Shown here in pieces: positions 1 to 64,000 of a stretch of 64,000 nt of DNA. The notes beneath the pieces were generated by a model. That model was given only the letters and a program-made list of their open reading frames with translations. It ran no database searches and was not told where the DNA came from. Positions within the stretch are counted from its first letter, which is position 1. Every line of letters starts with the position of its first letter. The translations under genes and the position numbers were made by a program. The stretch comes from Anaerolineaceae bacterium (lineage in GTDB: Bacteria; Chloroflexota; Anaerolineae; Anaerolineales; Anaerolineaceae), in the NCBI GenBank assembly GCA_020845515.1, contig JADLFQ010000076.1, positions 17,862-81,861 on the forward strand, given 5' to 3'.

Positions 1-640
1 TGGGGGCGCCCACTGCGTCGCGTAGATGTGCGTCCAGGGCGCCGCGCGGCGGGGTTCCAGCGCCGCCGGCGGAGGCTGCGGCGCGAAACTGCCGGCTAAC
101 GGCCGCATCGGATGGGAAAACATTCAGCCAGGTAAAAGCCTCTTCAGCCGTCAGCGCCATCTGGATGTTCATCTCGTGCAGGCGCTCGTAGTACCAGCGC
201 GCCTGCGGCGGGTTTCTGCGGTGCACCTGCTCGGCTGCCAGGGTTTGAAAGAGCAGCCGCGCCGTCTGCCAGCTCGCGTAGGCGGTGTAATTGTTCAAGG
301 CATCGTATTCCAGGCTCCCCAGCATCCACAGCGCGGCCGCGCGCCTGTGGCGGTTGGCGGATGTTTCGGGGTAGTGTTGCAGCGCCGACCGCACAGACTC
401 GCGGGCGGCCTCAAGCAGCCCGCGCTGTGCTTCCTGCACAGCGGCGGCCAGCAGCACTTCGGGGCGTTCGAGGGGGTCAAGGTCGGTGATTTTATCCAGT
501 GTGGACTGCTTCGCGCCGGAGAAGGTGTAATCGGTGATGGAGACATCCGCCCAAGCTTGCACATCCTGATGAGAGGCGGGCGAGAGGTGTGAGACGGTGA
601 ACTGGTTTAGCCAGGAAAAAGCGCGCACCAGCGTTGTCAT
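1..640 (-). CDS. hypothetical protein, C-terminus beyond left edge (alpha-helical, TPR-like flavour)
   Basis: Minus-strand frame open from ATG at 640 to the window edge (MTTLVRAFSWLNQFTVSHLSPASHQDVQAWADVSITDYTFSG...LLAAAVQEAQRGLLEAARESVRSALQHYPETSANRHRRAAALWMLGSLEYDALNNYTAYASWQTARLLF...). Start overlaps the upstream stop as ATGA. Absent from the ORF track because it has no stop in the window. Confidence 0.75.
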   Translation of the reverse strand, partial: MTTLVRAFSWLNQFTVSHLSPASHQDVQAWADVSITDYTFSGAKQSTLDKITDLDPLERPEVLLAAAVQEAQRGLLEAARESVRSALQHYPETSANRHRRAAALWMLGSLEYDALNNYTAYASWQTARLLFQTLAAEQVHRRNPPQARWYYERLHEMNIQMALTAEEAFTWLNVFPSDAAVSRQFRAAASAGGAGTPPRGALDAHLRDAVGAP

Positions 641-1980
641 GTTGGCTTGTCTTCCTTGTTGCTGTCGCCCGCGCTGAGGGCATCGAGAGTTTGCGCAGCA
701 CGCAGCAGCAGCAATTTCCGCAAGCGGAGCGGGTCGCGCTCGGTCAAGTCCAAATCTTCCAAGGCACGCGCGATGCCGGCGATCAGTTCGGCTTGTGCTT
801 CGGCGCGTCCAAGTTCTTGATAAGCGAGTACTTTGGCCTCACCAGTCGCCCTTTCGGCGCCAGCTTCACCTTGCAGGGTTGCCGCCCACACCGCCAGCCG
901 CTTCTGGTCAACGGCTTCTTCTATGATGTCAAAGTGCCCGAGATCAATCCAAAGCAGCTGCGCACCCAGCCTTGCCAGCGCCCCGCGGCTTTTTTGGGAG
1001 AACAATTCCTCTTGAATGCGCTGGCGGGGGTCTTGCTCGTTTTCGCGCGGCGCGGTTAAAAAGTCCAGCGAATGGGCGTTGATGTAGTCAACGATAACGC
1101 CGACCGTTGCCCGCTGTACCGCCCTGCGCCAGGGTTCAAGCCCATCCTCCGTAACCGCGAGGTTGTTAACCATGCTCTCAATTGCCTCTTCCGAAACCGG
1201 GAAAGGGTCCTCCAGCGAGCGGCGTGCAGGGCGGCCGCTGCGGGTTTCCGGCAGGATCTGATAGCGGAAATGGATGTCTTGCAGGCGTAAACGGATGCCG
1301 TCGCGCGTCAGTGTGGAAATTTCTTCCACGCTGCCGTGTTGTTCGTCCAGGTTGGCGATTAGCTCAAAGCGCTCAAACGGCGACATGAAGTAGCTGGAAG
1401 CAATGGAAACGCGCGAGGGCCGGCGCAGCCAGCGGAAAAGCACGGCGTTGCCCGGTTGGATGAGTGCATACCCCGGCCCGCCGATGCGATCGAGCAGGTT
1501 GAGGCGGTTGGGAAGCGGGCGCATCTCACCGCCGTCAATGACAAGCTGGGGATAGCCGACCGCGAAGAGAGATGCCAGCACATAGCGCAGGGCACTGAAC
1601 CATGGGATGTTATACACACTGGCGACGAAGGCCGCACCGTTCATCACAACAATCAGAATGGCGAGCAGCGGCGCAATCGCGTAGCGGATGACGTGAGAGT
1701 CGAGGAAAAAGACTGCCAGCGCCAGGATCCACACAGGGACTTCACGGAAGAAGATATTGGTTTCCTGGATCTCCTGCGCCCGGCCGGCTGCGTTGATCTG
1801 ACTGAAATCTTCAAAAAGCTCCGATCCGAGCAGGGCGAACATCACCAGCATCAGCACTGCCAGTGTCAGGCGCGCCAGGCCAAGCAGGCTTTGCACAAGC
1901 TCCGCATTTGTGAGCAAGGTTTCCAGGAACTGCAAGCGCAGCCGCTCCAGGAAGTTTCCAAAACGGTGCAGGAGGTTCAT
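637..1980 (-). CDS. multi-TM membrane protein with SPFH/band-7-like cytoplasmic region
   Basis: 447 aa; N-terminal TM segments, then a band-7-like region and an Ala/Glu-rich helical segment (AERATGEAKVLAYQELGRAEAQAELIAGIARAL). Confidence 0.7.
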   Translation of the reverse strand: MNLLHRFGNFLERLRLQFLETLLTNAELVQSLLGLARLTLAVLMLVMFALLGSELFEDFSQINAAGRAQEIQETNIFFREVPVWILALAVFFLDSHVIRYAIAPLLAILIVVMNGAAFVASVYNIPWFSALRYVLASLFAVGYPQLVIDGGEMRPLPNRLNLLDRIGGPGYALIQPGNAVLFRWLRRPSRVSIASSYFMSPFERFELIANLDEQHGSVEEISTLTRDGIRLRLQDIHFRYQILPETRSGRPARRSLEDPFPVSEEAIESMVNNLAVTEDGLEPWRRAVQRATVGVIVDYINAHSLDFLTAPRENEQDPRQRIQEELFSQKSRGALARLGAQLLWIDLGHFDIIEEAVDQKRLAVWAATLQGEAGAERATGEAKVLAYQELGRAEAQAELIAGIARALEDLDLTERDPLRLRKLLLLRAAQTLDALSAGDSNKEDKPT

Positions 1981-3704
1981 TCCTTTAACCCCTGCAAAAA
2001 CCGGCTGATCTCCCCGCCGGGGATCAGCCAGTGGTGGATGGTGCGCATCATATCGAGGGTGTTGGCGGGCAGCAACTGGCGGGTGAGCGGGTTGGCAGCG
2101 GCCTGTTCCAGCGATTGGTACAGCCGGATGGCCAGCGCTTCCTCGGTGAGGTTGCCGTCTTCAAACAGACGTTTCAGGCTGTAGAACAACTGTTGCTGCG
2201 CCTGTGCGCGGGCGTGCGAACGAATGCGCTCCACCTCCAGGCCATGTTCGGCGCGCAGCGTATCCATCTCGCGCACCCAGGGCGCGCTCCAATTATCCAC
2301 GCGCTGCTCCCAGATCTCCGGGGAGAGCGGTGTCAGGTCGCCAAAGCCGCTGGAAATAATCTTAATTCCCCGGTCGCGCAGTACTTTTGAATTTCTTAAA
2401 GATTGGATGTGCGAAACACGCAGGTCTGCCAGGTCATATTCCATACCGGCTTGCAGGGGGCGGCGTTCCCGATGAAGGACCACCCGGTACGACAGGATGC
2501 CGTTGTTACGCATGGCGTGGCGCAGGCGTGCCTTGATGCCGGGCAGGGGGAAGCGGTTGGGGTCATCCCCCTTGTAAATATCTTCGTAATTGACCGAGGA
2601 GAGCACCTCGCGGAACAGCTCTGAGGCGATTGCGGTGGGCAGATCCCCCCAGGATACCAGTTTATTTTCCACGCCGCGCGCCTGGGCAAAGACGGCTGAA
2701 AAGACCTGCTGCGGGTTGAAGACAGGCCAGCGTTCACCGGCCGGCAGGGGCATATACTCACCGATCTCTTGCAGGCGGCCAGCCACGCGCGCGTATTGGT
2801 GTATTTCGCGGCGGTCGGCGTCATCGAGATCATCTGAAAAGCCAGCCAGGCGCATGCGGCCGGTATCCGGCAGGTTCTCCCAGGTGAGGGTGCGCAAGTT
2901 TTCACGGCGGAATTCGCCATCATACCCAACCTGCAGGGTATCGGGTGTTTGCCCGATGGTGAAGATCACCCAAATATTCGCTTTGAGTTCGAGCCCATCG
3001 CGCGTGTAACAGGGCACCTGCGTGCGGATACGAAATTGCTTGCGCAAATCCACCACCGCGCGGATGCGTTCGTGTGGGCGGGTGAAGATGATGCCAGGGC
3101 CGCGCACGCGCGGCGATTCCAGTTTGTCCACCAACCCCAGGGAGACGAGGATATTCATGATTGATGTATTAAGCGCGCGCAGCACACCGGGAGGGGGGAT
3201 CTGCTCCTCAAAGACGGCGGCGCTGTTAAAATCCACCACGGTGACGCCAAAACCCTGCCGGTTGAGCTCGCTCGGCGAATCGATCTGTTTGCCATCGCGC
3301 ACGAAGATGGTGCGTCCGTGGACGTGAAAAATGGAGAGGAGCAGATGAAAAGCAGTGCGGTAGATCTCTTGAAAGCGGTCCACCAGCCGGAAATGTCCAG
3401 GCGCGTACTCCAGGGGAACACGCACCGGCAGCAAAGCCTGGCTGGAAGCGAGGATGAGCCAACTGACGAAGACCCACAGAAAGCCTAAAATGACGTTGAA
3501 ACAGATCACCTGGAAGGCATAGCCCAAATCGGGGGGGAGCGCCCCCGGCTCAAAGCCGAGAACGGTGATGCCGATTGTCCAAAACAACCAGATGACGCTG
3601 ATGACCTCGCGCCAGAAGAGGATGATGAAAAGCAAAATCAGCCCGACGGGCAGCATCCAGCGGCGGGGTCTTAACCTCCGGGCGTCACGGTCACTCAGCA
3701 GCAT
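1977..3704 (-). CDS. membrane protein with SPFH-like domain
   Basis: 575 aa; N-terminal TMs, then band-7-like region (ERIRAVVDLRKQFRIRTQVPCYTRDGLELKANIWVIFTIG). 4-nt ATGA overlap with the next gene. Confidence 0.7.
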   Translation of the reverse strand: MLLSDRDARRLRPRRWMLPVGLILLFIILFWREVISVIWLFWTIGITVLGFEPGALPPDLGYAFQVICFNVILGFLWVFVSWLILASSQALLPVRVPLEYAPGHFRLVDRFQEIYRTAFHLLLSIFHVHGRTIFVRDGKQIDSPSELNRQGFGVTVVDFNSAAVFEEQIPPPGVLRALNTSIMNILVSLGLVDKLESPRVRGPGIIFTRPHERIRAVVDLRKQFRIRTQVPCYTRDGLELKANIWVIFTIGQTPDTLQVGYDGEFRRENLRTLTWENLPDTGRMRLAGFSDDLDDADRREIHQYARVAGRLQEIGEYMPLPAGERWPVFNPQQVFSAVFAQARGVENKLVSWGDLPTAIASELFREVLSSVNYEDIYKGDDPNRFPLPGIKARLRHAMRNNGILSYRVVLHRERRPLQAGMEYDLADLRVSHIQSLRNSKVLRDRGIKIISSGFGDLTPLSPEIWEQRVDNWSAPWVREMDTLRAEHGLEVERIRSHARAQAQQQLFYSLKRLFEDGNLTEEALAIRLYQSLEQAAANPLTRQLLPANTLDMMRTIHHWLIPGGEISRFLQGLKE

Positions 3705-3810
3705 GCAGCGCTCTTAAAGAAGGCGAGAAAAAGAAGTGTAACCAATAAAACCAGTATAGCCTTGCCTTTTCTTCTTTGTCAAGTAAGGGAAGAAGGGGGA
3801 TGCGCCGAAA

Positions 3811-3842
3811 ACCCCCTCTCCTGGCCTTCCAGGAGAGGGGGT
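3811..3842. repeat. perfect inverted repeat, 14-bp stem / 4-nt loop (ACCCCCTCTCCTGG-CCTT-CCAGGAGAGGGGGT)
   Basis: Read directly from sequence; intergenic. Confidence 0.85.
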
Positions 3843-4166
3843 GAAAGAAAAGATTCTGTTGACGATTGGCTGCTTGGTGGCGAGGACAACTGTACCGCCG
3901 GAGTTGAGGGCAACCTTAATGTACGAACCGCCGGGGTGTATGCCTTCCAAAACCGCCGCCGGATTAGCACTCACGCCGCCGCCTGGATCGGTCAGGGCGC
4001 TTAATTTCCTGCCAGCCACACCCGGCTCGCGGAAGGTTGCCAGGGCTGTGCGGGCTTGAGCGCGCGGCGGAAGACTGGCCGGTTTTTCGGGAGCAGGCCG
4101 GCCGCCGCAACAGCACGGGTGCGTAAAAAGAAGACACTAATTTGGCTGCCAGTTGAGCGCGGGGTT

Positions 4167-4898
4167 TTAGGGAGCGATGGCAAGGCTGGCGATGTGTGTG
4201 CTGGCGTCATAGGCGACTGTGAATACATAGCCGTTATCTTTGAAGACCTTTGAAGCCTCTTGTGGTTTGACCTGCGCTGTTAATACATAATCCAGAATAT
4301 CGGTGGAGACACTGCTCGCAGCGCTGGAAAAACGCTGCGCCAGCGTCATCAACAACGCGGTGGCAGTCATCGTCTGCCCCTGGTCATTCGGATCGGTTGG
4401 CACCGCAGCCGAAACAGCCAGCAGTTCTTTTTCGGGTCCCAGCAGCGTTACCGCAGCGCAGTCGCCTTCCAGGCAAAGCCAGGTGTGATACCCCATCATT
4501 AGCTCCATCCCGTTGGAGGTAAAAGGTTCCTCGAATTCAAAAGCGCCACCCGAGCCGAAGAAATCCATCATCTCGGCGCGGCTGACCCCCAGGCCCTTGC
4601 CTGCTGATGTTGGCTGAACTGCTGTTGCTGTAGGCACGGCTGCCGGCGGGGTTGTTGTCGGGCGCACAGTCATTCCGGCGGGCGTAGCCTCGCCGATAAT
4701 TGAGGAGAAGGGTGCTTCGATAGAGGATGACGAAAACAGGGAAGAAAAGCCAAAAAGGGCGGCTGCCGCGGCCAGACACACGCAGCACAGCAAAACCACC
4801 CCCAACACAATCAGTATGATCTTTTTGTTATTTCGGGCGGGGGGAGGGTTGGCTGGCAGATTTTCATGAGAAAATTGTGAGTCGGAAATTTTTACCAT
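4167..4898 (-). CDS. hypothetical membrane-anchored secreted protein
   Basis: 243 aa; single N-terminal TM (KKIILIVLGVVLLCCVCLAAAAALFGF) followed by a Thr/Pro-rich linker. Confidence 0.65.
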   Translation of the reverse strand: MVKISDSQFSHENLPANPPPARNNKKIILIVLGVVLLCCVCLAAAAALFGFSSLFSSSSIEAPFSSIIGEATPAGMTVRPTTTPPAAVPTATAVQPTSAGKGLGVSRAEMMDFFGSGGAFEFEEPFTSNGMELMMGYHTWLCLEGDCAAVTLLGPEKELLAVSAAVPTDPNDQGQTMTATALLMTLAQRFSSAASSVSTDILDYVLTAQVKPQEASKVFKDNGYVFTVAYDASTHIASLAIAP

Positions 4899-5219
4899 GT
4901 GGCATATCTCCTTGGATGGCCGAATAATTTGATGGATGGCTTAAATCATATCACGGAGTGCAAGTAAATTCAGCTTGATAGACAGGGTCATTAATATTTA
5001 TTTTGTCATATTCGGATCATTGCCAGCTTGAAGGATATGCTGAACGGACGTCCACTGATAGCGGGCCGCGAATTCAGCGGGATGGGGCGGGGGCCGGCTT
5101 CTTTAAGGGGCTGGCCAACTGAGTGACCTGGCCGAACTTACGCGCTAACCCGCCAAACGCCTGACCTTTTGCCTGAATCTCAAGCGCCGGGTGTCAGAAA
5201 GGCATATCATTCTCATAAT

Positions 5220-5284
5220 TTGTACTATTATCACGGTACAATAACCTTGATTTAAAACATTTTTGTACTATAATATTGGTACAA
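5220..5284 (+). promoter_or_regulatory. two palindromic operator-like sites TTGTAC-N10-GTACAA (5220-5241, 5263-5284) over a TTGATT-16-TATAAT promoter
   Basis: Both half-site pairs are exact; offset 43 bp; the -10 TATAAT (5269-5274) lies in the spacer of the second site, -35 TTGATT at 5247-5252. Confidence 0.75.
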
Positions 5285-5309
5285 TATCTTATATCCTATG
5301 AGGAGCATT

Positions 5310-5744
5310 ATGGCACCAAAAACAGTTCGTGTAGATGCAGTACGTGTAGATGGTTTTAAGATTGAGGCAACCGCCCGGCAGCACAAAGCATTCGTTGATC
5401 AACCCGCCGCCGGCGGCGGAACGGATACCGGCCCCACCCCTTTGGAATATCTGTTCATCTCCCTGGCGGGGTGCGTGGCGACCATCGGCGCCATCATTGC
5501 CAACCAGCGCAAGCTCGATCTGCGCAATATTGAAGTATCGGTTGAAGGCGATCTGGATACCGATGGTTTCATGGGAAAAAACGCCGACCTTCGCGTGGGT
5601 TTTACCAGCATCCGCGTGCACACCAAAATTGATGCGGATATGAGCCAGGAAGAGAAAGAGCAGTTTGTACGCGACATTGACGCCCGCTGCCCGATCTCGG
5701 ACAACCTCGTCCGCGTCAGCGCGGTTGACTTTACTGTCGAGTAA
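5310..5744 (+). CDS. OsmC family protein
   Basis: OsmC-like pattern: GGTDTGPTPLEYLFISLAGCVATIGAIIANQRKLDLRNIEVSVEGDLD ... CPISDNLVR. Start taken at MAPKT; ORF track start is 5298. Confidence 0.85.
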   Translation: MAPKTVRVDAVRVDGFKIEATARQHKAFVDQPAAGGGTDTGPTPLEYLFISLAGCVATIGAIIANQRKLDLRNIEVSVEGDLDTDGFMGKNADLRVGFTSIRVHTKIDADMSQEEKEQFVRDIDARCPISDNLVRVSAVDFTVE

Positions 5745-5748
5745 AGCG

Positions 5749-6798
5749 ATGAAATCTTCCGCTGCAGATCCTGCCGATGCCAATCAGCAGCTTCCCGCTG
5801 AAATTCTGGTGGGGCGCAGGCTTCGAGAGCTGCGCACCAGGCGGGGATATCCATTGCGGGCGTTGGCGGATCGCAGCGGCTTAAATGTAAACACCCTCAG
5901 CATGGTTGAGAACGGCAAGTCTTCGCCTTCGGTGAGCACGCTGCAACAACTGGCGGCAGCTTTGGATGTGCCGCTCTCTTCGTTCTTTGAATCGGAGCCG
6001 GTGGAAAGGCAGGTGGTCTTTACGCCGGCGGAGTGCCGCCCGCAGACGGCTTTTGGCAGTCTCCAATTGGGAAACCTGGGAAAAGACCTGCGGGGCAATG
6101 CGGTGCAGCCGTTCCTGGTTGTATTAAAGCCCGGCAAGGGCAGCGGCGACCGGATGATCGTGCATACAGGTCATGAATTTGTCTACTGCCTGAACGGTGT
6201 GCTGCGTTACAGGATCGAAGAACAAGAATATTTCTTAAAGGCGGGCGACAGCCTGGTCTTTGAAGCTCACCTGCCGCACTGTTGGGAAAATAAGGGGGAT
6301 GTGGACGCTCAAATTTTGCTCGTGTTTCACCCGGCTGACCGGAGGGAAGAACGGGGAGGCCGGCATTTTTTGCATCATTATCTAAAAAAGGAATTGACGA
6401 TGAAAATAGCAGCCATTACGGATGACGGCAAGACGATCAGCCAACATTTTGGTCGTGCCACGCATTATTTGGTGTTGACGATTGAAGAAGGTAAAATCGT
6501 CAACCGGGAAATGCGCGCCAAGATTGGGCACAACCAGTACAGTGCAGAACCGCACGTTGAAGAGTCGCACGGGCCAGGGCATGGCCGCGATGCCGCCTCG
6601 CACAACAGGCATGCCAACATGGCCGAGGCAATCGCGGATTGCAAGGCGCTGCTGTGCGGCGGGATGGGCATGGGCGCGTATGAGAGCATGCGCCGCCTCG
6701 ACATTCAGCCGGTTGTTACCACCCTGAGCGATATTGAAGAGGCCGCCCAGGCGTTTATTGACGGCAAGCTGATTGACCATACCGAACTGCTGCACTAA
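5749..6798 (+). CDS. XRE-family HTH + cupin regulator fused to a NifX/NifB-type (dinitrogenase Fe-Mo cofactor binding) domain
   Basis: HTH (LRELRTRRGYPLRALADRSGLNVNTLSMVENGKSSPSVSTLQQLAAALDVPLSSFF), cupin (HTGHEFVYCLNGVLRYRIEEQEYFLKAGDSLVFEAHLPHCWEN), then MKIAAITDDGKTISQHFGRATHYLVLTIEEGKIV...LCGGMGMGAYESMRRLDIQPVVT in one frame. Confidence 0.8.
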   Translation: MKSSAADPADANQQLPAEILVGRRLRELRTRRGYPLRALADRSGLNVNTLSMVENGKSSPSVSTLQQLAAALDVPLSSFFESEPVERQVVFTPAECRPQTAFGSLQLGNLGKDLRGNAVQPFLVVLKPGKGSGDRMIVHTGHEFVYCLNGVLRYRIEEQEYFLKAGDSLVFEAHLPHCWENKGDVDAQILLVFHPADRREERGGRHFLHHYLKKELTMKIAAITDDGKTISQHFGRATHYLVLTIEEGKIVNREMRAKIGHNQYSAEPHVEESHGPGHGRDAASHNRHANMAEAIADCKALLCGGMGMGAYESMRRLDIQPVVTTLSDIEEAAQAFIDGKLIDHTELLH

Positions 6799-6890
6799 GC
6801 CTCGCGCAGTAATTGACCGGTACGGCATGCAGGTGGACTTGCTGCGCGCGGATCAGGCCTCACTGAAGGCAGGCACGATTTTGAGTCGTT

Positions 6891-7742
6891 CTAAGCCTTT
6901 ACCTTTTTCTTTGAAAAGCGAGCCATAATCCGGTTTTGAAAAAAGCTGAGCGCAGCCAGGATGACGGCAAAATAGCCCACGTAGGCAATTAACTGCGCCA
7001 GAGAGGGGCTGTCGGAATATCCAAAAATTGCATGAAGTGCCTGTCCCAGCACGGTTGTTTTCTGATTCAGGATTGGCTTAAGGTTATAAAGATCAGGGAT
7101 CAGCGCGGGCACCCAACCGATTTCATTCAGCTCACCAATGCCGTGAGCGAACAAACCGGCAGCAAACAGGATGAGAAGAACGTTGGTCACCTGGAAGAAA
7201 GTGCCCAAAGGCAGCCGGCGGGTGGAAGAGAATAAGACCCAGCCTGACACAACGGCGCCTGCAAGCCCCAACAGCGCCCCTGTGAACGTCTGCAGGGCGT
7301 CGGCGGCGAACCCGGCCGCCGTCAGGAAGATCGCCAGTTCAGTTCCCTCCCGCACGACCGTTAAAAAGGAAACACCAAAAAGCGCCCGGCGGCTGTTCTT
7401 TTCGGCGGCTTGATGCACATCACTTTCAATTTGACTCTTCAGCGTGGGGGCATGACTTTTCATCCAGAAGATCATCCAGGTGAGCAGACCGGCGGCAAAA
7501 AGCATGATCAGCCCTTCAAAGGCCGGCTCAGCCGCACCTTCAAGGCTAAGCCCAATAATATGCAGGACTACGGCAATCAGGATGCTGACAATCACAGCAG
7601 CAACCACACCAGCCCAGAGCGGGGCGGACAAATCATCCCGCTTTGTCTTTTTCAAAGCGCCCAGCAGCAACCCAATGACGAGAGTGGCTTCGACGCCTTC
7701 ACGCAAGGCAAGGAAGAAACTTGAAATCATGGAGAACCTCAT
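6891..7742 (-). CDS. FTR1 family iron permease
   Basis: 283 aa, multi-TM with REGVEATL and REGTE motifs typical of FTR1/EfeU. Confidence 0.88.
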   Translation of the reverse strand: MRFSMISSFFLALREGVEATLVIGLLLGALKKTKRDDLSAPLWAGVVAAVIVSILIAVVLHIIGLSLEGAAEPAFEGLIMLFAAGLLTWMIFWMKSHAPTLKSQIESDVHQAAEKNSRRALFGVSFLTVVREGTELAIFLTAAGFAADALQTFTGALLGLAGAVVSGWVLFSSTRRLPLGTFFQVTNVLLILFAAGLFAHGIGELNEIGWVPALIPDLYNLKPILNQKTTVLGQALHAIFGYSDSPSLAQLIAYVGYFAVILAALSFFQNRIMARFSKKKVKA

Positions 7743-8182
7743 AATTTAGTGGAATTTGGTTGTGTATGTAAGATGAGTATAATAACTTAACGTATTTATG
7801 TCAATAATATCTAATATATGAGAATATTTAAAAAAATCTACGCATTTGACCTCAAAATGAACGGCTCCCCGTTTCGACAAACCGCCTTTTCCCCATGTCC
7901 GGCTCTCCTGACGGGTGAGGTGCCTTGATTGTATTAAATTCCTGGTTTCAATCCATGAAATGCTTGTCTTTAATGCCTTCGCATGGTTCTGCTTGCGGAA
8001 GGGGAGGGGGAGACGGTAAAATGAATGATCGCAGCAGATTTACCGGGTTCCGCCTTCGCGCCGGGCCAACGCATTCCCTGAGATTGTAAAAAACGCCGCG
8101 AAAGAGGCAATACGTATCCGGCAAGGTTCATCGGGCGGCCCGAAAATACCCTTAAAACAGCCGGAGCAAGGAGAAAAGAACG

Positions 8183-8917
8183 ATGACAAAGCTTTTGGAA
8201 GCGCTATTGCAGACATTACCGGAGGAACCGGTTCCGGTGAACAAGGTGATCGTTGGGCTGCACTGGACATTGGTGAGCAGCAAGTACTGCGCCCTGAGCT
8301 CCACGCTGACGGGCGCCGGCCCACACGGCCATGCGCGCTCGCGCGATGTGGGAAAAATGCACCACAAGAGCGCGCAGGAACTGGCGCGCTGGGCGCTTTC
8401 CGACAACCTGGTGGAGGCGAGCGTAGGGATGGCGGCGTTAAATTCGCTGCTGGAGTTGGACGAAAGCCGCATGGAGCAGGTGAACGCCTCGGAGGTGATC
8501 GCCCGTGAGAGCGCCGGGAAAAACCTGGCAATCGTTGGGCATTTCCCATTTATTGATGAGATGAAGAAGGTTGCAAAGCATTGCTGGGTGATTGAAAAAC
8601 GCCCCTTTGGGGATGACTTTCCGGAAGAGGCCGCGGCAGAGTACATTCCACAGGCGGATGTAGTCGCGATCACGGGGACGGCGTTTGTCAATCATACAAT
8701 GGATGGGCTGCTGCCGCTCTGCCGCCCGGAGGCGCTGGTGATGATTTTGGGGCCCTCAACGCCGCTCTCGCCGCTGCTTTTTGATTATGGCGTCACGTTT
8801 CTTTCCGGCTCCCGGGTGGTGGACGAGGAGGCGGCGATCCGCACCATCCAGCAGGGGGCGATCTTCCCGCAAGTTGAGGGCGTGCGGCTGTTGACGATGA
8901 TGAGAGGGCAGGGATAG
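8183..8917 (+). CDS. DUF364/DUF4213-type protein (putative heavy-metal chelatase-like)
   Basis: 244 aa; KVIVGLHWTLVSS...CALSSTL, VGHFPFIDEMKK, ADVVAITGTAFVNHTMDGLLPLCRPEALVMILGPSTPLSPLLFDYGVTFLSGSRVVDEEA. Confidence 0.7.
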   Translation: MTKLLEALLQTLPEEPVPVNKVIVGLHWTLVSSKYCALSSTLTGAGPHGHARSRDVGKMHHKSAQELARWALSDNLVEASVGMAALNSLLELDESRMEQVNASEVIARESAGKNLAIVGHFPFIDEMKKVAKHCWVIEKRPFGDDFPEEAAAEYIPQADVVAITGTAFVNHTMDGLLPLCRPEALVMILGPSTPLSPLLFDYGVTFLSGSRVVDEEAAIRTIQQGAIFPQVEGVRLLTMMRGQG

Positions 8918-8957
8918 GCAGTGTAGTGTATAATGAAAGCAGCGCATCATTCACGCG

Positions 8958-9569
8958 TTGATGGAGTACACACATTCCATGGACTTTTTGCTCAACCCAA
9001 ATGTAGCTTATTTTCTGTTGGTCAGCGGTTTTTTGCTGGCAATGCTGGCGCTGCTCGCGCCGGGCACAGGCTTTGTCGAAGTTGCTGCGGTGTTTCTGCT
9101 GGCGATGGCGGGGTACGGCGTCTTTAACCTGCCGCTCAATTTGTGGGCACTGGTCATTCTGATCCTGGGCGTCTTTCCCTTTATTCTGGCGGTGCGCCAG
9201 TCGCGGCGGCTGATTTTTCTGGCTGTTTCGATGGCGGCCCTGGTGGTTGGCTCGGTGTTTCTCTTTCGCAGTGAAGACGAAGTTATGGCAGTTGACCCGC
9301 TGCTGGCCGTAACTGTTTCCATATTGGTGGTGGGTTTCTTATGGCTCATTGTCCGTAAAGCGCTCGAAGCCATTGCCCGGGTTCCCGACCATAGTCTGGA
9401 GCGTCTGACCGGGATGACAGGGATGGCGGAGAGTGATGTTTTCAGGGAAGGTACGGTTTCCGTGGGCGGGGAGCAGTGGAGTGCGCGCAGCGAAACGTTT
9501 ATTCCGGCTGGCTCGCAAGTGCGGGTTGTGGGCCGCGAAGGCCTGGTCGTGATTGTTGAGGCTGCCTGA
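8958..9569 (+). CDS. NfeD-like membrane protein
   Basis: N-terminal TMs and C-terminal OB-like domain (LTGMTGMAESDVFREGTVSVGGEQWSARSETFIPAGSQVRVVGREGLVVIVE); adjacent to a stomatin-like gene. Confidence 0.82.
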   Translation: MMEYTHSMDFLLNPNVAYFLLVSGFLLAMLALLAPGTGFVEVAAVFLLAMAGYGVFNLPLNLWALVILILGVFPFILAVRQSRRLIFLAVSMAALVVGSVFLFRSEDEVMAVDPLLAVTVSILVVGFLWLIVRKALEAIARVPDHSLERLTGMTGMAESDVFREGTVSVGGEQWSARSETFIPAGSQVRVVGREGLVVIVEAA

Positions 9570-9622
9570 ACCGGTGCGATTCAAATTTTTTATTAAAAGC
9601 TTGATTTAACCAGGAGGAAAGT

Positions 9623-10498
9623 ATGGACCAAGTTTTAGGCTCATCGGCATTATGCCTGTTCGGTGTACTGTTCTTAATCCTAATTGTGTTCTTAACTTCG
9701 GCGATCAAGATCATCCCGGAATATCAGCGGCTGGTCGTTTTTCGGCTGGGGCGCTGCATTGGCTCCAAGGGCCCCGGTCTGATTTTGCTGATTCCGTTTC
9801 TTGACCGCGGCATCCGGGTGGATCTGCGAGAGCAGGTGCGCGAGATCCCGGCGCAAAGCTCGATCACCTCGGACAATGCCCCAATTTCGATTGACTTTCT
9901 GTGGTACTACAAAGTATTTGATCCGGTGCAGTCTGTCTTGCAGGTTGGCAACTTTGAACTGGCTGCCCAGGGTATTGCAACGACCACACTGCGCGCCGTC
10001 ATCGGCAGTATCATGCTCGACAGCGTGCTTTCAGAACGGGAGAAGATCAACGTGGCGCTGCGCACCCGGCTGGACGAAGTGACCGAGCGCTGGGGCGTCA
10101 AGGTGACCAATGTTGAAATTCGTGAGATCGTCCCGCCGCGCGATGTTCAGGAAGCCATGAACCGGCAGTTGACCGCCGAGCGCACCCGCCGCGCGATCGT
10201 CACCGAATCCACCGGTACGCGCGAGGCCGCAATTAATGTAGCTGAAGGTGAACGGCAGGCCGCCGTCCTGCGGGCCGATGGCGAAAAACAGGCGCAGCTT
10301 CTGCGGGCGGAAGGCTACTCTGCCGCGCTGGAACAGATTTTTAGCGCCGCCAATAAGATTGATCAGAAGACGATCACGCTGCAGTACTTTGAAACACTCA
10401 AATCCATGGCCGCGGGCGCATCCACCAAGTATATCTTCCCGCTGGAATTCACCAGCCTGTTGGAAGAATTTGCCAAGAAGAACCGGGGAGAGAAATAA
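9623..10498 (+). CDS. SPFH/band-7 stomatin-like (slipin) protein
   Basis: IIPEYQRLVVFRLGRCIGSKGPGLILLIPFLDRGIRVDLREQ...EIPAQSSITSDNAPISIDFLWYYKV...NRQLTAERTRRAIVTESTGTREAAINVAEGERQAAVLRADGEKQA. Confidence 0.92.
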   Translation: MDQVLGSSALCLFGVLFLILIVFLTSAIKIIPEYQRLVVFRLGRCIGSKGPGLILLIPFLDRGIRVDLREQVREIPAQSSITSDNAPISIDFLWYYKVFDPVQSVLQVGNFELAAQGIATTTLRAVIGSIMLDSVLSEREKINVALRTRLDEVTERWGVKVTNVEIREIVPPRDVQEAMNRQLTAERTRRAIVTESTGTREAAINVAEGERQAAVLRADGEKQAQLLRAEGYSAALEQIFSAANKIDQKTITLQYFETLKSMAAGASTKYIFPLEFTSLLEEFAKKNRGEK

Positions 10499-10584
10499 TC
10501 GAAACCATCCCCTGAACGACAGACGGGGTTTTGACGGACGAGTATTCTGCCGCCAAAACCCCAATTTTTATAGGTGATCCGGCC

Positions 10585-11046
10585 ATGACGACTTTTTCAA
10601 GCGCAATTTGCATTGTGGAAGCCTCGTGGCGCGACCTGGGTGAACTGCGCAATCTGGAAGCTGTGTGCTTCGGAGAAGATGCCTGGCCGCTGTTTGACCT
10701 GATCGGCGTGCTGACCCTGCCGCGGATCGTGCGCTTGAAGGCGGTGAACGGCGACAGGAAGATGGTCGCTTTTATTGCAGGAGACCCCAACCCGGACGAA
10801 AAAACCGGTTGGATTACCACTATCGCCGTGCTTCCGGCTTATCGGAAACAAAGTATCGGCAGCCGGCTGCTGAAGATGTGCGAAGAGCGCATGGGACTGC
10901 CATTTGTGCGCCTGTGTGTGCGGCATGACAACAAACCGGCTCTGGCGATGTATGCCAGAGCCGGTTACCGCCATGTGCGCGTCTGGCGGGCTTATTACCA
11001 CGACGGCGCGGATGCGCTGGTGCTGGAGAAAATAAGGGAAGCGTGA
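10585..11046 (+). CDS. GNAT family N-acetyltransferase
   Basis: GWITTIAVLPAYRKQSIGSRLLKMCEERM...VRLCVRHDNKPALAMYARAGYRHV. Internal start MTTFSS preferred over ORF-track start 10531. Confidence 0.85.
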   Translation: MTTFSSAICIVEASWRDLGELRNLEAVCFGEDAWPLFDLIGVLTLPRIVRLKAVNGDRKMVAFIAGDPNPDEKTGWITTIAVLPAYRKQSIGSRLLKMCEERMGLPFVRLCVRHDNKPALAMYARAGYRHVRVWRAYYHDGADALVLEKIREA

Positions 11047-11639
11047 AGCCAATGAGGGCAATGATGCGCCGGTTTGATGTCTGGGTCAGCCACCAGAGGG
11101 GGATCTTTGACTTCAGCGGGGATGAACGCTGCATCTTGCGGGGCGAACTGCGGCGCGCCGGACGAGCGCTCCACCTCCCTGATATTGATCTGCACGCAAA
11201 TGACACGATCCTTAAATTTCATTTGTGGAACAGCCACCTTCCGATCATGCCGGCAGAAGGGGCAGACCTGGGCTGGGCGGCGGAAACCTGGCACCGTTTT
11301 CTTTTCTCGCTGGGCGTGCTGGCGCGGCAATTGAGAGATGACCCTGCCCTGCAAAACATCAAGGCGATCAGCGGGGTTAGCTCTTTGTTTAGCCTGAAGG
11401 GCGCGGCCAGCGGGGCGCGGCTGATGAAGCGTGTTGGGTTTTCCGTTTACCCGCGCCCAAACCCGCTTGGCGCGCCGGGTGCATTTTTGGAAAATGTGTA
11501 TTCCTGGCTTTTGGTCTGGGCATATAACCCGGCCAGCCTGAAGGGGCATGCCTTGCCGGGACTTGAACGCACCGTCTTGTGGATGTCTGTGGCGGAACTG
11601 TACCGGCGTTTTGGCAAAGACGGGCAGAACACATATTAA
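11043..11639 (+). CDS. hypothetical protein, possibly YkoP-like
   Basis: 198 aa, GTGA overlap with preceding GNAT gene; LHLPDIDLHANDTILKFHLWNSHLP segment. Family call tentative. Confidence 0.55.
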   Translation: MKPMRAMMRRFDVWVSHQRGIFDFSGDERCILRGELRRAGRALHLPDIDLHANDTILKFHLWNSHLPIMPAEGADLGWAAETWHRFLFSLGVLARQLRDDPALQNIKAISGVSSLFSLKGAASGARLMKRVGFSVYPRPNPLGAPGAFLENVYSWLLVWAYNPASLKGHALPGLERTVLWMSVAELYRRFGKDGQNTY

Positions 11640-11739
11640 GAACAGCGAAATAAGCGGGGGTAAGTTTGTCAAATTAATCTTCAATATGGTATATTTTATA
11701 GATGCATTATATTCGCCTAATTGATTGCAAGGAGAAAAA

Positions 11740-12336
11740 ATGATGAGTAAGGCAAAAGTAGCAACCAAAGAGTCCACTGTAATCACTGATCCTCCAATTG
11801 CAAGGAAGCTGTTTGAAAGCACGAGCTGGTCGTGGTTGTGGCTGATTGGACGGCTGTACATCGGTTACACCTGGCTGGAAGCCGGGTTTGGGAAAATCGG
11901 CAATCCGGCCTGGGTTACAACTGGCGAAGCGCTGAAAGCGTTTTGGACTCGTGCGGTGGATATACCGGCGGCGCCAAGTTCCCCGCCAATTGCCTTTGAC
12001 TGGTACCGGACTTTTATTCAGGCGCTGCTCGACGGGGGTCACTACACGTGGTTTGCCAAAGTGGTCGTCGCTGCGGAGATATGGGTGGGCGCACTGCTCA
12101 TCCTGGGCGCATTTGTCGGTATCGCAGCCGCTGCGGGGGCGTTCCTGAACTGGAACTTTATGATGGCAGGTTCAGCCAGCGTCAATCCGCTGATGTTCGT
12201 GATCACCATCTTTTTGATCCTGGCGTGGAAGACCGCCGGATGGTGGGGAATAGACCGGTGGCTGCTGCCGCTGATGGGAACGCCTTGGCGGCCAGGCAGG
12301 TTGTTTGAAAAAGAAGAGGCTCCTGAGAGCGCATAA
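11740..12336 (+). CDS. DoxX/DoxD family membrane protein
   Basis: IGRLYIGYTWLEAGFGKIGNPAW... and four TM-like segments. Confidence 0.75.
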   Translation: MMSKAKVATKESTVITDPPIARKLFESTSWSWLWLIGRLYIGYTWLEAGFGKIGNPAWVTTGEALKAFWTRAVDIPAAPSSPPIAFDWYRTFIQALLDGGHYTWFAKVVVAAEIWVGALLILGAFVGIAAAAGAFLNWNFMMAGSASVNPLMFVITIFLILAWKTAGWWGIDRWLLPLMGTPWRPGRLFEKEEAPESA

Positions 12337-12377
12337 CCGCGGCGATCCGGTTAACATACCTCTTGCTTAAAAACCGG

Positions 12378-12417
12378 GGGGTTCGATGACGCATCGCGCC
12401 ATCGAACCCCTTTTTTT
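12378..12417 (+). terminator. Rho-independent terminator
   Basis: GGGGTTCGATG-N11-CATCGAACCCC followed by TTTTTTT. Confidence 0.88.
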
Positions 12418-12524
12418 CGTAGTTGAAGGGGACAGGTGGGAGGGCTGAATTTTACAGCTAAAAACGCAAAGGCTGAAAGAGTGGTATTATTCTTTTAACC
12501 CTTTAAAGGATCGAATCTGCATAG

Positions 12525-13748
12525 ATGGGCTCTCCGGCGATTATTTCGCAAACCTTCACGGCCTTGCGCCACCGCAATTATCGTATCTATTTGATTGGCC
12601 AGGTTTTTTCCCTGAGCGGAACGTGGATGCAATTTGCCGCGCAGGGCTATCTGTTGTATGAACTGACGAAATCCCCGGCGTATCTGGGGTATGTTGCTTT
12701 TATTGACGGGGTTCCCGCATGGCTGTTCACCTTGTACGGTGGGATCATCGCAGACCGCATCCCGCGCCGGACACTGCTGCTGATCACCCAATCGTTCATG
12801 ATGACATTGGCGTTCATCTTGAGCGCCCTGGTCTTTACTGACCTGGTGGCGCCCTGGCATATCCTTGTGCTGGCTTTTTTTCTCGGGGTGGGGAATGCGT
12901 TTGAAGCCCCGGCGCGGCAGTCGTTCACGATTGAACTGGTGACCCGCGAAGACTTGACGAACGCCATTTCCCTCAATGCGGCCATGTTCAACGCCGCGAA
13001 TATTGTTGGCCCGGCAATCGGCGGGTTGGTCTATGCATGGGTGGGGCCGGGCTGGTGCTTCAGCATTAATGGACTTTCATTTATCGCCGTGATCCTGGCA
13101 CTGGTGTTGATCCGGCTGCCGCGCTTTACCCCCCCTCCCCAAAGAAACATAATGATGGATGTCCAAGAGGGATTTCAGTTTATCCGCCAGGATGCAACCG
13201 TGCGCTTTTTGATTCTTGCGGTCGGAATAGTCTCCATATTTTCATTTTCCCTGCAAACGCTCATCCCGGCCTGGGCAACCAACGTGCTGAAGGGCGATGT
13301 GCGCACCAATGGCATGCTGCTGGCGGCGCGCGGCGCAGGCGCGCTGATGGGCGCGCTGACGCTGGCTTCGCTCTCCGGGCGGAACATCCGCGGAAAGCTC
13401 TGGCTGATCGGAAGTTTTGTCCTTCCATTGGGAATGTTGTCATTCTCCTGGGTTCGGAATTTGCCCATTTCGCTGATCATGCTGGCAACAACTGGATGGG
13501 CGATGATGGCGCTGGCGAACAACACCAATGCGCTGATTCAGTCGGGGGTGCCGGACCACCTGCGCGGCCGCGTGATGGGAATTTATACGCTGGTTTTCCT
13601 GGGGTTTGCTCCGGTCGGCTCTCTGATTATCGGATGGCTTGCAACCTGGCTGGGGGAGCCGGCGGCGCTGCAAATTTTCGCGGCGGTCCTGTTGACTTTT
13701 GCAGTTTGGGTGACCCTGCGGCACCCGGAAATACGGGCGTTACGTTAG
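12525..13748 (+). CDS. MFS transporter (EntS/DUF894-like)
   Basis: 407 aa, 12-TM pattern; FRHRNYRIYLIGQVFSLSGTWMQ-like N-terminus, GGIIADRIPRRTLL. Confidence 0.85.
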   Translation: MGSPAIISQTFTALRHRNYRIYLIGQVFSLSGTWMQFAAQGYLLYELTKSPAYLGYVAFIDGVPAWLFTLYGGIIADRIPRRTLLLITQSFMMTLAFILSALVFTDLVAPWHILVLAFFLGVGNAFEAPARQSFTIELVTREDLTNAISLNAAMFNAANIVGPAIGGLVYAWVGPGWCFSINGLSFIAVILALVLIRLPRFTPPPQRNIMMDVQEGFQFIRQDATVRFLILAVGIVSIFSFSLQTLIPAWATNVLKGDVRTNGMLLAARGAGALMGALTLASLSGRNIRGKLWLIGSFVLPLGMLSFSWVRNLPISLIMLATTGWAMMALANNTNALIQSGVPDHLRGRVMGIYTLVFLGFAPVGSLIIGWLATWLGEPAALQIFAAVLLTFAVWVTLRHPEIRALR

Positions 13749-13924
13749 CAAGGGCGATGGGTTGACCTGCGGCAGGATGCAGCCCAACCCCTAAAGCGGG
13801 TGTTTGCACGCCGGGCGCGGGGGATGTGAAGCGGCATTACCTCACGAGCGGCCCAATCCTTGCGGTGTTGTTATACCCGGGGGTGGGACGCCGGACGGTC
13901 AAAAAAACTACCCTTAAACTGTAC

Positions 13925-15289
13925 TCAGGCCTCCTTAACGGCGGAGGAAACAACACCCAGTAAAGCGATAATGCCCGCTGCGGCAAGACCTTGTGAGATG
14001 CCTTCAAAAAAAGCTGAGGTTGTATTTTGAACCAGGTGGGTGGTGAAAATGGCTCCGGCGAATCCGATCCCCAATACCATGCCGAAGTTTCTGGCTGCGC
14101 CGAGTACGCCCGAAGCAATACCCTGACGGGCATGCGGAGCGGAGCCCATGAGGGCGCTGGTGTTGGGGGTGATGAACGTGCCGATGCCAAAACCGGCCAG
14201 AGCCAGTCCAACCACCACGACCCATAACGCGGAATCCACTCCCAGCCGGGAGAGGAGGAACAAACCGGCTGCCAGGATGGCCATGCCGAGCATGCCCGGC
14301 TTGCGCGAGCCGATTTTGTCGGATAAAGCGCCGCTGATCGGAGCGGTGATCGCCATCAGGACAGGCTGTGCAGTTAGAAACAATCCGGCTTGTGCTGAGT
14401 TCAGACCGCGCCCCTGTATCAGATAAAACGGCATCAGGAAAAGGATACTGTACAGACAAACATAATTCAGGATGGCGCTGATGGTTGCCATGGAAAACAG
14501 GGGGATGCGGAACAGGCTTAAATCGAGCATTGGCGCTGGCGAGCGTTTTTCAATTAGAACAAAAATGATCAGCAGAAGCAGCGCCCCGCCGAACAGCCCG
14601 AGGGTGACCGGGGATGTCCAACCCCATACGGCGCCTTGGTTCAAACCCAGCATGAGTGCAATCAGTCCGGCCAGGAAGACAGCCGCGCCCGGCAGGTCAA
14701 ACGGTTTATTGCGTTCAGCGGGCTCATCACTGGGGATGAAGATGTAGCCCAGGGTTAAGGCTAGCGCGCCAACCGGGATGTTGATATAGAAAACCATGCG
14801 CCAGCTGAACGCGTTTGCCAGCCAGCCGCCCAGGGTGGGCCCGACCATTAATCCCAGATAGGTCATCAGAGATGTCAGTCCGAAAGCGCGCCCGCGTTCA
14901 CTGGCAGGAAAATTGCCGGTGATGATGGCGGGAGAGTTGGAGGCCAGCATGGCCCCTCCAATGGCTTGTATGCCGCGGGAGGCGATCAGCATGGGGGTTG
15001 ACCAGGCGAACCCGCACAGGGCTGAGCTGAGGACGAAGATGCTGAAGCCCCACAGGTAAATGGTTTTGTGGCCGTGCAAATCGCCCAGGCGGCCAAAAGT
15101 TAATAAAAAGCCCGTTATAACCAGTAAATAAACTGTGATCACCCATTCGATTGCAGCCACGTTGCTGTTGAAGGCGTCGCGCAGAATTGGAAGAATAGTG
15201 TTGACGATGCTGGAGTCCAGGGTGGCCATAAAAGAACCTGTTCCAATCGCGACCAGCACCAACCACTTCCGGTCAATGTTTTTTGTCAT
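13925..15289 (-). CDS. MFS transporter, DHA2 (EmrB/QacA) family
   Basis: GTGSFMATLDSSIVNTILPILRDAF motif, 14-TM pattern; internal start MTKNIDRKW preferred over ORF start 15436. Confidence 0.88.
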   Translation of the reverse strand: MTKNIDRKWLVLVAIGTGSFMATLDSSIVNTILPILRDAFNSNVAAIEWVITVYLLVITGFLLTFGRLGDLHGHKTIYLWGFSIFVLSSALCGFAWSTPMLIASRGIQAIGGAMLASNSPAIITGNFPASERGRAFGLTSLMTYLGLMVGPTLGGWLANAFSWRMVFYINIPVGALALTLGYIFIPSDEPAERNKPFDLPGAAVFLAGLIALMLGLNQGAVWGWTSPVTLGLFGGALLLLIIFVLIEKRSPAPMLDLSLFRIPLFSMATISAILNYVCLYSILFLMPFYLIQGRGLNSAQAGLFLTAQPVLMAITAPISGALSDKIGSRKPGMLGMAILAAGLFLLSRLGVDSALWVVVVGLALAGFGIGTFITPNTSALMGSAPHARQGIASGVLGAARNFGMVLGIGFAGAIFTTHLVQNTTSAFFEGISQGLAAAGIIALLGVVSSAVKEA

Positions 15290-15384
15290 AAACACCTCTA
15301 AGGCAGCCCGATACGGGCAAAAGATCACCGAATTATAAAGGAAATATAAGCCGTTGCGGAGAATACCAAAGTAAAGGGGCCAGC

Positions 15385-15645
15385 GGGATGTGCCTGCACA
15401 CCACCCTGCAGAATTTCGGCGATCCTCGGCGGCCATTCACCGCCATTCCGGCTGTGGGCGCGTGCCACAGCGGTGATAGCAGAGAGAACTGGCAGCCGGT
15501 GAATCAGGGCCGGAAATCCGGTTTGCCGTCCACATCCACAAACCGGATACGATCTATGTCGTCCCGATCAAGAACGATGCGGAACACTCCCCGCCGGAGG
15601 GCAAGCTGCCCGCATACATCGAGCAACCGCGGCATCTCTCGCTAC
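15385..15645 (+). pseudogene. remnant of BNR/sialidase-like (WD40/YVTN-type) protein
   Basis: [20 protein letters not shown] in one frame, then [35 protein letters not shown] in another; both resemble consecutive parts of exo-alpha-sialidase-like proteins. Confidence 0.5.
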
Positions 15646-15874
15646 CCGGTAGGGTCAGGGTTCATCACCGCCCTCGGTGCCGGAAAACCACCAAATGTCC
15701 CCCCGCCCCCAACCCACACCCGGCAAGGGCGGGGCTAAGTGGTGGCGATCTTGGCCGCCAAGTCCCCGCTCACGAGCGTCAGGTAACTCAACGATTTGGG
15801 AATGTGCGGGGTTTCGCTGACGCCACCCCGGAGAATGACCGTGTATGTTCCGCTCCACCCAACCTATCCTTCGG

Positions 15875-17395
15875 TCAACCAATACCAGCCTGGCGTTTGT
15901 GTCGTTCGTACAGCGCCAACGCCGCCAGCACGATCATCGCCAGAATGGATACCGCCAGGCCACGCTCGAGCAGGGTGAAGTAGGCACTGTCGGGGTAATT
16001 GGCGACAATTCCGAGGTGCAGCGGGGCGCGCTCCGGCGTAAAGGCGGCAAAAGCAGCCGTCACCTGCCAGGTTTTAAAGTGCCGCCAGAGATCAAACCCC
16101 AGCCAAAACAGACAGGGAAGGCTCAACCCCGCCGGCCAGGGAAAGCGGCGAAGCCGGTTCAACAGCCATTGGAAGGCAACTACCGCTTGAATGAGCAAAA
16201 ATACCACCGCCAACGAAGCCAGGCGCGCCGGCACGCGCTCGCTCTTCGCCAGGACCGTGCCGCTGAAGATCTGAAAAACCCCGCCATAGGAAAATATCAG
16301 GAAGACCAAGACAGGGATGAGGAGCGGGCGAAAATGAAATAAGGGTACATTCTCTCCGCTCTTTTGCGAGCGGCGGGGCAGCAAGCTGAAAGCGGCAAAG
16401 CATAAGACGAAGCCAAGCCCGGCAAGGCCGATGTAATAGTCTATTTCCCACCAGCCCAACATGCGTCCGGAGAAGAGTGCAGGCACCTGTCCGCCGGGAG
16501 GGTGCAGCACGGTGAAACCCTGCCACAGGTAGCTTAAGGAAGGGAAGCCGCCCTGAAATTCATTGTCAACGGCCTGAACGAGCAGGGCGGGGGGCAATAA
16601 GCGCACAGCGCTCAAAACCACTGAGGCGAAACCGGCTTTGATTACCCCCGGCAGCGTGCGCCAACAGGTCAGCCCTAAAACCGCCAGAAAGCCCAGGTGC
16701 CAGACAAACTGGTGAAAGGTGCCTTGCAGCAGCAAGACGAACAATAACCCTGCCATCTGCAAAACCCAGACCCAGGAGCTGTCGCCCTCCAGCAGGCGAT
16801 AAACCAGGATGACGAACCAGGGCAGTAGAAAATAGCCTCCCCAAGTCAGGTGTCCAATGCTGATATGCGCGACGATATGACCGTTGAAATTAAACAATAG
16901 GAAGAGAAAGACAAAAGCAGCCGGCGAGAGTTGAAACCGCCGCCGCAGCCAAAGCAATCCGGCAAACCCGGCAGAATACAGCAGGCAGACCTGCGCAAGG
17001 GAAAAACTGCCGATGCTCATAAAACGCAGCAAAAGCACTTGCGGTGAAAGGATCACATCCGGTACGGCCATAAAGCGATCGGTGACCAATAACAGGGCGC
17101 GCGGTTCGGGCATGTGCAGGGGCAGTGCTCCCTGTGTAACAGCATCCTTGAGGAATGCCAGCCGGGGCGCGGTAATTTCTGACCAGTCGTGAAAATCCAG
17201 CGGGATAATGCCCCAGTTCAAAAACCAGCCCCACAACGCCAGACCGCCCAGATAGAACGTAACCAGCAGAATCCGGGCAAACCGGATATAGGAAGGCCTG
17301 TCGGAGAAACAGAAAAAAACCTGAATAAAGTCTCGCAGCCGCCTCGGCTGCGTCAAATCATTGCCCCACATGCAAGAGGTTAAGAGGTTCCTCAT
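15875..17395 (-). CDS. polytopic membrane protein (GT-C/YfhO-like flavour), function unknown
   Basis: 506 aa with about 10 hydrophobic segments. Confidence 0.6.
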
Positions 17396-17458
17396 GGGGG
17401 TATTATAGTCTTGAATTTTTTGAAGCGCCCTGGCATTATGTTATAATTATGCAGAACT

Positions 17459-17529
17459 GCGGGCATAGTTCAGTGGTAGAACGGTAGCCTTCCAAGCTAC
17501 ATACACGAGTTCGAGTCTCGTTGCCCGCT
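17459..17529 (+). tRNA. tRNA-Gly (anticodon TCC)
   Basis: Cloverleaf readable: acceptor GCGGGCA/TGCCCGC, anticodon arm GTAGC-CTTCCAA-GCTAC, T arm CGAGTTCGAGTCTCG; upstream TTGAAG-16-TATAAT promoter. Confidence 0.95.
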
Positions 17530-17726
17530 CTTTTGTTTTAAACGGGACATCCCCGCGCCCCCTTGAGGGGATGGTATTCGCGCCCCGCTGCCTGCTCTTT
17601 TGTTTTAGACGGGACATCCCCGCGCCCCCTTGAGGGGATGGTCTTCGCGCCCCGCTGCCTGCTCTTTTGTTTTAAACGGGACATCCCCGCGCCCCCTTGA
17701 GGGGATGGTATTCGCGCCCCGCTGCC
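17527..17726. repeat. 67-bp tandem repeat, 3 copies, starting at the tRNA-Gly 3' end
   Basis: Copies at 17527, 17594 and 17661; near identical (AAAC/AGAC and TATT/TCTT variants); each contains CATCCCC...GGGGATG. Confidence 0.92.
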
Positions 17727-17804
17727 CTCTTCCAACCCTCCCCCGAAGATGTACCTTCGAGGGAGGACGGGTGTTTGTTTTGCAGGGCCGGGCGGGAAGA
17801 AGAT

Positions 17805-18827
17805 TCAGCGCGGGGACGCGGCAGCTTCGAGAATTTGGGTGGTGAAAACCTGCCGGACATCTTCCGGAACGGGGAGATCGGCATCTGCCAGCACCTTTGC
17901 CTGCGCCTGCCACTGTTCGAGCGTTTGCCATCCCAAGCCATGCTGCTCGGTCTCCGGACCGGCGGCGTCTTTCAACTCGGCTTCCAGCATAAAACGCATG
18001 TGATCGGGGTCGGTCTCGGGGCCTGTGTATTGCATCACGATCTTGACCGCATCATCCAGGTTTTCGCTCGCAAATTGAATCCCCTTGAGCGCGGCACGCA
18101 GAAAGCCTGTGAGCATCTCCGGCTGTGCTTTTAAGATTTCATCACTGGTGACATAGGTCAGGCCGAGTGTGCTGACGCCGTAATCGGCTGGATCCCACAG
18201 GGTAAGCTTGTACCCCCAACTTTGGATGAGAAAAGGCTCGTTGGATTTGAAAACGGGGTAGACATCCACCTGTCTTTCGGTGAGGACACGCGGGTCAAAG
18301 CCGACATTGACCAACTGTATCTTTTCTACATCAGCACCGGCGGCTTTAATGAGGGCAAAAAGCTCCGGCGGGGGCGTGCCTTTATACCCAACGGTGTGGC
18401 CTTCCCAATCTTTGGGTGTGGTCATGCCGGAATCCGACAGCGCGGCAAAAGCCTGCTGGCCGCGCTGACCGAGCAGCGCAAAGGAGACGAGCGGCAGCCC
18501 CGGTTCGGCGCGGCGCTGTAAAAGGATGGCGGCGTCCTGGTTGGTGATCTGAATCTTCCCGGCTGCGAGCAGTTGCAGGTGTTCACCTTTGCCGGGGGAG
18601 TGCTGGATGGTGACATCCAGCCCTTCCTCTTCAAAATAGCCCTTTTCTTTGGCGACATAAGCGCCTACAAAGGGCAGGCTGGCTTGCGGCTTGTATCCCG
18701 CCATGAAGATGACCGGGGTCAAGGGGGCGGCGGTTGGCGTCGCCGCGGCCGGCGCGCGCGGTGTGCACGCTGTTGCGGCGATTAAGAAAATGAGCGCAAA
18801 AACGATTGAAATTCTGTTTCGGTTCAT
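17805..18827 (-). CDS. ABC transporter substrate-binding lipoprotein (NMT1/THI5-like)
   Basis: Signal/lipobox-like MNRNRISIVFALIFLIAATAC; YKPQASLPFVGAYVAKEKGYFEEEGLDVTIQHSPGKGEHLQLLAAGKIQ. Start corrected from 18986. Confidence 0.88.
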   Translation of the reverse strand: MNRNRISIVFALIFLIAATACTPRAPAAATPTAAPLTPVIFMAGYKPQASLPFVGAYVAKEKGYFEEEGLDVTIQHSPGKGEHLQLLAAGKIQITNQDAAILLQRRAEPGLPLVSFALLGQRGQQAFAALSDSGMTTPKDWEGHTVGYKGTPPPELFALIKAAGADVEKIQLVNVGFDPRVLTERQVDVYPVFKSNEPFLIQSWGYKLTLWDPADYGVSTLGLTYVTSDEILKAQPEMLTGFLRAALKGIQFASENLDDAVKIVMQYTGPETDPDHMRFMLEAELKDAAGPETEQHGLGWQTLEQWQAQAKVLADADLPVPEDVRQVFTTQILEAAASPR

Positions 18828-18957
18828 GATGATCCTTTTGAGCTTGAAAATGGTTAAAAGGGCGTGACGCAGTGTGGGCAGGCAGCGAGCCGCACCCCCC
18901 GAATTTCTTGCAAACTGCAAAGCCTGTAAAGAAAAACAAACCGTACAAGAAAAAACA

Positions 18958-19719
18958 TTACAACTCCATCTCCTGCCAGAAGACAAGACGGCGTTCAGCC
19001 CAGGTCAACAGGACGTAGGAAGCAACCCCTGCCAGACCGAGGATAAAAACTGACCCAAAAAGAAAGGGGAGGTTGAGGTTGCTGTATGCCAGCCACATGA
19101 TGTGCCCCAAGCCGCCCGAAGCGCCTGTCCACTCGGCCACGACGGCGGCAATCAGGGAGAGCGGGGCGCTGATCTTCAACGCGGCGAAGAGGTAGGGCAG
19201 GGTGGAGGGCAGGCGGACGAAGCGAAAGATCTCCCAGCGGCCGGCGTGCCAGGAATGAAATAAGTCCACAAGCGCCGGATCGGCGTGCTGCAAGCCGCTG
19301 ATGACGTTGACGAGCACCGGGAAAAAGGTCAACAGCGCGGTGATGATGATCTTGGGCAGCACACCAAACCCCAGCCAAATGGTGAGCAGCGGGGCAATCG
19401 CGACCATCGGCGTGGATTTGACCAGAATGGCGATGGTCATCACCGCGCGCTCGAAGCGCGGCCATATACTGAGGAGCAGCGCGGCGCCCGTCCCGGTGAT
19501 GACGCCGAGAAGCAGCCCGGTGAGGGCTTCGCCGAGCGTGAGCAGGGAGGCGCGGCCATAGAGCGCGGGGTTGGCAAAGAGCGTGCGCAGAATACGGGTG
19601 GGGGCGGGCAGCAGGTAAGGGGGGATTGCGCGCAAGTGTACGAATCCTTCCCACCCGGCAAAGAGCACAACCAGGATCAATATCGTCGGCAGTATGGAAT
19701 ACGCGGGGCGGGGCTTCAT
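18958..19719 (-). CDS. ABC transporter permease (nitrate/sulfonate/NMT1 type)
   Basis: BPD permease pattern; 4-nt overlap with ATPase gene. Confidence 0.9.
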   Translation of the reverse strand: MKPRPAYSILPTILILVVLFAGWEGFVHLRAIPPYLLPAPTRILRTLFANPALYGRASLLTLGEALTGLLLGVITGTGAALLLSIWPRFERAVMTIAILVKSTPMVAIAPLLTIWLGFGVLPKIIITALLTFFPVLVNVISGLQHADPALVDLFHSWHAGRWEIFRFVRLPSTLPYLFAALKISAPLSLIAAVVAEWTGASGGLGHIMWLAYSNLNLPFLFGSVFILGLAGVASYVLLTWAERRLVFWQEMEL

Positions 19720-20474
19720 GGCAGCCCTTCACTGACAAATAGCATATCTTTCAACGCGCGCACGTGCATCTGAAATTCCGGTGTGGTGTCCTCGCGCGGG
19801 CGCGGCAGGCTGATGGCAACCTCGCCGAAAAGGCGGCCCGGGCGCGGGGTGATCACCAGGACGCGGTCGGAGAGCCGCACCGCCTCGGGGATGCTGTGGG
19901 TCACCCACAACACGGTCGGGCGGCGGCGCTGCCAGATCTCATCCAACTGAATTGTCAGGCGCTCGCGGGTCAGTTCGTCGAGGGCGGCAAAAGGTTCATC
20001 CATCAGCCACAGGTCGGCGTCCATCGCCAGGGCACGTGCCAGTGAGAGGCGCTGCTGCATCCCGCCGGAAAAAGTGTGCGGGTGAGCGTCTGCGAAATTC
20101 TCCAAATCTACAAGGTGCAGTAACTCCTCCACCGGGGACTGTACATCCGGCGAGGGGCGCGCAAAACGCTGTGCGAGCTGGATGTTCTGCCGGGCGGTGT
20201 ACCACGGGAGCAAGGCTGGATTTTGCGACATCCAAACAACGCGGCGGGAAGCGGTCATTTGCGCCGGGGGCAGACCGTCCAGCGTAATACTGCCTTGTTT
20301 GGGCTGTAAAAGGTTGGCGATCAGGCGCAGCAAGGTGGATTTGCCACAGCCATTGGCGCCGATGATGGCGACAAATTCGCCGCTTTTGACGCACAAGTTA
20401 AGGTCTTCCAGTACATGCACGGCAGGGGCCGTGTGGTTAAATGTGTGTGCCAGGTCTTTTACGCTTACTTCCAT
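19716..20474 (-). CDS. ABC transporter ATP-binding protein (SsuB/TauB-like)
   Basis: Walker A GANGCGKST, signature FSGGMQQRLSLARAL, Walker B LWLMDEPF. Confidence 0.93.
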   Translation of the reverse strand: MEVSVKDLAHTFNHTAPAVHVLEDLNLCVKSGEFVAIIGANGCGKSTLLRLIANLLQPKQGSITLDGLPPAQMTASRRVVWMSQNPALLPWYTARQNIQLAQRFARPSPDVQSPVEELLHLVDLENFADAHPHTFSGGMQQRLSLARALAMDADLWLMDEPFAALDELTRERLTIQLDEIWQRRRPTVLWVTHSIPEAVRLSDRVLVITPRPGRLFGEVAISLPRPREDTTPEFQMHVRALKDMLFVSEGLP

Positions 20475-20488
20475 ACCAGATCACTTGT

Positions 20489-21595
20489 TTAAGATAATCC
20501 CTTCCACCCTTTTAGCCCCAGCGGGGTGATGCGAAAAATCCATTCGATCTGTTCTTCGGCGTTGGCGGGGGCGCTTTGACCGAGGTAGCGGCGATACAGG
20601 CGGTTCAACAAAGGGCGGAGGCGTTTGGAACTGACGGGCTCCTGCACGGGCGCGGCGCTGCCGCGCGCCGTCACGCGCCGCAGCGGCGGCCAGGTTTCGT
20701 CCACCGATAGAGAGACGCTGGGTTTGCCCAGGATATAGTCAGCCCAGCGAGACCCCTTCCAGGCGAGGATGTGGAAATCCTGTCCGTCCCACTCCTGCCA
20801 GACCGGGACGACGTGCGGGCTGCCATCCGGGCGGACACAAGCCAGGCGTGCCGGCCAGGGGCCCTTGAGGAACTCTTCCATCTCCTCCTTGCCAAGCGGC
20901 GTGGCGGCCGGGGTCTCATTTTCAGCGTTCTCATGAAAAGGGGCATAGGCGGCGGCGCCCAAACGGTAGGAGAGACGGGCGGCCATTTCCCGCAGTAAAG
21001 CCAGTGCATCGTCAACTTTTTGGTCAGGGTCGCGGTAGGCGGGAGCGACAAACAGCAAGGCATAATCGGGGTGGATGCCGTCCCGGCAGACCGGAAGGGC
21101 CAGCTCTATCACGTCGCCGTCACGGCGCAGGGCGTACCCCCGGCGGCGGACTTCCTCCGGCGGCGGGGAGGAGAAGACCGCCCCGGCCGCGGTCTGCCCC
21201 ATGGGAGCGACAAGGCCGGTTTTGAGCACCGCGCGCACGCTCTGGGGGCTTTCAACTTGGGCAAGGATAAGGGCGCCGCCGTGCGTTTCGGCTGCAAGTG
21301 CGAGCGTCTCAGTGCAGGCGGTCCTGCCGGCTTCCTGATAAAAAGCCGGAATGATCTCTTGCGAGGAGACGCGGTTGGAACCGCGCCAGGCTTGCAGGCG
21401 CGGGCCCGGGCGATAGCGGCCGCGCTGTTCGCTTTGTTCTGCATAGCCTTGTTGTTTGAGGGTGTTGAGCAGCAAAAATAAGCTGCTGCGCGAGATATCG
21501 AGCGAGGCCAAGAGCTCTTGCAGGGTGATCCCCTCGGGGTTTCCGAGGATCAGTTCAATAATCTGGAGGGTTCTTTCCGCGGCAGGTACATTCAT
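20489..21595 (-). CDS. IclR-family regulator fused to pyridoxamine 5'-phosphate oxidase-like (PPOX) domain
   Basis: IclR HTH (AAERTLQIIELILGNPEGITLQELLASLDISRSSLFLLLNTLKQQGYAEQ), IclR effector-like region (LKTGLVAPMGQTAAG), then PPOX barrel (MEEFLKGPWPARLACVRPDGSPHVVPVWQEWDGQDFHILAWKGSRWADYILGKPSVSLSVDE). Confidence 0.82.
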   Translation of the reverse strand: MNVPAAERTLQIIELILGNPEGITLQELLASLDISRSSLFLLLNTLKQQGYAEQSEQRGRYRPGPRLQAWRGSNRVSSQEIIPAFYQEAGRTACTETLALAAETHGGALILAQVESPQSVRAVLKTGLVAPMGQTAAGAVFSSPPPEEVRRRGYALRRDGDVIELALPVCRDGIHPDYALLFVAPAYRDPDQKVDDALALLREMAARLSYRLGAAAYAPFHENAENETPAATPLGKEEMEEFLKGPWPARLACVRPDGSPHVVPVWQEWDGQDFHILAWKGSRWADYILGKPSVSLSVDETWPPLRRVTARGSAAPVQEPVSSKRLRPLLNRLYRRYLGQSAPANAEEQIEWIFRITPLGLKGWKGLS

Positions 21596-21632
21596 GGACC
21601 ATATCCTGGTACTACTAATTGGATTATGGTCT

Positions 21633-21660
21633 ATTATATTGGATTACAAAAGAATGTCAA
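21633..21660 (-). promoter_or_regulatory. sigma-70-type promoter of the IclR-PPOX operon
   Basis: Minus strand TTGACA-16-TATAAT (plus tgtcaa 21655-21660, attata 21633-21638). Confidence 0.75.
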
Positions 21661-21752
21661 GGTATGGAAGGTATGGTAAAGACACCAGCCGCAAGTGGAG
21701 GATGCGGGGCTGAGGCACGTGGTTTGGGGCAGGCGCCGCCCGCCCCTGTAAT

Positions 21753-22913
21753 TTATTCCCCTTCCAGCGCGGTTACGGCAATGCGCCTGCCCCCTCGCAG
21801 GAAGACGCGCGCGACACGCGGCAAAAGGGAGGTGGTCACTTCGTAATTGATTGTGCCAGCCAGCCGCGCAACCTCTTCGGCGCGGATCGTCTGGCTGCCC
21901 TGCGCGCCCACCAGGACAACCTCATCCCCCAACTGCACGCCGGGAATGGCGGTGACATCCACCACGATCTGATCCATGCACACGCGCCCGATGATCGGGG
22001 CGCGCTGGCCACGCACCAGCACGCTGCCCTGGTTGGACAGGATGCGGTGGTAACCGTCGCCGTATCCGACCGGGATCAGTGCAACGCGGGTCGTGCGGGC
22101 AGTTATGAACGTATACCCATAACTGACGCCTGTACCGGCCGGAATATCGCGCACCCGGCTGACCAGACTCTTGAGCGTTAAGGACGGACGAATTTCAAAG
22201 ACCGGGGGCCATTCGGCGGAGGGGGACATGCCGTAGATGGCAATGCCGGGGCGGATGGCGTTGAGATGGGTCTCCGGCAGCTTCATGGCGGCGGCGCTGT
22301 TGGCGGCATGTGCAATTGGGATGGTGATGCCAACTTCGCTGAGGGCGGCGCGCACATCGTTAAAGACAGCCAACTGGCGCAGGGTAATGGCTGGGTCGGC
22401 TGAGTCGGCGGTCGCAAAATGGGTGAAAAGTCCCTCGATGTGAATGCCGGGCAACCGGTGCAGGGCGGTCATAAATTCGACGACTTCCTCCGGCATCAAG
22501 CCGTAACGGCTCATGCCGGTATCCACCTTGACATGCACCGGAACGACCGCGCCCGCAGCCGCAGCGGCGCCCGAGAGCGCCTGGGCAAAATCCAACGTCA
22601 TCAGGCTGGGGGTCAGGTGCCAGCGCACAATGCGTTTCGCGCCCTCCGGCGGGGTGTAGCCCACCACGAGAATCGGGGCGTCAATGCCCGCTTTACGCAA
22701 CTCGATGCCTTCGCCGGCGCGATGTACCGCCAGGCGCGAGGCGCCCGCTGTGAGCGCCGTCCGCGAGACCGCCGCCGCCCCGTGCCCGTAGGCGTTGGCT
22801 TTGACCACTGCAAAGACCTCCACGCGCGCCCCGACATGGCGCTTGTACGCCGCAATATTGTGGGCAATCGCGTCCAGATCAACTTCTGCCCAGGTTACCA
22901 TTCCATCCAGCAT
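21753..22913 (-). CDS. alr: alanine racemase
   Basis: AEVDLDAIAHNIAAYKR...AVVKANAYGHGA...HVKVDTGMSRYG...GRVCMDQIVVDVT. Confidence 0.95.
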   Translation of the reverse strand: MLDGMVTWAEVDLDAIAHNIAAYKRHVGARVEVFAVVKANAYGHGAAAVSRTALTAGASRLAVHRAGEGIELRKAGIDAPILVVGYTPPEGAKRIVRWHLTPSLMTLDFAQALSGAAAAAGAVVPVHVKVDTGMSRYGLMPEEVVEFMTALHRLPGIHIEGLFTHFATADSADPAITLRQLAVFNDVRAALSEVGITIPIAHAANSAAAMKLPETHLNAIRPGIAIYGMSPSAEWPPVFEIRPSLTLKSLVSRVRDIPAGTGVSYGYTFITARTTRVALIPVGYGDGYHRILSNQGSVLVRGQRAPIIGRVCMDQIVVDVTAIPGVQLGDEVVLVGAQGSQTIRAEEVARLAGTINYEVTTSLLPRVARVFLRGGRRIAVTALEGE

Positions 22914-23010
22914 ACCAAGCTCCTTACCTGCCTAATTTTACCCCGCTCTCAACGTGCCCGGGCGTGCACCGTACCCATCGCATGCCGGTAAGCTGTGAAC
23001 CTCAACCCCC

Positions 23011-23048
23011 GGGTCTGTCCCAGCCCAGGCCTGGGCTGGGATAGACCC
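23011..23048. repeat. 38-bp near-perfect palindrome in alr-livF intergenic region
   Basis: GGGTCTGTCCCAGCCCAGG / CCTGGGCTGGGATAGACCC, one mismatch. Confidence 0.85.
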
Positions 23049-23099
23049 CTCCTGGATCCTTTCAGAAGGGGTCTGTGAAGAAGCTGTTGCCCGGAAGGG

Positions 23100-23819
23100 T
23101 TATCCTCCCAGATAAGCCTCTTTGACGCGCGGGTTCCCCAGCAGTTCAGCGCCCGTGCCCGTCAGAGTGAGGTTTCCGGTCTCAAGCACATAACCGCGCG
23201 AAGCAATGCGAAGCGCCATGTTGGCGTTTTGCTCGACCAGTAAAACGGTCGTCCCGGCCTGGTTGATTTCAGTCAGGATGTTGAATATTTCCCGCACAAG
23301 CACCGGCGAGAGCCCCATCGAAGGTTCATCAAGCAGCATCACCTTGCTGCGGCTCAGCAAGGCGCGTGCCACAGCCAGCATTTGCTGTTCGCCGCCCGAG
23401 AGCGTGCCACCCAACTGGCCGCGCCGTTCCTTGAGGCGCGGAAAAATGCCAAAGATGCGCTCGTAATCCCGCTCGATCTCCGGTTTATCTTTCCGCTGCC
23501 AGGTTGCCAGCTTGAGATTTTCCTGAACTGTCAGATTGCCAAAGATGCCGCGCCCCTCTGGCACCTGGGCAATGCCCAAGGCAACAATCTTGTCGGAGAC
23601 AACTTTGCGCAGGTCGGTATTACGGTAGGTGATCGAACCGCTGTAAGGCACCATTCCGGAGATCGCGCGCAGCGTGGATGATTTTCCGGCGCCGTTTGCG
23701 CCGATTAGGGTGACGATTTCGCCCTCATAGACCTCAAAAGAAATCCCCAGAACGGCTTTAATGTTGCCGTAGGACACCCGCAGATCGCGAATCGAGAGGA
23801 GCGGTGTGCTGTCGTTCAT
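23100..23819 (-). CDS. livF: branched-chain amino acid ABC transporter ATP-binding protein
   Basis: LSIRDLRVSYGNIKAVLGISFEVYEGEIVTLIGANGAGKSSTLRAISGM; LSGGEQQMLAVARAL; ATGA overlap with livG. Confidence 0.92.
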   Translation of the reverse strand: MNDSTPLLSIRDLRVSYGNIKAVLGISFEVYEGEIVTLIGANGAGKSSTLRAISGMVPYSGSITYRNTDLRKVVSDKIVALGIAQVPEGRGIFGNLTVQENLKLATWQRKDKPEIERDYERIFGIFPRLKERRGQLGGTLSGGEQQMLAVARALLSRSKVMLLDEPSMGLSPVLVREIFNILTEINQAGTTVLLVEQNANMALRIASRGYVLETGNLTLTGTGAELLGNPRVKEAYLGG

Positions 23820-24586
23820 TCTTCGCCTCCTTCTCCCAGATAGGCTTCCAGCACTTTGGGGTTGCTGCGGATTTCTGCTGGCAGCCCCTGGGCAATCGTC
23901 GCACCAAAGTCCAGCACTTTGAGCCGTTCGCAGATGCCCATCACCAGGCGCATCTGGTGCTCGATCAGGATGATGGTCAGCTTGAACTGGTCGCGTATCC
24001 AACGGATAAAGTCCATCAACTGTATGATCTCATTCGGGTTCATGCCAGCGGCAGGTTCATCCAGCAGCAAAATCTTTGGCTGGGTTGCCAGGGCGCGCAC
24101 GATCTCAAGCCGCCGCTGAGAACCATAAGGCAGGTTGGCGGAACGTTCTTCTGCCAATCCGTCCAGCCGGAAGATTGAAAGCAGTTCCAGCGCCTGTTCG
24201 GAGATACGTTTTTCCTCCGCGCTGTAGCGGCCGGTGTGCAGCATGGCTTCCAGCGGACTGTAGTTCAGCCGGGAGTAATTGGCAATGCGTACATTATCCA
24301 AAACGCTGAGTTCTTTAAAAAGCCGGATGTTCTGAAATGTGCGGGCGATGCCAAGCGCGGTGATCTGGTTGGAGGTTTTCCCCACCAGTTCCACGTCGTT
24401 TATCAAGATGCTGCCCTTGGTGGCGCGGTATACCCCCGTGATCAAGTTGAAGACTGTCGTCTTGCCTGCACCGTTCGGCCCGATAATCCCGATCAATTCG
24501 CCAGATTCGAGCTCAAGGTTGAAGTCGGAGACGGCACATAACCCCCCGAAGTAGTGTGTCATGTGATCAATCTGCAGCAGGGGCAT
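23816..24586 (-). CDS. livG: branched-chain amino acid ABC transporter ATP-binding protein
   Basis: [41 protein letters not shown]; gene order. Confidence 0.92.
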
Positions 24587-25649
24587 TGGCGGCCTCCTTT
24601 TTCTTGCGCCAGAGGTGCGTCGCAAGAAGTTGGTAGTGTGGGATGAACCAGCGAAACTCTCGCAAACCCATGATGCCGCGCGGGCGGAAGAGCATGAGGA
24701 GCACAAGTACGAGGGGCATCAGAACCATACGCCAGACACCCAGGGGGCGCAGCACTTCGAGCAAGATGGTGAAGATTGTTGCCCCTAGAATGGAGCCTGT
24801 GATCGAACCGATACCGCCCAGATACACCATGATGAGGATATCGGTGGACTTGAGGATATCGAACACCTTGGGGCTGATGAACTGCAAGACATGGGCAAAG
24901 AGTGCGCCGGCAATGCCCGCGAAGAAGGAGGAGATGACAAACGCCAGCAGTTTGGCCTGGCGGGTGTTAACGCTCATCAAGTCGCTGGCGATCTCATCTT
25001 CACGGATTGACATCACACCGCGCCCAAAGTTGGAGTATACGAAATTGCGAATTACCCAAACCGCCAGCGCAGTCCAGAAGAACGCCCAGGGCAGGGTGGT
25101 GAGCTTTTCAATTCCGGGGATGCCGCGGGGTCCGCCGATAGCCTCGATGTTCTCGATGATTGATTTAACGATCATGTTGAACGCCAGAGTGACAATGGCA
25201 AGGTAGTCGCCGCGGGTTTTAAAGGAGGGAATGGCTACCAGAAGACCAACAAGCCCTGCCGCGACCCCGGCAGCAAGCACAACCAGCGGGAAAAGCCAGG
25301 GGTTGAGTGAGGTTGGGATGAATATGGTGGTCAGCACCGCAGAGGTATATGCGCCCACCGCCATAAACCCGGCATGTCCCACCGAAAACTCGCCCATATA
25401 GCCGTTGATCAGGTTGAGGCTGGTGGTCAGGATGATATTGATGCCGATATACATGAGGATGAGCTGAATATACGGGTTGACGAGGTTGAACTGCGGGATG
25501 AGGATGGAGAGGATAAACCCCGCCACCGTTAAAACCGGCAGAAGCCAGCGGTTGGAGGCAAACCGATCCCAATACTGTTTCCAAACTCCGAGCTTTTGCC
25601 CCTTGCCGGGTTGTTGTATATTCTTTTGAGGCGTCTTTTGGGCATCCAT
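24567..25649 (-). CDS. livM: branched-chain amino acid ABC transporter permease
   Basis: GYMGEFSVGHAGFMAVGAYTSAVL and ECF-like multi-TM permease pattern; gene order. Confidence 0.92.
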   Translation of the reverse strand: MDAQKTPQKNIQQPGKGQKLGVWKQYWDRFASNRWLLPVLTVAGFILSILIPQFNLVNPYIQLILMYIGINIILTTSLNLINGYMGEFSVGHAGFMAVGAYTSAVLTTIFIPTSLNPWLFPLVVLAAGVAAGLVGLLVAIPSFKTRGDYLAIVTLAFNMIVKSIIENIEAIGGPRGIPGIEKLTTLPWAFFWTALAVWVIRNFVYSNFGRGVMSIREDEIASDLMSVNTRQAKLLAFVISSFFAGIAGALFAHVLQFISPKVFDILKSTDILIMVYLGGIGSITGSILGATIFTILLEVLRPLGVWRMVLMPLVLVLLMLFRPRGIMGLREFRWFIPHYQLLATHLWRKKKEAANAPAAD

Positions 25650-25651
25650 GA

Positions 25652-26527
25652 TTACACCTTTTGCGGCCTGGGTTTGCCCAGGATGCCATAAGGCCGGAAG
25701 ATGAGGAGAACAAGCAGCAGACTGAAGGCGACGAAATCGCGGTAGGTGGAGGGCATAAAAGCCGCCACCAGGATCTCCACGCCGCCGAGGATAAAGCCTC
25801 CGATCATCGCGCCGCGAATATTACCGATACCGCCAACCACCGCGGAGATGAAAGCCTTCCAGCCAACCATGATGCCCATATAAGGATCAATAACCGGGAA
25901 AGCGAGGCTGTACATTGTCCCGGCTGCAGCGCCCAGGCTTGTTCCAAGTGCAAACGTAATCGAAATGATTAAATTCAGCGGCACGCCCATTAAAGGGACG
26001 ATGGTCTTGTCCCACGAGATTGCCCGCATGGCCATCCCCACCATCGTGTGGCGGACGATTTGATCCAGCAAGATCATCAGTCCGATGGAGAGCAGAATGA
26101 TGATGATCTGCAGAGAGGAGATCGAAACCCCCGCAATCACCCAGGTTTTGTTGGCGATTAATTCGGGGACGTGTTGCGGATAAGGGCTGAAGACGAGCGT
26201 GAAGTTTTCCAGAAATAAGCCCACACCCAGGGCCGTGATGACAGCCGAGACGCGCGGCGCATGGCGCAGGGGCTTGTACGCCAATCGTTCAATCACCACG
26301 CCTAACAAAGCCACACCGATCATGGATATCAGCAGGGTGGGGACAAAGGGGAGCTTCAAAAACGTTGCAGCAATAAAACACAAAAATGCGCCCACCATAA
26401 AAAGATCGCCATGGGCAAAGTTGATCATCGTCAAAATACCGTACACCATCGTGTATCCCAGGGCGATCAGCGCATAAATGCTGCCCAATTGCATTGCGTT
26501 TAACAACTGTTGGAAGAGGTATGTCAT
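25652..26527 (-). CDS. livH: branched-chain amino acid ABC transporter permease
   Basis: QLGSIYALIALGYTMVYGILTMINFAHGDLFMVGAF. Confidence 0.93.
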   Translation of the reverse strand: MTYLFQQLLNAMQLGSIYALIALGYTMVYGILTMINFAHGDLFMVGAFLCFIAATFLKLPFVPTLLISMIGVALLGVVIERLAYKPLRHAPRVSAVITALGVGLFLENFTLVFSPYPQHVPELIANKTWVIAGVSISSLQIIIILLSIGLMILLDQIVRHTMVGMAMRAISWDKTIVPLMGVPLNLIISITFALGTSLGAAAGTMYSLAFPVIDPYMGIMVGWKAFISAVVGGIGNIRGAMIGGFILGGVEILVAAFMPSTYRDFVAFSLLLVLLIFRPYGILGKPRPQKV

Positions 26528-26551
26528 GGGGCAACCTTTATTGTAAAGAAA

Positions 26552-26583
26552 CCTCACCTGCCAGGATTTTCTGGCAGGTGAGG
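26552..26583 (-). terminator. intra-operon hairpin / partial terminator between livK and livH
   Basis: CCTCACCTGCCAG-N6-CTGGCAGGTGAGG perfect 13-bp stem, followed on minus strand by TTTCTTT. Confidence 0.7.
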
Positions 26584-26598
26584 CAGAAAAACTAATGG

Positions 26599-27765
26599 TT
26601 ACGGTTGGGCGTTGGCAAACCAGACAAATTTACCGTCTTTAACTTGCAGGATGACGGCGCTCTTGATCGGGTCACCGGAGCCTTCCTGGAACTGCATTGT
26701 TCCAGTAACACCCTCAAACTTGGGGATGACGGCAAGCGCGTCGCGTACCGCCTGACGGTCAATTTTGCCGGCGGATTGGATAGCCTGGTAGAACAAACCA
26801 AAGGCATCATAGGTCAGAGCAGCCACATCATCGGGCACCTGCCCATATTTGGCTTTATAGGCGTCAATGAATTTGGTGGCCTGTGGGGTGGCGGCGTCGG
26901 GTGCGTAATGGGTGCTGAAGTAGTAACCCTCACAATCATTGCCGCACAGCGTAATTAATTCGGCGCTGCCCCAAGAATCGCTCCCCAGGAAAGGCACCGT
27001 AATACCCAGGCGATGCGCCTGCTGAATTTGCAGCGGCACCTCACTGTAATAATTCGGCAGGAAGATTACCTCGGGCCCGGCTTCCTTGATCTTGGTCATT
27101 TGGGCGGAGAAATCTTTATCGCCGGTGGTGTAGGTCTCAAAAGCGACCACTGTACCGCCGTTCTCTTCGTAGGTTTGTTTAAAGAACTCGGCAATACCCT
27201 TGTTGTAATCCGAAGCCACGTCGTATAGCACAGCAGCCTTGGTGGTCTTTAGGTTATCCAGCGCAAACTTGGCGACAACGCGCCCCTGGAAAGGATCAAT
27301 AAAGCACGCCCGAAAGACATATTTCTTTGGGGCATCAGTCTTGGCGTCTACAGTGGTTTTCGGGTTGGTGGACCACGGGCTGATCAGAACCACTTTGGAG
27401 CTTTCAGCAATTTCCGAAGCCGGAATGGCGTAGCGGCTGGCGTTGGGGCCGATGATGGCGACCACATTTTGCTGGGTGATCAGCTTTTGAGCAGCCGAAG
27501 CGGACTGGTCGGCTTTGCCGGCGTTGTCTTCGATAAAGAGTTCGACCTTATATTTTTTTCCTCCAACATCCAAACCACCGGCATCGTTGATTTCCTGAAC
27601 GGACATTTCGGCGGCATTTTTACAGGAAGCACCGACCGCAGGAATATCGCCGGTCAATTCCGCCACAACGCCAACCTTGATCGTATCGGATGCCCCGCCG
27701 CCGCAAGCCGCAGCCAGCATACTAAGCAGGAGCATGAGAGTGAAAAGCCAAACAGTTTTTTTCAT
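26599..27765 (-). CDS. livK: branched-chain amino acid ABC transporter substrate-binding lipoprotein
   Basis: MKKTVWLFTLMLLLSMLAAACGGG lipobox; AIIGPNASRYAIPASEIAESSKVVLISPWSTNP. Confidence 0.92.
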   Translation of the reverse strand: MKKTVWLFTLMLLLSMLAAACGGGASDTIKVGVVAELTGDIPAVGASCKNAAEMSVQEINDAGGLDVGGKKYKVELFIEDNAGKADQSASAAQKLITQQNVVAIIGPNASRYAIPASEIAESSKVVLISPWSTNPKTTVDAKTDAPKKYVFRACFIDPFQGRVVAKFALDNLKTTKAAVLYDVASDYNKGIAEFFKQTYEENGGTVVAFETYTTGDKDFSAQMTKIKEAGPEVIFLPNYYSEVPLQIQQAHRLGITVPFLGSDSWGSAELITLCGNDCEGYYFSTHYAPDAATPQATKFIDAYKAKYGQVPDDVAALTYDAFGLFYQAIQSAGKIDRQAVRDALAVIPKFEGVTGTMQFQEGSGDPIKSAVILQVKDGKFVWFANAQP

Positions 27766-28258
27766 CTTTTCGTTTCTCCTTTTGAATTTGACAATTGTTT
27801 GAGACAATGGTTCGCTTGTGAAACTCGTAGATGGCACCCCTTCCTGAATATCCACCTCCTTTTATGTTTTACAGGACGCCCCCCGGAAAATACCAAAAAC
27901 TTAAACCAGGAACAGAGGAGTTAAAGGTTGTTTAACTTTATGAGATTTAAGAGAAAAAGGGAAACACAAACAGGCACATGACAGCCGCACACCGCAGGCG
28001 TCTGGATGGACAGAGAATTTTACCCCGTAAGCGTATTGCATGATCCCTCGGTTCAGCCTGTTGCAAAGGCAGTCCATCTGTCACTAAGGGCAGGTCAGAT
28101 CAAATACGTAATGTTCTCTGAGATGAATTATCTTTAAAATAAATTGCCGGAAACTGTTTGAAAATTGAGCGCTTGTTTAAGATAGTAACACTTTTTCAAG
28201 CCAATTCAATGCCAATCTTCTTGAATTTGTGTAACATTTGTCATAAGTAAAGGGGTGT

Positions 28259-28285
28259 CTGCCTTTCGGGTACACCGAAAGGCAG
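28259..28285 (-). terminator. hairpin downstream of CBS-ACT gene
   Basis: CTGCCTTTCGG-N5-CCGAAAGGCAG. Confidence 0.55.
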
Positions 28286-28312
28286 TAAAAGGAGACAAAC
28301 AGCCGGTATGGA

Positions 28313-28966
28313 TCAGGCAGCTTTCACTTCACGAATATCCACGATGCTCAAGACGATGGGTTCGAGCGCTTTTCTGAGGGTTTCGAGGGAGGTGTTGCCT
28401 ACTTTGACGGTTACCAGGCCGGTGGTGGGGTCTTCTCCCAGGCAGTTGCCCAAAGAGATGATATTACCCCCCAGGTCGCGAATTACACTGGTTAACTCCA
28501 TCAGCTTGCCGGGGATATCCGGCACAAGCACGGCAACACGAACACCCGGCTTGCGCGCGCCGAACAGTTCCAGAAAGACGTTGAACAGATTGGTCTCGGT
28601 AATGATGCCGACCAGTTTCTCGCCGCGCATGACCGGCAAGCTGCCAATTTTTTTATCTGCCATGATGCGCGCGGCTTCTTCAATGGTACAGTCATCATCA
28701 ATGGAGATGACATCTTTGGTCATGACACGCTGAATGGTAATTTTACTGAGCAGGTAATTGATTTCAAAGACACTGAGGCTGGTGGCCTCCGAGGGGGAGG
28801 CATTCAAAATGTCTTTTTCGGACACGATGCCTAAAAGTTTGCCGCGTTCATCTACAACCGGAAACCGGCGGATCTTTTCCCGGTGCATTTGCGCCAACGC
28901 TTCCTGAATCGGAGTATCCGGCGAGATGGTGATGACGGGCTTGGTCATACGGTCTCTCACGAGCAT
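28313..28966 (-). CDS. CBS-domain pair + ACT-domain protein (AcuB-like)
   Basis: Two CBS repeats (MTKPVITISPDTPIQEALAQMHREKIRRFPVVDERGKLLGIVSEKDIL; VMTKDVISIDDDCTIEEAARIMADKKIGSLPVM) then ACT-like VAVLVPDIPGKLMELTSVIRDLGGNIIS. Confidence 0.87.
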   Translation of the reverse strand: MLVRDRMTKPVITISPDTPIQEALAQMHREKIRRFPVVDERGKLLGIVSEKDILNASPSEATSLSVFEINYLLSKITIQRVMTKDVISIDDDCTIEEAARIMADKKIGSLPVMRGEKLVGIITETNLFNVFLELFGARKPGVRVAVLVPDIPGKLMELTSVIRDLGGNIISLGNCLGEDPTTGLVTVKVGNTSLETLRKALEPIVLSIVDIREVKAA

Positions 28967-29140
28967 GGTGGTATTCTCCTTTTGTACATGGATTCATGAC
29001 GGTACCTCTATTTTACCTCAGTTGCTCTAAAAGGCGTACAAAAATTCATCAGGAGAGCACGGTTTTCACAAACTCGGGAATAGAAAAACCACCACCCCCT
29101 TTGTCCCCCGCCTGAGGCGGGGGAGATGTTTTAATGGGTG

Positions 29141-29168
29141 TTTTTTCGCTGCGAAAGCAGCGAAAAAA
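29141..29168. terminator. bidirectional-type hairpin TTTTTTCGCTGC-GAAA-GCAGCGAAAAAA
   Basis: Perfect 12-bp stem with GAAA loop and T/A flanks within the stem. Confidence 0.75.
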
Positions 29169-29194
29169 GTAAAAACCGGGTGATTATGCGTTTA

Positions 29195-29576
29195 TTCCTG
29201 TTCAGGTGTTATAGGGAGCCAGTTCCCCGGCGGTGGCTTGGGCGAAGCCGATGATGGCAAACTTGCTGGCCATTATGTGGCCAGTAAGGACGTGTTGCTT
29301 TGTTTTCCCGCCATACCGGCAGTATTGATAATCTTACCGTGCAGCCCACTTTTCTTATCTGGTTCCTGTTATATAAGCTGGCCTGCTGCCTGGGTGCATA
29401 AAAAAATTCCTTTGGCATTGATATCCATATTGAAATCCCCATCTGCTTCGCTTAAGTTCAGTAAATGTTTTATCGAGCTGACGCCCGCGTTGTTACACCA
29501 GATGTCGGTCTGTTTTTCCGGGGCGGCAATCTGTCCCACTGCCGGTTACAACTGCGACCTTGTTTTCTAATCGCAT
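29195..29576 (-). pseudogene. decayed SDR-family oxidoreductase
   Basis: Minus strand: MRLENKVAVVTGSG, then shifted EKQTDIWCNNAGVSSIKHLLNLSEADGDFNMDINAKGIFLCTQAAGQLI, GKIINTAGMAGKQ, SKFAIIGFAQATAGELAPYNT*; internal deletion, several frameshifts, truncated end. Confidence 0.82.
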
Positions 29577-29590
29577 AATAGCGTCCTCTT

Positions 29591-30952
29591 TTATTGATGA
29601 AAATTTACTCTCTTCCAAAAATCATGAGCCAGTTTTCTGTAGTAACTCAGGATGTTTTCTTCGTCAATCAGGGTATGCCGATGGTTTTTAACAATGAAAC
29701 GTCCATCAACCATAACAAACGAGACATCTGTACCATGGGCATTGTAAACGATTGTGGAGGAGATATTTTCCATGGGTTGCAAGTGGGGCTGCGCGGTATC
29801 AATTAGAATTAGATCGGCGAGTTTTCCAGGTTCGAGTGACCCTATTTCACTATCTCGGCCAATGGCCCGTGCAGCATCAATGGTGGCGAGCCGAAGTGCT
29901 TGTAATGCCGGCATAGTCGTAGTCAATTTGCTTGGTAACTTGTGAATTACAGAAGTGTAACGAATTACTTCAAGCATATCCGCAGGGGTGGAATCTGTGC
30001 CCAATGCTACTTTGGCCCCTCGATTTATCAAGAGAGGTATGGGGGCTATGACAGGTCCCCCTTTGGCATTTGAAATTGGGCAATGCCCAATCACAGCTTG
30101 GGATTTCGCGAGCAGATCAACATCTCTTTCTTCTAGCACTGTGCAGTGAGCTGCTATAAGGTTGATATCTAATAAGCCAATCTGGTCAAGATATTCGACC
30201 GATGTGCATGAGCGATGTTCCATTGAGAATCTTTGTTCCATCGCGCTTTGCGCCAGGTGGATATGCGCTCCTAAACCCTCGCTGTGAGCAATTCTGGAGG
30301 CTTCTTTTAGAGTAATGTCACTGACTGTATCAGGTGTATTAATTCCTATTCGCCATTTAATGAGAGCGTCTTTCCGTGCTATGGAATTCTTAGCCAGCTG
30401 TAGATTTTCGTCGAGTTCGCGAAGGCCAAAATCGGGATTAAGGGTTTCAATCCATCCAGTTTTTGGGTTTCTTTTGGGAGGATGAGCAAGATCGAAATCC
30501 TGAGCCATCAGGCTTAATTCTGCCCGGACGCCAAGTTTGTTTACTACGGATTCTGTAATCTGACCATGGTGATATTGGTCAATCAGAGTAGTGGCTCCTT
30601 GTTTTATTGCTTCAAGACCGCCAACCAGGCAGGCATAATAGACTTCCTCGCTGCTTAGATTTGCCTCTGCAGGATAGAGAACTTCGAAAAGAATATCTTT
30701 GAAATCAACATCCTCGACAAACCCCTTGGTAATATTCAAGGTCATATGGATATGAGCATCAATCAACCCTGGCAATGCCAGCATTCCTGCGGCATGGATC
30801 GTCTCAAGAGGTTCTTTAAGGGATAGTGTTGGAATATCTTTACGTGGACCTACATAGACAATGTGCTTGCCGTCAACAAGAATCGCGCCGTCTTTGTAAT
30901 ACTTTCCATCTTCCGTCATAGGGAGAATAGAACAACCGTCAATAAGTATCAT
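29591..30952 (-). CDS. amidohydrolase family protein (TrzN/SsnA/MtaD-like metal-dependent deaminase)
   Basis: PGLIDAHIHM, GLGAHIHLAQ, LIAAHCTVL, VALGTDSTPADMLEVIR motifs. Confidence 0.87.
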   Translation of the reverse strand: MILIDGCSILPMTEDGKYYKDGAILVDGKHIVYVGPRKDIPTLSLKEPLETIHAAGMLALPGLIDAHIHMTLNITKGFVEDVDFKDILFEVLYPAEANLSSEEVYYACLVGGLEAIKQGATTLIDQYHHGQITESVVNKLGVRAELSLMAQDFDLAHPPKRNPKTGWIETLNPDFGLRELDENLQLAKNSIARKDALIKWRIGINTPDTVSDITLKEASRIAHSEGLGAHIHLAQSAMEQRFSMEHRSCTSVEYLDQIGLLDINLIAAHCTVLEERDVDLLAKSQAVIGHCPISNAKGGPVIAPIPLLINRGAKVALGTDSTPADMLEVIRYTSVIHKLPSKLTTTMPALQALRLATIDAARAIGRDSEIGSLEPGKLADLILIDTAQPHLQPMENISSTIVYNAHGTDVSFVMVDGRFIVKNHRHTLIDEENILSYYRKLAHDFWKRVNFHQ

Positions 30953-31851
30953 TTCCTGGTCTCATCATCGCGCTTCAAAACAGGCATTGTGCATCGAACG
31001 GAAGCATCCATCCCCGGTACACCGGCGCACTGGCTAATTCGTATATCTCCGGCTAATCCCATTAACACCACGGCCCTATCGCGATCCAAAGCATACTCTT
31101 TACACAGGATTTCCACCATCTCTTCCGCAGCAATAGCGATTGCCACTTTGAGATCGCTGGCGTTTCCGGTAGTAACCCATGCATCGGGTGTTTTAAAAAA
31201 CGGACGCTTGATTGGAATATTTTTAATAATTTCTACGCGCAAAGTTACCCACCCCGAGCCTTCAGCGCTCAATGCGGTGATTTCTCCATCTCCCATTGCC
31301 CCATGCAGGTCCCCAAGCGCAAATAACCCGCCTTTAACTTCGACCGGGAGGTATATTTTTGAATATCGTGCGGCACTTGGATGATCCATGTTCCCACCGT
31401 GTAAACCCATTAATAAACTTGGGACCGGATCTCCGGCTGGTGCGGTACCAATTGTGCCAATCATCGGCTTGACCGGGATATTAAAACCGCATATTTTGAT
31501 TTCTTCCCCAACAATATTCCCTTTTAAAGTGCTGGGATGGGAATTTTTGCTTAGTAAGCCTACTCCTTGCATCAATCCTGTGGTTACTTCCGGGTTCAAA
31601 CGGATATCCAGTATCTCTAATTCCAGGCTATCATTCGGGGTAAGTCCTTCTACATACACAGGGCCTGTTACCGGATTTGCCTGGTTGATATTGATCTCGC
31701 TGCTTATTACATCATTTTCCGAACGGATTGAGCCTCCAAAACAATCCGCCGTTTCAATCTGGATAATATCCCCGCTGCTTACTTTTAAAGCAGCAGGTAA
31801 GTTTCGATCAAACCTGTAGACGACATGTTCTTTTGTGAGCGTATGGAGCAT
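30949..31851 (-). CDS. acetamidase/formamidase family protein
   Basis: NPVTGPVYVEGLTPNDSLELEILDI, IGTIGTAPAG, PSLLMGLHGGNMDH, LPVEVKGGLFALGDLHGAMGDGEI; ATGA overlap with amidohydrolase. Confidence 0.9.
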   Translation of the reverse strand: MLHTLTKEHVVYRFDRNLPAALKVSSGDIIQIETADCFGGSIRSENDVISSEININQANPVTGPVYVEGLTPNDSLELEILDIRLNPEVTTGLMQGVGLLSKNSHPSTLKGNIVGEEIKICGFNIPVKPMIGTIGTAPAGDPVPSLLMGLHGGNMDHPSAARYSKIYLPVEVKGGLFALGDLHGAMGDGEITALSAEGSGWVTLRVEIIKNIPIKRPFFKTPDAWVTTGNASDLKVAIAIAAEEMVEILCKEYALDRDRAVVLMGLAGDIRISQCAGVPGMDASVRCTMPVLKRDDETRK

Positions 31852-31866
31852 ACATCCCTCCTGTTT

Positions 31867-32670
31867 TTATATTGAGTCAGGGACAACTGCACCCAGCCCC
31901 CAGGCAAAACGCATGATGATGAATAGAAGTTCACAGCCGGCCAGGGCAACGACGAGAATTTTTTCTGACTGGTCCAATGGCCGTTGACGGTGGAAAGTTC
32001 GGGTTGGATAGGCGCCATACGCTTTTGAACTTAACGCGATACTTAGTTCTAACGTTGTTTTTAACACCCGAATGATAAGAGGAACCAGGAAGGAGGTACT
32101 CTTGCGTATTCGTTCGATTGAGGAACCTGTTTCAAAATCCATTGCGCGTGTTCGTTGAGCCTCTCGGATGGTGTCTGCTTCTCCCGATATGGTCGGGGCA
32201 AACCGAAAAATAGCAGTGATAATGAAAGCGAAGTTGTATGGCATCTTTAAGCCAATCAAACCATACAATAATTCTGCCTGTTCGGTACTCTGCAGCACAA
32301 CAAACAATGCCAAGACCAATGAGATCACTCGGAAACCAACCGATATTCCGTATTGCAAAGAAATATCTGTGATCTGGAAGACCCACCACTTCCAAAGGAT
32401 GACGCCTTCCTTCCCGAATATAGCCCACATTGCCGCAATGAGAATACCCAAAGGTATGATGGCCTTTACTCTGGAAAAAAGAATTCTCATGGGGAGTTTT
32501 GCGGCAGCGGCTGCCGCGAGAATCGATAGAAAAATTGCCAAATGATATAAGGGATGGTTGAAAGTCATTACTGCCAGAAATATTACCAAGACCCAAATGA
32601 GCTTGACGCGGGCATCCATTTGATGGATAGGCGAAGATCTATCAATGTAGAAACGCGTTACTAGGGGCAT
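31867..32670 (-). CDS. ECF transporter transmembrane component EcfT (CbiQ family)
   Basis: SPIHQMDARVKLIWVLVIFLAVMTFNHPLYHL; REAQRTRAMDFE Ala-Arg coupling motif. Confidence 0.87.
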   Translation of the reverse strand: MPLVTRFYIDRSSPIHQMDARVKLIWVLVIFLAVMTFNHPLYHLAIFLSILAAAAAAKLPMRILFSRVKAIIPLGILIAAMWAIFGKEGVILWKWWVFQITDISLQYGISVGFRVISLVLALFVVLQSTEQAELLYGLIGLKMPYNFAFIITAIFRFAPTISGEADTIREAQRTRAMDFETGSSIERIRKSTSFLVPLIIRVLKTTLELSIALSSKAYGAYPTRTFHRQRPLDQSEKILVVALAGCELLFIIMRFAWGLGAVVPDSI

Positions 32671-34406
32671 GGTGCCTCCAAGTTGGATCTCTCTACCTGT
32701 AAACTCGATCTAGCTTCGCTGAGAGTAAGGATTGTCTCTGGGGAGTGTAGCGCCGAGCAGATACGAGTAACCTGAGGTGGCCGGAGAGAGATTTGTTGGA
32801 GTACATTTGAATCGCTGAAAAAGCTTCGAGTATCCGCATCCATCTTGATGCGGCCTCCAGACATAGCAATCACTCGATGGACATGTTCTGCAATCAACTC
32901 CATATTATGGGAGATAATAATAATCGTCTTTCCAGCAGCATGAAGGCGATCGATCAATCTCATCATTTCCTCTGCACCTGCTTTATCCTGGCCGGTGTCC
33001 GGTTCATCGACAACCAGAATTTCAGGGCGCATTGCTAAAACGGATGCCACAGCTAGACGTTGGCGTTGACCTAACCCGAGAAAAAATGGTTCCACTGCTT
33101 CCTGGCCTGTCAGCCCAACAAACGCTAAAGCTTCTTCGACAATATGATTTAATTCAACTCCCGAATAACCCAGGTTGCGCGGGCCGAAGGCGACTTCATC
33201 GAATACTGTCCGAGCAAAGATTTGATGGTCCGGGTTTTGGTAGACATATCCAACTTGCCGGGCGGCATCCGATATTCTCATGCCATGCATATTCTTCCCG
33301 TTCAGCAACACTTTCCCTTCAGTGGCTTCCAGGATGTGATTGAAATGTTTTGCAAGTGTTGTTTTCCCCGATCCATTGGATCCCACTAAACCGATGTAAT
33401 CATTTTCATAAATATCCAAGCTGATATCGCATAAAACATTCTGTCCTTCCGGGTAGTGAAAGGAGACTCGTTGAATTTCTATGACGGGTTGTCTTCCTTG
33501 AGGCTCGGCCTGGGTATTCCTTTTCGATTTGACGGTTGTTAAGGATAAAAAGCCTTTTTGAATAAGATCTTGAAGAGAGTTGATGGCACTTTCTTCGGAT
33601 ATTTCAATATGGCTGCTCAATCCTGCTTCAACCATCCAATTTGTAATTTCGCTAGCAGCGGGGATTTTCAAGCCGGTTTTCCTCAGGCGATCAATGTCCT
33701 GAAAGACATCGTATGGGTCGCCTTTAGCCAGGAGCCTGCCTTTATCCAGAATCAAGATTTGTTGTGCAAGAGATAAGGTCTGCTCTGGATCATGGTCGGC
33801 AATTACAATAGTCACCTTGCCTTCAGCGTTTAACCGCTGGACAATCTGGAGGACTTCATTTTTTCCTACTGGATCAAGCTCGGAAACGGGTTCATCCAAA
33901 ACAATTACTTCGGGGTGCATAGCCATTGCAGAAGCAATTGCTACACGCTGTTTTTGGCCTCCGGAGAGAAGATACGGAGATCGCCGGCGAAACTCACTTA
34001 ATCCCACAAGCTTGAGCATTTCATCAATCACCCCGGTAATTTCTGCAGGTGGAACTCTAAGGTTTTCTGGGCCAAAGGCGATATCTTCTTCTACGCTCAA
34101 ACCAAAAAGCTGGCTTTCCGGATTCTGAAAAACGGCGCCGATATGCCGCGTCAACTGGGCTACTGTTTCAGCATTTACCTCGGAGGTTCGTACTCCACAA
34201 ACAGAGAGTTCACCTTTCATTGTGCCGCTGATCATGTGAGGAACAACCCCGTTCAAGGAAAGGCACAGCGTTGATTTTCCTGCATTTGTTGGTCCTAAGA
34301 CAGCAGTGAGTTTTCCCTCATCAACAGAGAAGTTGATATCAGTGAGGGCGTTTTGTGACGCGTTTTTATATCGAAACGATAGATGTTGAACATTGATAAT
34401 GCCCAT
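32661..34406 (-). CDS. fused double ATPase of an ECF transporter (EcfA-EcfA')
   Basis: Two ABC modules: GPTNAGKST...LSGGQKQRVAIASAMAMHPEVIVLDEPVSELDP and GSNGSGKTT...LGLGQRQRLAVASVLAMRPEILVVDEPDTGQD. Start at MGIINVQH. Confidence 0.92.
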   Translation of the reverse strand: MGIINVQHLSFRYKNASQNALTDINFSVDEGKLTAVLGPTNAGKSTLCLSLNGVVPHMISGTMKGELSVCGVRTSEVNAETVAQLTRHIGAVFQNPESQLFGLSVEEDIAFGPENLRVPPAEITGVIDEMLKLVGLSEFRRRSPYLLSGGQKQRVAIASAMAMHPEVIVLDEPVSELDPVGKNEVLQIVQRLNAEGKVTIVIADHDPEQTLSLAQQILILDKGRLLAKGDPYDVFQDIDRLRKTGLKIPAASEITNWMVEAGLSSHIEISEESAINSLQDLIQKGFLSLTTVKSKRNTQAEPQGRQPVIEIQRVSFHYPEGQNVLCDISLDIYENDYIGLVGSNGSGKTTLAKHFNHILEATEGKVLLNGKNMHGMRISDAARQVGYVYQNPDHQIFARTVFDEVAFGPRNLGYSGVELNHIVEEALAFVGLTGQEAVEPFFLGLGQRQRLAVASVLAMRPEILVVDEPDTGQDKAGAEEMMRLIDRLHAAGKTIIIISHNMELIAEHVHRVIAMSGGRIKMDADTRSFFSDSNVLQQISLRPPQVTRICSALHSPETILTLSEARSSLQVERSNLEAPCP

Positions 34407-34525
34407 TTTAATCCTTGTACAAATGATTGGATCGTCCATAAAGATGGGCTCAGGTTCATCCATGTTCGGAAAAATGATCTGAGCCCATCCGTTGGATCCG
34501 GGTCTAGCCTGTAAAATTTTTATGA

Positions 34526-35296
34526 TTAGTCAATATCAATAGTAGCTTCGGTTTGAGCATCAACGCGAGGGCCGGACAGCCATTTAAAGCCAATATCCTT
34601 GGCCATCAGATTCCAGCGATCCATGAGAGGAGCCAGCAGCTTCACTAAAGCAGGCACCAGAATAATGCTGGGCGGTACAGCTACCAATATGCTGGGGAAT
34701 ACTGCTGTCCAAACCACCTCAGTGGGCATCAAGCGGATGATTTGGAAGAAAGTACAGAGATAGAAATCCACACCGAGGGTTAAAACGATTATATAGACAA
34801 GGTACTGCCAGTAATGTTTTCCCTTTCTCATGAACGGATCGGTGACCAATACAAATACCAGGAAGTTACCAAACCAGTTGGCAAGCGCCCCTCCAATACT
34901 ACCTAAATTTAGAGTGCCTGCCAGGGTATCTCCAATGACATTCCCGAACACTAGCCCCCAAACTGCGGCGGGACCAGCAATTAACCCCATGGCAGTGGCA
35001 ACCAGGTTATCGAGCCGGAAAGTGATCACACCGGGAACTAGGACAAGAGGCGCCGACGCAAACTGTAAAACAACTTTGACGGCGCCGGCCAACGCCGCGA
35101 TGGCAAGAGCTTTCGTTCCCCAGCTCTGTTTGAAGCGGGCAATTTTAAAGCCTTCAAACGGCAGGATTGTGATGCCAAACCAGCCTGCTATAATGAATAA
35201 ATTGATGAGCACAAACACAATGAGACCAATACCAAAGAGCGTGTTAATGCCTATCGATTGAAGAAATGCCCCAATTGCTTGTAGAATAGAATCCAT
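34526..35296 (-). CDS. candidate ECF transporter substrate-binding S-component
   Basis: Multi-TM, LVPGVITFRLDNLVATAMGLIAGPAAVWGLVFGNVIGDTLAG; adjacent to EcfA/EcfT. Start at MDSILQ. Confidence 0.72.
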   Translation of the reverse strand: MDSILQAIGAFLQSIGINTLFGIGLIVFVLINLFIIAGWFGITILPFEGFKIARFKQSWGTKALAIAALAGAVKVVLQFASAPLVLVPGVITFRLDNLVATAMGLIAGPAAVWGLVFGNVIGDTLAGTLNLGSIGGALANWFGNFLVFVLVTDPFMRKGKHYWQYLVYIIVLTLGVDFYLCTFFQIIRLMPTEVVWTAVFPSILVAVPPSIILVPALVKLLAPLMDRWNLMAKDIGFKWLSGPRVDAQTEATIDID

Positions 35297-35389
35297 CTTA
35301 ACCTCCAATACATTTTTAAATAAAGAGTTCCGGTTAAAATTAGATACCAAATATCGGCAAGAGTTCAGTCCACCTCCTTCCAGTGAATC

Positions 35390-35755
35390 TCATGGGTTCA
35401 CCTCTTGACTGCTTTGATGGTCGTTGGGCATGAACATCCAAAATATGACGGCTTCCCCGGCGCCTACATTTCGCACGTCATGTGGGTATTTTGGTGGAAT
35501 AAGCAACGCTTGCCCGGGGTTGACAAGGAAGGTTTCTCCTAAAATATTGTATTCAACTTTCCCTTTCATGATAAGTGCGATTTCAACAGCCTGTTCGTGG
35601 ATATCGGTTGAACCTTCTGCCCCTTCCTGTAAAATAAACTTTCCACAGGCTATCTCCTCGGAATTGAGCATGATTTGAACCAATCCATTGCCGAACAGGA
35701 TTGTACGGTCTGGATCTGTGCTTAGGATTTGAGGATGAATTAAAGAATTGCTCAT
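35390..35755 (-). CDS. small cupin-domain protein
   Basis: STDIHEQAVEIALIMKGKVEYNILGETFLVNPGQALLIPPKYPHDVRNVG. Confidence 0.85.
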   Translation of the reverse strand: MSNSLIHPQILSTDPDRTILFGNGLVQIMLNSEEIACGKFILQEGAEGSTDIHEQAVEIALIMKGKVEYNILGETFLVNPGQALLIPPKYPHDVRNVGAGEAVIFWMFMPNDHQSSQEVNP

Positions 35756-35768
35756 CGTTTTACCTTAT

Positions 35769-36521
35769 TCAGGGAATATTGGATTGTTCAGGATTATTAA
35801 CGTTTTTTGTTTCTTTTTGAAGGTATTGAACTAGATATTCTACTGCGTTGCTGATGGCCTTTTCTCCGTGCTCGGCAGTCGCTTTCGATGGATTCCCCGT
35901 TGCCCCACTAGCCGTTCTCTCATGCAATGATTTATTTGTCCAGATAAGGTTGTCTTCGTCTAGTGATGCCCCTTTTGCCTCGCTCATATTTACAAGCTGG
36001 GGATGGAGATAAAGCAGTACGGAGGTTTCTGTTTCGCCTGCATGTCCTGCTCCCATATCTGGCCCAAAAATGTTTTCGAGGTGGACTCCCCAAAGCTCGA
36101 AAATATCAAGGTGAATGTGGGGATGGACATTTTTCAAGCGGTATCCGGCTTGGCGAAGAGAAATAATGTTCCCATCATGACCATTTATTACCAGGATCGA
36201 TGGAATTTTGCTTTTTGCGATGCTGTCGAAAATATCGAAGTAGATTTCAGCCAGGATGTCCGGGCGAATACTTATCGTCAGTGGAAACCCTGTGTGGGCT
36301 GAACTCATACCGTATGAGACTGGCGGTAACAGAACTAATCCGTCCAGGAATTTCATTAAACGTGTTGCAATAGCCCAGGGTGTAAGCGTATCTGAACCGT
36401 AGGGAAGATGCTGACCATGATTTTCTGTTGCCCCAGTGACAATTACTGCCCTTTTGATCAGCTTTTTTTCCAGAAACGATTTTATCTGGGAACCATTTGA
36501 CTGTTCCAAAATAGCATTCAT
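35769..36521 (-). CDS. creatininase (creatinine amidohydrolase) family protein
   Basis: TGATENHGQHLPYGSDT, SYGMSSAHTGFPLTIS, VINGHDGN, MGAGHAGETETS metal/active-site motifs. Confidence 0.9.
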   Translation of the reverse strand: MNAILEQSNGSQIKSFLEKKLIKRAVIVTGATENHGQHLPYGSDTLTPWAIATRLMKFLDGLVLLPPVSYGMSSAHTGFPLTISIRPDILAEIYFDIFDSIAKSKIPSILVINGHDGNIISLRQAGYRLKNVHPHIHLDIFELWGVHLENIFGPDMGAGHAGETETSVLLYLHPQLVNMSEAKGASLDEDNLIWTNKSLHERTASGATGNPSKATAEHGEKAISNAVEYLVQYLQKETKNVNNPEQSNIP

Positions 36522-36685
36522 GTTCTTCCCTCCAAGTACCGGGCCAATTCAAATGTACTGGATTCCAGGCACGATATAATCACGTCTCTCTCTAAGATGA
36601 AAGAACTGACCTGCTTTGCAAGAGCGCGCGTTTCACTAATCGTTGCTTGGTTGGTGGTTGGTGTAATATTAAGAAGGTGTAACAT

Positions 36686-36861
36686 TTTGCGCAGATCGTG
36701 TTTACGAACGCGGCGGTTGCGGTAAGCGTACCACAAGTCTTTAAGTAGGGTTTTGTTCGCGCGGCGAAAGAGACGGTGGCGGGCGCCGAAGAAACCTTTG
36801 ATGCCTTTAAGATTTTTTTATAACGAGCACGGGCGGCAGGGCCTCCCTTTACACGAGCCAT
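36686..36861 (-). pseudogene. rplT: truncated, frameshifted ribosomal protein bL20 gene
   Basis: Minus strand MARVKGGPAARARYKKILK then, after a 1-nt shift, KGIKGFFGARHRLFRRANKTLLKDLWYAYRNRRVRKHDLRK; similarity stops there. Confidence 0.82.
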
Positions 36862-36928
36862 GACTACACTCCTTTGCGAACCCCCAACAGCCGCACAAAA
36901 ACCAGATACGATAGGAGATAAGTAAATT

Positions 36929-37021
36929 CTACTCTGACATATTGGGGGCAAGCCGTTTCACCCGGGCGATGATCCTTTTCCCTTTTACGGAGATCATTTT
37001 AGATAAAAGGCTTTTGGCTTG
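36929..37021 (-). pseudogene. possible bL35 (rpmI) C-terminal remnant upstream of rplT remnant
   Basis: Minus strand AKSLLSKMISVKGKRIIARVKRLAPNMSE*; position matches the usual rpmI-rplT order. Confidence 0.4.
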
Positions 37022-37190
37022 CCAAACCAGACCGCATTTTAACACAAATTGGATAGATTAAGGGTTTTTTGGTTTTCGGGAGTGGCTAATAATTGAGTTG
37101 GGGTGATAAAATCCGGGCTTGATCCAATGCCCAAAATGCACCGGACCGAACGACAAAATAAGCCGGAAGCAGATGAATGCGCGGGTTCTT

Positions 37191-37913
37191 TTAGCATTCC
37201 AGTAGTGGCTTGCTGCCGCCAAAGATGGCGTGCCCGGCGAGCATCCAGAACACATCCACCTGACGGAAACCCGCCTGTTTTAGCCAGTGCAATTGTGCCA
37301 GCAGCGAGGCGGGCTTGTCCGGCGAATCTTCAGGGTAACGGAACAGATTCCGGCGTTCCCGCGTAAAGGCTTCAAAAATATCGGGGCTGCCGTCCAACTC
37401 CAGGGTGCGGCGGCGCACCTCCTCATCGAGCGCGGCAGCGGCATAAGCCATTCCGGCCGCGCTTTCAGGGAGGATGACATCTGCGATAAGGAAGACACCG
37501 CCCCAGGCGAGCATGCGGTAAACATCCTGAAAGAGCGCCTCTTTTTGAGGATGTGCGAGATGGTGAATTGCAAGCGGGGAGAGGACAGCGTCTGCGGGGA
37601 ACGAAGGCTGCCGCCAGGCGGGGGAACCCAATTCGAAGAGCGCTGGTTGAAAACGCTCCCCATACCCAGCCAGCCGCGCCGCGGCAATTTTCAGCATGGC
37701 CGGAGAACCGTCCAGCGCGTGCACAGTGCACCCCGGGAAGCGTTGCAGCAAGGCCCCGGTCAGCAGTCCTTCGCCACAACACAACTCCAGAATATGGAAG
37801 GGTGTACCGGGGTCAGGGACGAGCGCTGCCAATGTTTGCAGTTGAAAATCACACTGCGGCATGAAACGCCGGCTAAAACGGGTATATTTGTTCGAGAAGG
37901 GGTCATCCCACAT
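37191..37913 (-). CDS. class I SAM-dependent methyltransferase
   Basis: FHILELCCGEGLLTGALLQRFPGCTVHALDGSPAML. Confidence 0.87.
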   Translation of the reverse strand: MWDDPFSNKYTRFSRRFMPQCDFQLQTLAALVPDPGTPFHILELCCGEGLLTGALLQRFPGCTVHALDGSPAMLKIAAARLAGYGERFQPALFELGSPAWRQPSFPADAVLSPLAIHHLAHPQKEALFQDVYRMLAWGGVFLIADVILPESAAGMAYAAAALDEEVRRRTLELDGSPDIFEAFTRERRNLFRYPEDSPDKPASLLAQLHWLKQAGFRQVDVFWMLAGHAIFGGSKPLLEC

Positions 37914-38028
37914 GGCGTGCCTCCATTTTTATGCTGGCGGAAAGCGTTGGCTTCGGGGCGGAAACGATCATAGGATATGGTATCATTTTAAAAAGATTTG
38001 TTGTAAAAAAATAAAATGGGGTGAGAGC

Positions 38029-38907
38029 GTGCCCGAACCAATTTTTAACCACCCGGTGCTTTCGTTGACTCTTCATTTCATCATCATTCTGGTCTCCTGC
38101 GTGGCTGCTGAGTGGCTGCTCTTCCTGATCACCCGGAGCCTGATCCGCGGGTTGGAAAAAGATGTAAAAAATCCATACCGTTTGGCACGGCTGAAGACCA
38201 TTGTCCTGATGGTGCGCAGCATTTTGTTTGTTACACTGTTGGTGATCTTTCTGCTGGTGCTGTTGTATTCCATGGGGATCAACATCACACCGGTGTTGAC
38301 CGGCGCGGGGATCGCGGGGCTGGCGCTCTCACTCGGCGCGCAGTCGTTGATCAAGGATTTTCTCAACGGCATCTTGATTTTGGTTGAAGGCCAGTATGCG
38401 GTGGGCGATTCGATTCAAGTGAATGATTCCAGTGGGGTCGTCGAGCGCATCACCCTGCGCACGACCTACCTGCGCGCCCTGGATGGCAGGGTGTTTGCCA
38501 TCCCGAACGGCGAAATCCGCACGCTTTCCAACCTGACCTCCTCCTGGTCGCGCGCGGTGATTAACTTGAACCTGCCCTTTGAGGCGGATCTGAGTCAGGC
38601 GGTTGCTGTGCTGGAACAAGCTACAGCGTCCATGCAGGAGGACCCTGAAACCAAAGCGGATGTATTGGAACGCGCGGTTGTGCTCGGCTGGAATAATTTT
38701 ACGGACTGGTCTGTTCAGGTGCAGTTGATGGTGAAAACCCACCCTGGCCGGCAGTGGGATGTGGCGCGTGTGCTGCGCCAGCGCGCTCTGCATGCGCTCA
38801 GCCAGGCGGGCATCCCGGTCGAAATTCCGCGCCAGACGGTGAATCTGCACGAGGGATCTGCCCCGCAGGGCGAACCGCGCTCAAACCCTGCCGGTGGATC
38901 TGCTTGA
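38029..38907 (+). CDS. small-conductance mechanosensitive channel (MscS family)
   Basis: GITPVLTGAGIAGLALSLGAQSLIKDFLNGILILVEGQYAVGDSIQV-type signature; GTG start at 38029 with upstream SD preferred. Confidence 0.9.
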   Translation: MPEPIFNHPVLSLTLHFIIILVSCVAAEWLLFLITRSLIRGLEKDVKNPYRLARLKTIVLMVRSILFVTLLVIFLLVLLYSMGINITPVLTGAGIAGLALSLGAQSLIKDFLNGILILVEGQYAVGDSIQVNDSSGVVERITLRTTYLRALDGRVFAIPNGEIRTLSNLTSSWSRAVINLNLPFEADLSQAVAVLEQATASMQEDPETKADVLERAVVLGWNNFTDWSVQVQLMVKTHPGRQWDVARVLRQRALHALSQAGIPVEIPRQTVNLHEGSAPQGEPRSNPAGGSA

Positions 38908-38956
38908 GATAAATTTCCTGCAAATGGACGCTGGCCGGTTCGGAAAGGTGGTGACC

Positions 38957-40975
38957 TCATGTATCCGGCACGTTGTCAAAGACGTTCCCAACCGGCCCCA
39001 TATCGAGGGTGGAATATTGAGCTTCTGCCTCTTCGCCGTCCAGCAGGACGGTCTCTGTGAGCAGCTTGCGCCGCCCGGCTCTTTCGGCTTTCAAAATAGC
39101 GGAGATATCCTCAACATAAGCCAGCCGCACAAAGTAGAAGCCGTCGCGCCCGTCGGGGTAGGGGATCACCTGGAGCACCTCAGGGGGTTTGAATTTACCG
39201 CTTTGCCGTACTTGGGAAAGATCTTCCGGCGTGAGGACAAAAACATAAGTGGAGATTTCCTCATGATAAGTGCCAATAAAGTCTCCCGCGCCTTGCACCT
39301 GGATGTTCGGGTAATCTTCGGCGAAGAAGTCACGCAGCGTCTGCCCTTGAGAAGTCCAGTTCGGAGAGACCAGCACGACCGTATCGGGGTGCTGGAGGGC
39401 GTAGCCGCGCGCGGCGCTGTACACCTGCGGCGCGCCCCACTGCAAGCCGTCCAGCCCGTAGTTGGGCAGCCAGCGGGCGCCGTTTGTGTTCGCGTCGAGC
39501 ATGGCGAAGATGCCGGAGGCAGCGAAAAAAACCAGCAGCGTGAGGTTTGACCAGCGCCGCAGCCAGGGGCGGCGCGCCTCAACCCATTCCAACGCGGTTG
39601 AAAGCCCCAAAGCGGCAAATAAAACCAGCGGGAAGACCACCGCGAGCCGGCGCGGCAGTGTTCCCCCGATGATCACCGCCGCGCCGGCAGGCGCAGCCAG
39701 CAGGGCGTAGAACGCCAGACGCACGGCCGGGGCGGCGCGCCAGCGCCGGATGCCTGTATACAGCCCAAGAACAATCAGGGGGGCATACAGCCAGGGGAGC
39801 GGCGGCAGCCCGCCGAAGGCGTAGCGAATGCGTTGGCCATCGGTGTGCGGGGAGAGCCAGAATATCGGGCTGAGGCCGCGCAAGTATTCCAACAGGTAAC
39901 GCCCGGCTTTTTGAAGCACCGTGAGGTTGGGCCAGACCAGGTAGGAATTGTACATATACAGGCGGTCAAGATAGGCTTCGGGCTGCTGTACAAAGAAGCG
40001 CACGAGCGGGGCCGCCAGGAGGAGTAAAACCAGCAAGCCCTTCCAGGTGGTCTTGCGCTGCTGCCAGTGATAGCGCCAATCCACCGCCAGCAAGATCAGA
40101 CCGGTAACCACGATGATGATCTGCCCGGGGGTGTAGGTGTAAAACACCAGTCCGCCCAAGATCAGCGCCGGGTAGAGGAAGCGGGCATTTCGATCGCGAT
40201 AAACGGCGTAATAGTACCAAAAGCCGATGGAAAAGGCGGCCATCTGGGCGGTTTCCAGTCCGGTGCGCGCCAGGAAGAACCAGGCGGGTGTGAGCGCCAG
40301 AAGCAAAGGCCCCAGCCACCACTCCCGCAGGTGCAAAAAATCGCGCAGAAAGAGGGCGAACCACACCGCCCCGAGCAGTGCGATGAGTGCCGTGACGGCA
40401 CGTGCCACAATCACCGATTTTCCGAACAACAGGTAAGGGATGACCGCCAGGTAAACCGTCGCGCTCTGGTCGTATTGGCTGTTGTTTTTTGTAAAAGTGG
40501 GCAGCAAGTCCTGTTGAGCCCCGTGCATGTCGTTGCGCACCAGAACTGCGGCGTTGACGATGCTCACAGCTTCACCATAAGAGAAATGCGCTGGATAAAC
40601 CCCCAGCCCGGTGAACTGAATCAGAACGTAAAATAACAGGCAGAGGGCAAACAGCAGGCGGGAATTTGTCAGCCAGCCGGCTGCAGCCCGGTTTTGCGCC
40701 AAAGTGCGGGCGTGCTGCGCCCAGCGCCGCAAGAAAGGCGGCGCCCGCTCCCTGAAGCGGGGTGCTGTCTTGATCGGGGAAGGAGAGCCTGCCTGTGCGG
40801 GAAGGGCAGTTTGGGTGATGATCTGCGGTTTTTCGCCTGCGCGCCCGGACACAATTAACACCTGCACCTGCATTCCAGGCTGGATGTCAATGGAAAGCTC
40901 AACATGTGCGTTTTCCGGGGCGCCGGCGGGGGCTGTCTCACCGGAAGGCAGCGGCTGCGAATCCTCGGTGGTCAT
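38957..40975 (-). CDS. GT39/ArnT-like glycosyltransferase family membrane protein
   Basis: 672 aa, multi-TM, LGVYPAHFSYGEAVSIVNAAVLVRNDMHG acidic loop. Confidence 0.7.
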   Translation of the reverse strand: MTTEDSQPLPSGETAPAGAPENAHVELSIDIQPGMQVQVLIVSGRAGEKPQIITQTALPAQAGSPSPIKTAPRFRERAPPFLRRWAQHARTLAQNRAAAGWLTNSRLLFALCLLFYVLIQFTGLGVYPAHFSYGEAVSIVNAAVLVRNDMHGAQQDLLPTFTKNNSQYDQSATVYLAVIPYLLFGKSVIVARAVTALIALLGAVWFALFLRDFLHLREWWLGPLLLALTPAWFFLARTGLETAQMAAFSIGFWYYYAVYRDRNARFLYPALILGGLVFYTYTPGQIIIVVTGLILLAVDWRYHWQQRKTTWKGLLVLLLLAAPLVRFFVQQPEAYLDRLYMYNSYLVWPNLTVLQKAGRYLLEYLRGLSPIFWLSPHTDGQRIRYAFGGLPPLPWLYAPLIVLGLYTGIRRWRAAPAVRLAFYALLAAPAGAAVIIGGTLPRRLAVVFPLVLFAALGLSTALEWVEARRPWLRRWSNLTLLVFFAASGIFAMLDANTNGARWLPNYGLDGLQWGAPQVYSAARGYALQHPDTVVLVSPNWTSQGQTLRDFFAEDYPNIQVQGAGDFIGTYHEEISTYVFVLTPEDLSQVRQSGKFKPPEVLQVIPYPDGRDGFYFVRLAYVEDISAILKAERAGRRKLLTETVLLDGEEAEAQYSTLDMGPVGNVFDNVPDT

Positions 40976-41094
40976 AGCGAATTCAGTATAGCATGAGATC
41001 GGGAGGATGAACGCGCCGGGGGAGGGCTTCCCGAAACCGGACTACCGCGTAATTGCCGCTGCTCTCGTTTGCCGGTTGTGTGATTTTGATCCCG

Positions 41095-42570
41095 CTACCG
41101 GGAATGCCCATCTTTCTTGAAATCAATATACCCCTTCTCTATATCCACATAGATCAGTTCCACGCGCACGCGTTGGCCGACGTCCAGCCCCTGAAAGCCG
41201 TGTACGACCTTCCCTTCAACCGGCAGATCGAACAGGCGAACCCAGGTCCCTTTGGGGGAAGCGCCCGTGATGATGCCGTTAAAGCGTTCTCCGATGCGCG
41301 ATTCCAGCAGCAGCGCGGCCGCAGATTTTTCAACCTGGCGTTCAACCTTGTTGGCGGCATCTTCCTGACGGGTGCAGTGTTTCGCCAGGGCATCAAGTTC
41401 TCCCAGGTCATAGGGCGGGGGTGCGCCCGTCAGAGCTGCTTTTAACAGCCGCTGGGTGATGAGATCGGGGAAGCGGCGGTTGGGAGCGGTGGAATGGGCG
41501 TAGTCTTTGACCGCCAGGCCAAAATGCCCCGCCGCCTGCTCATCCGGCGGGATGGCGGCGTATTCGCCCGCTCCCATAAGTTTGATGACTGCCAGGGACA
41601 GATCCGGAAAACGGAGGGGGTCTGCCGTTTTTTGCTCGTGCAAGAACGCCTCCAGCGCGCTGGAGCTGGGCTGGTCTGGCAGTTGAAAGCCGTGTTCCGC
41701 GGCGATCTCAACAATCCGGTCCCACCTTTTAGGAATTCTCACGATTCGCCGGATGGAAGGCAAGTTGTGTGCCGCCAGAAAACGCGCCGCCGCGCCGTTT
41801 GCCATGATCATAAAATCTTCAATGATCTCCCGGGCGCGGTTTTTCTCCTGCACTTCAAGCGCGCTGATCTGATCGCCTTTGAAGAGCGGTCTGGCCTCGA
41901 TGGTTTCAAGGCTGAGCGCGCCCTGGGTATGTCTGAAATGCTTCATGTGCTGGGCAGTTTTATCTTGAAGATGAAGGTTTTCGGCCAGCCCCCCAACAGC
42001 GGAAACGGCAGGGGGGATGCCGCCCGTACCGTTCAGCCAGGCGGAAACGCCCACGTAGGTGAGTTGGGCGTGGTTGTACACCATTGCCGGGTAGATTTTG
42101 GAGCTTTGCAGGCTTCCGTCGGCGTTTACAATCATTTCCGTAACAACAGCCAGACGATCTTTGTCAGGGTTTAACGAGGTAAGGTTGGTGGAGAGCTTTT
42201 CCGGCAGCATGGAAAATATTACAGCGGCGGTGTACACGGAGGTCGTGTTGTAACGCGCGTGCTCGTCAATGGCCGAGCCTTTGGATACAAGCGCATCAAC
42301 ATCGGCGATGGCGACCAGAATCTTGACACAGTCCCCCGGCAGGGCTTGCGCGGCGGTCAACTGATCCAGGTCGTGCGAGTCGTCATTGTCAATGGAAGAC
42401 CATAACAGCTCTCTGAGATCGCGAACCGGACGCCCGTTGCGCGTTGCGGGCGCTGAAATCTGCTCCAGTTCGGCAAGCGCCTGCGTGGAAAATTCGGGCA
42501 GCAAACCCCGCTCCAACATGGTGAGACGGGCGAGTTCGGTAAGCAGGGTGCGGTGATTCAATTCGTGAGA
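41095..42570 (-). CDS. RNB-domain ribonuclease (RNase II/R family)
   Basis: LLWSSIDNDDSHDLDQLTAAQ...VAIADVDALVSKGSAIDEHA...TTSVYTAAVIFSMLPEKLS; C-terminal S1-like segment. Confidence 0.9.
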   Translation of the reverse strand, partial: SHELNHRTLLTELARLTMLERGLLPEFSTQALAELEQISAPATRNGRPVRDLRELLWSSIDNDDSHDLDQLTAAQALPGDCVKILVAIADVDALVSKGSAIDEHARYNTTSVYTAAVIFSMLPEKLSTNLTSLNPDKDRLAVVTEMIVNADGSLQSSKIYPAMVYNHAQLTYVGVSAWLNGTGGIPPAVSAVGGLAENLHLQDKTAQHMKHFRHTQGALSLETIEARPLFKGDQISALEVQEKNRAREIIEDFMIMANGAAARFLAAHNLPSIRRIVRIPKRWDRIVEIAAEHGFQLPDQPSSSALEAFLHEQKTADPLRFPDLSLAVIKLMGAGEYAAIPPDEQAAGHFGLAVKDYAHSTAPNRRFPDLITQRLLKAALTGAPPPYDLGELDALAKHCTRQEDAANKVERQVEKSAAALLLESRIGERFNGIITGASPKGTWVRLFDLPVEGKVVHGFQGLDVGQRVRVELIYVDIEKGYIDFKKDGHSR

Positions 42571-42807
42571 CATAGTGGATGCTCTCTTTTTATTTTCGGC
42601 TGTGAATGCAGCGAGCTTTTTCTGCCCCTTCGGGAGGGACACTTTTTGTATCTTACAGGATAATCAGCTTTTTGAGAAGAAGGTTAATACAGCGCAGGCC
42701 GGCTGCACGGGCGTCTGTGCTGTCTCTTTGTTCCAGGGCAAAGAGACGAGGCTGCAGAAGTGGTATGCTCGGGTGCAAGTTTTATATCTCTGTATAAGGA
42801 ATTATTC

Positions 42808-43899
42808 ATGCGCCGGAACCTGTTAATGATTGCCCCTTTGCTTTTTCTTTCGGTACTCGCCCTGACGGCGGGCTTGTGGGCTGGCTTGCTGCGGCTGGGC
42901 TGGGTTTTGCCCTCTTTGAGTCGCAGCCTGCCCATCTCGCACGGTGAGTTGATGATCTCCGGTTTTCTGGGGACATTGGTTACACTGGAGCGGGTGGCTG
43001 CACTGAGAAAGCGCTGGATGCTGTCCGCACCGGTGCTCACCAGTCTGGGGTGGATACTCGGCCTGGCGCTTCCGGGGTTGATGCTGGGGCCGGTGCTGAT
43101 CACGCTGGGCAGCCTGGGCGCCGTTGCCATCCTTCTCATCATTGCCCGGCGCGAAACGCAGGTTTTTACGGTGGTCATGGCGTTGGGCACAATCAGTTGG
43201 TTGGTTGGCAATGTACTATGGCTGAGCGGCACGCCGGTGCCCCGTGTGGTTGGGCTGTGGGGCGCTTATCTGATCTTGACGATTGTAGGGGAGCGGCTGG
43301 AACTCAGCCGGGTGCTGCGTCCGACACGCAAGCGCTATGCGGCCTTCACCATCGCGGTGCTCTTGTATTTGGCGGGGGTGCTCATGCAGGCGTTTGGCTG
43401 GCTGCCGAAGATCGGGGTTGCTGTTGGCGGGGTGGGCATGCTGGCGCTGACGGCCTGGCTGCTCTTGTTCGATATTGCCCGCTACAACCTGCGCCACCGG
43501 ATTCCGCTCACGCGTTACATTGCGCTGTGCCTGTTTTTGGGCTATCTGTGGCTGGGGGTCAGCGGCATCTTTAACCTGGCTTTCGGCATGCAAGTAGCCG
43601 GTTTCCGCTATGATGCCATGCTCCATGCGCTTTTTCTAGGTTTTGTCTTTTCGATGATCGTCGGCCATGCGCCGATCATCCTTCCGGCACTGACCGGCAT
43701 CCAGTTCCCCTATCACCCCCGGCTGCTGCTGCCACTGACATTGCTGCATGCTTCGCTTATCCTGCGGATAGCTGCTGATCTGAGCAGCTGGCATACCGGC
43801 CGGATGTGGGGGGGGCTGTTGAACGAGGTTGCGCTGACAATTTTCTTCGCATTGGCGATGCGTCAGGTCGTGCTCTCCAGACGGTCAAAACCTGCATAA
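42808..43899 (+). CDS. polytopic membrane protein with conserved His motifs (possibly NnrS-like)
   Basis: SHGELMISGFLGTLVTLERVAAL and HALFLGFVFSMIVGHAPIILPAL; family call tentative. Confidence 0.55.
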   Translation: MRRNLLMIAPLLFLSVLALTAGLWAGLLRLGWVLPSLSRSLPISHGELMISGFLGTLVTLERVAALRKRWMLSAPVLTSLGWILGLALPGLMLGPVLITLGSLGAVAILLIIARRETQVFTVVMALGTISWLVGNVLWLSGTPVPRVVGLWGAYLILTIVGERLELSRVLRPTRKRYAAFTIAVLLYLAGVLMQAFGWLPKIGVAVGGVGMLALTAWLLLFDIARYNLRHRIPLTRYIALCLFLGYLWLGVSGIFNLAFGMQVAGFRYDAMLHALFLGFVFSMIVGHAPIILPALTGIQFPYHPRLLLPLTLLHASLILRIAADLSSWHTGRMWGGLLNEVALTIFFALAMRQVVLSRRSKPA

Positions 43900-43935
43900 C
43901 CACCCGCCACACCATAAAGCGGAAAAGATCGCGGA

Positions 43936-45474
43936 TTAAAGAAAACCAACAACCTGGTTGCGGCCTGCCGATTTTGCCTGGTAGAGGGCTTTGTCGGCTT
44001 GTTCGAGGAGGGTGTCCAGATCGCAGGGGCGTCCCGGTTGTGCGGTCGTCACTCCCATGCTGATGGTGACGCACACCGGAGCGCTGCGCGCCGGGACGGA
44101 GAACTTTTCGGTGCGCTTGCGCAAGCGCTCGGCAACGCGCAGCGCGGCTTCCAGGTTCGTTTCGGGGAGGACGATGAGAAACTCGTCGCCGCCGTAACGG
44201 CCAAAAATATCCTGTTTGCCAAGATCCTCAGAGATGAGATACGTGAGACCCTCCAACGTTCGGTCGCCTGCCTGGTGCCCAGTGGTATCGTTGACACTTT
44301 TAAAATGGTCAACATCGAGGAGGATGAGCGAAAGAGGAAGGTGTGTCTCGCACGCGCGCGCAAGCTCGCATGTCGCCAGAAAGAGTACCTGGCGGCGGTT
44401 GTGAACGCCGGTGAGCGAATCGGTAATTGCCAGATGCTGCAGTTGGCTTTCAGCGCGTTTACGGTCTTGAATGTCGCGCAAGATAACCAGGTGTACGGCG
44501 GAGCCGGAGGTGGGTTCCCCAATCAGGGAGGATTGTATTTCGTATAATGTGGCGAGGCCGCCCTGCTGAAGGGCGATTTCCCTCCTGCCTGACCCTCTGT
44601 TGAACCAGGAAGTTTCAAAGGGTGGAAAGTCGCTGATGCTCCGCCCAAGGACGGCGGATTTTTTAGAAGCGAGGATGCATTCGGCGGTAGGGTTGAGATC
44701 GAGGATGCGGCCGCTCTGATCGAGCGCGAGAATGCCTTCCGGCATGTGTTCGAACAAAAAATCGCGCGCCACCGGCGCAAGCTCAAACAGATGGTAGCGG
44801 TAGAGCGCCCAGGCGATGATGAGATTGCTGGCGCCGAAGACCAGTGGAATGATCTCGTGGATCGGAATGGAAATGATCGCAAAAAACGACAGCAGGTTGG
44901 CGCCCAATGGCAGCGAGGCGCCCACCAGAACAATACCAACCTGGGAGCGGTAGAGAGATCCGGATTGCAGGTAACGGGTGAGAAAGAGCAGGGAGGCGAG
45001 AATGGTCAGGCTGAAGGCATACACCGTATAGACGAAGAACCACAAACCTGTGGAAAAGACCAGCCTGTCAAAGGGGTCGCCAGGGATGAGTGAAGCAGGG
45101 CCGCGAAACGAATTGTGCAAGACATCGCTCCAGGCGGATGCCAGAAGGATCACTGCCAGCGGGATGAGATACTTCCAGGTTGAGTTGATTTTGCGCGTTA
45201 TCGGGAGGCGATAATAGTCAACTGCAAACTCAAGATAAGCCAGCGGCACAACCACTGCGCCGATGAATTGGATGTTGTTCCAGAAAAGTTTGTCGGAAAG
45301 AGAGGGTGATAAAAATTGGATGATAAGCCCGCCCGTCCAGATGGTTTCGGAAAAAGCCACGACTGCAAAGGCGCGCGAGCCTGCCACGGAAGAGCGCCGC
45401 CAGGCGATGAGGCTGACTGCAAAGCAGATGAGTGCGGAAAGGATATAGGGGAGCAGGTAAAGGAAAGTACGCAT
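43936..45474 (-). CDS. 7TM (HisKA_7TM-like) + PAS + GGDEF diguanylate cyclase
   Basis: N-terminal 7 TM, PAS-like GILALDQSGRILDLNPTAECIL, GGDEF with GRYGGDEFLIVLPET. Confidence 0.9.
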   Translation of the reverse strand: MRTFLYLLPYILSALICFAVSLIAWRRSSVAGSRAFAVVAFSETIWTGGLIIQFLSPSLSDKLFWNNIQFIGAVVVPLAYLEFAVDYYRLPITRKINSTWKYLIPLAVILLASAWSDVLHNSFRGPASLIPGDPFDRLVFSTGLWFFVYTVYAFSLTILASLLFLTRYLQSGSLYRSQVGIVLVGASLPLGANLLSFFAIISIPIHEIIPLVFGASNLIIAWALYRYHLFELAPVARDFLFEHMPEGILALDQSGRILDLNPTAECILASKKSAVLGRSISDFPPFETSWFNRGSGRREIALQQGGLATLYEIQSSLIGEPTSGSAVHLVILRDIQDRKRAESQLQHLAITDSLTGVHNRRQVLFLATCELARACETHLPLSLILLDVDHFKSVNDTTGHQAGDRTLEGLTYLISEDLGKQDIFGRYGGDEFLIVLPETNLEAALRVAERLRKRTEKFSVPARSAPVCVTISMGVTTAQPGRPCDLDTLLEQADKALYQAKSAGRNQVVGFL

Positions 45475-45575
45475 CGAGGTTCTGTTCTCTGGAAGAGAGT
45501 ATCCTGCTCAAATAGTAACAGGTATCAACCGGCGTATAACTTACAAAATTGACAGCCTCTGCCTCAGCACGAAAA

Positions 45576-45998
45576 TCAACCCACAGACCGGGTCAGCTCC
45601 ACCCCGGCCTTTTCAAGAAACTCCAGCGCGGTTGGGTCGGTGCGATAGGCGGTACGGTACACCAGTCTTTTGATGTGGGCGTTAATCAGCACTTTGGTGC
45701 ATTGCAGGCATGGAAAATGGGTAACATAGCAGACCGCATCACGCGTCGCCAGCCCGAACACAGCCGCCTGAATAATCGCATTGACTTCGGCGTGCACGGT
45801 GCGCACACAGTGACCGTCCACCATCAGGTGGCCAACGTCATCGCAGTGCTCCAAACCGGATGGCGAACCGTTATAACCTGTGGAGATAATGTGCTTTTCG
45901 CGCACCAGCACCGCCCCCACCTGAGCGCGGTCGCATGTGCTGCGCAGCGCCACATCTTCCGCAATTTTGATAAAGTAAGAGTCCCATGTAGGCCGCAT
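45576..45998 (-). CDS. deoxycytidylate deaminase / ComEB-like
   Basis: VRTVHAEVNAIIQAA and FPCLQCTKVLINA zinc motifs. Confidence 0.88.
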   Translation of the reverse strand: MRPTWDSYFIKIAEDVALRSTCDRAQVGAVLVREKHIISTGYNGSPSGLEHCDDVGHLMVDGHCVRTVHAEVNAIIQAAVFGLATRDAVCYVTHFPCLQCTKVLINAHIKRLVYRTAYRTDPTALEFLEKAGVELTRSVG

Positions 45999-46122
45999 AT
46001 TTTCACCCTTTCCATGAATCAATTAAACATTTCAACCATATTGTATATGCAAACTCTTCTCTTCTCCGGTATCGCTGTGGTATGATACTTTCCACCTTGC
46101 AGGAAATCGAGAACAAAGCCCG

Positions 46123-47007
46123 ATGAATAAAGGCATTCTTTATACAGTGAGCGCATACAGCTTGTGGGGGGTGAATGCGCTCTATTTTAAACTCTTGCAA
46201 GAGGTTTCCCCCATGCAAATCCTCGCCCACCGCGTGGTGTGGTCGTTCGCGCTGCTGGCTGCTCTGCTGCTCCTGCGGGGGGAGTTTCGGAGCTTGTTTG
46301 CCTCAATCCGCCCGCGCACGTTGTTAATTTACCTGGGTGCGGGTGCGCTGCTGACGCTCAACTGGCTGATTTATATCTGGGCGGTCAATACCGGGCATCT
46401 GCTTGAAAGCAGCCTGGGGTATTTCATCAATCCGTTGGTCAACATCGTATTGGGTTTGGTTTTCCTTAAGGAAAAGCTGCAACCGCTGCAGTGGCTGGCG
46501 GTGGGTTTAGCGGCTGGTGGGGTTGCTTATCAAACTGTTGTATACGGAACGATTCCGTGGATCTCGCTTGCGTTGGCGGTGACGTTCGGTTTGTATGGGC
46601 TTTTTAAAAAGATCGCGCCGTTCGAGGCGCTGCCGGGTTTATGGCTGGAGACGGCTATCGCTTTCCTGCCGGCGCTGGCTGATTTGTTTGTTCTGCACGG
46701 GCGCGGGCAAGGCGCGTTTGGCAGCGCCGGTCTTTCCACCACGCTGCTCCTCATGGGGTGCGGCGTGATCACTTCAGTTCCTTTGCTCTTGTTTGCACAG
46801 GGCGCGCGCACGGTGGCGCTTTCCACCATGGGGCTGATTCAATACATCTCTCCCACTATTCAATTTCTGGCTGGTGTTTTCTTGTTTCACGAAGCGTTCT
46901 CAACAGAACGGGCTGTTGGGTTTGTCATTATCTGGGGCGCGCTGATCATTTTTACCGGCGAAGGATTTTCCCGGATGCGGCGACCCCGCGCTTCTTCCCC
47001 TGTATAA
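46123..47007 (+). CDS. rarD: EamA family transporter RarD
   Basis: KGILYTVSAYSLWGVNALYFKLL...NWLIYIWAVNTGHLLESSLGYFINPLVNIVLG. Confidence 0.9.
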   Translation: MNKGILYTVSAYSLWGVNALYFKLLQEVSPMQILAHRVVWSFALLAALLLLRGEFRSLFASIRPRTLLIYLGAGALLTLNWLIYIWAVNTGHLLESSLGYFINPLVNIVLGLVFLKEKLQPLQWLAVGLAAGGVAYQTVVYGTIPWISLALAVTFGLYGLFKKIAPFEALPGLWLETAIAFLPALADLFVLHGRGQGAFGSAGLSTTLLLMGCGVITSVPLLLFAQGARTVALSTMGLIQYISPTIQFLAGVFLFHEAFSTERAVGFVIIWGALIIFTGEGFSRMRRPRASSPV

Positions 47008-47266
47008 ACGAGCGCGGTTGCAAACCGCAAATCCATTATAATAGTAATAGCTTTCCAACGGCGGTTGATTCGCCCGCCTTGCACCCCGTCAGTGTGATGC
47101 TTATATGCGTTCTGCCGCAGGTGCACGGCAGATAGGTATTACCGATGGTTTGGTGTGCTTTCCCGTGGAGATTGAGAATATCAGAAACTGCCCTGACCGG
47201 TCTTGATCAGATCGTGGGCGGCACTTCTATGTTCCCCGCTTTAGTGGCAGGAGGAGGGAGTTTCTT

Positions 47267-48805
47267 ATGGGTGTCTTAATAGGGCTAGACTTGGGAACGA
47301 CGACAATCAAGGCTGTTGCATATGATCCTAAAAAGGGACAGACTGTGCGGATCGCCCTGCGCCTGACGCCGGTTGAACATCCACGCCCGGAGTGGAGCGA
47401 GTTTCCTCCGGAGCCTTTCTGGAAGGCTGTGGCGGCCTGCCTGCGGGAGGCTGCCGGGGGGTTGGCGGTGGATGGTTTGGCAATCAGCAGCATGGGGGAG
47501 GTTGGCATTCCGTTGGACGCGCGAAACCGCCCGCTTTACCCGTTGGTGGCCTGGTACGACCGGCGCGCAGCCGCGCATGTTAACGGGTGGGAAGCGCTGT
47601 TCCCCCCCGAAACCCAGCATGCCATCTCCGGGCAGCGGGTGAATCCCTCTTTTGGGGTGATCAAGTGGCTGTGGTTCTCGCGGAACGAGCCGGAACTGGC
47701 AAAACGCACCGCGCGCTGGTTGTCACTGCCGGATTACATCCTGTGGCTGCTGACGGGTGTGCAGCGCACAGATTACAGTATCGCCTCGCGCACCTTGCTC
47801 TTCGACCAACGCGGGCGGCGCTGGTCGCCGGAACTGCTGGCTGCCGCCGGGCTGCGCGAGGAGCAGATGCCGCCGGCTGAGCCGGGGGGGACACTGGCGG
47901 GACGGGTGACCCCTGCCGCTGCGCTGGAGACGGGCCTGCCTGCCGGTTTGCCGTGTGTGCTGGGCGGACACGATCATCTGTGCGCGGCTTTTGCGGCCGG
48001 AGCAGCCCAGCCGGGCGCGATGATCGATTCGACCGGGACGGCAGAAGCATTGGTGATGGTTCTGCCGGAATTTTTTACCGGCGAAGCCTTCGCGCAGCAC
48101 TCCTTTGCCTGTTATGCGCATGTGCTTGCGGATCGTTATGTGTTAAAGGGGGGAATAGGGGCGGCCGGCGGGGCGCTGGAATGGCTTGCCCGCCGCCTGA
48201 CGGACTGCACCGATCCCATAACGGAGTTGCCTTACGAACAACTTGAGAAGGAAGCTGAAGCCGGGATCGGCCGCGAGGCGGGGCCGCTCTGGCTGCCGCA
48301 CCTGAATGGCTCCGGTTCGCCGGAAGCGGACCGCTTCAGCCGGGCGGCGATGGTGGGCGCGTGCCTGCATCACAGGCGCGGCGATATGTTTCGCGGGATG
48401 ATCGAGTCGCTGGCTTTTTGGACGCGCCGCAACATGGAAGAGATGCAAACCCTGACAGGTCAGCGTGTGGACAGGCTGATTGCTGCGGGCGGCGCGACGC
48501 GGTTGAAGCTGCTGGTGCAGTTAAAAGCGGATGCGCTCAACCTGCCTGTGGAACTGCCGGAACTTCCGGAAAGCGCTGCACTGGGCGCGGCGCTGCTGGC
48601 CGGGGTGGGCAGTGGAGTTTTTGCCAGTCCGCAGGCGGCGCTGGATTCACTGCAATACGAAAGCCGGGTTATTGTGCCTGCTCCGGTGCGGGTGGGCTGG
48701 TATGACCGTCTGTACAAGAACGCTTATCTGCCGTTGTATGGCGCGCTGAAAGATGTTCACCATGCAATCGCGGAGCAGGCCGGGGAAAAGGGTATCCCGG
48801 ACTGA
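47267..48805 (+). CDS. FGGY-family carbohydrate kinase
   Basis: IGLDLGTTTIKAVAYD; GGHDHLCAAFAAGAAQPGAMIDSTGTAE; AAGGATRLKLLVQLKADALNLPVELPELPESAALGAALLAG. Confidence 0.9.
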   Translation: MGVLIGLDLGTTTIKAVAYDPKKGQTVRIALRLTPVEHPRPEWSEFPPEPFWKAVAACLREAAGGLAVDGLAISSMGEVGIPLDARNRPLYPLVAWYDRRAAAHVNGWEALFPPETQHAISGQRVNPSFGVIKWLWFSRNEPELAKRTARWLSLPDYILWLLTGVQRTDYSIASRTLLFDQRGRRWSPELLAAAGLREEQMPPAEPGGTLAGRVTPAAALETGLPAGLPCVLGGHDHLCAAFAAGAAQPGAMIDSTGTAEALVMVLPEFFTGEAFAQHSFACYAHVLADRYVLKGGIGAAGGALEWLARRLTDCTDPITELPYEQLEKEAEAGIGREAGPLWLPHLNGSGSPEADRFSRAAMVGACLHHRRGDMFRGMIESLAFWTRRNMEEMQTLTGQRVDRLIAAGGATRLKLLVQLKADALNLPVELPELPESAALGAALLAGVGSGVFASPQAALDSLQYESRVIVPAPVRVGWYDRLYKNAYLPLYGALKDVHHAIAEQAGEKGIPD

Positions 48806-48822
48806 AGCGAAAAACCGGGGAG

Positions 48823-49656
48823 CTAATCCTCCCCCTGGTTAAGCAGGTCTTGCAGGGCTTTTATTCCTTTGGCGGAGATTCCCAGACGCGCCGCCAGTTC
48901 TTTGTCTCCCGCCAGAATGTGCTGTCCCAACCCGGAATGTTTCCACGCTTTCAAATCTTCTTCTATGGGTGTGCCGATGATATCCTCGCGAATGATACGG
49001 CCATCCTGCATAAAAACGACGCGGTTGGTTTGCCGCGCGACGTTCAAGTCGTGCGTCACCACAAGGATGGTGACGCCGTGGCTGTGGTTGAGATTTCTTA
49101 AAAGTTGAAGGATTTCCTGCCCGCTGGCGGTATCAAGTGAGCCGGTGGGTTCATCTGCCAGAAGCAGCGGCGGGTTGTTTGCCAGGGCGCGGGCGACAGC
49201 CACGCGTTGGCGCTGTCCGCCGGAGAGCTGCCCCGGAAGGTGACCCATCCGGTCTGCCAACCCCACCATGCCCAGCAGTTCACGCGCCCGCGCGCTGCGC
49301 TCGGCGCCGCCGAGATTGCCGGTCATCGGGATTTCTACATTTTCCAGGGCGGTTAGTGTGGGCAGCAGGTTGTGAAGCTGAAAGACAAACCCGACGGTGT
49401 GCGCCCGGAAGGAGTCGAGATCGGTGATGGCTGTCAGGTCTTGCCCGTTGATGATTACCGAGCCGCCATCAGCCCGGTCGAGTGCGCCAATGACATTGAG
49501 CAAGGTGGACTTGCCGCTGCCGCTTGGCCCCATTACGGACACGAGCTCACCAGGGGCGATGGTCAGGTCAACCCCGTCGAGGGCGTGAATGCCGCCGTTC
49601 CCGCCGTAGATTTTGGTCAAGTTCCGGGTCTCGATCAGCCAGCGGGGGGCATTCAT
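48823..49656 (-). CDS. ABC transporter ATP-binding protein (MacB/LolD type)
   Basis: GPSGSGKSTLLNVIGALDRADGG; LSGGQRQRVAVARALANNPPLLLADEPTGSLD. Confidence 0.93.
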   Translation of the reverse strand: MNAPRWLIETRNLTKIYGGNGGIHALDGVDLTIAPGELVSVMGPSGSGKSTLLNVIGALDRADGGSVIINGQDLTAITDLDSFRAHTVGFVFQLHNLLPTLTALENVEIPMTGNLGGAERSARARELLGMVGLADRMGHLPGQLSGGQRQRVAVARALANNPPLLLADEPTGSLDTASGQEILQLLRNLNHSHGVTILVVTHDLNVARQTNRVVFMQDGRIIREDIIGTPIEEDLKAWKHSGLGQHILAGDKELAARLGISAKGIKALQDLLNQGED

Positions 49657-50855
49657 CAGCTTCCCTGTGTCTCCGTTTCGATATCTACAAAGGCGGTCAT
49701 CCCCCAGAGCAGCCCGTCGGGGATTTTGTCAAATTCCAGCGTTACGGTGTAGTTGACGCCGGAGCCCTCGCTGGCTTTTGGGGCGATTTTTGTGACCACA
49801 CCTTCGGAAATAATATCCGGCAGTGCGTCAAACGTGATCGAGGCGGCATCGCCAATCTGTACCTGCGAGATGTCAATTTCGCTCAGATCGGTCGTTTCCA
49901 CCACAAGCTGGTCGAGATCCCCCAGCAATATGGCGGGCTGCCCCGGGTTGATCCACTCATTCTGGCGGATGTAGATTTTGCTGATCGTACCGGCGAATGG
50001 GGCTGTGAGCATCAGGTCGTCCAGCGAGGCGCGCGCTGCGGCAACCTGCTTTTCGGCGTTATCCAGCCGCGCGTTTACGAGCGTGAGTTGATCGGGGTCG
50101 GGGCCGGACTCCAGCTTGTCCACCTCTTTTTGCGCCAACAGCACCTCAGCGCGTGCCACTGCGACGCGGGCGTCAATTTCATCCACTTCGAGCTGGTCTG
50201 GCAGTTCTTTTAGATAATTGAAGTTGGCTACAGCGCGGTCGCGGTTTTGGCGGATGGCGGCCAGCCTGGCGAGCATATAGGCGCGGTCCGGATCGTCTTC
50301 GGGGCGGTCTGCGACATAAGAGAAATCTCTTTCGGCGTCGTCCACCGCTTGCTGCGCGAGGATGTAATTTGCCCAAGCTTGGTCAATTTGTTCCCGGTCT
50401 CCGCGCTGATAGGCTTGTCCTTCAAATTTTTCTTCGGCTTTATCGAGCGCCTTGTTGGCAGCCGCCAGGCGTTCGAGTGCGGCGGCGCGGCTGGCGTCCA
50501 GATTTTCATACAAGTCTTTTTTGGCTTGCTGCGCGCTGACCAGTTCCAGCTCTGCGGCGCTCAGGGCGGCCTCAAATCTCTCGCTGCCTTTCAGCCTTGC
50601 CAGCGCCTGCCCTTTTGCAACACCTTGCCCCTCGGTCACCATGATCTCTTCAATAATGCCGTTAATGGATGTGCTCAGGGTGCTCCAGTGTGCCGGGATC
50701 ACCTCGCCCGTGGCGCTAACGCGTTTGACGGCAACGGAATTCATGGGGGTGCTCTCGACAGATTCTTGCGGCGTACTTCCCCCGCAGGCGTTGAGCAGCA
50801 TCCCGGTCAAAAGAAAAATGGTTAAAAGGGTGGGTGTATGGTTGTGACGATTCAT
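49656..50855 (-). CDS. HlyD/MacA-type periplasmic adaptor subunit
   Basis: Lipoprotein signal, long coiled coil, TAPFAGTISKIYIRQNEWINPGQPAILLGDLDQLVVE; TGATG junction with the ATPase gene. Confidence 0.88.
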   Translation of the reverse strand: MNRHNHTPTLLTIFLLTGMLLNACGGSTPQESVESTPMNSVAVKRVSATGEVIPAHWSTLSTSINGIIEEIMVTEGQGVAKGQALARLKGSERFEAALSAAELELVSAQQAKKDLYENLDASRAAALERLAAANKALDKAEEKFEGQAYQRGDREQIDQAWANYILAQQAVDDAERDFSYVADRPEDDPDRAYMLARLAAIRQNRDRAVANFNYLKELPDQLEVDEIDARVAVARAEVLLAQKEVDKLESGPDPDQLTLVNARLDNAEKQVAAARASLDDLMLTAPFAGTISKIYIRQNEWINPGQPAILLGDLDQLVVETTDLSEIDISQVQIGDAASITFDALPDIISEGVVTKIAPKASEGSGVNYTVTLEFDKIPDGLLWGMTAFVDIETETQGS

Positions 50856-51002
50856 AAGACGGTCTCCCTGGTATTTTGCCCTTTAATCATAGCGTATCCC
50901 GGTCGAAAAACAAAGGCTGCGCACCCTTAAAACTCCCCATTCCGCGGGCAAGCGTGGCGCTGTAATTTTTGCGCTTAACTTTTGCGGGACCAGTCCGCCA
51001 GA

Positions 51003-53252
51003 TTATTCATACCTTAAAGCTTCCACAGGCTGCAAACGCGTTGCCCGATAAGCCGGATACACCCCGCCCAGCAAGCCGAGCAGAATGGAGGTTATAAGCG
51101 CCTGGGCGAAAATGTTGATGCTCCAGACGGGTTGAAGCATGTCGCGGTAAAGCGGGGAGAGGTTGATCGAATAGGCCAGCCCGAAGGCAATCACGATGCC
51201 AGCCAGGTCGCCGAGCAGCGCCAGAATAAGCGACTCGCGCAGGATCAGGCCGAGCACATTGCGCCGCCGCCACCCCAGCGCGCGTAGAACGCCGATCTCA
51301 CGCGTGCGTTCCATTACAGACATGAGCATTGTGTTCATCACCCCCAGCCCGCCCACGACGATTGCAAGCAGGGAAATCCCGGCGACCATCGCGTTGGAGG
51401 CTTCAAAATCCGGCATTTGACTTGCAAATTCCCCGGAGAGGGCCGCATGTACATCGGGTATTTCGCGGTTGATCTTTTCCACCACGCCGGCGGCTTGTGC
51501 GGGGTTGTGCAGCTTTAAGGCAATCATGGAGACCTTGCGGGGGCGGCCCATGAAAACTTGTGCATCCCGCAGGGTGATCACACCGCCAAGCTCCTCCCAG
51601 CCGATGCTGCTCTCGTAGATTCCCACAATGCGAAAGCGGCTGCCGCTTAGTATGATGGTATCGCCAACCTCTTTTTTGAGAGAACCGGCGATCATCCGGC
51701 CGATCATGATCTGGCGGTTGTTGTGGATGGCTTCTCCTTCAACAATTTTAAAGCGCTTCAGGGCAAAATCATTCGGACTGTACCCCTGCAAAATAAAGAA
51801 GCTCCCGCTTTCGGGGAGCATGACCGCGGTGAAGAGCATGCCGCTGGCGCCGGCGACTTCCGGCATGGCTGCGATCTTATCGGCAAATTTCTCGTCAATC
51901 GCGCTGGTGCTGGTATCGGCGATATTTGCCTGTCTGACCATGATCTCGGCGTCCACGCCCAGCGCCATCTGGTTCATGGTTTTGCTCATTCCTTCAATGA
52001 AGGCCTGCAGTGCCATAATTGAGCCCACGGTAATGGCAATGACAATCAGCGTCAGCGCGGTACGGATGGTGCGCTGGCGCAGGCTTTGTAACGCCATGCC
52101 GCCAAACGGCAAACGTTTGACCTGTGACCCGCTGGCGCCGCCCTCGTAGCGCAGGGCTTCGACCGGCTGGAGTTTGGAGGCGCGCCAGGCTGGGTACAAC
52201 CCGCCGGTTATGCCCAGCGCCAGAACAGTTAGCATGGTTTGGAGGATCAACCCGGCGGAGATGCTGTCCGCGCTCATACCCATCATTACCGTGGCGGAAG
52301 TGATCAGCTTCAGTCCCAGAACGCCGATGCCGATACCGATGACCCCGCCAGCCAGGCAGACCGCCACCGCCTCCCACAAGATCATAGCCAGGACGCGTCT
52401 TTGCCGCCAGCCAACCGCCCGAAGTACGCCGATCTCACGGGTGCGCTCGAACACCGCCATCAACTGAGCGTTCATCATCCCCATGCCGCCCAGAACGATC
52501 GCAAGCCCGGCAATAACCCAGACATAGGCTTGCATAAAATCATCAAAGACCTGTTTATCCGCCAGTTCGCCGGTGCTGTTCAGTTCCAGGTTGGGCCAGA
52601 GCCGGCTGGTGCGGGCTTCCAACTGCGCGCGCAGCCCCGGCTCTTTTAATCGAATGTAAAACAGGCTGACCTGGCGGGGTTTTCCAAGCAGTTCTTGGGC
52701 GTCTTGCAGGCGCAGGACTGCGCCGCTGTCTTCAAAGGCATCGCCGGCGGTGTAAATTCCCATCACCCGAAAGCTGGAATCGCCGATGCGCAAGGTGTCG
52801 CCCGGCTTCTTCTTCAGCGCGCTTGCCGCCGCCGACCCAAGCAGCAACGGTTTGCCGCGCAGCGTCTTGGTTTCGTGGGCTTCCAGACCGGAACCTTCGA
52901 TAATCTGAAATTTCTTCAATATGAAGCTGTCTTTGGAGTAGCCAAAGATAAAGAACATAAAGGCGTCTTCAGCCTGGAGAAAACCCTGAATCATGCCGGT
53001 AACTTCAGAGACTTCCGGCATTGTCAGAAGCTCCCGGCCGACGCTTTCGTCCACAGAGCTGTAGCTCAGTTCAATGGCGTTGGGCTGGCTCAGCGTCAGG
53101 TCTGCTTTTGTACCTGTGAGGAGGGAGGTGTAACCGGTTTTCAGACCCTGCGCCATTGACCCGAGCAGGACGATTGCGGCTGCTCCCAAGGCGATGCCCA
53201 GCACGGTGAGCAGTGTGCGGGTTTTCCGTCTCATCAGGTTGCGCAAAATCAT
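51003..53252 (-). CDS. ABC transporter permease with two tandem FtsX/MacB modules
   Basis: Two repeats of ...GVLRAVGWRQRRVLAMILWEA / GVLRALGWRRRNVLGLILRES and GLYPAWRASKLQPVEALRYE / GVYPAYRATRLQPVEALRYE. Confidence 0.92.
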   Translation of the reverse strand: MILRNLMRRKTRTLLTVLGIALGAAAIVLLGSMAQGLKTGYTSLLTGTKADLTLSQPNAIELSYSSVDESVGRELLTMPEVSEVTGMIQGFLQAEDAFMFFIFGYSKDSFILKKFQIIEGSGLEAHETKTLRGKPLLLGSAAASALKKKPGDTLRIGDSSFRVMGIYTAGDAFEDSGAVLRLQDAQELLGKPRQVSLFYIRLKEPGLRAQLEARTSRLWPNLELNSTGELADKQVFDDFMQAYVWVIAGLAIVLGGMGMMNAQLMAVFERTREIGVLRAVGWRQRRVLAMILWEAVAVCLAGGVIGIGIGVLGLKLITSATVMMGMSADSISAGLILQTMLTVLALGITGGLYPAWRASKLQPVEALRYEGGASGSQVKRLPFGGMALQSLRQRTIRTALTLIVIAITVGSIMALQAFIEGMSKTMNQMALGVDAEIMVRQANIADTSTSAIDEKFADKIAAMPEVAGASGMLFTAVMLPESGSFFILQGYSPNDFALKRFKIVEGEAIHNNRQIMIGRMIAGSLKKEVGDTIILSGSRFRIVGIYESSIGWEELGGVITLRDAQVFMGRPRKVSMIALKLHNPAQAAGVVEKINREIPDVHAALSGEFASQMPDFEASNAMVAGISLLAIVVGGLGVMNTMLMSVMERTREIGVLRALGWRRRNVLGLILRESLILALLGDLAGIVIAFGLAYSINLSPLYRDMLQPVWSINIFAQALITSILLGLLGGVYPAYRATRLQPVEALRYE

Positions 53253-53300
53253 GACTGTTTCTCCCGCATAACGTGTGGCGCAGGCAATGGTTGTCAGGGA

Positions 53301-53332
53301 CTAAAAAGCCGCGGAGGGGTGCTGCTTTTTAG
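53301..53332 (-). terminator. hairpin between lipoprotein gene and FtsX-type permease
   Basis: CTAAAAAGC-N14-GCTTTTTAG. Confidence 0.5.
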
Positions 53333-53388
53333 AGGGGGGGAGCTGCCCGGTGGCTGGAAATGCCGCCGGATAACCCGCCTCCGTATCT

Positions 53389-53850
53389 CTAGATATCCTC
53401 GTGGCGAATGTTGACGTTCGTCAAATCCTGTATCGCTACTCCTTGGATGACGAGGGCTTTGCCGCCGGGGTCGCCATCAAAGACCATGCTGAAGGTGCTG
53501 TCCGTTTGAGAGAAGAGAATTTCGCGTTCGGTCAGCCCCCGGTTCTTAAACTCCTGCCTGTAGAATTGAATCACCTTGTCCAGGCTCATCTTTACCTGAT
53601 AATTGATTTGCCCGTTGCCGAGTTCGGTCAACCCTTCAATTTTTGCATCCGGCAGTGGGAACGAAGTTTCGCTGCCACTTTCACCGTCAGAATGTTCGTC
53701 CGAACCGGAAGCAATGTCCGGCTGTGCGGCTGGGTTGTCCGGCTGGGCGGGCTGGGGGGCTGCCGCTTTTTTGCCGGTCAGCGTACATGCCAGTGAGAGC
53801 GCCGTCAGCACAGCCAGTACGGCAAGAACAGGAAACCATTTTGCCTTCAT
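53389..53850 (-). CDS. hypothetical lipoprotein
   Basis: MKAKWFPVLAVLAVLTALSLACTLTG lipobox; 153 aa. Confidence 0.75.
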   Translation of the reverse strand: MKAKWFPVLAVLAVLTALSLACTLTGKKAAAPQPAQPDNPAAQPDIASGSDEHSDGESGSETSFPLPDAKIEGLTELGNGQINYQVKMSLDKVIQFYRQEFKNRGLTEREILFSQTDSTFSMVFDGDPGGKALVIQGVAIQDLTNVNIRHEDI

Positions 53851-53900
53851 TGTGCTCTCCTTGAGGGGCTTTTATTGCATCTTCTTTGTAAATACCGCGC

Positions 53901-54242
53901 TCATTCGCGGATAAAATGCGGTACATCGGAGGGGATTTCCAGCAGAAGTTCCACAAAACCGGCATAATGCCCATCCTGGTACCAGGGGGAGTGATAAACC
54001 ATCTTTTTGACGCCGTTTTTCTCGATGGTATAGATGTTTTTCTCCCTGCTTTTCAACATCTCCAGCATTTTTGTGCGGGCGGGCTCCGGATGGCAATTTA
54101 ACGCGCTGCTACCGATCAGTGCCAGGCCGCCGTCCTGTGCATAGGCTTGTGCAGCGCGCTGGTTCATTCTCAAAACGATGCCTTCGGGGTCGCAAATCGT
54201 GATGGCGGCGGGAAATTCGGTGTCCCATCCTGGTAAGTTCAT
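53901..54242 (-). CDS. PAS-domain-like protein
   Basis: PAAITICDPEGIVLRMNQRAAQAYAQDGGLALIGSSALNCHPEPARTKMLEML. Confidence 0.75.
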   Translation of the reverse strand: MNLPGWDTEFPAAITICDPEGIVLRMNQRAAQAYAQDGGLALIGSSALNCHPEPARTKMLEMLKSREKNIYTIEKNGVKKMVYHSPWYQDGHYAGFVELLLEIPSDVPHFIRE

Positions 54243-54260
54243 AATTTTCTCCTTCTCCTT

Positions 54261-54887
54261 CTACTCGAAAATCAGCGGCTCTCCGGAGGCATCGAATGTT
54301 GTGATTTTCACAGCCTGGGACGGGCTGCCGGGGAATTCATCTGCAAATAGAGACCAGAGCATGGTGTCGTGTTCTTCCTGCACGCCGGAAAGTGGCCGCC
54401 GTCTGAGGACGGCATCGAGATGATAACCAAGTTTTTTTGGAACTGCCGCGGAGCGGCTGTTCTGTGCATTGCAGAGGATCTCTATCCGGTTGACATGGTG
54501 GCAGAGGAAGGCAATTTTCGTTAACGCCGCTGCCGCCTCGGTGGCATAGCCCTGGTTGATCCGGGCGGCATGAATCCAATATCCAATCTCCAATGCTCCT
54601 TCGCCGATGCGTTTATGTAAACCACAACTGCCCAGGGCGTGCGCTTCCTGGGGGTCAAAAATCCCATAGACGTACTCCTGATCGAGATCGAACCGGCCGC
54701 GAAACTTGCGCAGCCCGTCAACCTTCATGTGCAGCGGCTCCGGTTCATCCGCTGCCCAGGGCATCCAGGGGCGCAGGTGGTCCAGGCTGGCATCAACCGC
54801 CTCCTTGAGGAGTGCGGCGTCTTGTGGCTGCCAACAGCGCAGTACGAGACGCGGGGTGCAAATTTTGTAGGGAATGCGGTGGGGCAT
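54261..54887 (-). CDS. GNAT (RimJ/RimL-like) acetyltransferase
   Basis: TPRLVLRCWQPQDAALLKEAVDASLDHLRPWMPW...EIGYWIHAARINQGYATEAAAAL. Confidence 0.92.
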   Translation of the reverse strand: MPHRIPYKICTPRLVLRCWQPQDAALLKEAVDASLDHLRPWMPWAADEPEPLHMKVDGLRKFRGRFDLDQEYVYGIFDPQEAHALGSCGLHKRIGEGALEIGYWIHAARINQGYATEAAAALTKIAFLCHHVNRIEILCNAQNSRSAAVPKKLGYHLDAVLRRRPLSGVQEEHDTMLWSLFADEFPGSPSQAVKITTFDASGEPLIFE

Positions 54888-54907
54888 TTTTCCTCAACTC
54901 AAGCGTT

Positions 54908-55300
54908 TTAGGGCAGACTGGCGGCTTTTTTTTGGCACAGGTGTTGGGCAACCTTGCCTTCCGGCTCGACTGCCAGGTTGATGGTAAGGCAATAGGGGTG
55001 GTCTTGATTGATCTTTTTGAGGATCTCCAGCAGTGTGTTCTGCCCGTAGCCGTGCGCCCGGTAGCGATGTTCGATCAGGTATCCTCCCAGCCAGAGGCTG
55101 TCCGTTTCGGAAGCAACCGTCATGCAGTACACGCCTACCAATTCGTCTTCCACGTAGATGCCAAAGGCTTGGGAGGAGAAATCCCAGGAGGGAGAAGCCT
55201 GCCCCGGAGGCTGGTTGGAGGAATGCTCTGTCGCGCTGGTTATGTGCAGGATTTCTTCCAGCGCCTGATAGCTGATGTGTTTGAGGCTGATATTGGGCAT
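54908..55300 (-). CDS. GNAT-like acetyltransferase
   Basis: FGIYVEDELVGVYCMTV...LWLGGYLIEHRYRAHGYGQNTLLEILKKI; start MPNISLKH avoids overlap with upstream gene. Confidence 0.7.
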   Translation of the reverse strand: MPNISLKHISYQALEEILHITSATEHSSNQPPGQASPSWDFSSQAFGIYVEDELVGVYCMTVASETDSLWLGGYLIEHRYRAHGYGQNTLLEILKKINQDHPYCLTINLAVEPEGKVAQHLCQKKAASLP

Positions 55301-55376
55301 CTCGATCCTGTAGGCGGAAGGTTGCTGACCGGCGGGCGCTTCTATTGTAACAAAAACTGCGGCTTGGGGCGCCCGC

Positions 55377-56027
55377 TCAGCGCGCCGGACCGGGCTGGTA
55401 GAGGCCATCCGGGTTGGAACCAAGCATGCCGGCTTGGTAAGCCAGCGGATCTACAGGGGAGAGCTGCGCCGCAGCCGCGGGGGTGAGGACAGGAATACGC
55501 TTGAGCGTGCAGAGACGGCGCTCGATGATATCCGCGCCTTCATTTCTCCATGCCCAGCCAAAGCGGTCGTAGGCTGCCAGGTTGATCGGGCGGGTGTAGG
55601 TGCGCAGCGTCTTTTGCCCGTGCAGGTTAAAGAAGTTCTCAAAATAAGACATGACCAGCTCGCGCAGGCTGCGATAGATCGGTTCGCGATAACGCAGGCC
55701 GGAGAAATTGGACTTCGCGACCGCGCCCCAACAGCCTTTTTGTTGAAAGAGGGCGAGAACGTGATCGTCGTCCATGCCGGGGTCGGGCAGCATATCGAGG
55801 ATGAGGGGAGGGTGACCGATACGGCGCAGCATGGCCGCGCCGAACAAGCCGCCATCAAGGCAGTGCGCCAGACGCTCGTGCAAGACAACCAGGGGGCAGC
55901 GGTTGGCGTCTTCCGGGCTGTAAGGGGTCTCATCCAGGAAAGCCTGAATCTTTGCGGGGGTGTCCAGGCTGTTCACCAGGGTTTTTTCGGCGGCGCTTAA
56001 AGAACTTTCAAAGCCATCGTCTATCAT
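55377..56027 (-). CDS. conserved hypothetical, possibly transglutaminase-like fold
   Basis: HCLDGGLFGAAMLRRIGHPPLILDMLPDPGMDDDHVLALFQQKGCWGAVAKSNFSGLRYREP; Cys/His/Asp arrangement, inferred. Start MIDDGFESS. Confidence 0.6.
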   Translation of the reverse strand: MIDDGFESSLSAAEKTLVNSLDTPAKIQAFLDETPYSPEDANRCPLVVLHERLAHCLDGGLFGAAMLRRIGHPPLILDMLPDPGMDDDHVLALFQQKGCWGAVAKSNFSGLRYREPIYRSLRELVMSYFENFFNLHGQKTLRTYTRPINLAAYDRFGWAWRNEGADIIERRLCTLKRIPVLTPAAAAQLSPVDPLAYQAGMLGSNPDGLYQPGPAR

Positions 56028-56239
56028 GGTGCATCTCCGGGGTGCTCTGTGTGCATGCAAAAGGATGCTCCTATTATAGGCTAATCGCCCGGAATGTGGG
56101 GCGAAGGCGGGAGCAAATTCGGGGTTCCGGCGGCGCTGTGCATGACCGCGGCCTCCCCTGCGTTTGCTCTTTACGCACTCCTTGCGTATAATCGAACGCA
56201 AAGACACTTTTTCTCCCCTTCTTTCCGGAGGTTTCAGCC

Positions 56240-57898
56240 ATGCATACTGATCGAGTTATACGCTCTCCGCGCGGCGCCCAATTAACCTGTAAATCGTGGC
56301 AAACAGAAGCGGCTTACCGCATGATCCAAAACAATTTGGACCCCGAAGTGGCTGAACGGCCGCAAGATCTGGTGGTTTACGGCGGGCGCGGGCAGGCCGC
56401 CCGCAATTGGGCTGCTTTTGACGCCATTCTGGCGGCTTTGCGCGCGCTGGAGGATGATGAGACGCTGCTTGTCCAATCCGGCAAGCCGGTCGCGGTCTTT
56501 AAAACCCATGCAGATGCGCCGCGTGTGCTGATTGCAAACTCCAACCTTGTTCCCCACTGGGCAACGCAAGAGCACTTTGATGAACTGGCTGCCAAAGGCT
56601 TGATCATGTACGGGCAGATGACCGCCGGCTCTTGGATTTATATTGGCACACAGGGGATTTTGCAAGGGACGTATGAGACGCTCGCGGCGCTGGCAAAACA
56701 GCGCGGCTGGCCCTCCCTGCGGGGCAAATTTGTGCTGACCGCCGGGCTGGGCGGGATGGGCGGGGCGCAGCCGCTGGCGGTGACGATGAACGAGGGCGTA
56801 GGCCTGATTGTAGAAGTGGACCCCGGGCGGGCAAACCGGCGGCTGGAAACCGGCTATGTTGACCGGGTGGTGGACAGCCTTGAAGAGGCGATGACGCTGG
56901 TGGATGAGGCTGTGCGCCAGCGGACTCCGCTCTCGGTGGGGTTGATTGGCAATGCGGCTGAGGTGTATCAGGAACTGGCGGTACGCGGTGTGATTCCGGA
57001 TGTGGTCACCGATCAGACCCCCGCGCACGATATTATGAGTTATATTCCTGCCGGGTTAAGCCCGCAAGAGGCGGAGGCGCTGCGCAAGAGCGACCTGCCG
57101 CAATACCAGCGGCGCTCGCTGGATTCGATGGCTGCGCATGTGCAGGCGATGCTGGAATTTCAGCGCCGCGGCGCGGAGGTTTTTGATTACGGCAACAACC
57201 TGCGGCAGCGGGCTTTTGACCATGGTGTTCAGGATGCTTTTGAATTCCCCGGTTTTGTGCCGGCATACATCCGCCCCCTGTTTTGCGAGGGCAAGGGGCC
57301 TTTTCGCTGGGTTGCGCTTTCAGGCGACCCGGAGGATATCCACCGGACGGATGAGGCGATGAAAGTGTTGTTTCCACAGGATGCGCACCTGCACCGCTGG
57401 CTGGAGATGGCGCGCGAGAAAGTGCATTTTCAGGGCTTGCCGGCGCGCATTTGCTGGTTGGGATATGGCGAGCGCGCGCAGGCCGGATTAAAAATGAACG
57501 AAATGGTCGCGCAAGGGGTGGTTAAAGCGCCGATTGTGATCGGGCGGGATCATCTGGATGCCGGTTCAGTGGCTTCGCCGAATCGGGAGACGGAGGGCAT
57601 GCGGGATGGCAGCGATGCGATCAGCGACTGGCCGATTTTGAACGCGCTGATCAACGCGGTGAACGGCGCGACGTGGGTCTCCTTCCATCACGGCGGAGGG
57701 GTGGGGATCGGTTTCAGCCAGCACGCCGGGCAGGTGATTGTGGCCGATGGCACGCCGGCGGCTGCGGCGAGGCTGGCGCGTGTACTTGCGAGCGACCCCG
57801 GCATGGGGATCGTGCGGCATGTGGACGCGGGCTACCCCGAGGCGATTGACGCCGCCCGGCGCGGTGGTGTCCGGATTCCGATGATGGAGGCGCAGTAG
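56240..57898 (+). CDS. hutU: urocanate hydratase
   Basis: [44 protein letters not shown]...[19 protein letters not shown]...[20 protein letters not shown]. Confidence 0.95.
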
Positions 57899-57899
57899 C

Positions 57900-58262
57900 T
57901 TGAGGCGCCCCAACCGCTACCTATGGTTTGCCGTCAGCATCGCTGCAGGTTTGGCGCTGGGGCTGGTGTACGGCTGGGTGGTCAATCCGGTGAAGTACGT
58001 GGATACACCGCCCTCGAACCTGCGCGCCGATTATAAAGCTGATTACGCACTGATGACCGCCGAAATCTACGCGGCAGACAAAGACCTGACGCTGGCGTCT
58101 TACCGGCTGACGCGTTTGGGGGAAGAGACGCCGCTGCGCGCTGTGCAGCAAGCGATTCTCACAGGGCGGGAGCTCGGCTACAGTGAGGACGATATTGCCC
58201 TGCTGGCAGCGCTGGCTGAAGCGCTGGAAGCCCTGCCGCCCACAGCGGGAGGGACGCCGTGA
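57900..58262 (+). CDS. hypothetical membrane-anchored protein
   Basis: TTG start; single N-terminal TM; paralogous to N-terminus of next ORF. Confidence 0.6.
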   Translation: MRRPNRYLWFAVSIAAGLALGLVYGWVVNPVKYVDTPPSNLRADYKADYALMTAEIYAADKDLTLASYRLTRLGEETPLRAVQQAILTGRELGYSEDDIALLAALAEALEALPPTAGGTP

Positions 58263-59152
58263 AGGAGAAACGCGGCCCGTGGTATCTGTTTACCGGCCTG
58301 GCTTTCGGGCTGGTCGTCGGGGTGTTGTACTCCTGGCTGGCTGCGCCCGTACAGTTTCTGGATACGAACCCGGCTGCGCTGCACCCGGATTTTCGCGCGG
58401 AGTATCGCGCTTTGATTGCATTAGCATACATGGCAGATGGCGATCTGGGGCGGGCGCAGGCGCGCCTGATGCTCTTACAGGATGAAGATCCAAGCGCCGC
58501 GCTGAAGGCTCAGGCGAGTCGCGCCGTGCAGGCGCAGCGCCCGGAACGGGAGGTGCAGGCGCTTGATGCACTCGCGGCGCGCGTGGCGCGCGCAGGGGAA
58601 TTGCAGACGGCATTGCTCACGCCCGCAGAAGAGACGCTTCTTACCCCGCCCCCCGGAGCGGAAACGCCGCAAGATTTGGAAGTCACCCCCACCCCCCGGC
58701 AGGACCAAATGATCCTGACGCCAACAGCCACCCCGCTGGCGGCAGCCACAGCGCGCCCGACCTTTACGCCGCGTGCGGTGCTTAAAGCTTCGTTCGCGCT
58801 CAGCGGCAGGCAGGAGGTTTGTGACCGGGAACTGCCGCAAGGCTTGCTGCAAATTGAAATCCTCGACAGCGCCGGGAAGCCCGTTGCCGGTGTGCGCACG
58901 GTGATGGCTTGGGCAGGCGGCGAGAATGCTTTTTATACGGGTCTCAACCCGCGCATCAGCCCGGGATACGCTGATTTTCAGATGGCGCCGGGTGTGGTTT
59001 ACAGCCTGAAGGTGGGGGAATCGGGTGAAACGATCACAGGGTTGACGCCCCATCAGTGCACGCCGGAGGGGACGCAAACCGGGGAGGGAGCAGCGCCCAC
59101 CCCCGAAAGCGCTTTTTGGGGCGGGGTGCGGTTGCGGTTTGCCCAAAAGTGA
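58259..59152 (+). CDS. hypothetical membrane-anchored extracellular protein
   Basis: GTGA overlap with previous gene; TM, helical region, Thr/Pro linker and beta-rich C-terminus. Confidence 0.65.
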   Translation: MKEKRGPWYLFTGLAFGLVVGVLYSWLAAPVQFLDTNPAALHPDFRAEYRALIALAYMADGDLGRAQARLMLLQDEDPSAALKAQASRAVQAQRPEREVQALDALAARVARAGELQTALLTPAEETLLTPPPGAETPQDLEVTPTPRQDQMILTPTATPLAAATARPTFTPRAVLKASFALSGRQEVCDRELPQGLLQIEILDSAGKPVAGVRTVMAWAGGENAFYTGLNPRISPGYADFQMAPGVVYSLKVGESGETITGLTPHQCTPEGTQTGEGAAPTPESAFWGGVRLRFAQK

Positions 59153-59400
59153 AAAGGCTGGACGGCGCCCAAAAGTGAAAAGGCTGGACGGTGCCCAAAA
59201 GTGAAAAGGCTGGACGGTGTCCAAAAGTGAAAAGGCTGGACGGTGTCCAAAAGTGAAAAGGCTGGACGGCGCCCAAAAGTGAAAAGGCTGGACGGTGTCC
59301 AAAAGTGAAAAGGCTGGACGGTGTCCAAAAGTGAAAAGGCTGGACGGTGCCCAAAAGTGAAAAGGCTGGACGGTGTCCAAAAACAAAAAGGGCTGTCCGG
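59141..59400. repeat. 26-bp tandem array: 9 near-identical copies plus one degenerate copy
   Basis: Unit GYCCAAAAGTGAAAAGGCTGGACGGY; copy starts 59141, 59167, 59193, 59219, 59245, 59271, 59297, 59323, 59349, 59375 (degenerate). Confidence 0.96.
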
Positions 59401-59456
59401 ATATTGTTTCCAGACAGCTCCTTATCGTTTAATCTAACAGGTTTTAGCCGGGCGCG

Positions 59457-60878
59457 TCAGGGGATTGGGTTGCTGTTTGCCCAATTGGAGCCGATGATGA
59501 CGATTACATCCGCACCGGCGTCTGCTTCAAAGCGGTTGTAGATATCGCTTGTGCTGATGCCCATCGTATCGGCCAGATATTTGACGGTGTATGGCTTGCC
59601 GGAGACTACAATCAACGAGGTGCTGCCGTAGAGCTGATCGGCGTTGGTCTCACCCAGTACGTTCAAACCGAGCGACCGCAGATACTCGCTGGTGCGGGAG
59701 GCAAGGCCGGGGTCTTGCGTGCCGTTTTGGACGACGATGCGCGCCTGTTCCTGCTGAGCCAGCGCGAGGGGGTCCTGGTTAACTGTCGCGGGGCTGATCG
59801 GCCCGCCGGTCGTGAAGATCTGGTCGCGCAGGATGCGGATCTTGTCGTGTACAGGGATGGCGATCGAAAGGCCGTCCGGCGATGTGCCCAAAATAACCTG
59901 CTCTGGAGGCCCGATCACACCCTGGCGGATGCTGTTTTCCGGCACTTTGGCGGCCAGCAGGGCAAGCTGGAGCGTTTGCTGCAAGTTCAAGTTGGTACGA
60001 ATGCCCGAAGCGATATCGTTGTAGAGTGCGGGGGCTTTGGCAATTAACGTGGGCATCATATCGAGCGCCAGGATTTGCTCGCGGATCGCCAGAATGACAT
60101 CTTGTTGGCGCTGAGAGCGGTCAAAGTCGCCGCCGTCGGTGTAGCGGGCGCGGGCGTATGCCAGCGCGGTTGCGCCGTCGAGCGTTTGCACGCCCGGATA
60201 CAGCTTGACGGTGTTGGCGGGACCCAACGGGTCAACGGTGATCTCGTCGCGGACGTTGAGATCCAACCCGCCCAACTCGTCAATAAATCTGGCGAAGGCG
60301 TAGAAATCAACCTGTGCGTAGTAATTGATGGGCACGCCCAGGAGCTGCTGTATCGTTTGCACCGCCAGCGCCGGGCCGCCGCCGGGGAGGTTGTAAATTT
60401 CACCGAGGTAGTAGGCCGTGTTGATTTTTGCGTAATCGTAGCCGGGGATGTTGACCCATAAATCGCGCGGGATGGATAGAAGGCCGGCAGTGTCACTGAG
60501 CGGGTCGAGCGTCAACAGGATCATCGTGTCGGTGCGCGGCGTTTCACCAGATTCCCAATCGCGGTAATCCAGACCCATGACCAAAATCGTCACCCGGCTG
60601 GCGCCATCCCAGGGTTCGGGTTCCAGACCGCCCTCCGGCTGTAATGGCTGGACATAGGCGGTGCCTTCCGGAAGCTTGATCGGTTTGCCGCTGGACGAAA
60701 TCTCCGGCGCGCCGGGCAGGCTGGTCATTGACCAGGAACTGACCAGGCTGCGGACGAGAATAAAGGCGATGACCGCGGAAGCCAGCGCCAGGACGATAAA
60801 AGCGGCGATGAGCGCAAGGGTGATTTTATCCAACCGCGCTGAACGCTTTCTTGCCATGCGAATTTGTGAACGTGACAT
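59457..60878 (-). CDS. LytR-CpsA-Psr (LCP) family protein with LytR_C domain
   Basis: RVTILVMGLDYRDWESGETPRTDTMILLTLDPLSDTAGLLSIPRDLWVNIPGY...KINTAYYLG; C-terminal RIVVQNGTQDPGLASRTSEYLRSLG. Confidence 0.92.
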   Translation of the reverse strand: MSRSQIRMARKRSARLDKITLALIAAFIVLALASAVIAFILVRSLVSSWSMTSLPGAPEISSSGKPIKLPEGTAYVQPLQPEGGLEPEPWDGASRVTILVMGLDYRDWESGETPRTDTMILLTLDPLSDTAGLLSIPRDLWVNIPGYDYAKINTAYYLGEIYNLPGGGPALAVQTIQQLLGVPINYYAQVDFYAFARFIDELGGLDLNVRDEITVDPLGPANTVKLYPGVQTLDGATALAYARARYTDGGDFDRSQRQQDVILAIREQILALDMMPTLIAKAPALYNDIASGIRTNLNLQQTLQLALLAAKVPENSIRQGVIGPPEQVILGTSPDGLSIAIPVHDKIRILRDQIFTTGGPISPATVNQDPLALAQQEQARIVVQNGTQDPGLASRTSEYLRSLGLNVLGETNADQLYGSTSLIVVSGKPYTVKYLADTMGISTSDIYNRFEADAGADVIVIIGSNWANSNPIP

Positions 60879-60959
60879 AGGTTATTTTCAGTAAGATCTG
60901 TGAGCAGGATGTGATTTTGCAAGAGGTTGCAAGAAAAGTTCCAGCCCACAGGGTTTATT

Positions 60960-61196
60960 TTACCCCGGTTTTGGAGGAGGAACCGGCAGGTCATTAACTG
61001 CTGTTTGCACCCACTTGTCGCCTTCGTCAATCAACATGACGGGAATATCTTCAACCACCGGGTATTTGCGCCCGCAATCGCTGCAAACCAACCAGCTTTC
61101 CTTGATGAAATCAAGCTGGCCCTTGTTATCATGAACGCATACAGGACAACGCAGGATTTCCAAAAGTTCGGGTTTGACCATTTTTTCTCCAGGCAA
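60960..61196 (-). CDS. Trm112 family protein
   Basis: [50 protein letters not shown]. Confidence 0.9.
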
Positions 61197-61316
61197 GCAA
61201 AGTTACCGTAATTTTACCACAAGGGTTGATGCTGTTTTGGTGGTTAGAGAATTCTTTGAATTCTCAACTGTCAACGCATAAATCTTTGCTGTGCCCTTGT
61301 TTTCGTATTTGCTCCG

Positions 61317-63209
61317 CTACTCCCCTTCGCCATCCTCATGCGTTTCCGGTGGAGGCATTCCTTCCGTGCCGGGGCCATATTCGTAAATGGCCTGCCAGGG
61401 TTCGTAATGGGTGTGAAAGGCGTCTTCAAAGTAAAGGGCATCGCCCTTATAGACGCGCCGGTTGACGGTGATATCCGCGCCATCGGCGGGCCAATCCACC
61501 TGCTTCACCTTGCCTGACGGCAGGTCGGGGCTTTCACGGTAAACCGGTTTGGGGGCGGCGACGATATTCACCGGGCCTGTGGTGTCCCACTGCACGGACC
61601 GGCCATCCGGGGTGGAATAGAACTTCCAGGTGATGGAACTGTACGCAGGGCTGACGTACGTCTCCATTAACAACCAGTGCGGGGTGTCATTGGTGAACTT
61701 GAGGTCAACAAGCGGGACGAAGACGGTGGCATCCAGGCCGGCCAGGTTGGGGTCAATCTGGTTCCCGGCCGTCTTTTCATAATAGCTGACGCGATAGGCA
61801 TGTGCGTAGCGCTCGACAATCGGGAAACCGGCAAAGAAAGCCGTCCTAAAAAGTGTGGTGCTCACCTGACAGACACCGCCGCCAACACCCTTGATGGTCT
61901 GGTTGCCGTAGATGATGAGCGCCTCGGCGTAGCCGTTGTCGAGGCTGATATCGCCCAGGGCGCCTGCCATGGAGAAGGTCTCACCCGGGGCGATGAGCAG
62001 ACCGTGAAAGCGGCTGGCGGCTGCCTCGATGTTTTGAACGCGCGCGGCGTCCGAACCGTAGAAATAAGAAGTTTCGGCATGCACCAGCCCGGTGATGCCA
62101 AGCTGTTCAGCGGTGGCCTGGTCGGTGATGCGCGGCGGCGTGAGCACCAAGTCGAGCGCGAGGGTGTGTTCGCCGGCGAGGACTTTAGCCTGTACGTTGT
62201 TGAGGCTGTTTTCGATATCCAACGCCCGTCCGATGACCGCCGGCTGGATCAGTTCCAACTGGCGGGTGTCGTCGTTGAAGATGAAGCGCGCCTCGGCCGG
62301 GTCTAACTGGAGCTGGGGGGCGAGCTTTGTCAGGAACTCGCGCAGTTTTTGGCTGCTGAGAGCGACCTGATATTGAGTGGACTGATCTTTTTGTACATGT
62401 TCAAACACCAGCATCGCGGCGACATCCGCCGGTTCGATGCTCCAGGGGCCTGCGCCTTCCTGCCCGGGGGGAAGGGAGAAGACGAGTGGTTCGGCGAGAA
62501 TGTGCCGTGCCAGTTCGGCCTGCGCCTCAAGGTCCATGGTGGCGGGCTGATCAATGGTTACTGTCAGCGGGACGATGCCATCGCGCAGCGTTTGCATTTG
62601 GGCGGTCAGTATTTCCAGCGTGGCGGGGATATCCACCGTCCGGCCGGGCTGGCCGGCGTGGATGGCGACGCTGGCGTTTTCGATGGAGATGCTCGGTTCG
62701 ATGAGGGGTTGGTTGACCTCGGCGGCCAGGGCTGCGAGGTACTTGAAAGCCATGCGCTGGTCGAAGATCAGGTTGGGGGGGAGGGTAACGTTGTCCTGGC
62801 GGGCGCGGAACTGCTCGTCCAGGCGGCGCAAGAGGCTGCCGCTGCGCCCATAGGAGAAAGCGGTTTTTGCTGAAGTTTCTGCGTCGAGGAACAAGCCGGT
62901 TTCAAGGGGGGTGACCGCCCAGGTTTTGTCGCCATCAGAGAGCAGGATATGGCCGCTTTGCGGGAAAGTGATTTCACGGGCGATTTTTGCGGCGGCTTCG
63001 GCGGGGTTGAGGCCGCCGACTTGAACGCCGGCCACATTCACACCGGGGTAGATTTTTCCCAGGTTCCAAATTTGAAAACCTGCCAGCCAGAAGACCGCCA
63101 GAAAGAAGAAAGCGGCGAAGCCGAGCATCAGCGCAAGAAGAGCCTGTTCGATCAACACCTGATCGCGGTTCATGCGGCGGGAGGCGGGAGAGGGCACTGC
63201 ACTTCTCAT
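61317..63209 (-). CDS. VanW family protein with PG_binding_4-like repeats
   Basis: LLIAPGETFSMAGALGDISLDNGYAEALIIYGNQTIKGVGGGVCQVSTTLFRTAFFAGFPIVERYAHAYRVSYYE. Confidence 0.92.
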   Translation of the reverse strand: MRSAVPSPASRRMNRDQVLIEQALLALMLGFAAFFFLAVFWLAGFQIWNLGKIYPGVNVAGVQVGGLNPAEAAAKIAREITFPQSGHILLSDGDKTWAVTPLETGLFLDAETSAKTAFSYGRSGSLLRRLDEQFRARQDNVTLPPNLIFDQRMAFKYLAALAAEVNQPLIEPSISIENASVAIHAGQPGRTVDIPATLEILTAQMQTLRDGIVPLTVTIDQPATMDLEAQAELARHILAEPLVFSLPPGQEGAGPWSIEPADVAAMLVFEHVQKDQSTQYQVALSSQKLREFLTKLAPQLQLDPAEARFIFNDDTRQLELIQPAVIGRALDIENSLNNVQAKVLAGEHTLALDLVLTPPRITDQATAEQLGITGLVHAETSYFYGSDAARVQNIEAAASRFHGLLIAPGETFSMAGALGDISLDNGYAEALIIYGNQTIKGVGGGVCQVSTTLFRTAFFAGFPIVERYAHAYRVSYYEKTAGNQIDPNLAGLDATVFVPLVDLKFTNDTPHWLLMETYVSPAYSSITWKFYSTPDGRSVQWDTTGPVNIVAAPKPVYRESPDLPSGKVKQVDWPADGADITVNRRVYKGDALYFEDAFHTHYEPWQAIYEYGPGTEGMPPPETHEDGEGE

Positions 63210-63292
63210 GGAAGAGATTATATCACCAGGATGGTCTGATTAATTGAGCGGGCGGGGGTGCGCATGGAATTTAACGAGATTCGAGAAAAGCC

Positions 63293-63320
63293 TTGACAGA
63301 GCAAAAGGATCGGGTATAAT
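63293..63320 (+). promoter_or_regulatory. rRNA promoter P1 (TTGACA-16-TATAAT)
   Basis: Exact consensus hexamers. Confidence 0.85.
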
Positions 63321-63575
63321 CAGCGTTCGCTGTTGAAATACAGCGTAGGTAATCAGAAAGACGAAGATAGCCGTTGAGAACCTGGAGCGAAGATGCTTGA
63401 CAGGAGAAGTGAAAGGCGGTAAAATAGAGTCCCACTGAAAATGCCTGATCTAGCCAAAAGCGGCAGATCACTAACAAAAGAACACCCATCCCGGGGCCTG
63501 ACGTTCAAGGTAGCGCACAAACAAGGCCGATGTTGCGGACAACCGACAGACATCGGCGAGTTTTATGTCGAAGCC

Positions 63576-63604
63576 TTGACAAACATCGGTAAGGCATGTA
63601 GAAT
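63576..63604 (+). promoter_or_regulatory. rRNA promoter P2 (TTGACA-17-TAGAAT)
   Basis: Near-consensus hexamers upstream of 16S. Confidence 0.75.
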
Positions 63605-63624
63605 CTGGCTTCTGAAATTGGGGT

Positions 63625-63636
63625 TGCACCTTAACA
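63625..63636 (+). promoter_or_regulatory. boxA-like antitermination element (TGCACCTTAACA)
   Basis: 10/12 match to TGCTCTTTAACA, in the rRNA leader downstream of P2. Confidence 0.55.
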
Positions 63637-63726
63637 GCTGAAGAGTGATAGGAAGGAAAAAGATAGTAAAGTGAGCACCATCGATTCTATTTCCGTAAAC
63701 GAAAACACCTGAAAAGGTGAAAATTT

Positions 63727-64000
<274 letters not shown>

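Follow-up and report, generated by a model that had tools for sequence, protein, structure and literature searches.

Two copies of one inverted repeat lie over the promoter of an osmC-like gene in an Anaerolineaceae bacterium, and they raise the question of which protein reads them and to what effect. In the window, that is, the whole stretch of 64,000 nucleotides that we analysed, the best answer appears to be a local one. The region 5220-5284 is a predicted two-site operator of the XRE-cupin regulator whose gene stands second in the osmC operon, and this protein would thereby repress its own operon; judging from the sequence comparisons described below, we give this reading a probability of about 0.82.

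Two palindromes over the osmC promoter

The initial annotation described two exact TTGTAC-N10-GTACAA palindromes about four helical turns apart, the first just upstream of the -35 box and the second embedding the -10 box. This layout was recovered in full (Table 1): the palindromes are 43 bp apart from start to start, the distal one ends 5 bp before TTGATT, and TATAAT falls within the proximal one. The combination TTGATT-16-TATAAT (5247-5274) is the best promoter match between positions 4900 and 7000, and from it a transcription start near 5281 can be predicted. Edge to edge, the gap between the two operators is about 20 bp and therefore direct contact of the DNA-binding domains is unlikely.

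Table 1. Positions of the predicted control elements and genes of the osmC operon in the window.
Feature	Position	Strand	Remarks
Distal operator TTGTACTATTATCACGGTACAA	5220-5241	.	Exact palindromic ends; 16-bp core 5223-5238
-35 box TTGATT	5247-5252	+	In the gap between the operators; 10/12 together with the -10 box
Proximal operator TTGTACTATAATATTGGTACAA	5263-5284	.	Overlies the -10 box; 16-bp core 5266-5281
-10 box TATAAT	5269-5274	+	Inside the proximal operator; 16-bp spacer from the -35 box
Shine-Dalgarno GAGGAG of osmC	5300-5305	+	Read in the sequence
osmC-like gene, first of the operon	5310-5744	+	144 aa; Pfam OsmC PF02566, 74.9 bits (cut-off 27.5)
Regulator gene, second of the operon	5749-6798	+	349 aa; fusion of XRE HTH, cupin and NifX-like (Nitro_FeMo-Co) domains
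Internal Shine-Dalgarno AAGGA	6388-6392	+	Weaker than in most orthologues
Probable free NifX-like product	6400-6798	+	In-frame ATG at 6400, Met218 of the fusion

A genome-wide scan for the pattern, proposed with the initial annotation, covered the 2.95-Mb assembly (~85% complete) and returned these two exact copies and no third. Allowing up to two mismatches, 0.78 matches are expected per 64-kb window (mean of shuffled windows), whereas the real window contains three, two of them exact and one with two mismatches. The proximal site is the sole match in the genome to the perfect core TACYAWWATWWTRGTA; the right half-core of the distal site is degenerate. Regarding the surroundings, an FTR1-type iron permease gene lies convergently downstream of the operon (6891-7742), and in locus L116 the gene downstream of the operon encodes a ZIP-family metal transporter (1645-2499).

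Conservation of the sites and their association with the regulator

Conservation upstream of orthologues was the critical test set beforehand. Taking the window's proximal site alone as query and searching up to 250 bp upstream (p<0.01 against 300 dinucleotide shuffles), we found that 49 of the 67 related loci tested have a significant match upstream of the regulator operon, counting loci that are related to each other against null models that ignore phylogeny. The motif is kept in 26 of the 32 fused orthologous loci, as well as in 23 of the 35 more distant XRE-cupin loci. Most of the named relatives belong to the Anaerolineaceae, among them Levilinea saccharolytica and Leptolinea species. For about nine regulators that share the recognition helix, the operator match fails the p<0.01 threshold; among the sub-threshold loci, L044, L098 and L119 nonetheless have a recognisable site. 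In quite a few of the loci the distal site is either weak or was not found.

Regarding the motif itself, the palindromes stood, but the freely variable N10 of the original description did not. Across 51 nonredundant sites the information is concentrated in TACTATAATWWTRGTA, the flanks carry almost none, and the outer TTG/CAA is weaker and variable. The exact TTGTAC-N10-GTACAA pattern misses most orthologous sites and we have therefore redefined the motif by its conserved core.

The distance between the sites is conserved too. The best second site was scored with a symmetrised matrix from the proximal sites, 22-90 bp upstream, in 51 nonredundant loci, and the null consisted of 200 rounds of resampled upstream sequences in which the loci are treated as unrelated. 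This site fell at -42/-43 in 30 loci (null mean 1.6, maximum 6), at -31 to -33 in 12 (null mean 2.1, maximum 8) and at -34 to -41 in none; leaving the window aside, the 26 fused loci contributed 16 and 4 cases to the first two groups. The four turns noticed in the window are therefore a recurrent spacing. The two spacing classes are those that same-face binding predicts, three or four turns apart. Conserved phasing is also compatible with cooperativity, although it is no proof of it, and it could instead reflect placement relative to RNA polymerase. Two unfused XRE-cupin relatives, L042 (4840-4894) and L064 (5689-5743), have operators 33 bp apart, that is, three turns.

Across loci the operator accompanies the XRE-cupin regulator rather than osmC. 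Where osmC is present the site lies before it, where osmC is absent the site lies directly before the regulator, and the operator is also found with unfused XRE-cupin relatives. In locus L036 (4692-4869) the last ~34 codons of osmC are left between operator and regulator, and upstream of the regulator start at 12784 in locus L039 there is probably a frameshifted osmC remnant; in such cases osmC appears to be undergoing loss while operator and regulator stay together. The recognition helix of the window's regulator reads N46-V-N-T-L-S. The operator was significant with 48 of the 57 regulators that have N at the first residue of this helix and with 1 of the 10 that have A, G or S there (Fisher p=1e-5 for N, uncorrected for relatedness). 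The association with the regulator, the phasing and the helix correlation thus support the proposal, made at the outset, that the XRE-cupin-NifX protein is the likely ligand.

A wider regulon was sought throughout the genome and was not found: there are 21 two-mismatch core matches compared with 48 for a control pattern, so near matches to the core elsewhere are no commoner than matches to the control. In other genomes, exact core matches before unrelated genes (L115, L118, L121, L123, L125, L126, L128, L129) were taken as chance or unproven. In L120 (2649-2664) and L124 (1851-1908) the operator precedes a cluster of NifX-like and MinD/ferredoxin-type ATPase genes, divergent from a PadR-like gene and with no XRE-cupin gene nearby; L124 has two sites, 42 bp apart. 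These two genomes suggest occasional targets in trans, and in the window's genome (~85% complete) no NifX-MinD cluster was found as such a target. Beside a regulator locus, L135 (1-987) gives repetitive translations (PTHVGVFP, EHPHVCGDN) such as a CRISPR array would yield.

The regulator and its probable second product

The domain call XRE-cupin-NifX was right, as all three domains exceed their Pfam cut-offs: HTH_3 with 55.6 bits, Cupin_2 with 63.1 bits and Nitro_FeMo-Co (PF02579, residues 226-337) with 55.2 bits against a cut-off of 26.3. The last is the only PF02579 match found in the ~85% complete assembly. In the alignment of homologues H139, E143 and H177 of the cupin are invariant, and so are H233, H261, H278, H285, H288, C298 and C303 of the NifX-like domain, a set of residues that is compatible with the binding of a metal or an Fe-S cluster. 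A His-rich insert of low model confidence (residues 261-288, window 6529-6612) in this domain is a candidate metal site. The AlphaFold model (mean pLDDT 76.6, pTM 0.39) is fair for single domains and is not a guide to their arrangement. A plasmid search gave one distant NifX-like match and no other, and in the literature searched we found no account of the motif, of the domain fusion or of XRE-cupin/OsmC control.

A second product of the regulator gene is probable, namely a free NifX-like protein translated from an internal ATG. The conserved internal Shine-Dalgarno and ATG were seen in fused ORFs of the window (6388-6402) and of loci in the ranges L035-L049 and L098-L157. Met218 is invariant in 18 aligned sequences, and in all 33 alignable fused ORFs, the window included, GGAG or AGGA stands 4-16 bases before the ATG at which the NifX-like domain begins. 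The stronger AGGAG or GGAGG precedes it in 29 of these 33, versus ~1% at other in-frame positions. Furthermore, the [KQR]E dipeptide at the internal Shine-Dalgarno is encoded NNGGAG in 28 of 29 cases, compared with 9 of 112 at other places in these ORFs (Fisher p=1e-20), so the synonymous sites are constrained. Relatives carry the XRE-cupin and NifX-like parts as separate genes. Taken together, these observations make a free NifX-like protein likely. We would put forward more tentatively, as an idea rather doubtful than probable, that two products are made on purpose: a full repressor with a NifX-like sensor and a free NifX-like domain that would share its cluster or metal and tune the repressor, whether by antagonising it, by joining it as a partner subunit or by donating the cluster, one autoregulated transcript setting both sensor and cargo.

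Mechanism, rival readings and known systems

Binding, repression and cooperativity by the window's own regulator are what we infer, and the mechanism would be as follows. One regulator dimer would sit on each 14-16-bp palindrome. The dimer on the proximal site would cover the -10 box and exclude RNA polymerase, and a second one, four turns upstream on the same DNA face by the -35 box, would strengthen occupancy, contact between the dimers being made probably through the cupin or NifX parts. A signal received at the cupin (H139, E143, H177), at the NifX-like domain or at both would release the protein, and osmC and the regulator's own gene would be switched on. As for the nature of this signal, iron, Fe-S or redox control is plausible, and our guess would be the status of iron, another metal, Fe-S or peroxide.

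The distal site could instead be activating or have a dual function, with activation from beside the -35 box and repression only when the -10 site is filled. It does adjoin the -35 box at fixed distances, and RNA polymerase could be what sets the spacing classes. Nevertheless, the better-conserved site covers the -10 box, which is hard to square with activation, and the characterised XRE-cupins repress (PMC7901475), so we consider this unlikely. Slightly less likely still is that the main or an additional ligand of the operator is another XRE-cupin from this genome, an unfused protein ~53% identical to the regulator (locus L054 on contig C18), which would mean trans or shared control. Its helix, NINTLSLIE, is nearly identical to the NVNTLSMVE of the fused regulator, its locus has no operator of its own and paralogues in other genomes bear the same operator. 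It is the only rival ligand that can be named from the genome, since the four other XRE-cupins recovered have different recognition helices. But most XRE-cupins control promoters close to their own genes (PMC7901475), and in most genomes it is the operon of the fused regulator that the site accompanies.

That a regulator of an unrelated family binds the sites seems very improbable, since the site follows the XRE-cupin regulator across genomes with differing neighbours and correlates with its recognition helix, and the genome yielded no wider regulon. We give hardly any credit to the idea that the symmetry of the palindromes arose by chance in an AT-rich promoter that has a good -10 box. TATAAT does form part of the conserved core and occupies the same operator position in most orthologous loci, but the half-site opposite it, WWTRGTA, is strongly conserved too, whereas the flanks are not; this half lies outside the -10 box, and promoter function by itself would not keep it. 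Moreover, the two exact 12-base matches 43 bp apart are found nowhere else in the genome. The conservation data thus already contradict chance symmetry, and we return to the local operator of the XRE-cupin regulator.

Among known systems, the closest in layout are the Pseudomonas XRE-cupin regulators PsdR, PauR and ErfA, which repress locally from palindromic sites within core promoters, and such proteins mostly have one or two targets beside the regulator gene, some being autoregulated (PMC7901475). Common to them and to the window's system are an XRE HTH followed by a cupin sensor domain and, as predicted here, a palindrome in the core promoter of the adjacent gene. Few local targets seem to be another common trait, as only the twin site stands out in the ~85% complete assembly. 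By analogy with their promoter-core sites, local targets, palindromes and autoregulation, autorepression through occlusion of the -10 box would be expected. Unlike the two-domain Pseudomonas proteins, the window's protein continues past the cupin into the NifX-like domain (226-337), and we have therefore filed it as a variant architecture of the XRE-cupin local repressors; it also differs in the conserved internal start, the twin phased sites, the operator sequence and the phylum, Chloroflexota.

The best NCBIfam match of the HTH-cupin part is PuuR of E. coli (PRK09943), which has no NifX-like domain; identity with this equivalog was rejected, the 85.4 bits being far under its cut-off of 211. 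The XRE HTH is related in sequence to those of SinR and DdrO, although SinR, DdrO and 434-type proteins differ in effector domains and base sequence and we claim no membership. The conserved core, ACYA-N6-TRGT, has the 14-bp layout of 434-type operators. An HTH plus cupin layout is shared with HppE, the hydroxypropylphosphonate epoxidase (PDB 1zz6), by profile match (E=9.5e-5) and fold match, although the global TM-score is weak and HppE is an enzyme without a NifX-like domain. The invariant H-x3-E...H of the regulator resembles the iron triad of HppE in pattern.

The Nitro_FeMo-Co domain is shared with the Di-Nase/NifX proteins (MrpORP, orange protein, MTH1175); in MrpORP this type of domain binds an Fe-S cluster (PMC6345978). 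The window's version differs from theirs in being fused to a regulator, in its His-rich insert and in having HFGRA in place of CXHFGHCE. As regards two products from one regulatory gene, AerR has two isoforms differing by 41 N-terminal residues (PMC6199135); both systems would have two N-terminal variants, but in the window's gene the short form would amount to a whole domain standing by itself.

Thus, the system can be seen as a variant of the XRE-cupin local repressors, set apart by its NifX-like domain, twin phased sites and probable second product. With this analysis, a widespread Anaerolineaceae family of XRE-cupin-NifX proteins, of which we found no description in the literature searched, has a defined operator and a likely regulator. 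As members exist in the cultured relatives Levilinea saccharolytica and Leptolinea tardivitalis, experimental study is possible, and with spacings that fall into two discrete classes, of three or four turns, the phasing can be tested directly. Furthermore, the internal start hints at an overlooked means of making a sensor domain that is both attached to a repressor and free of it.
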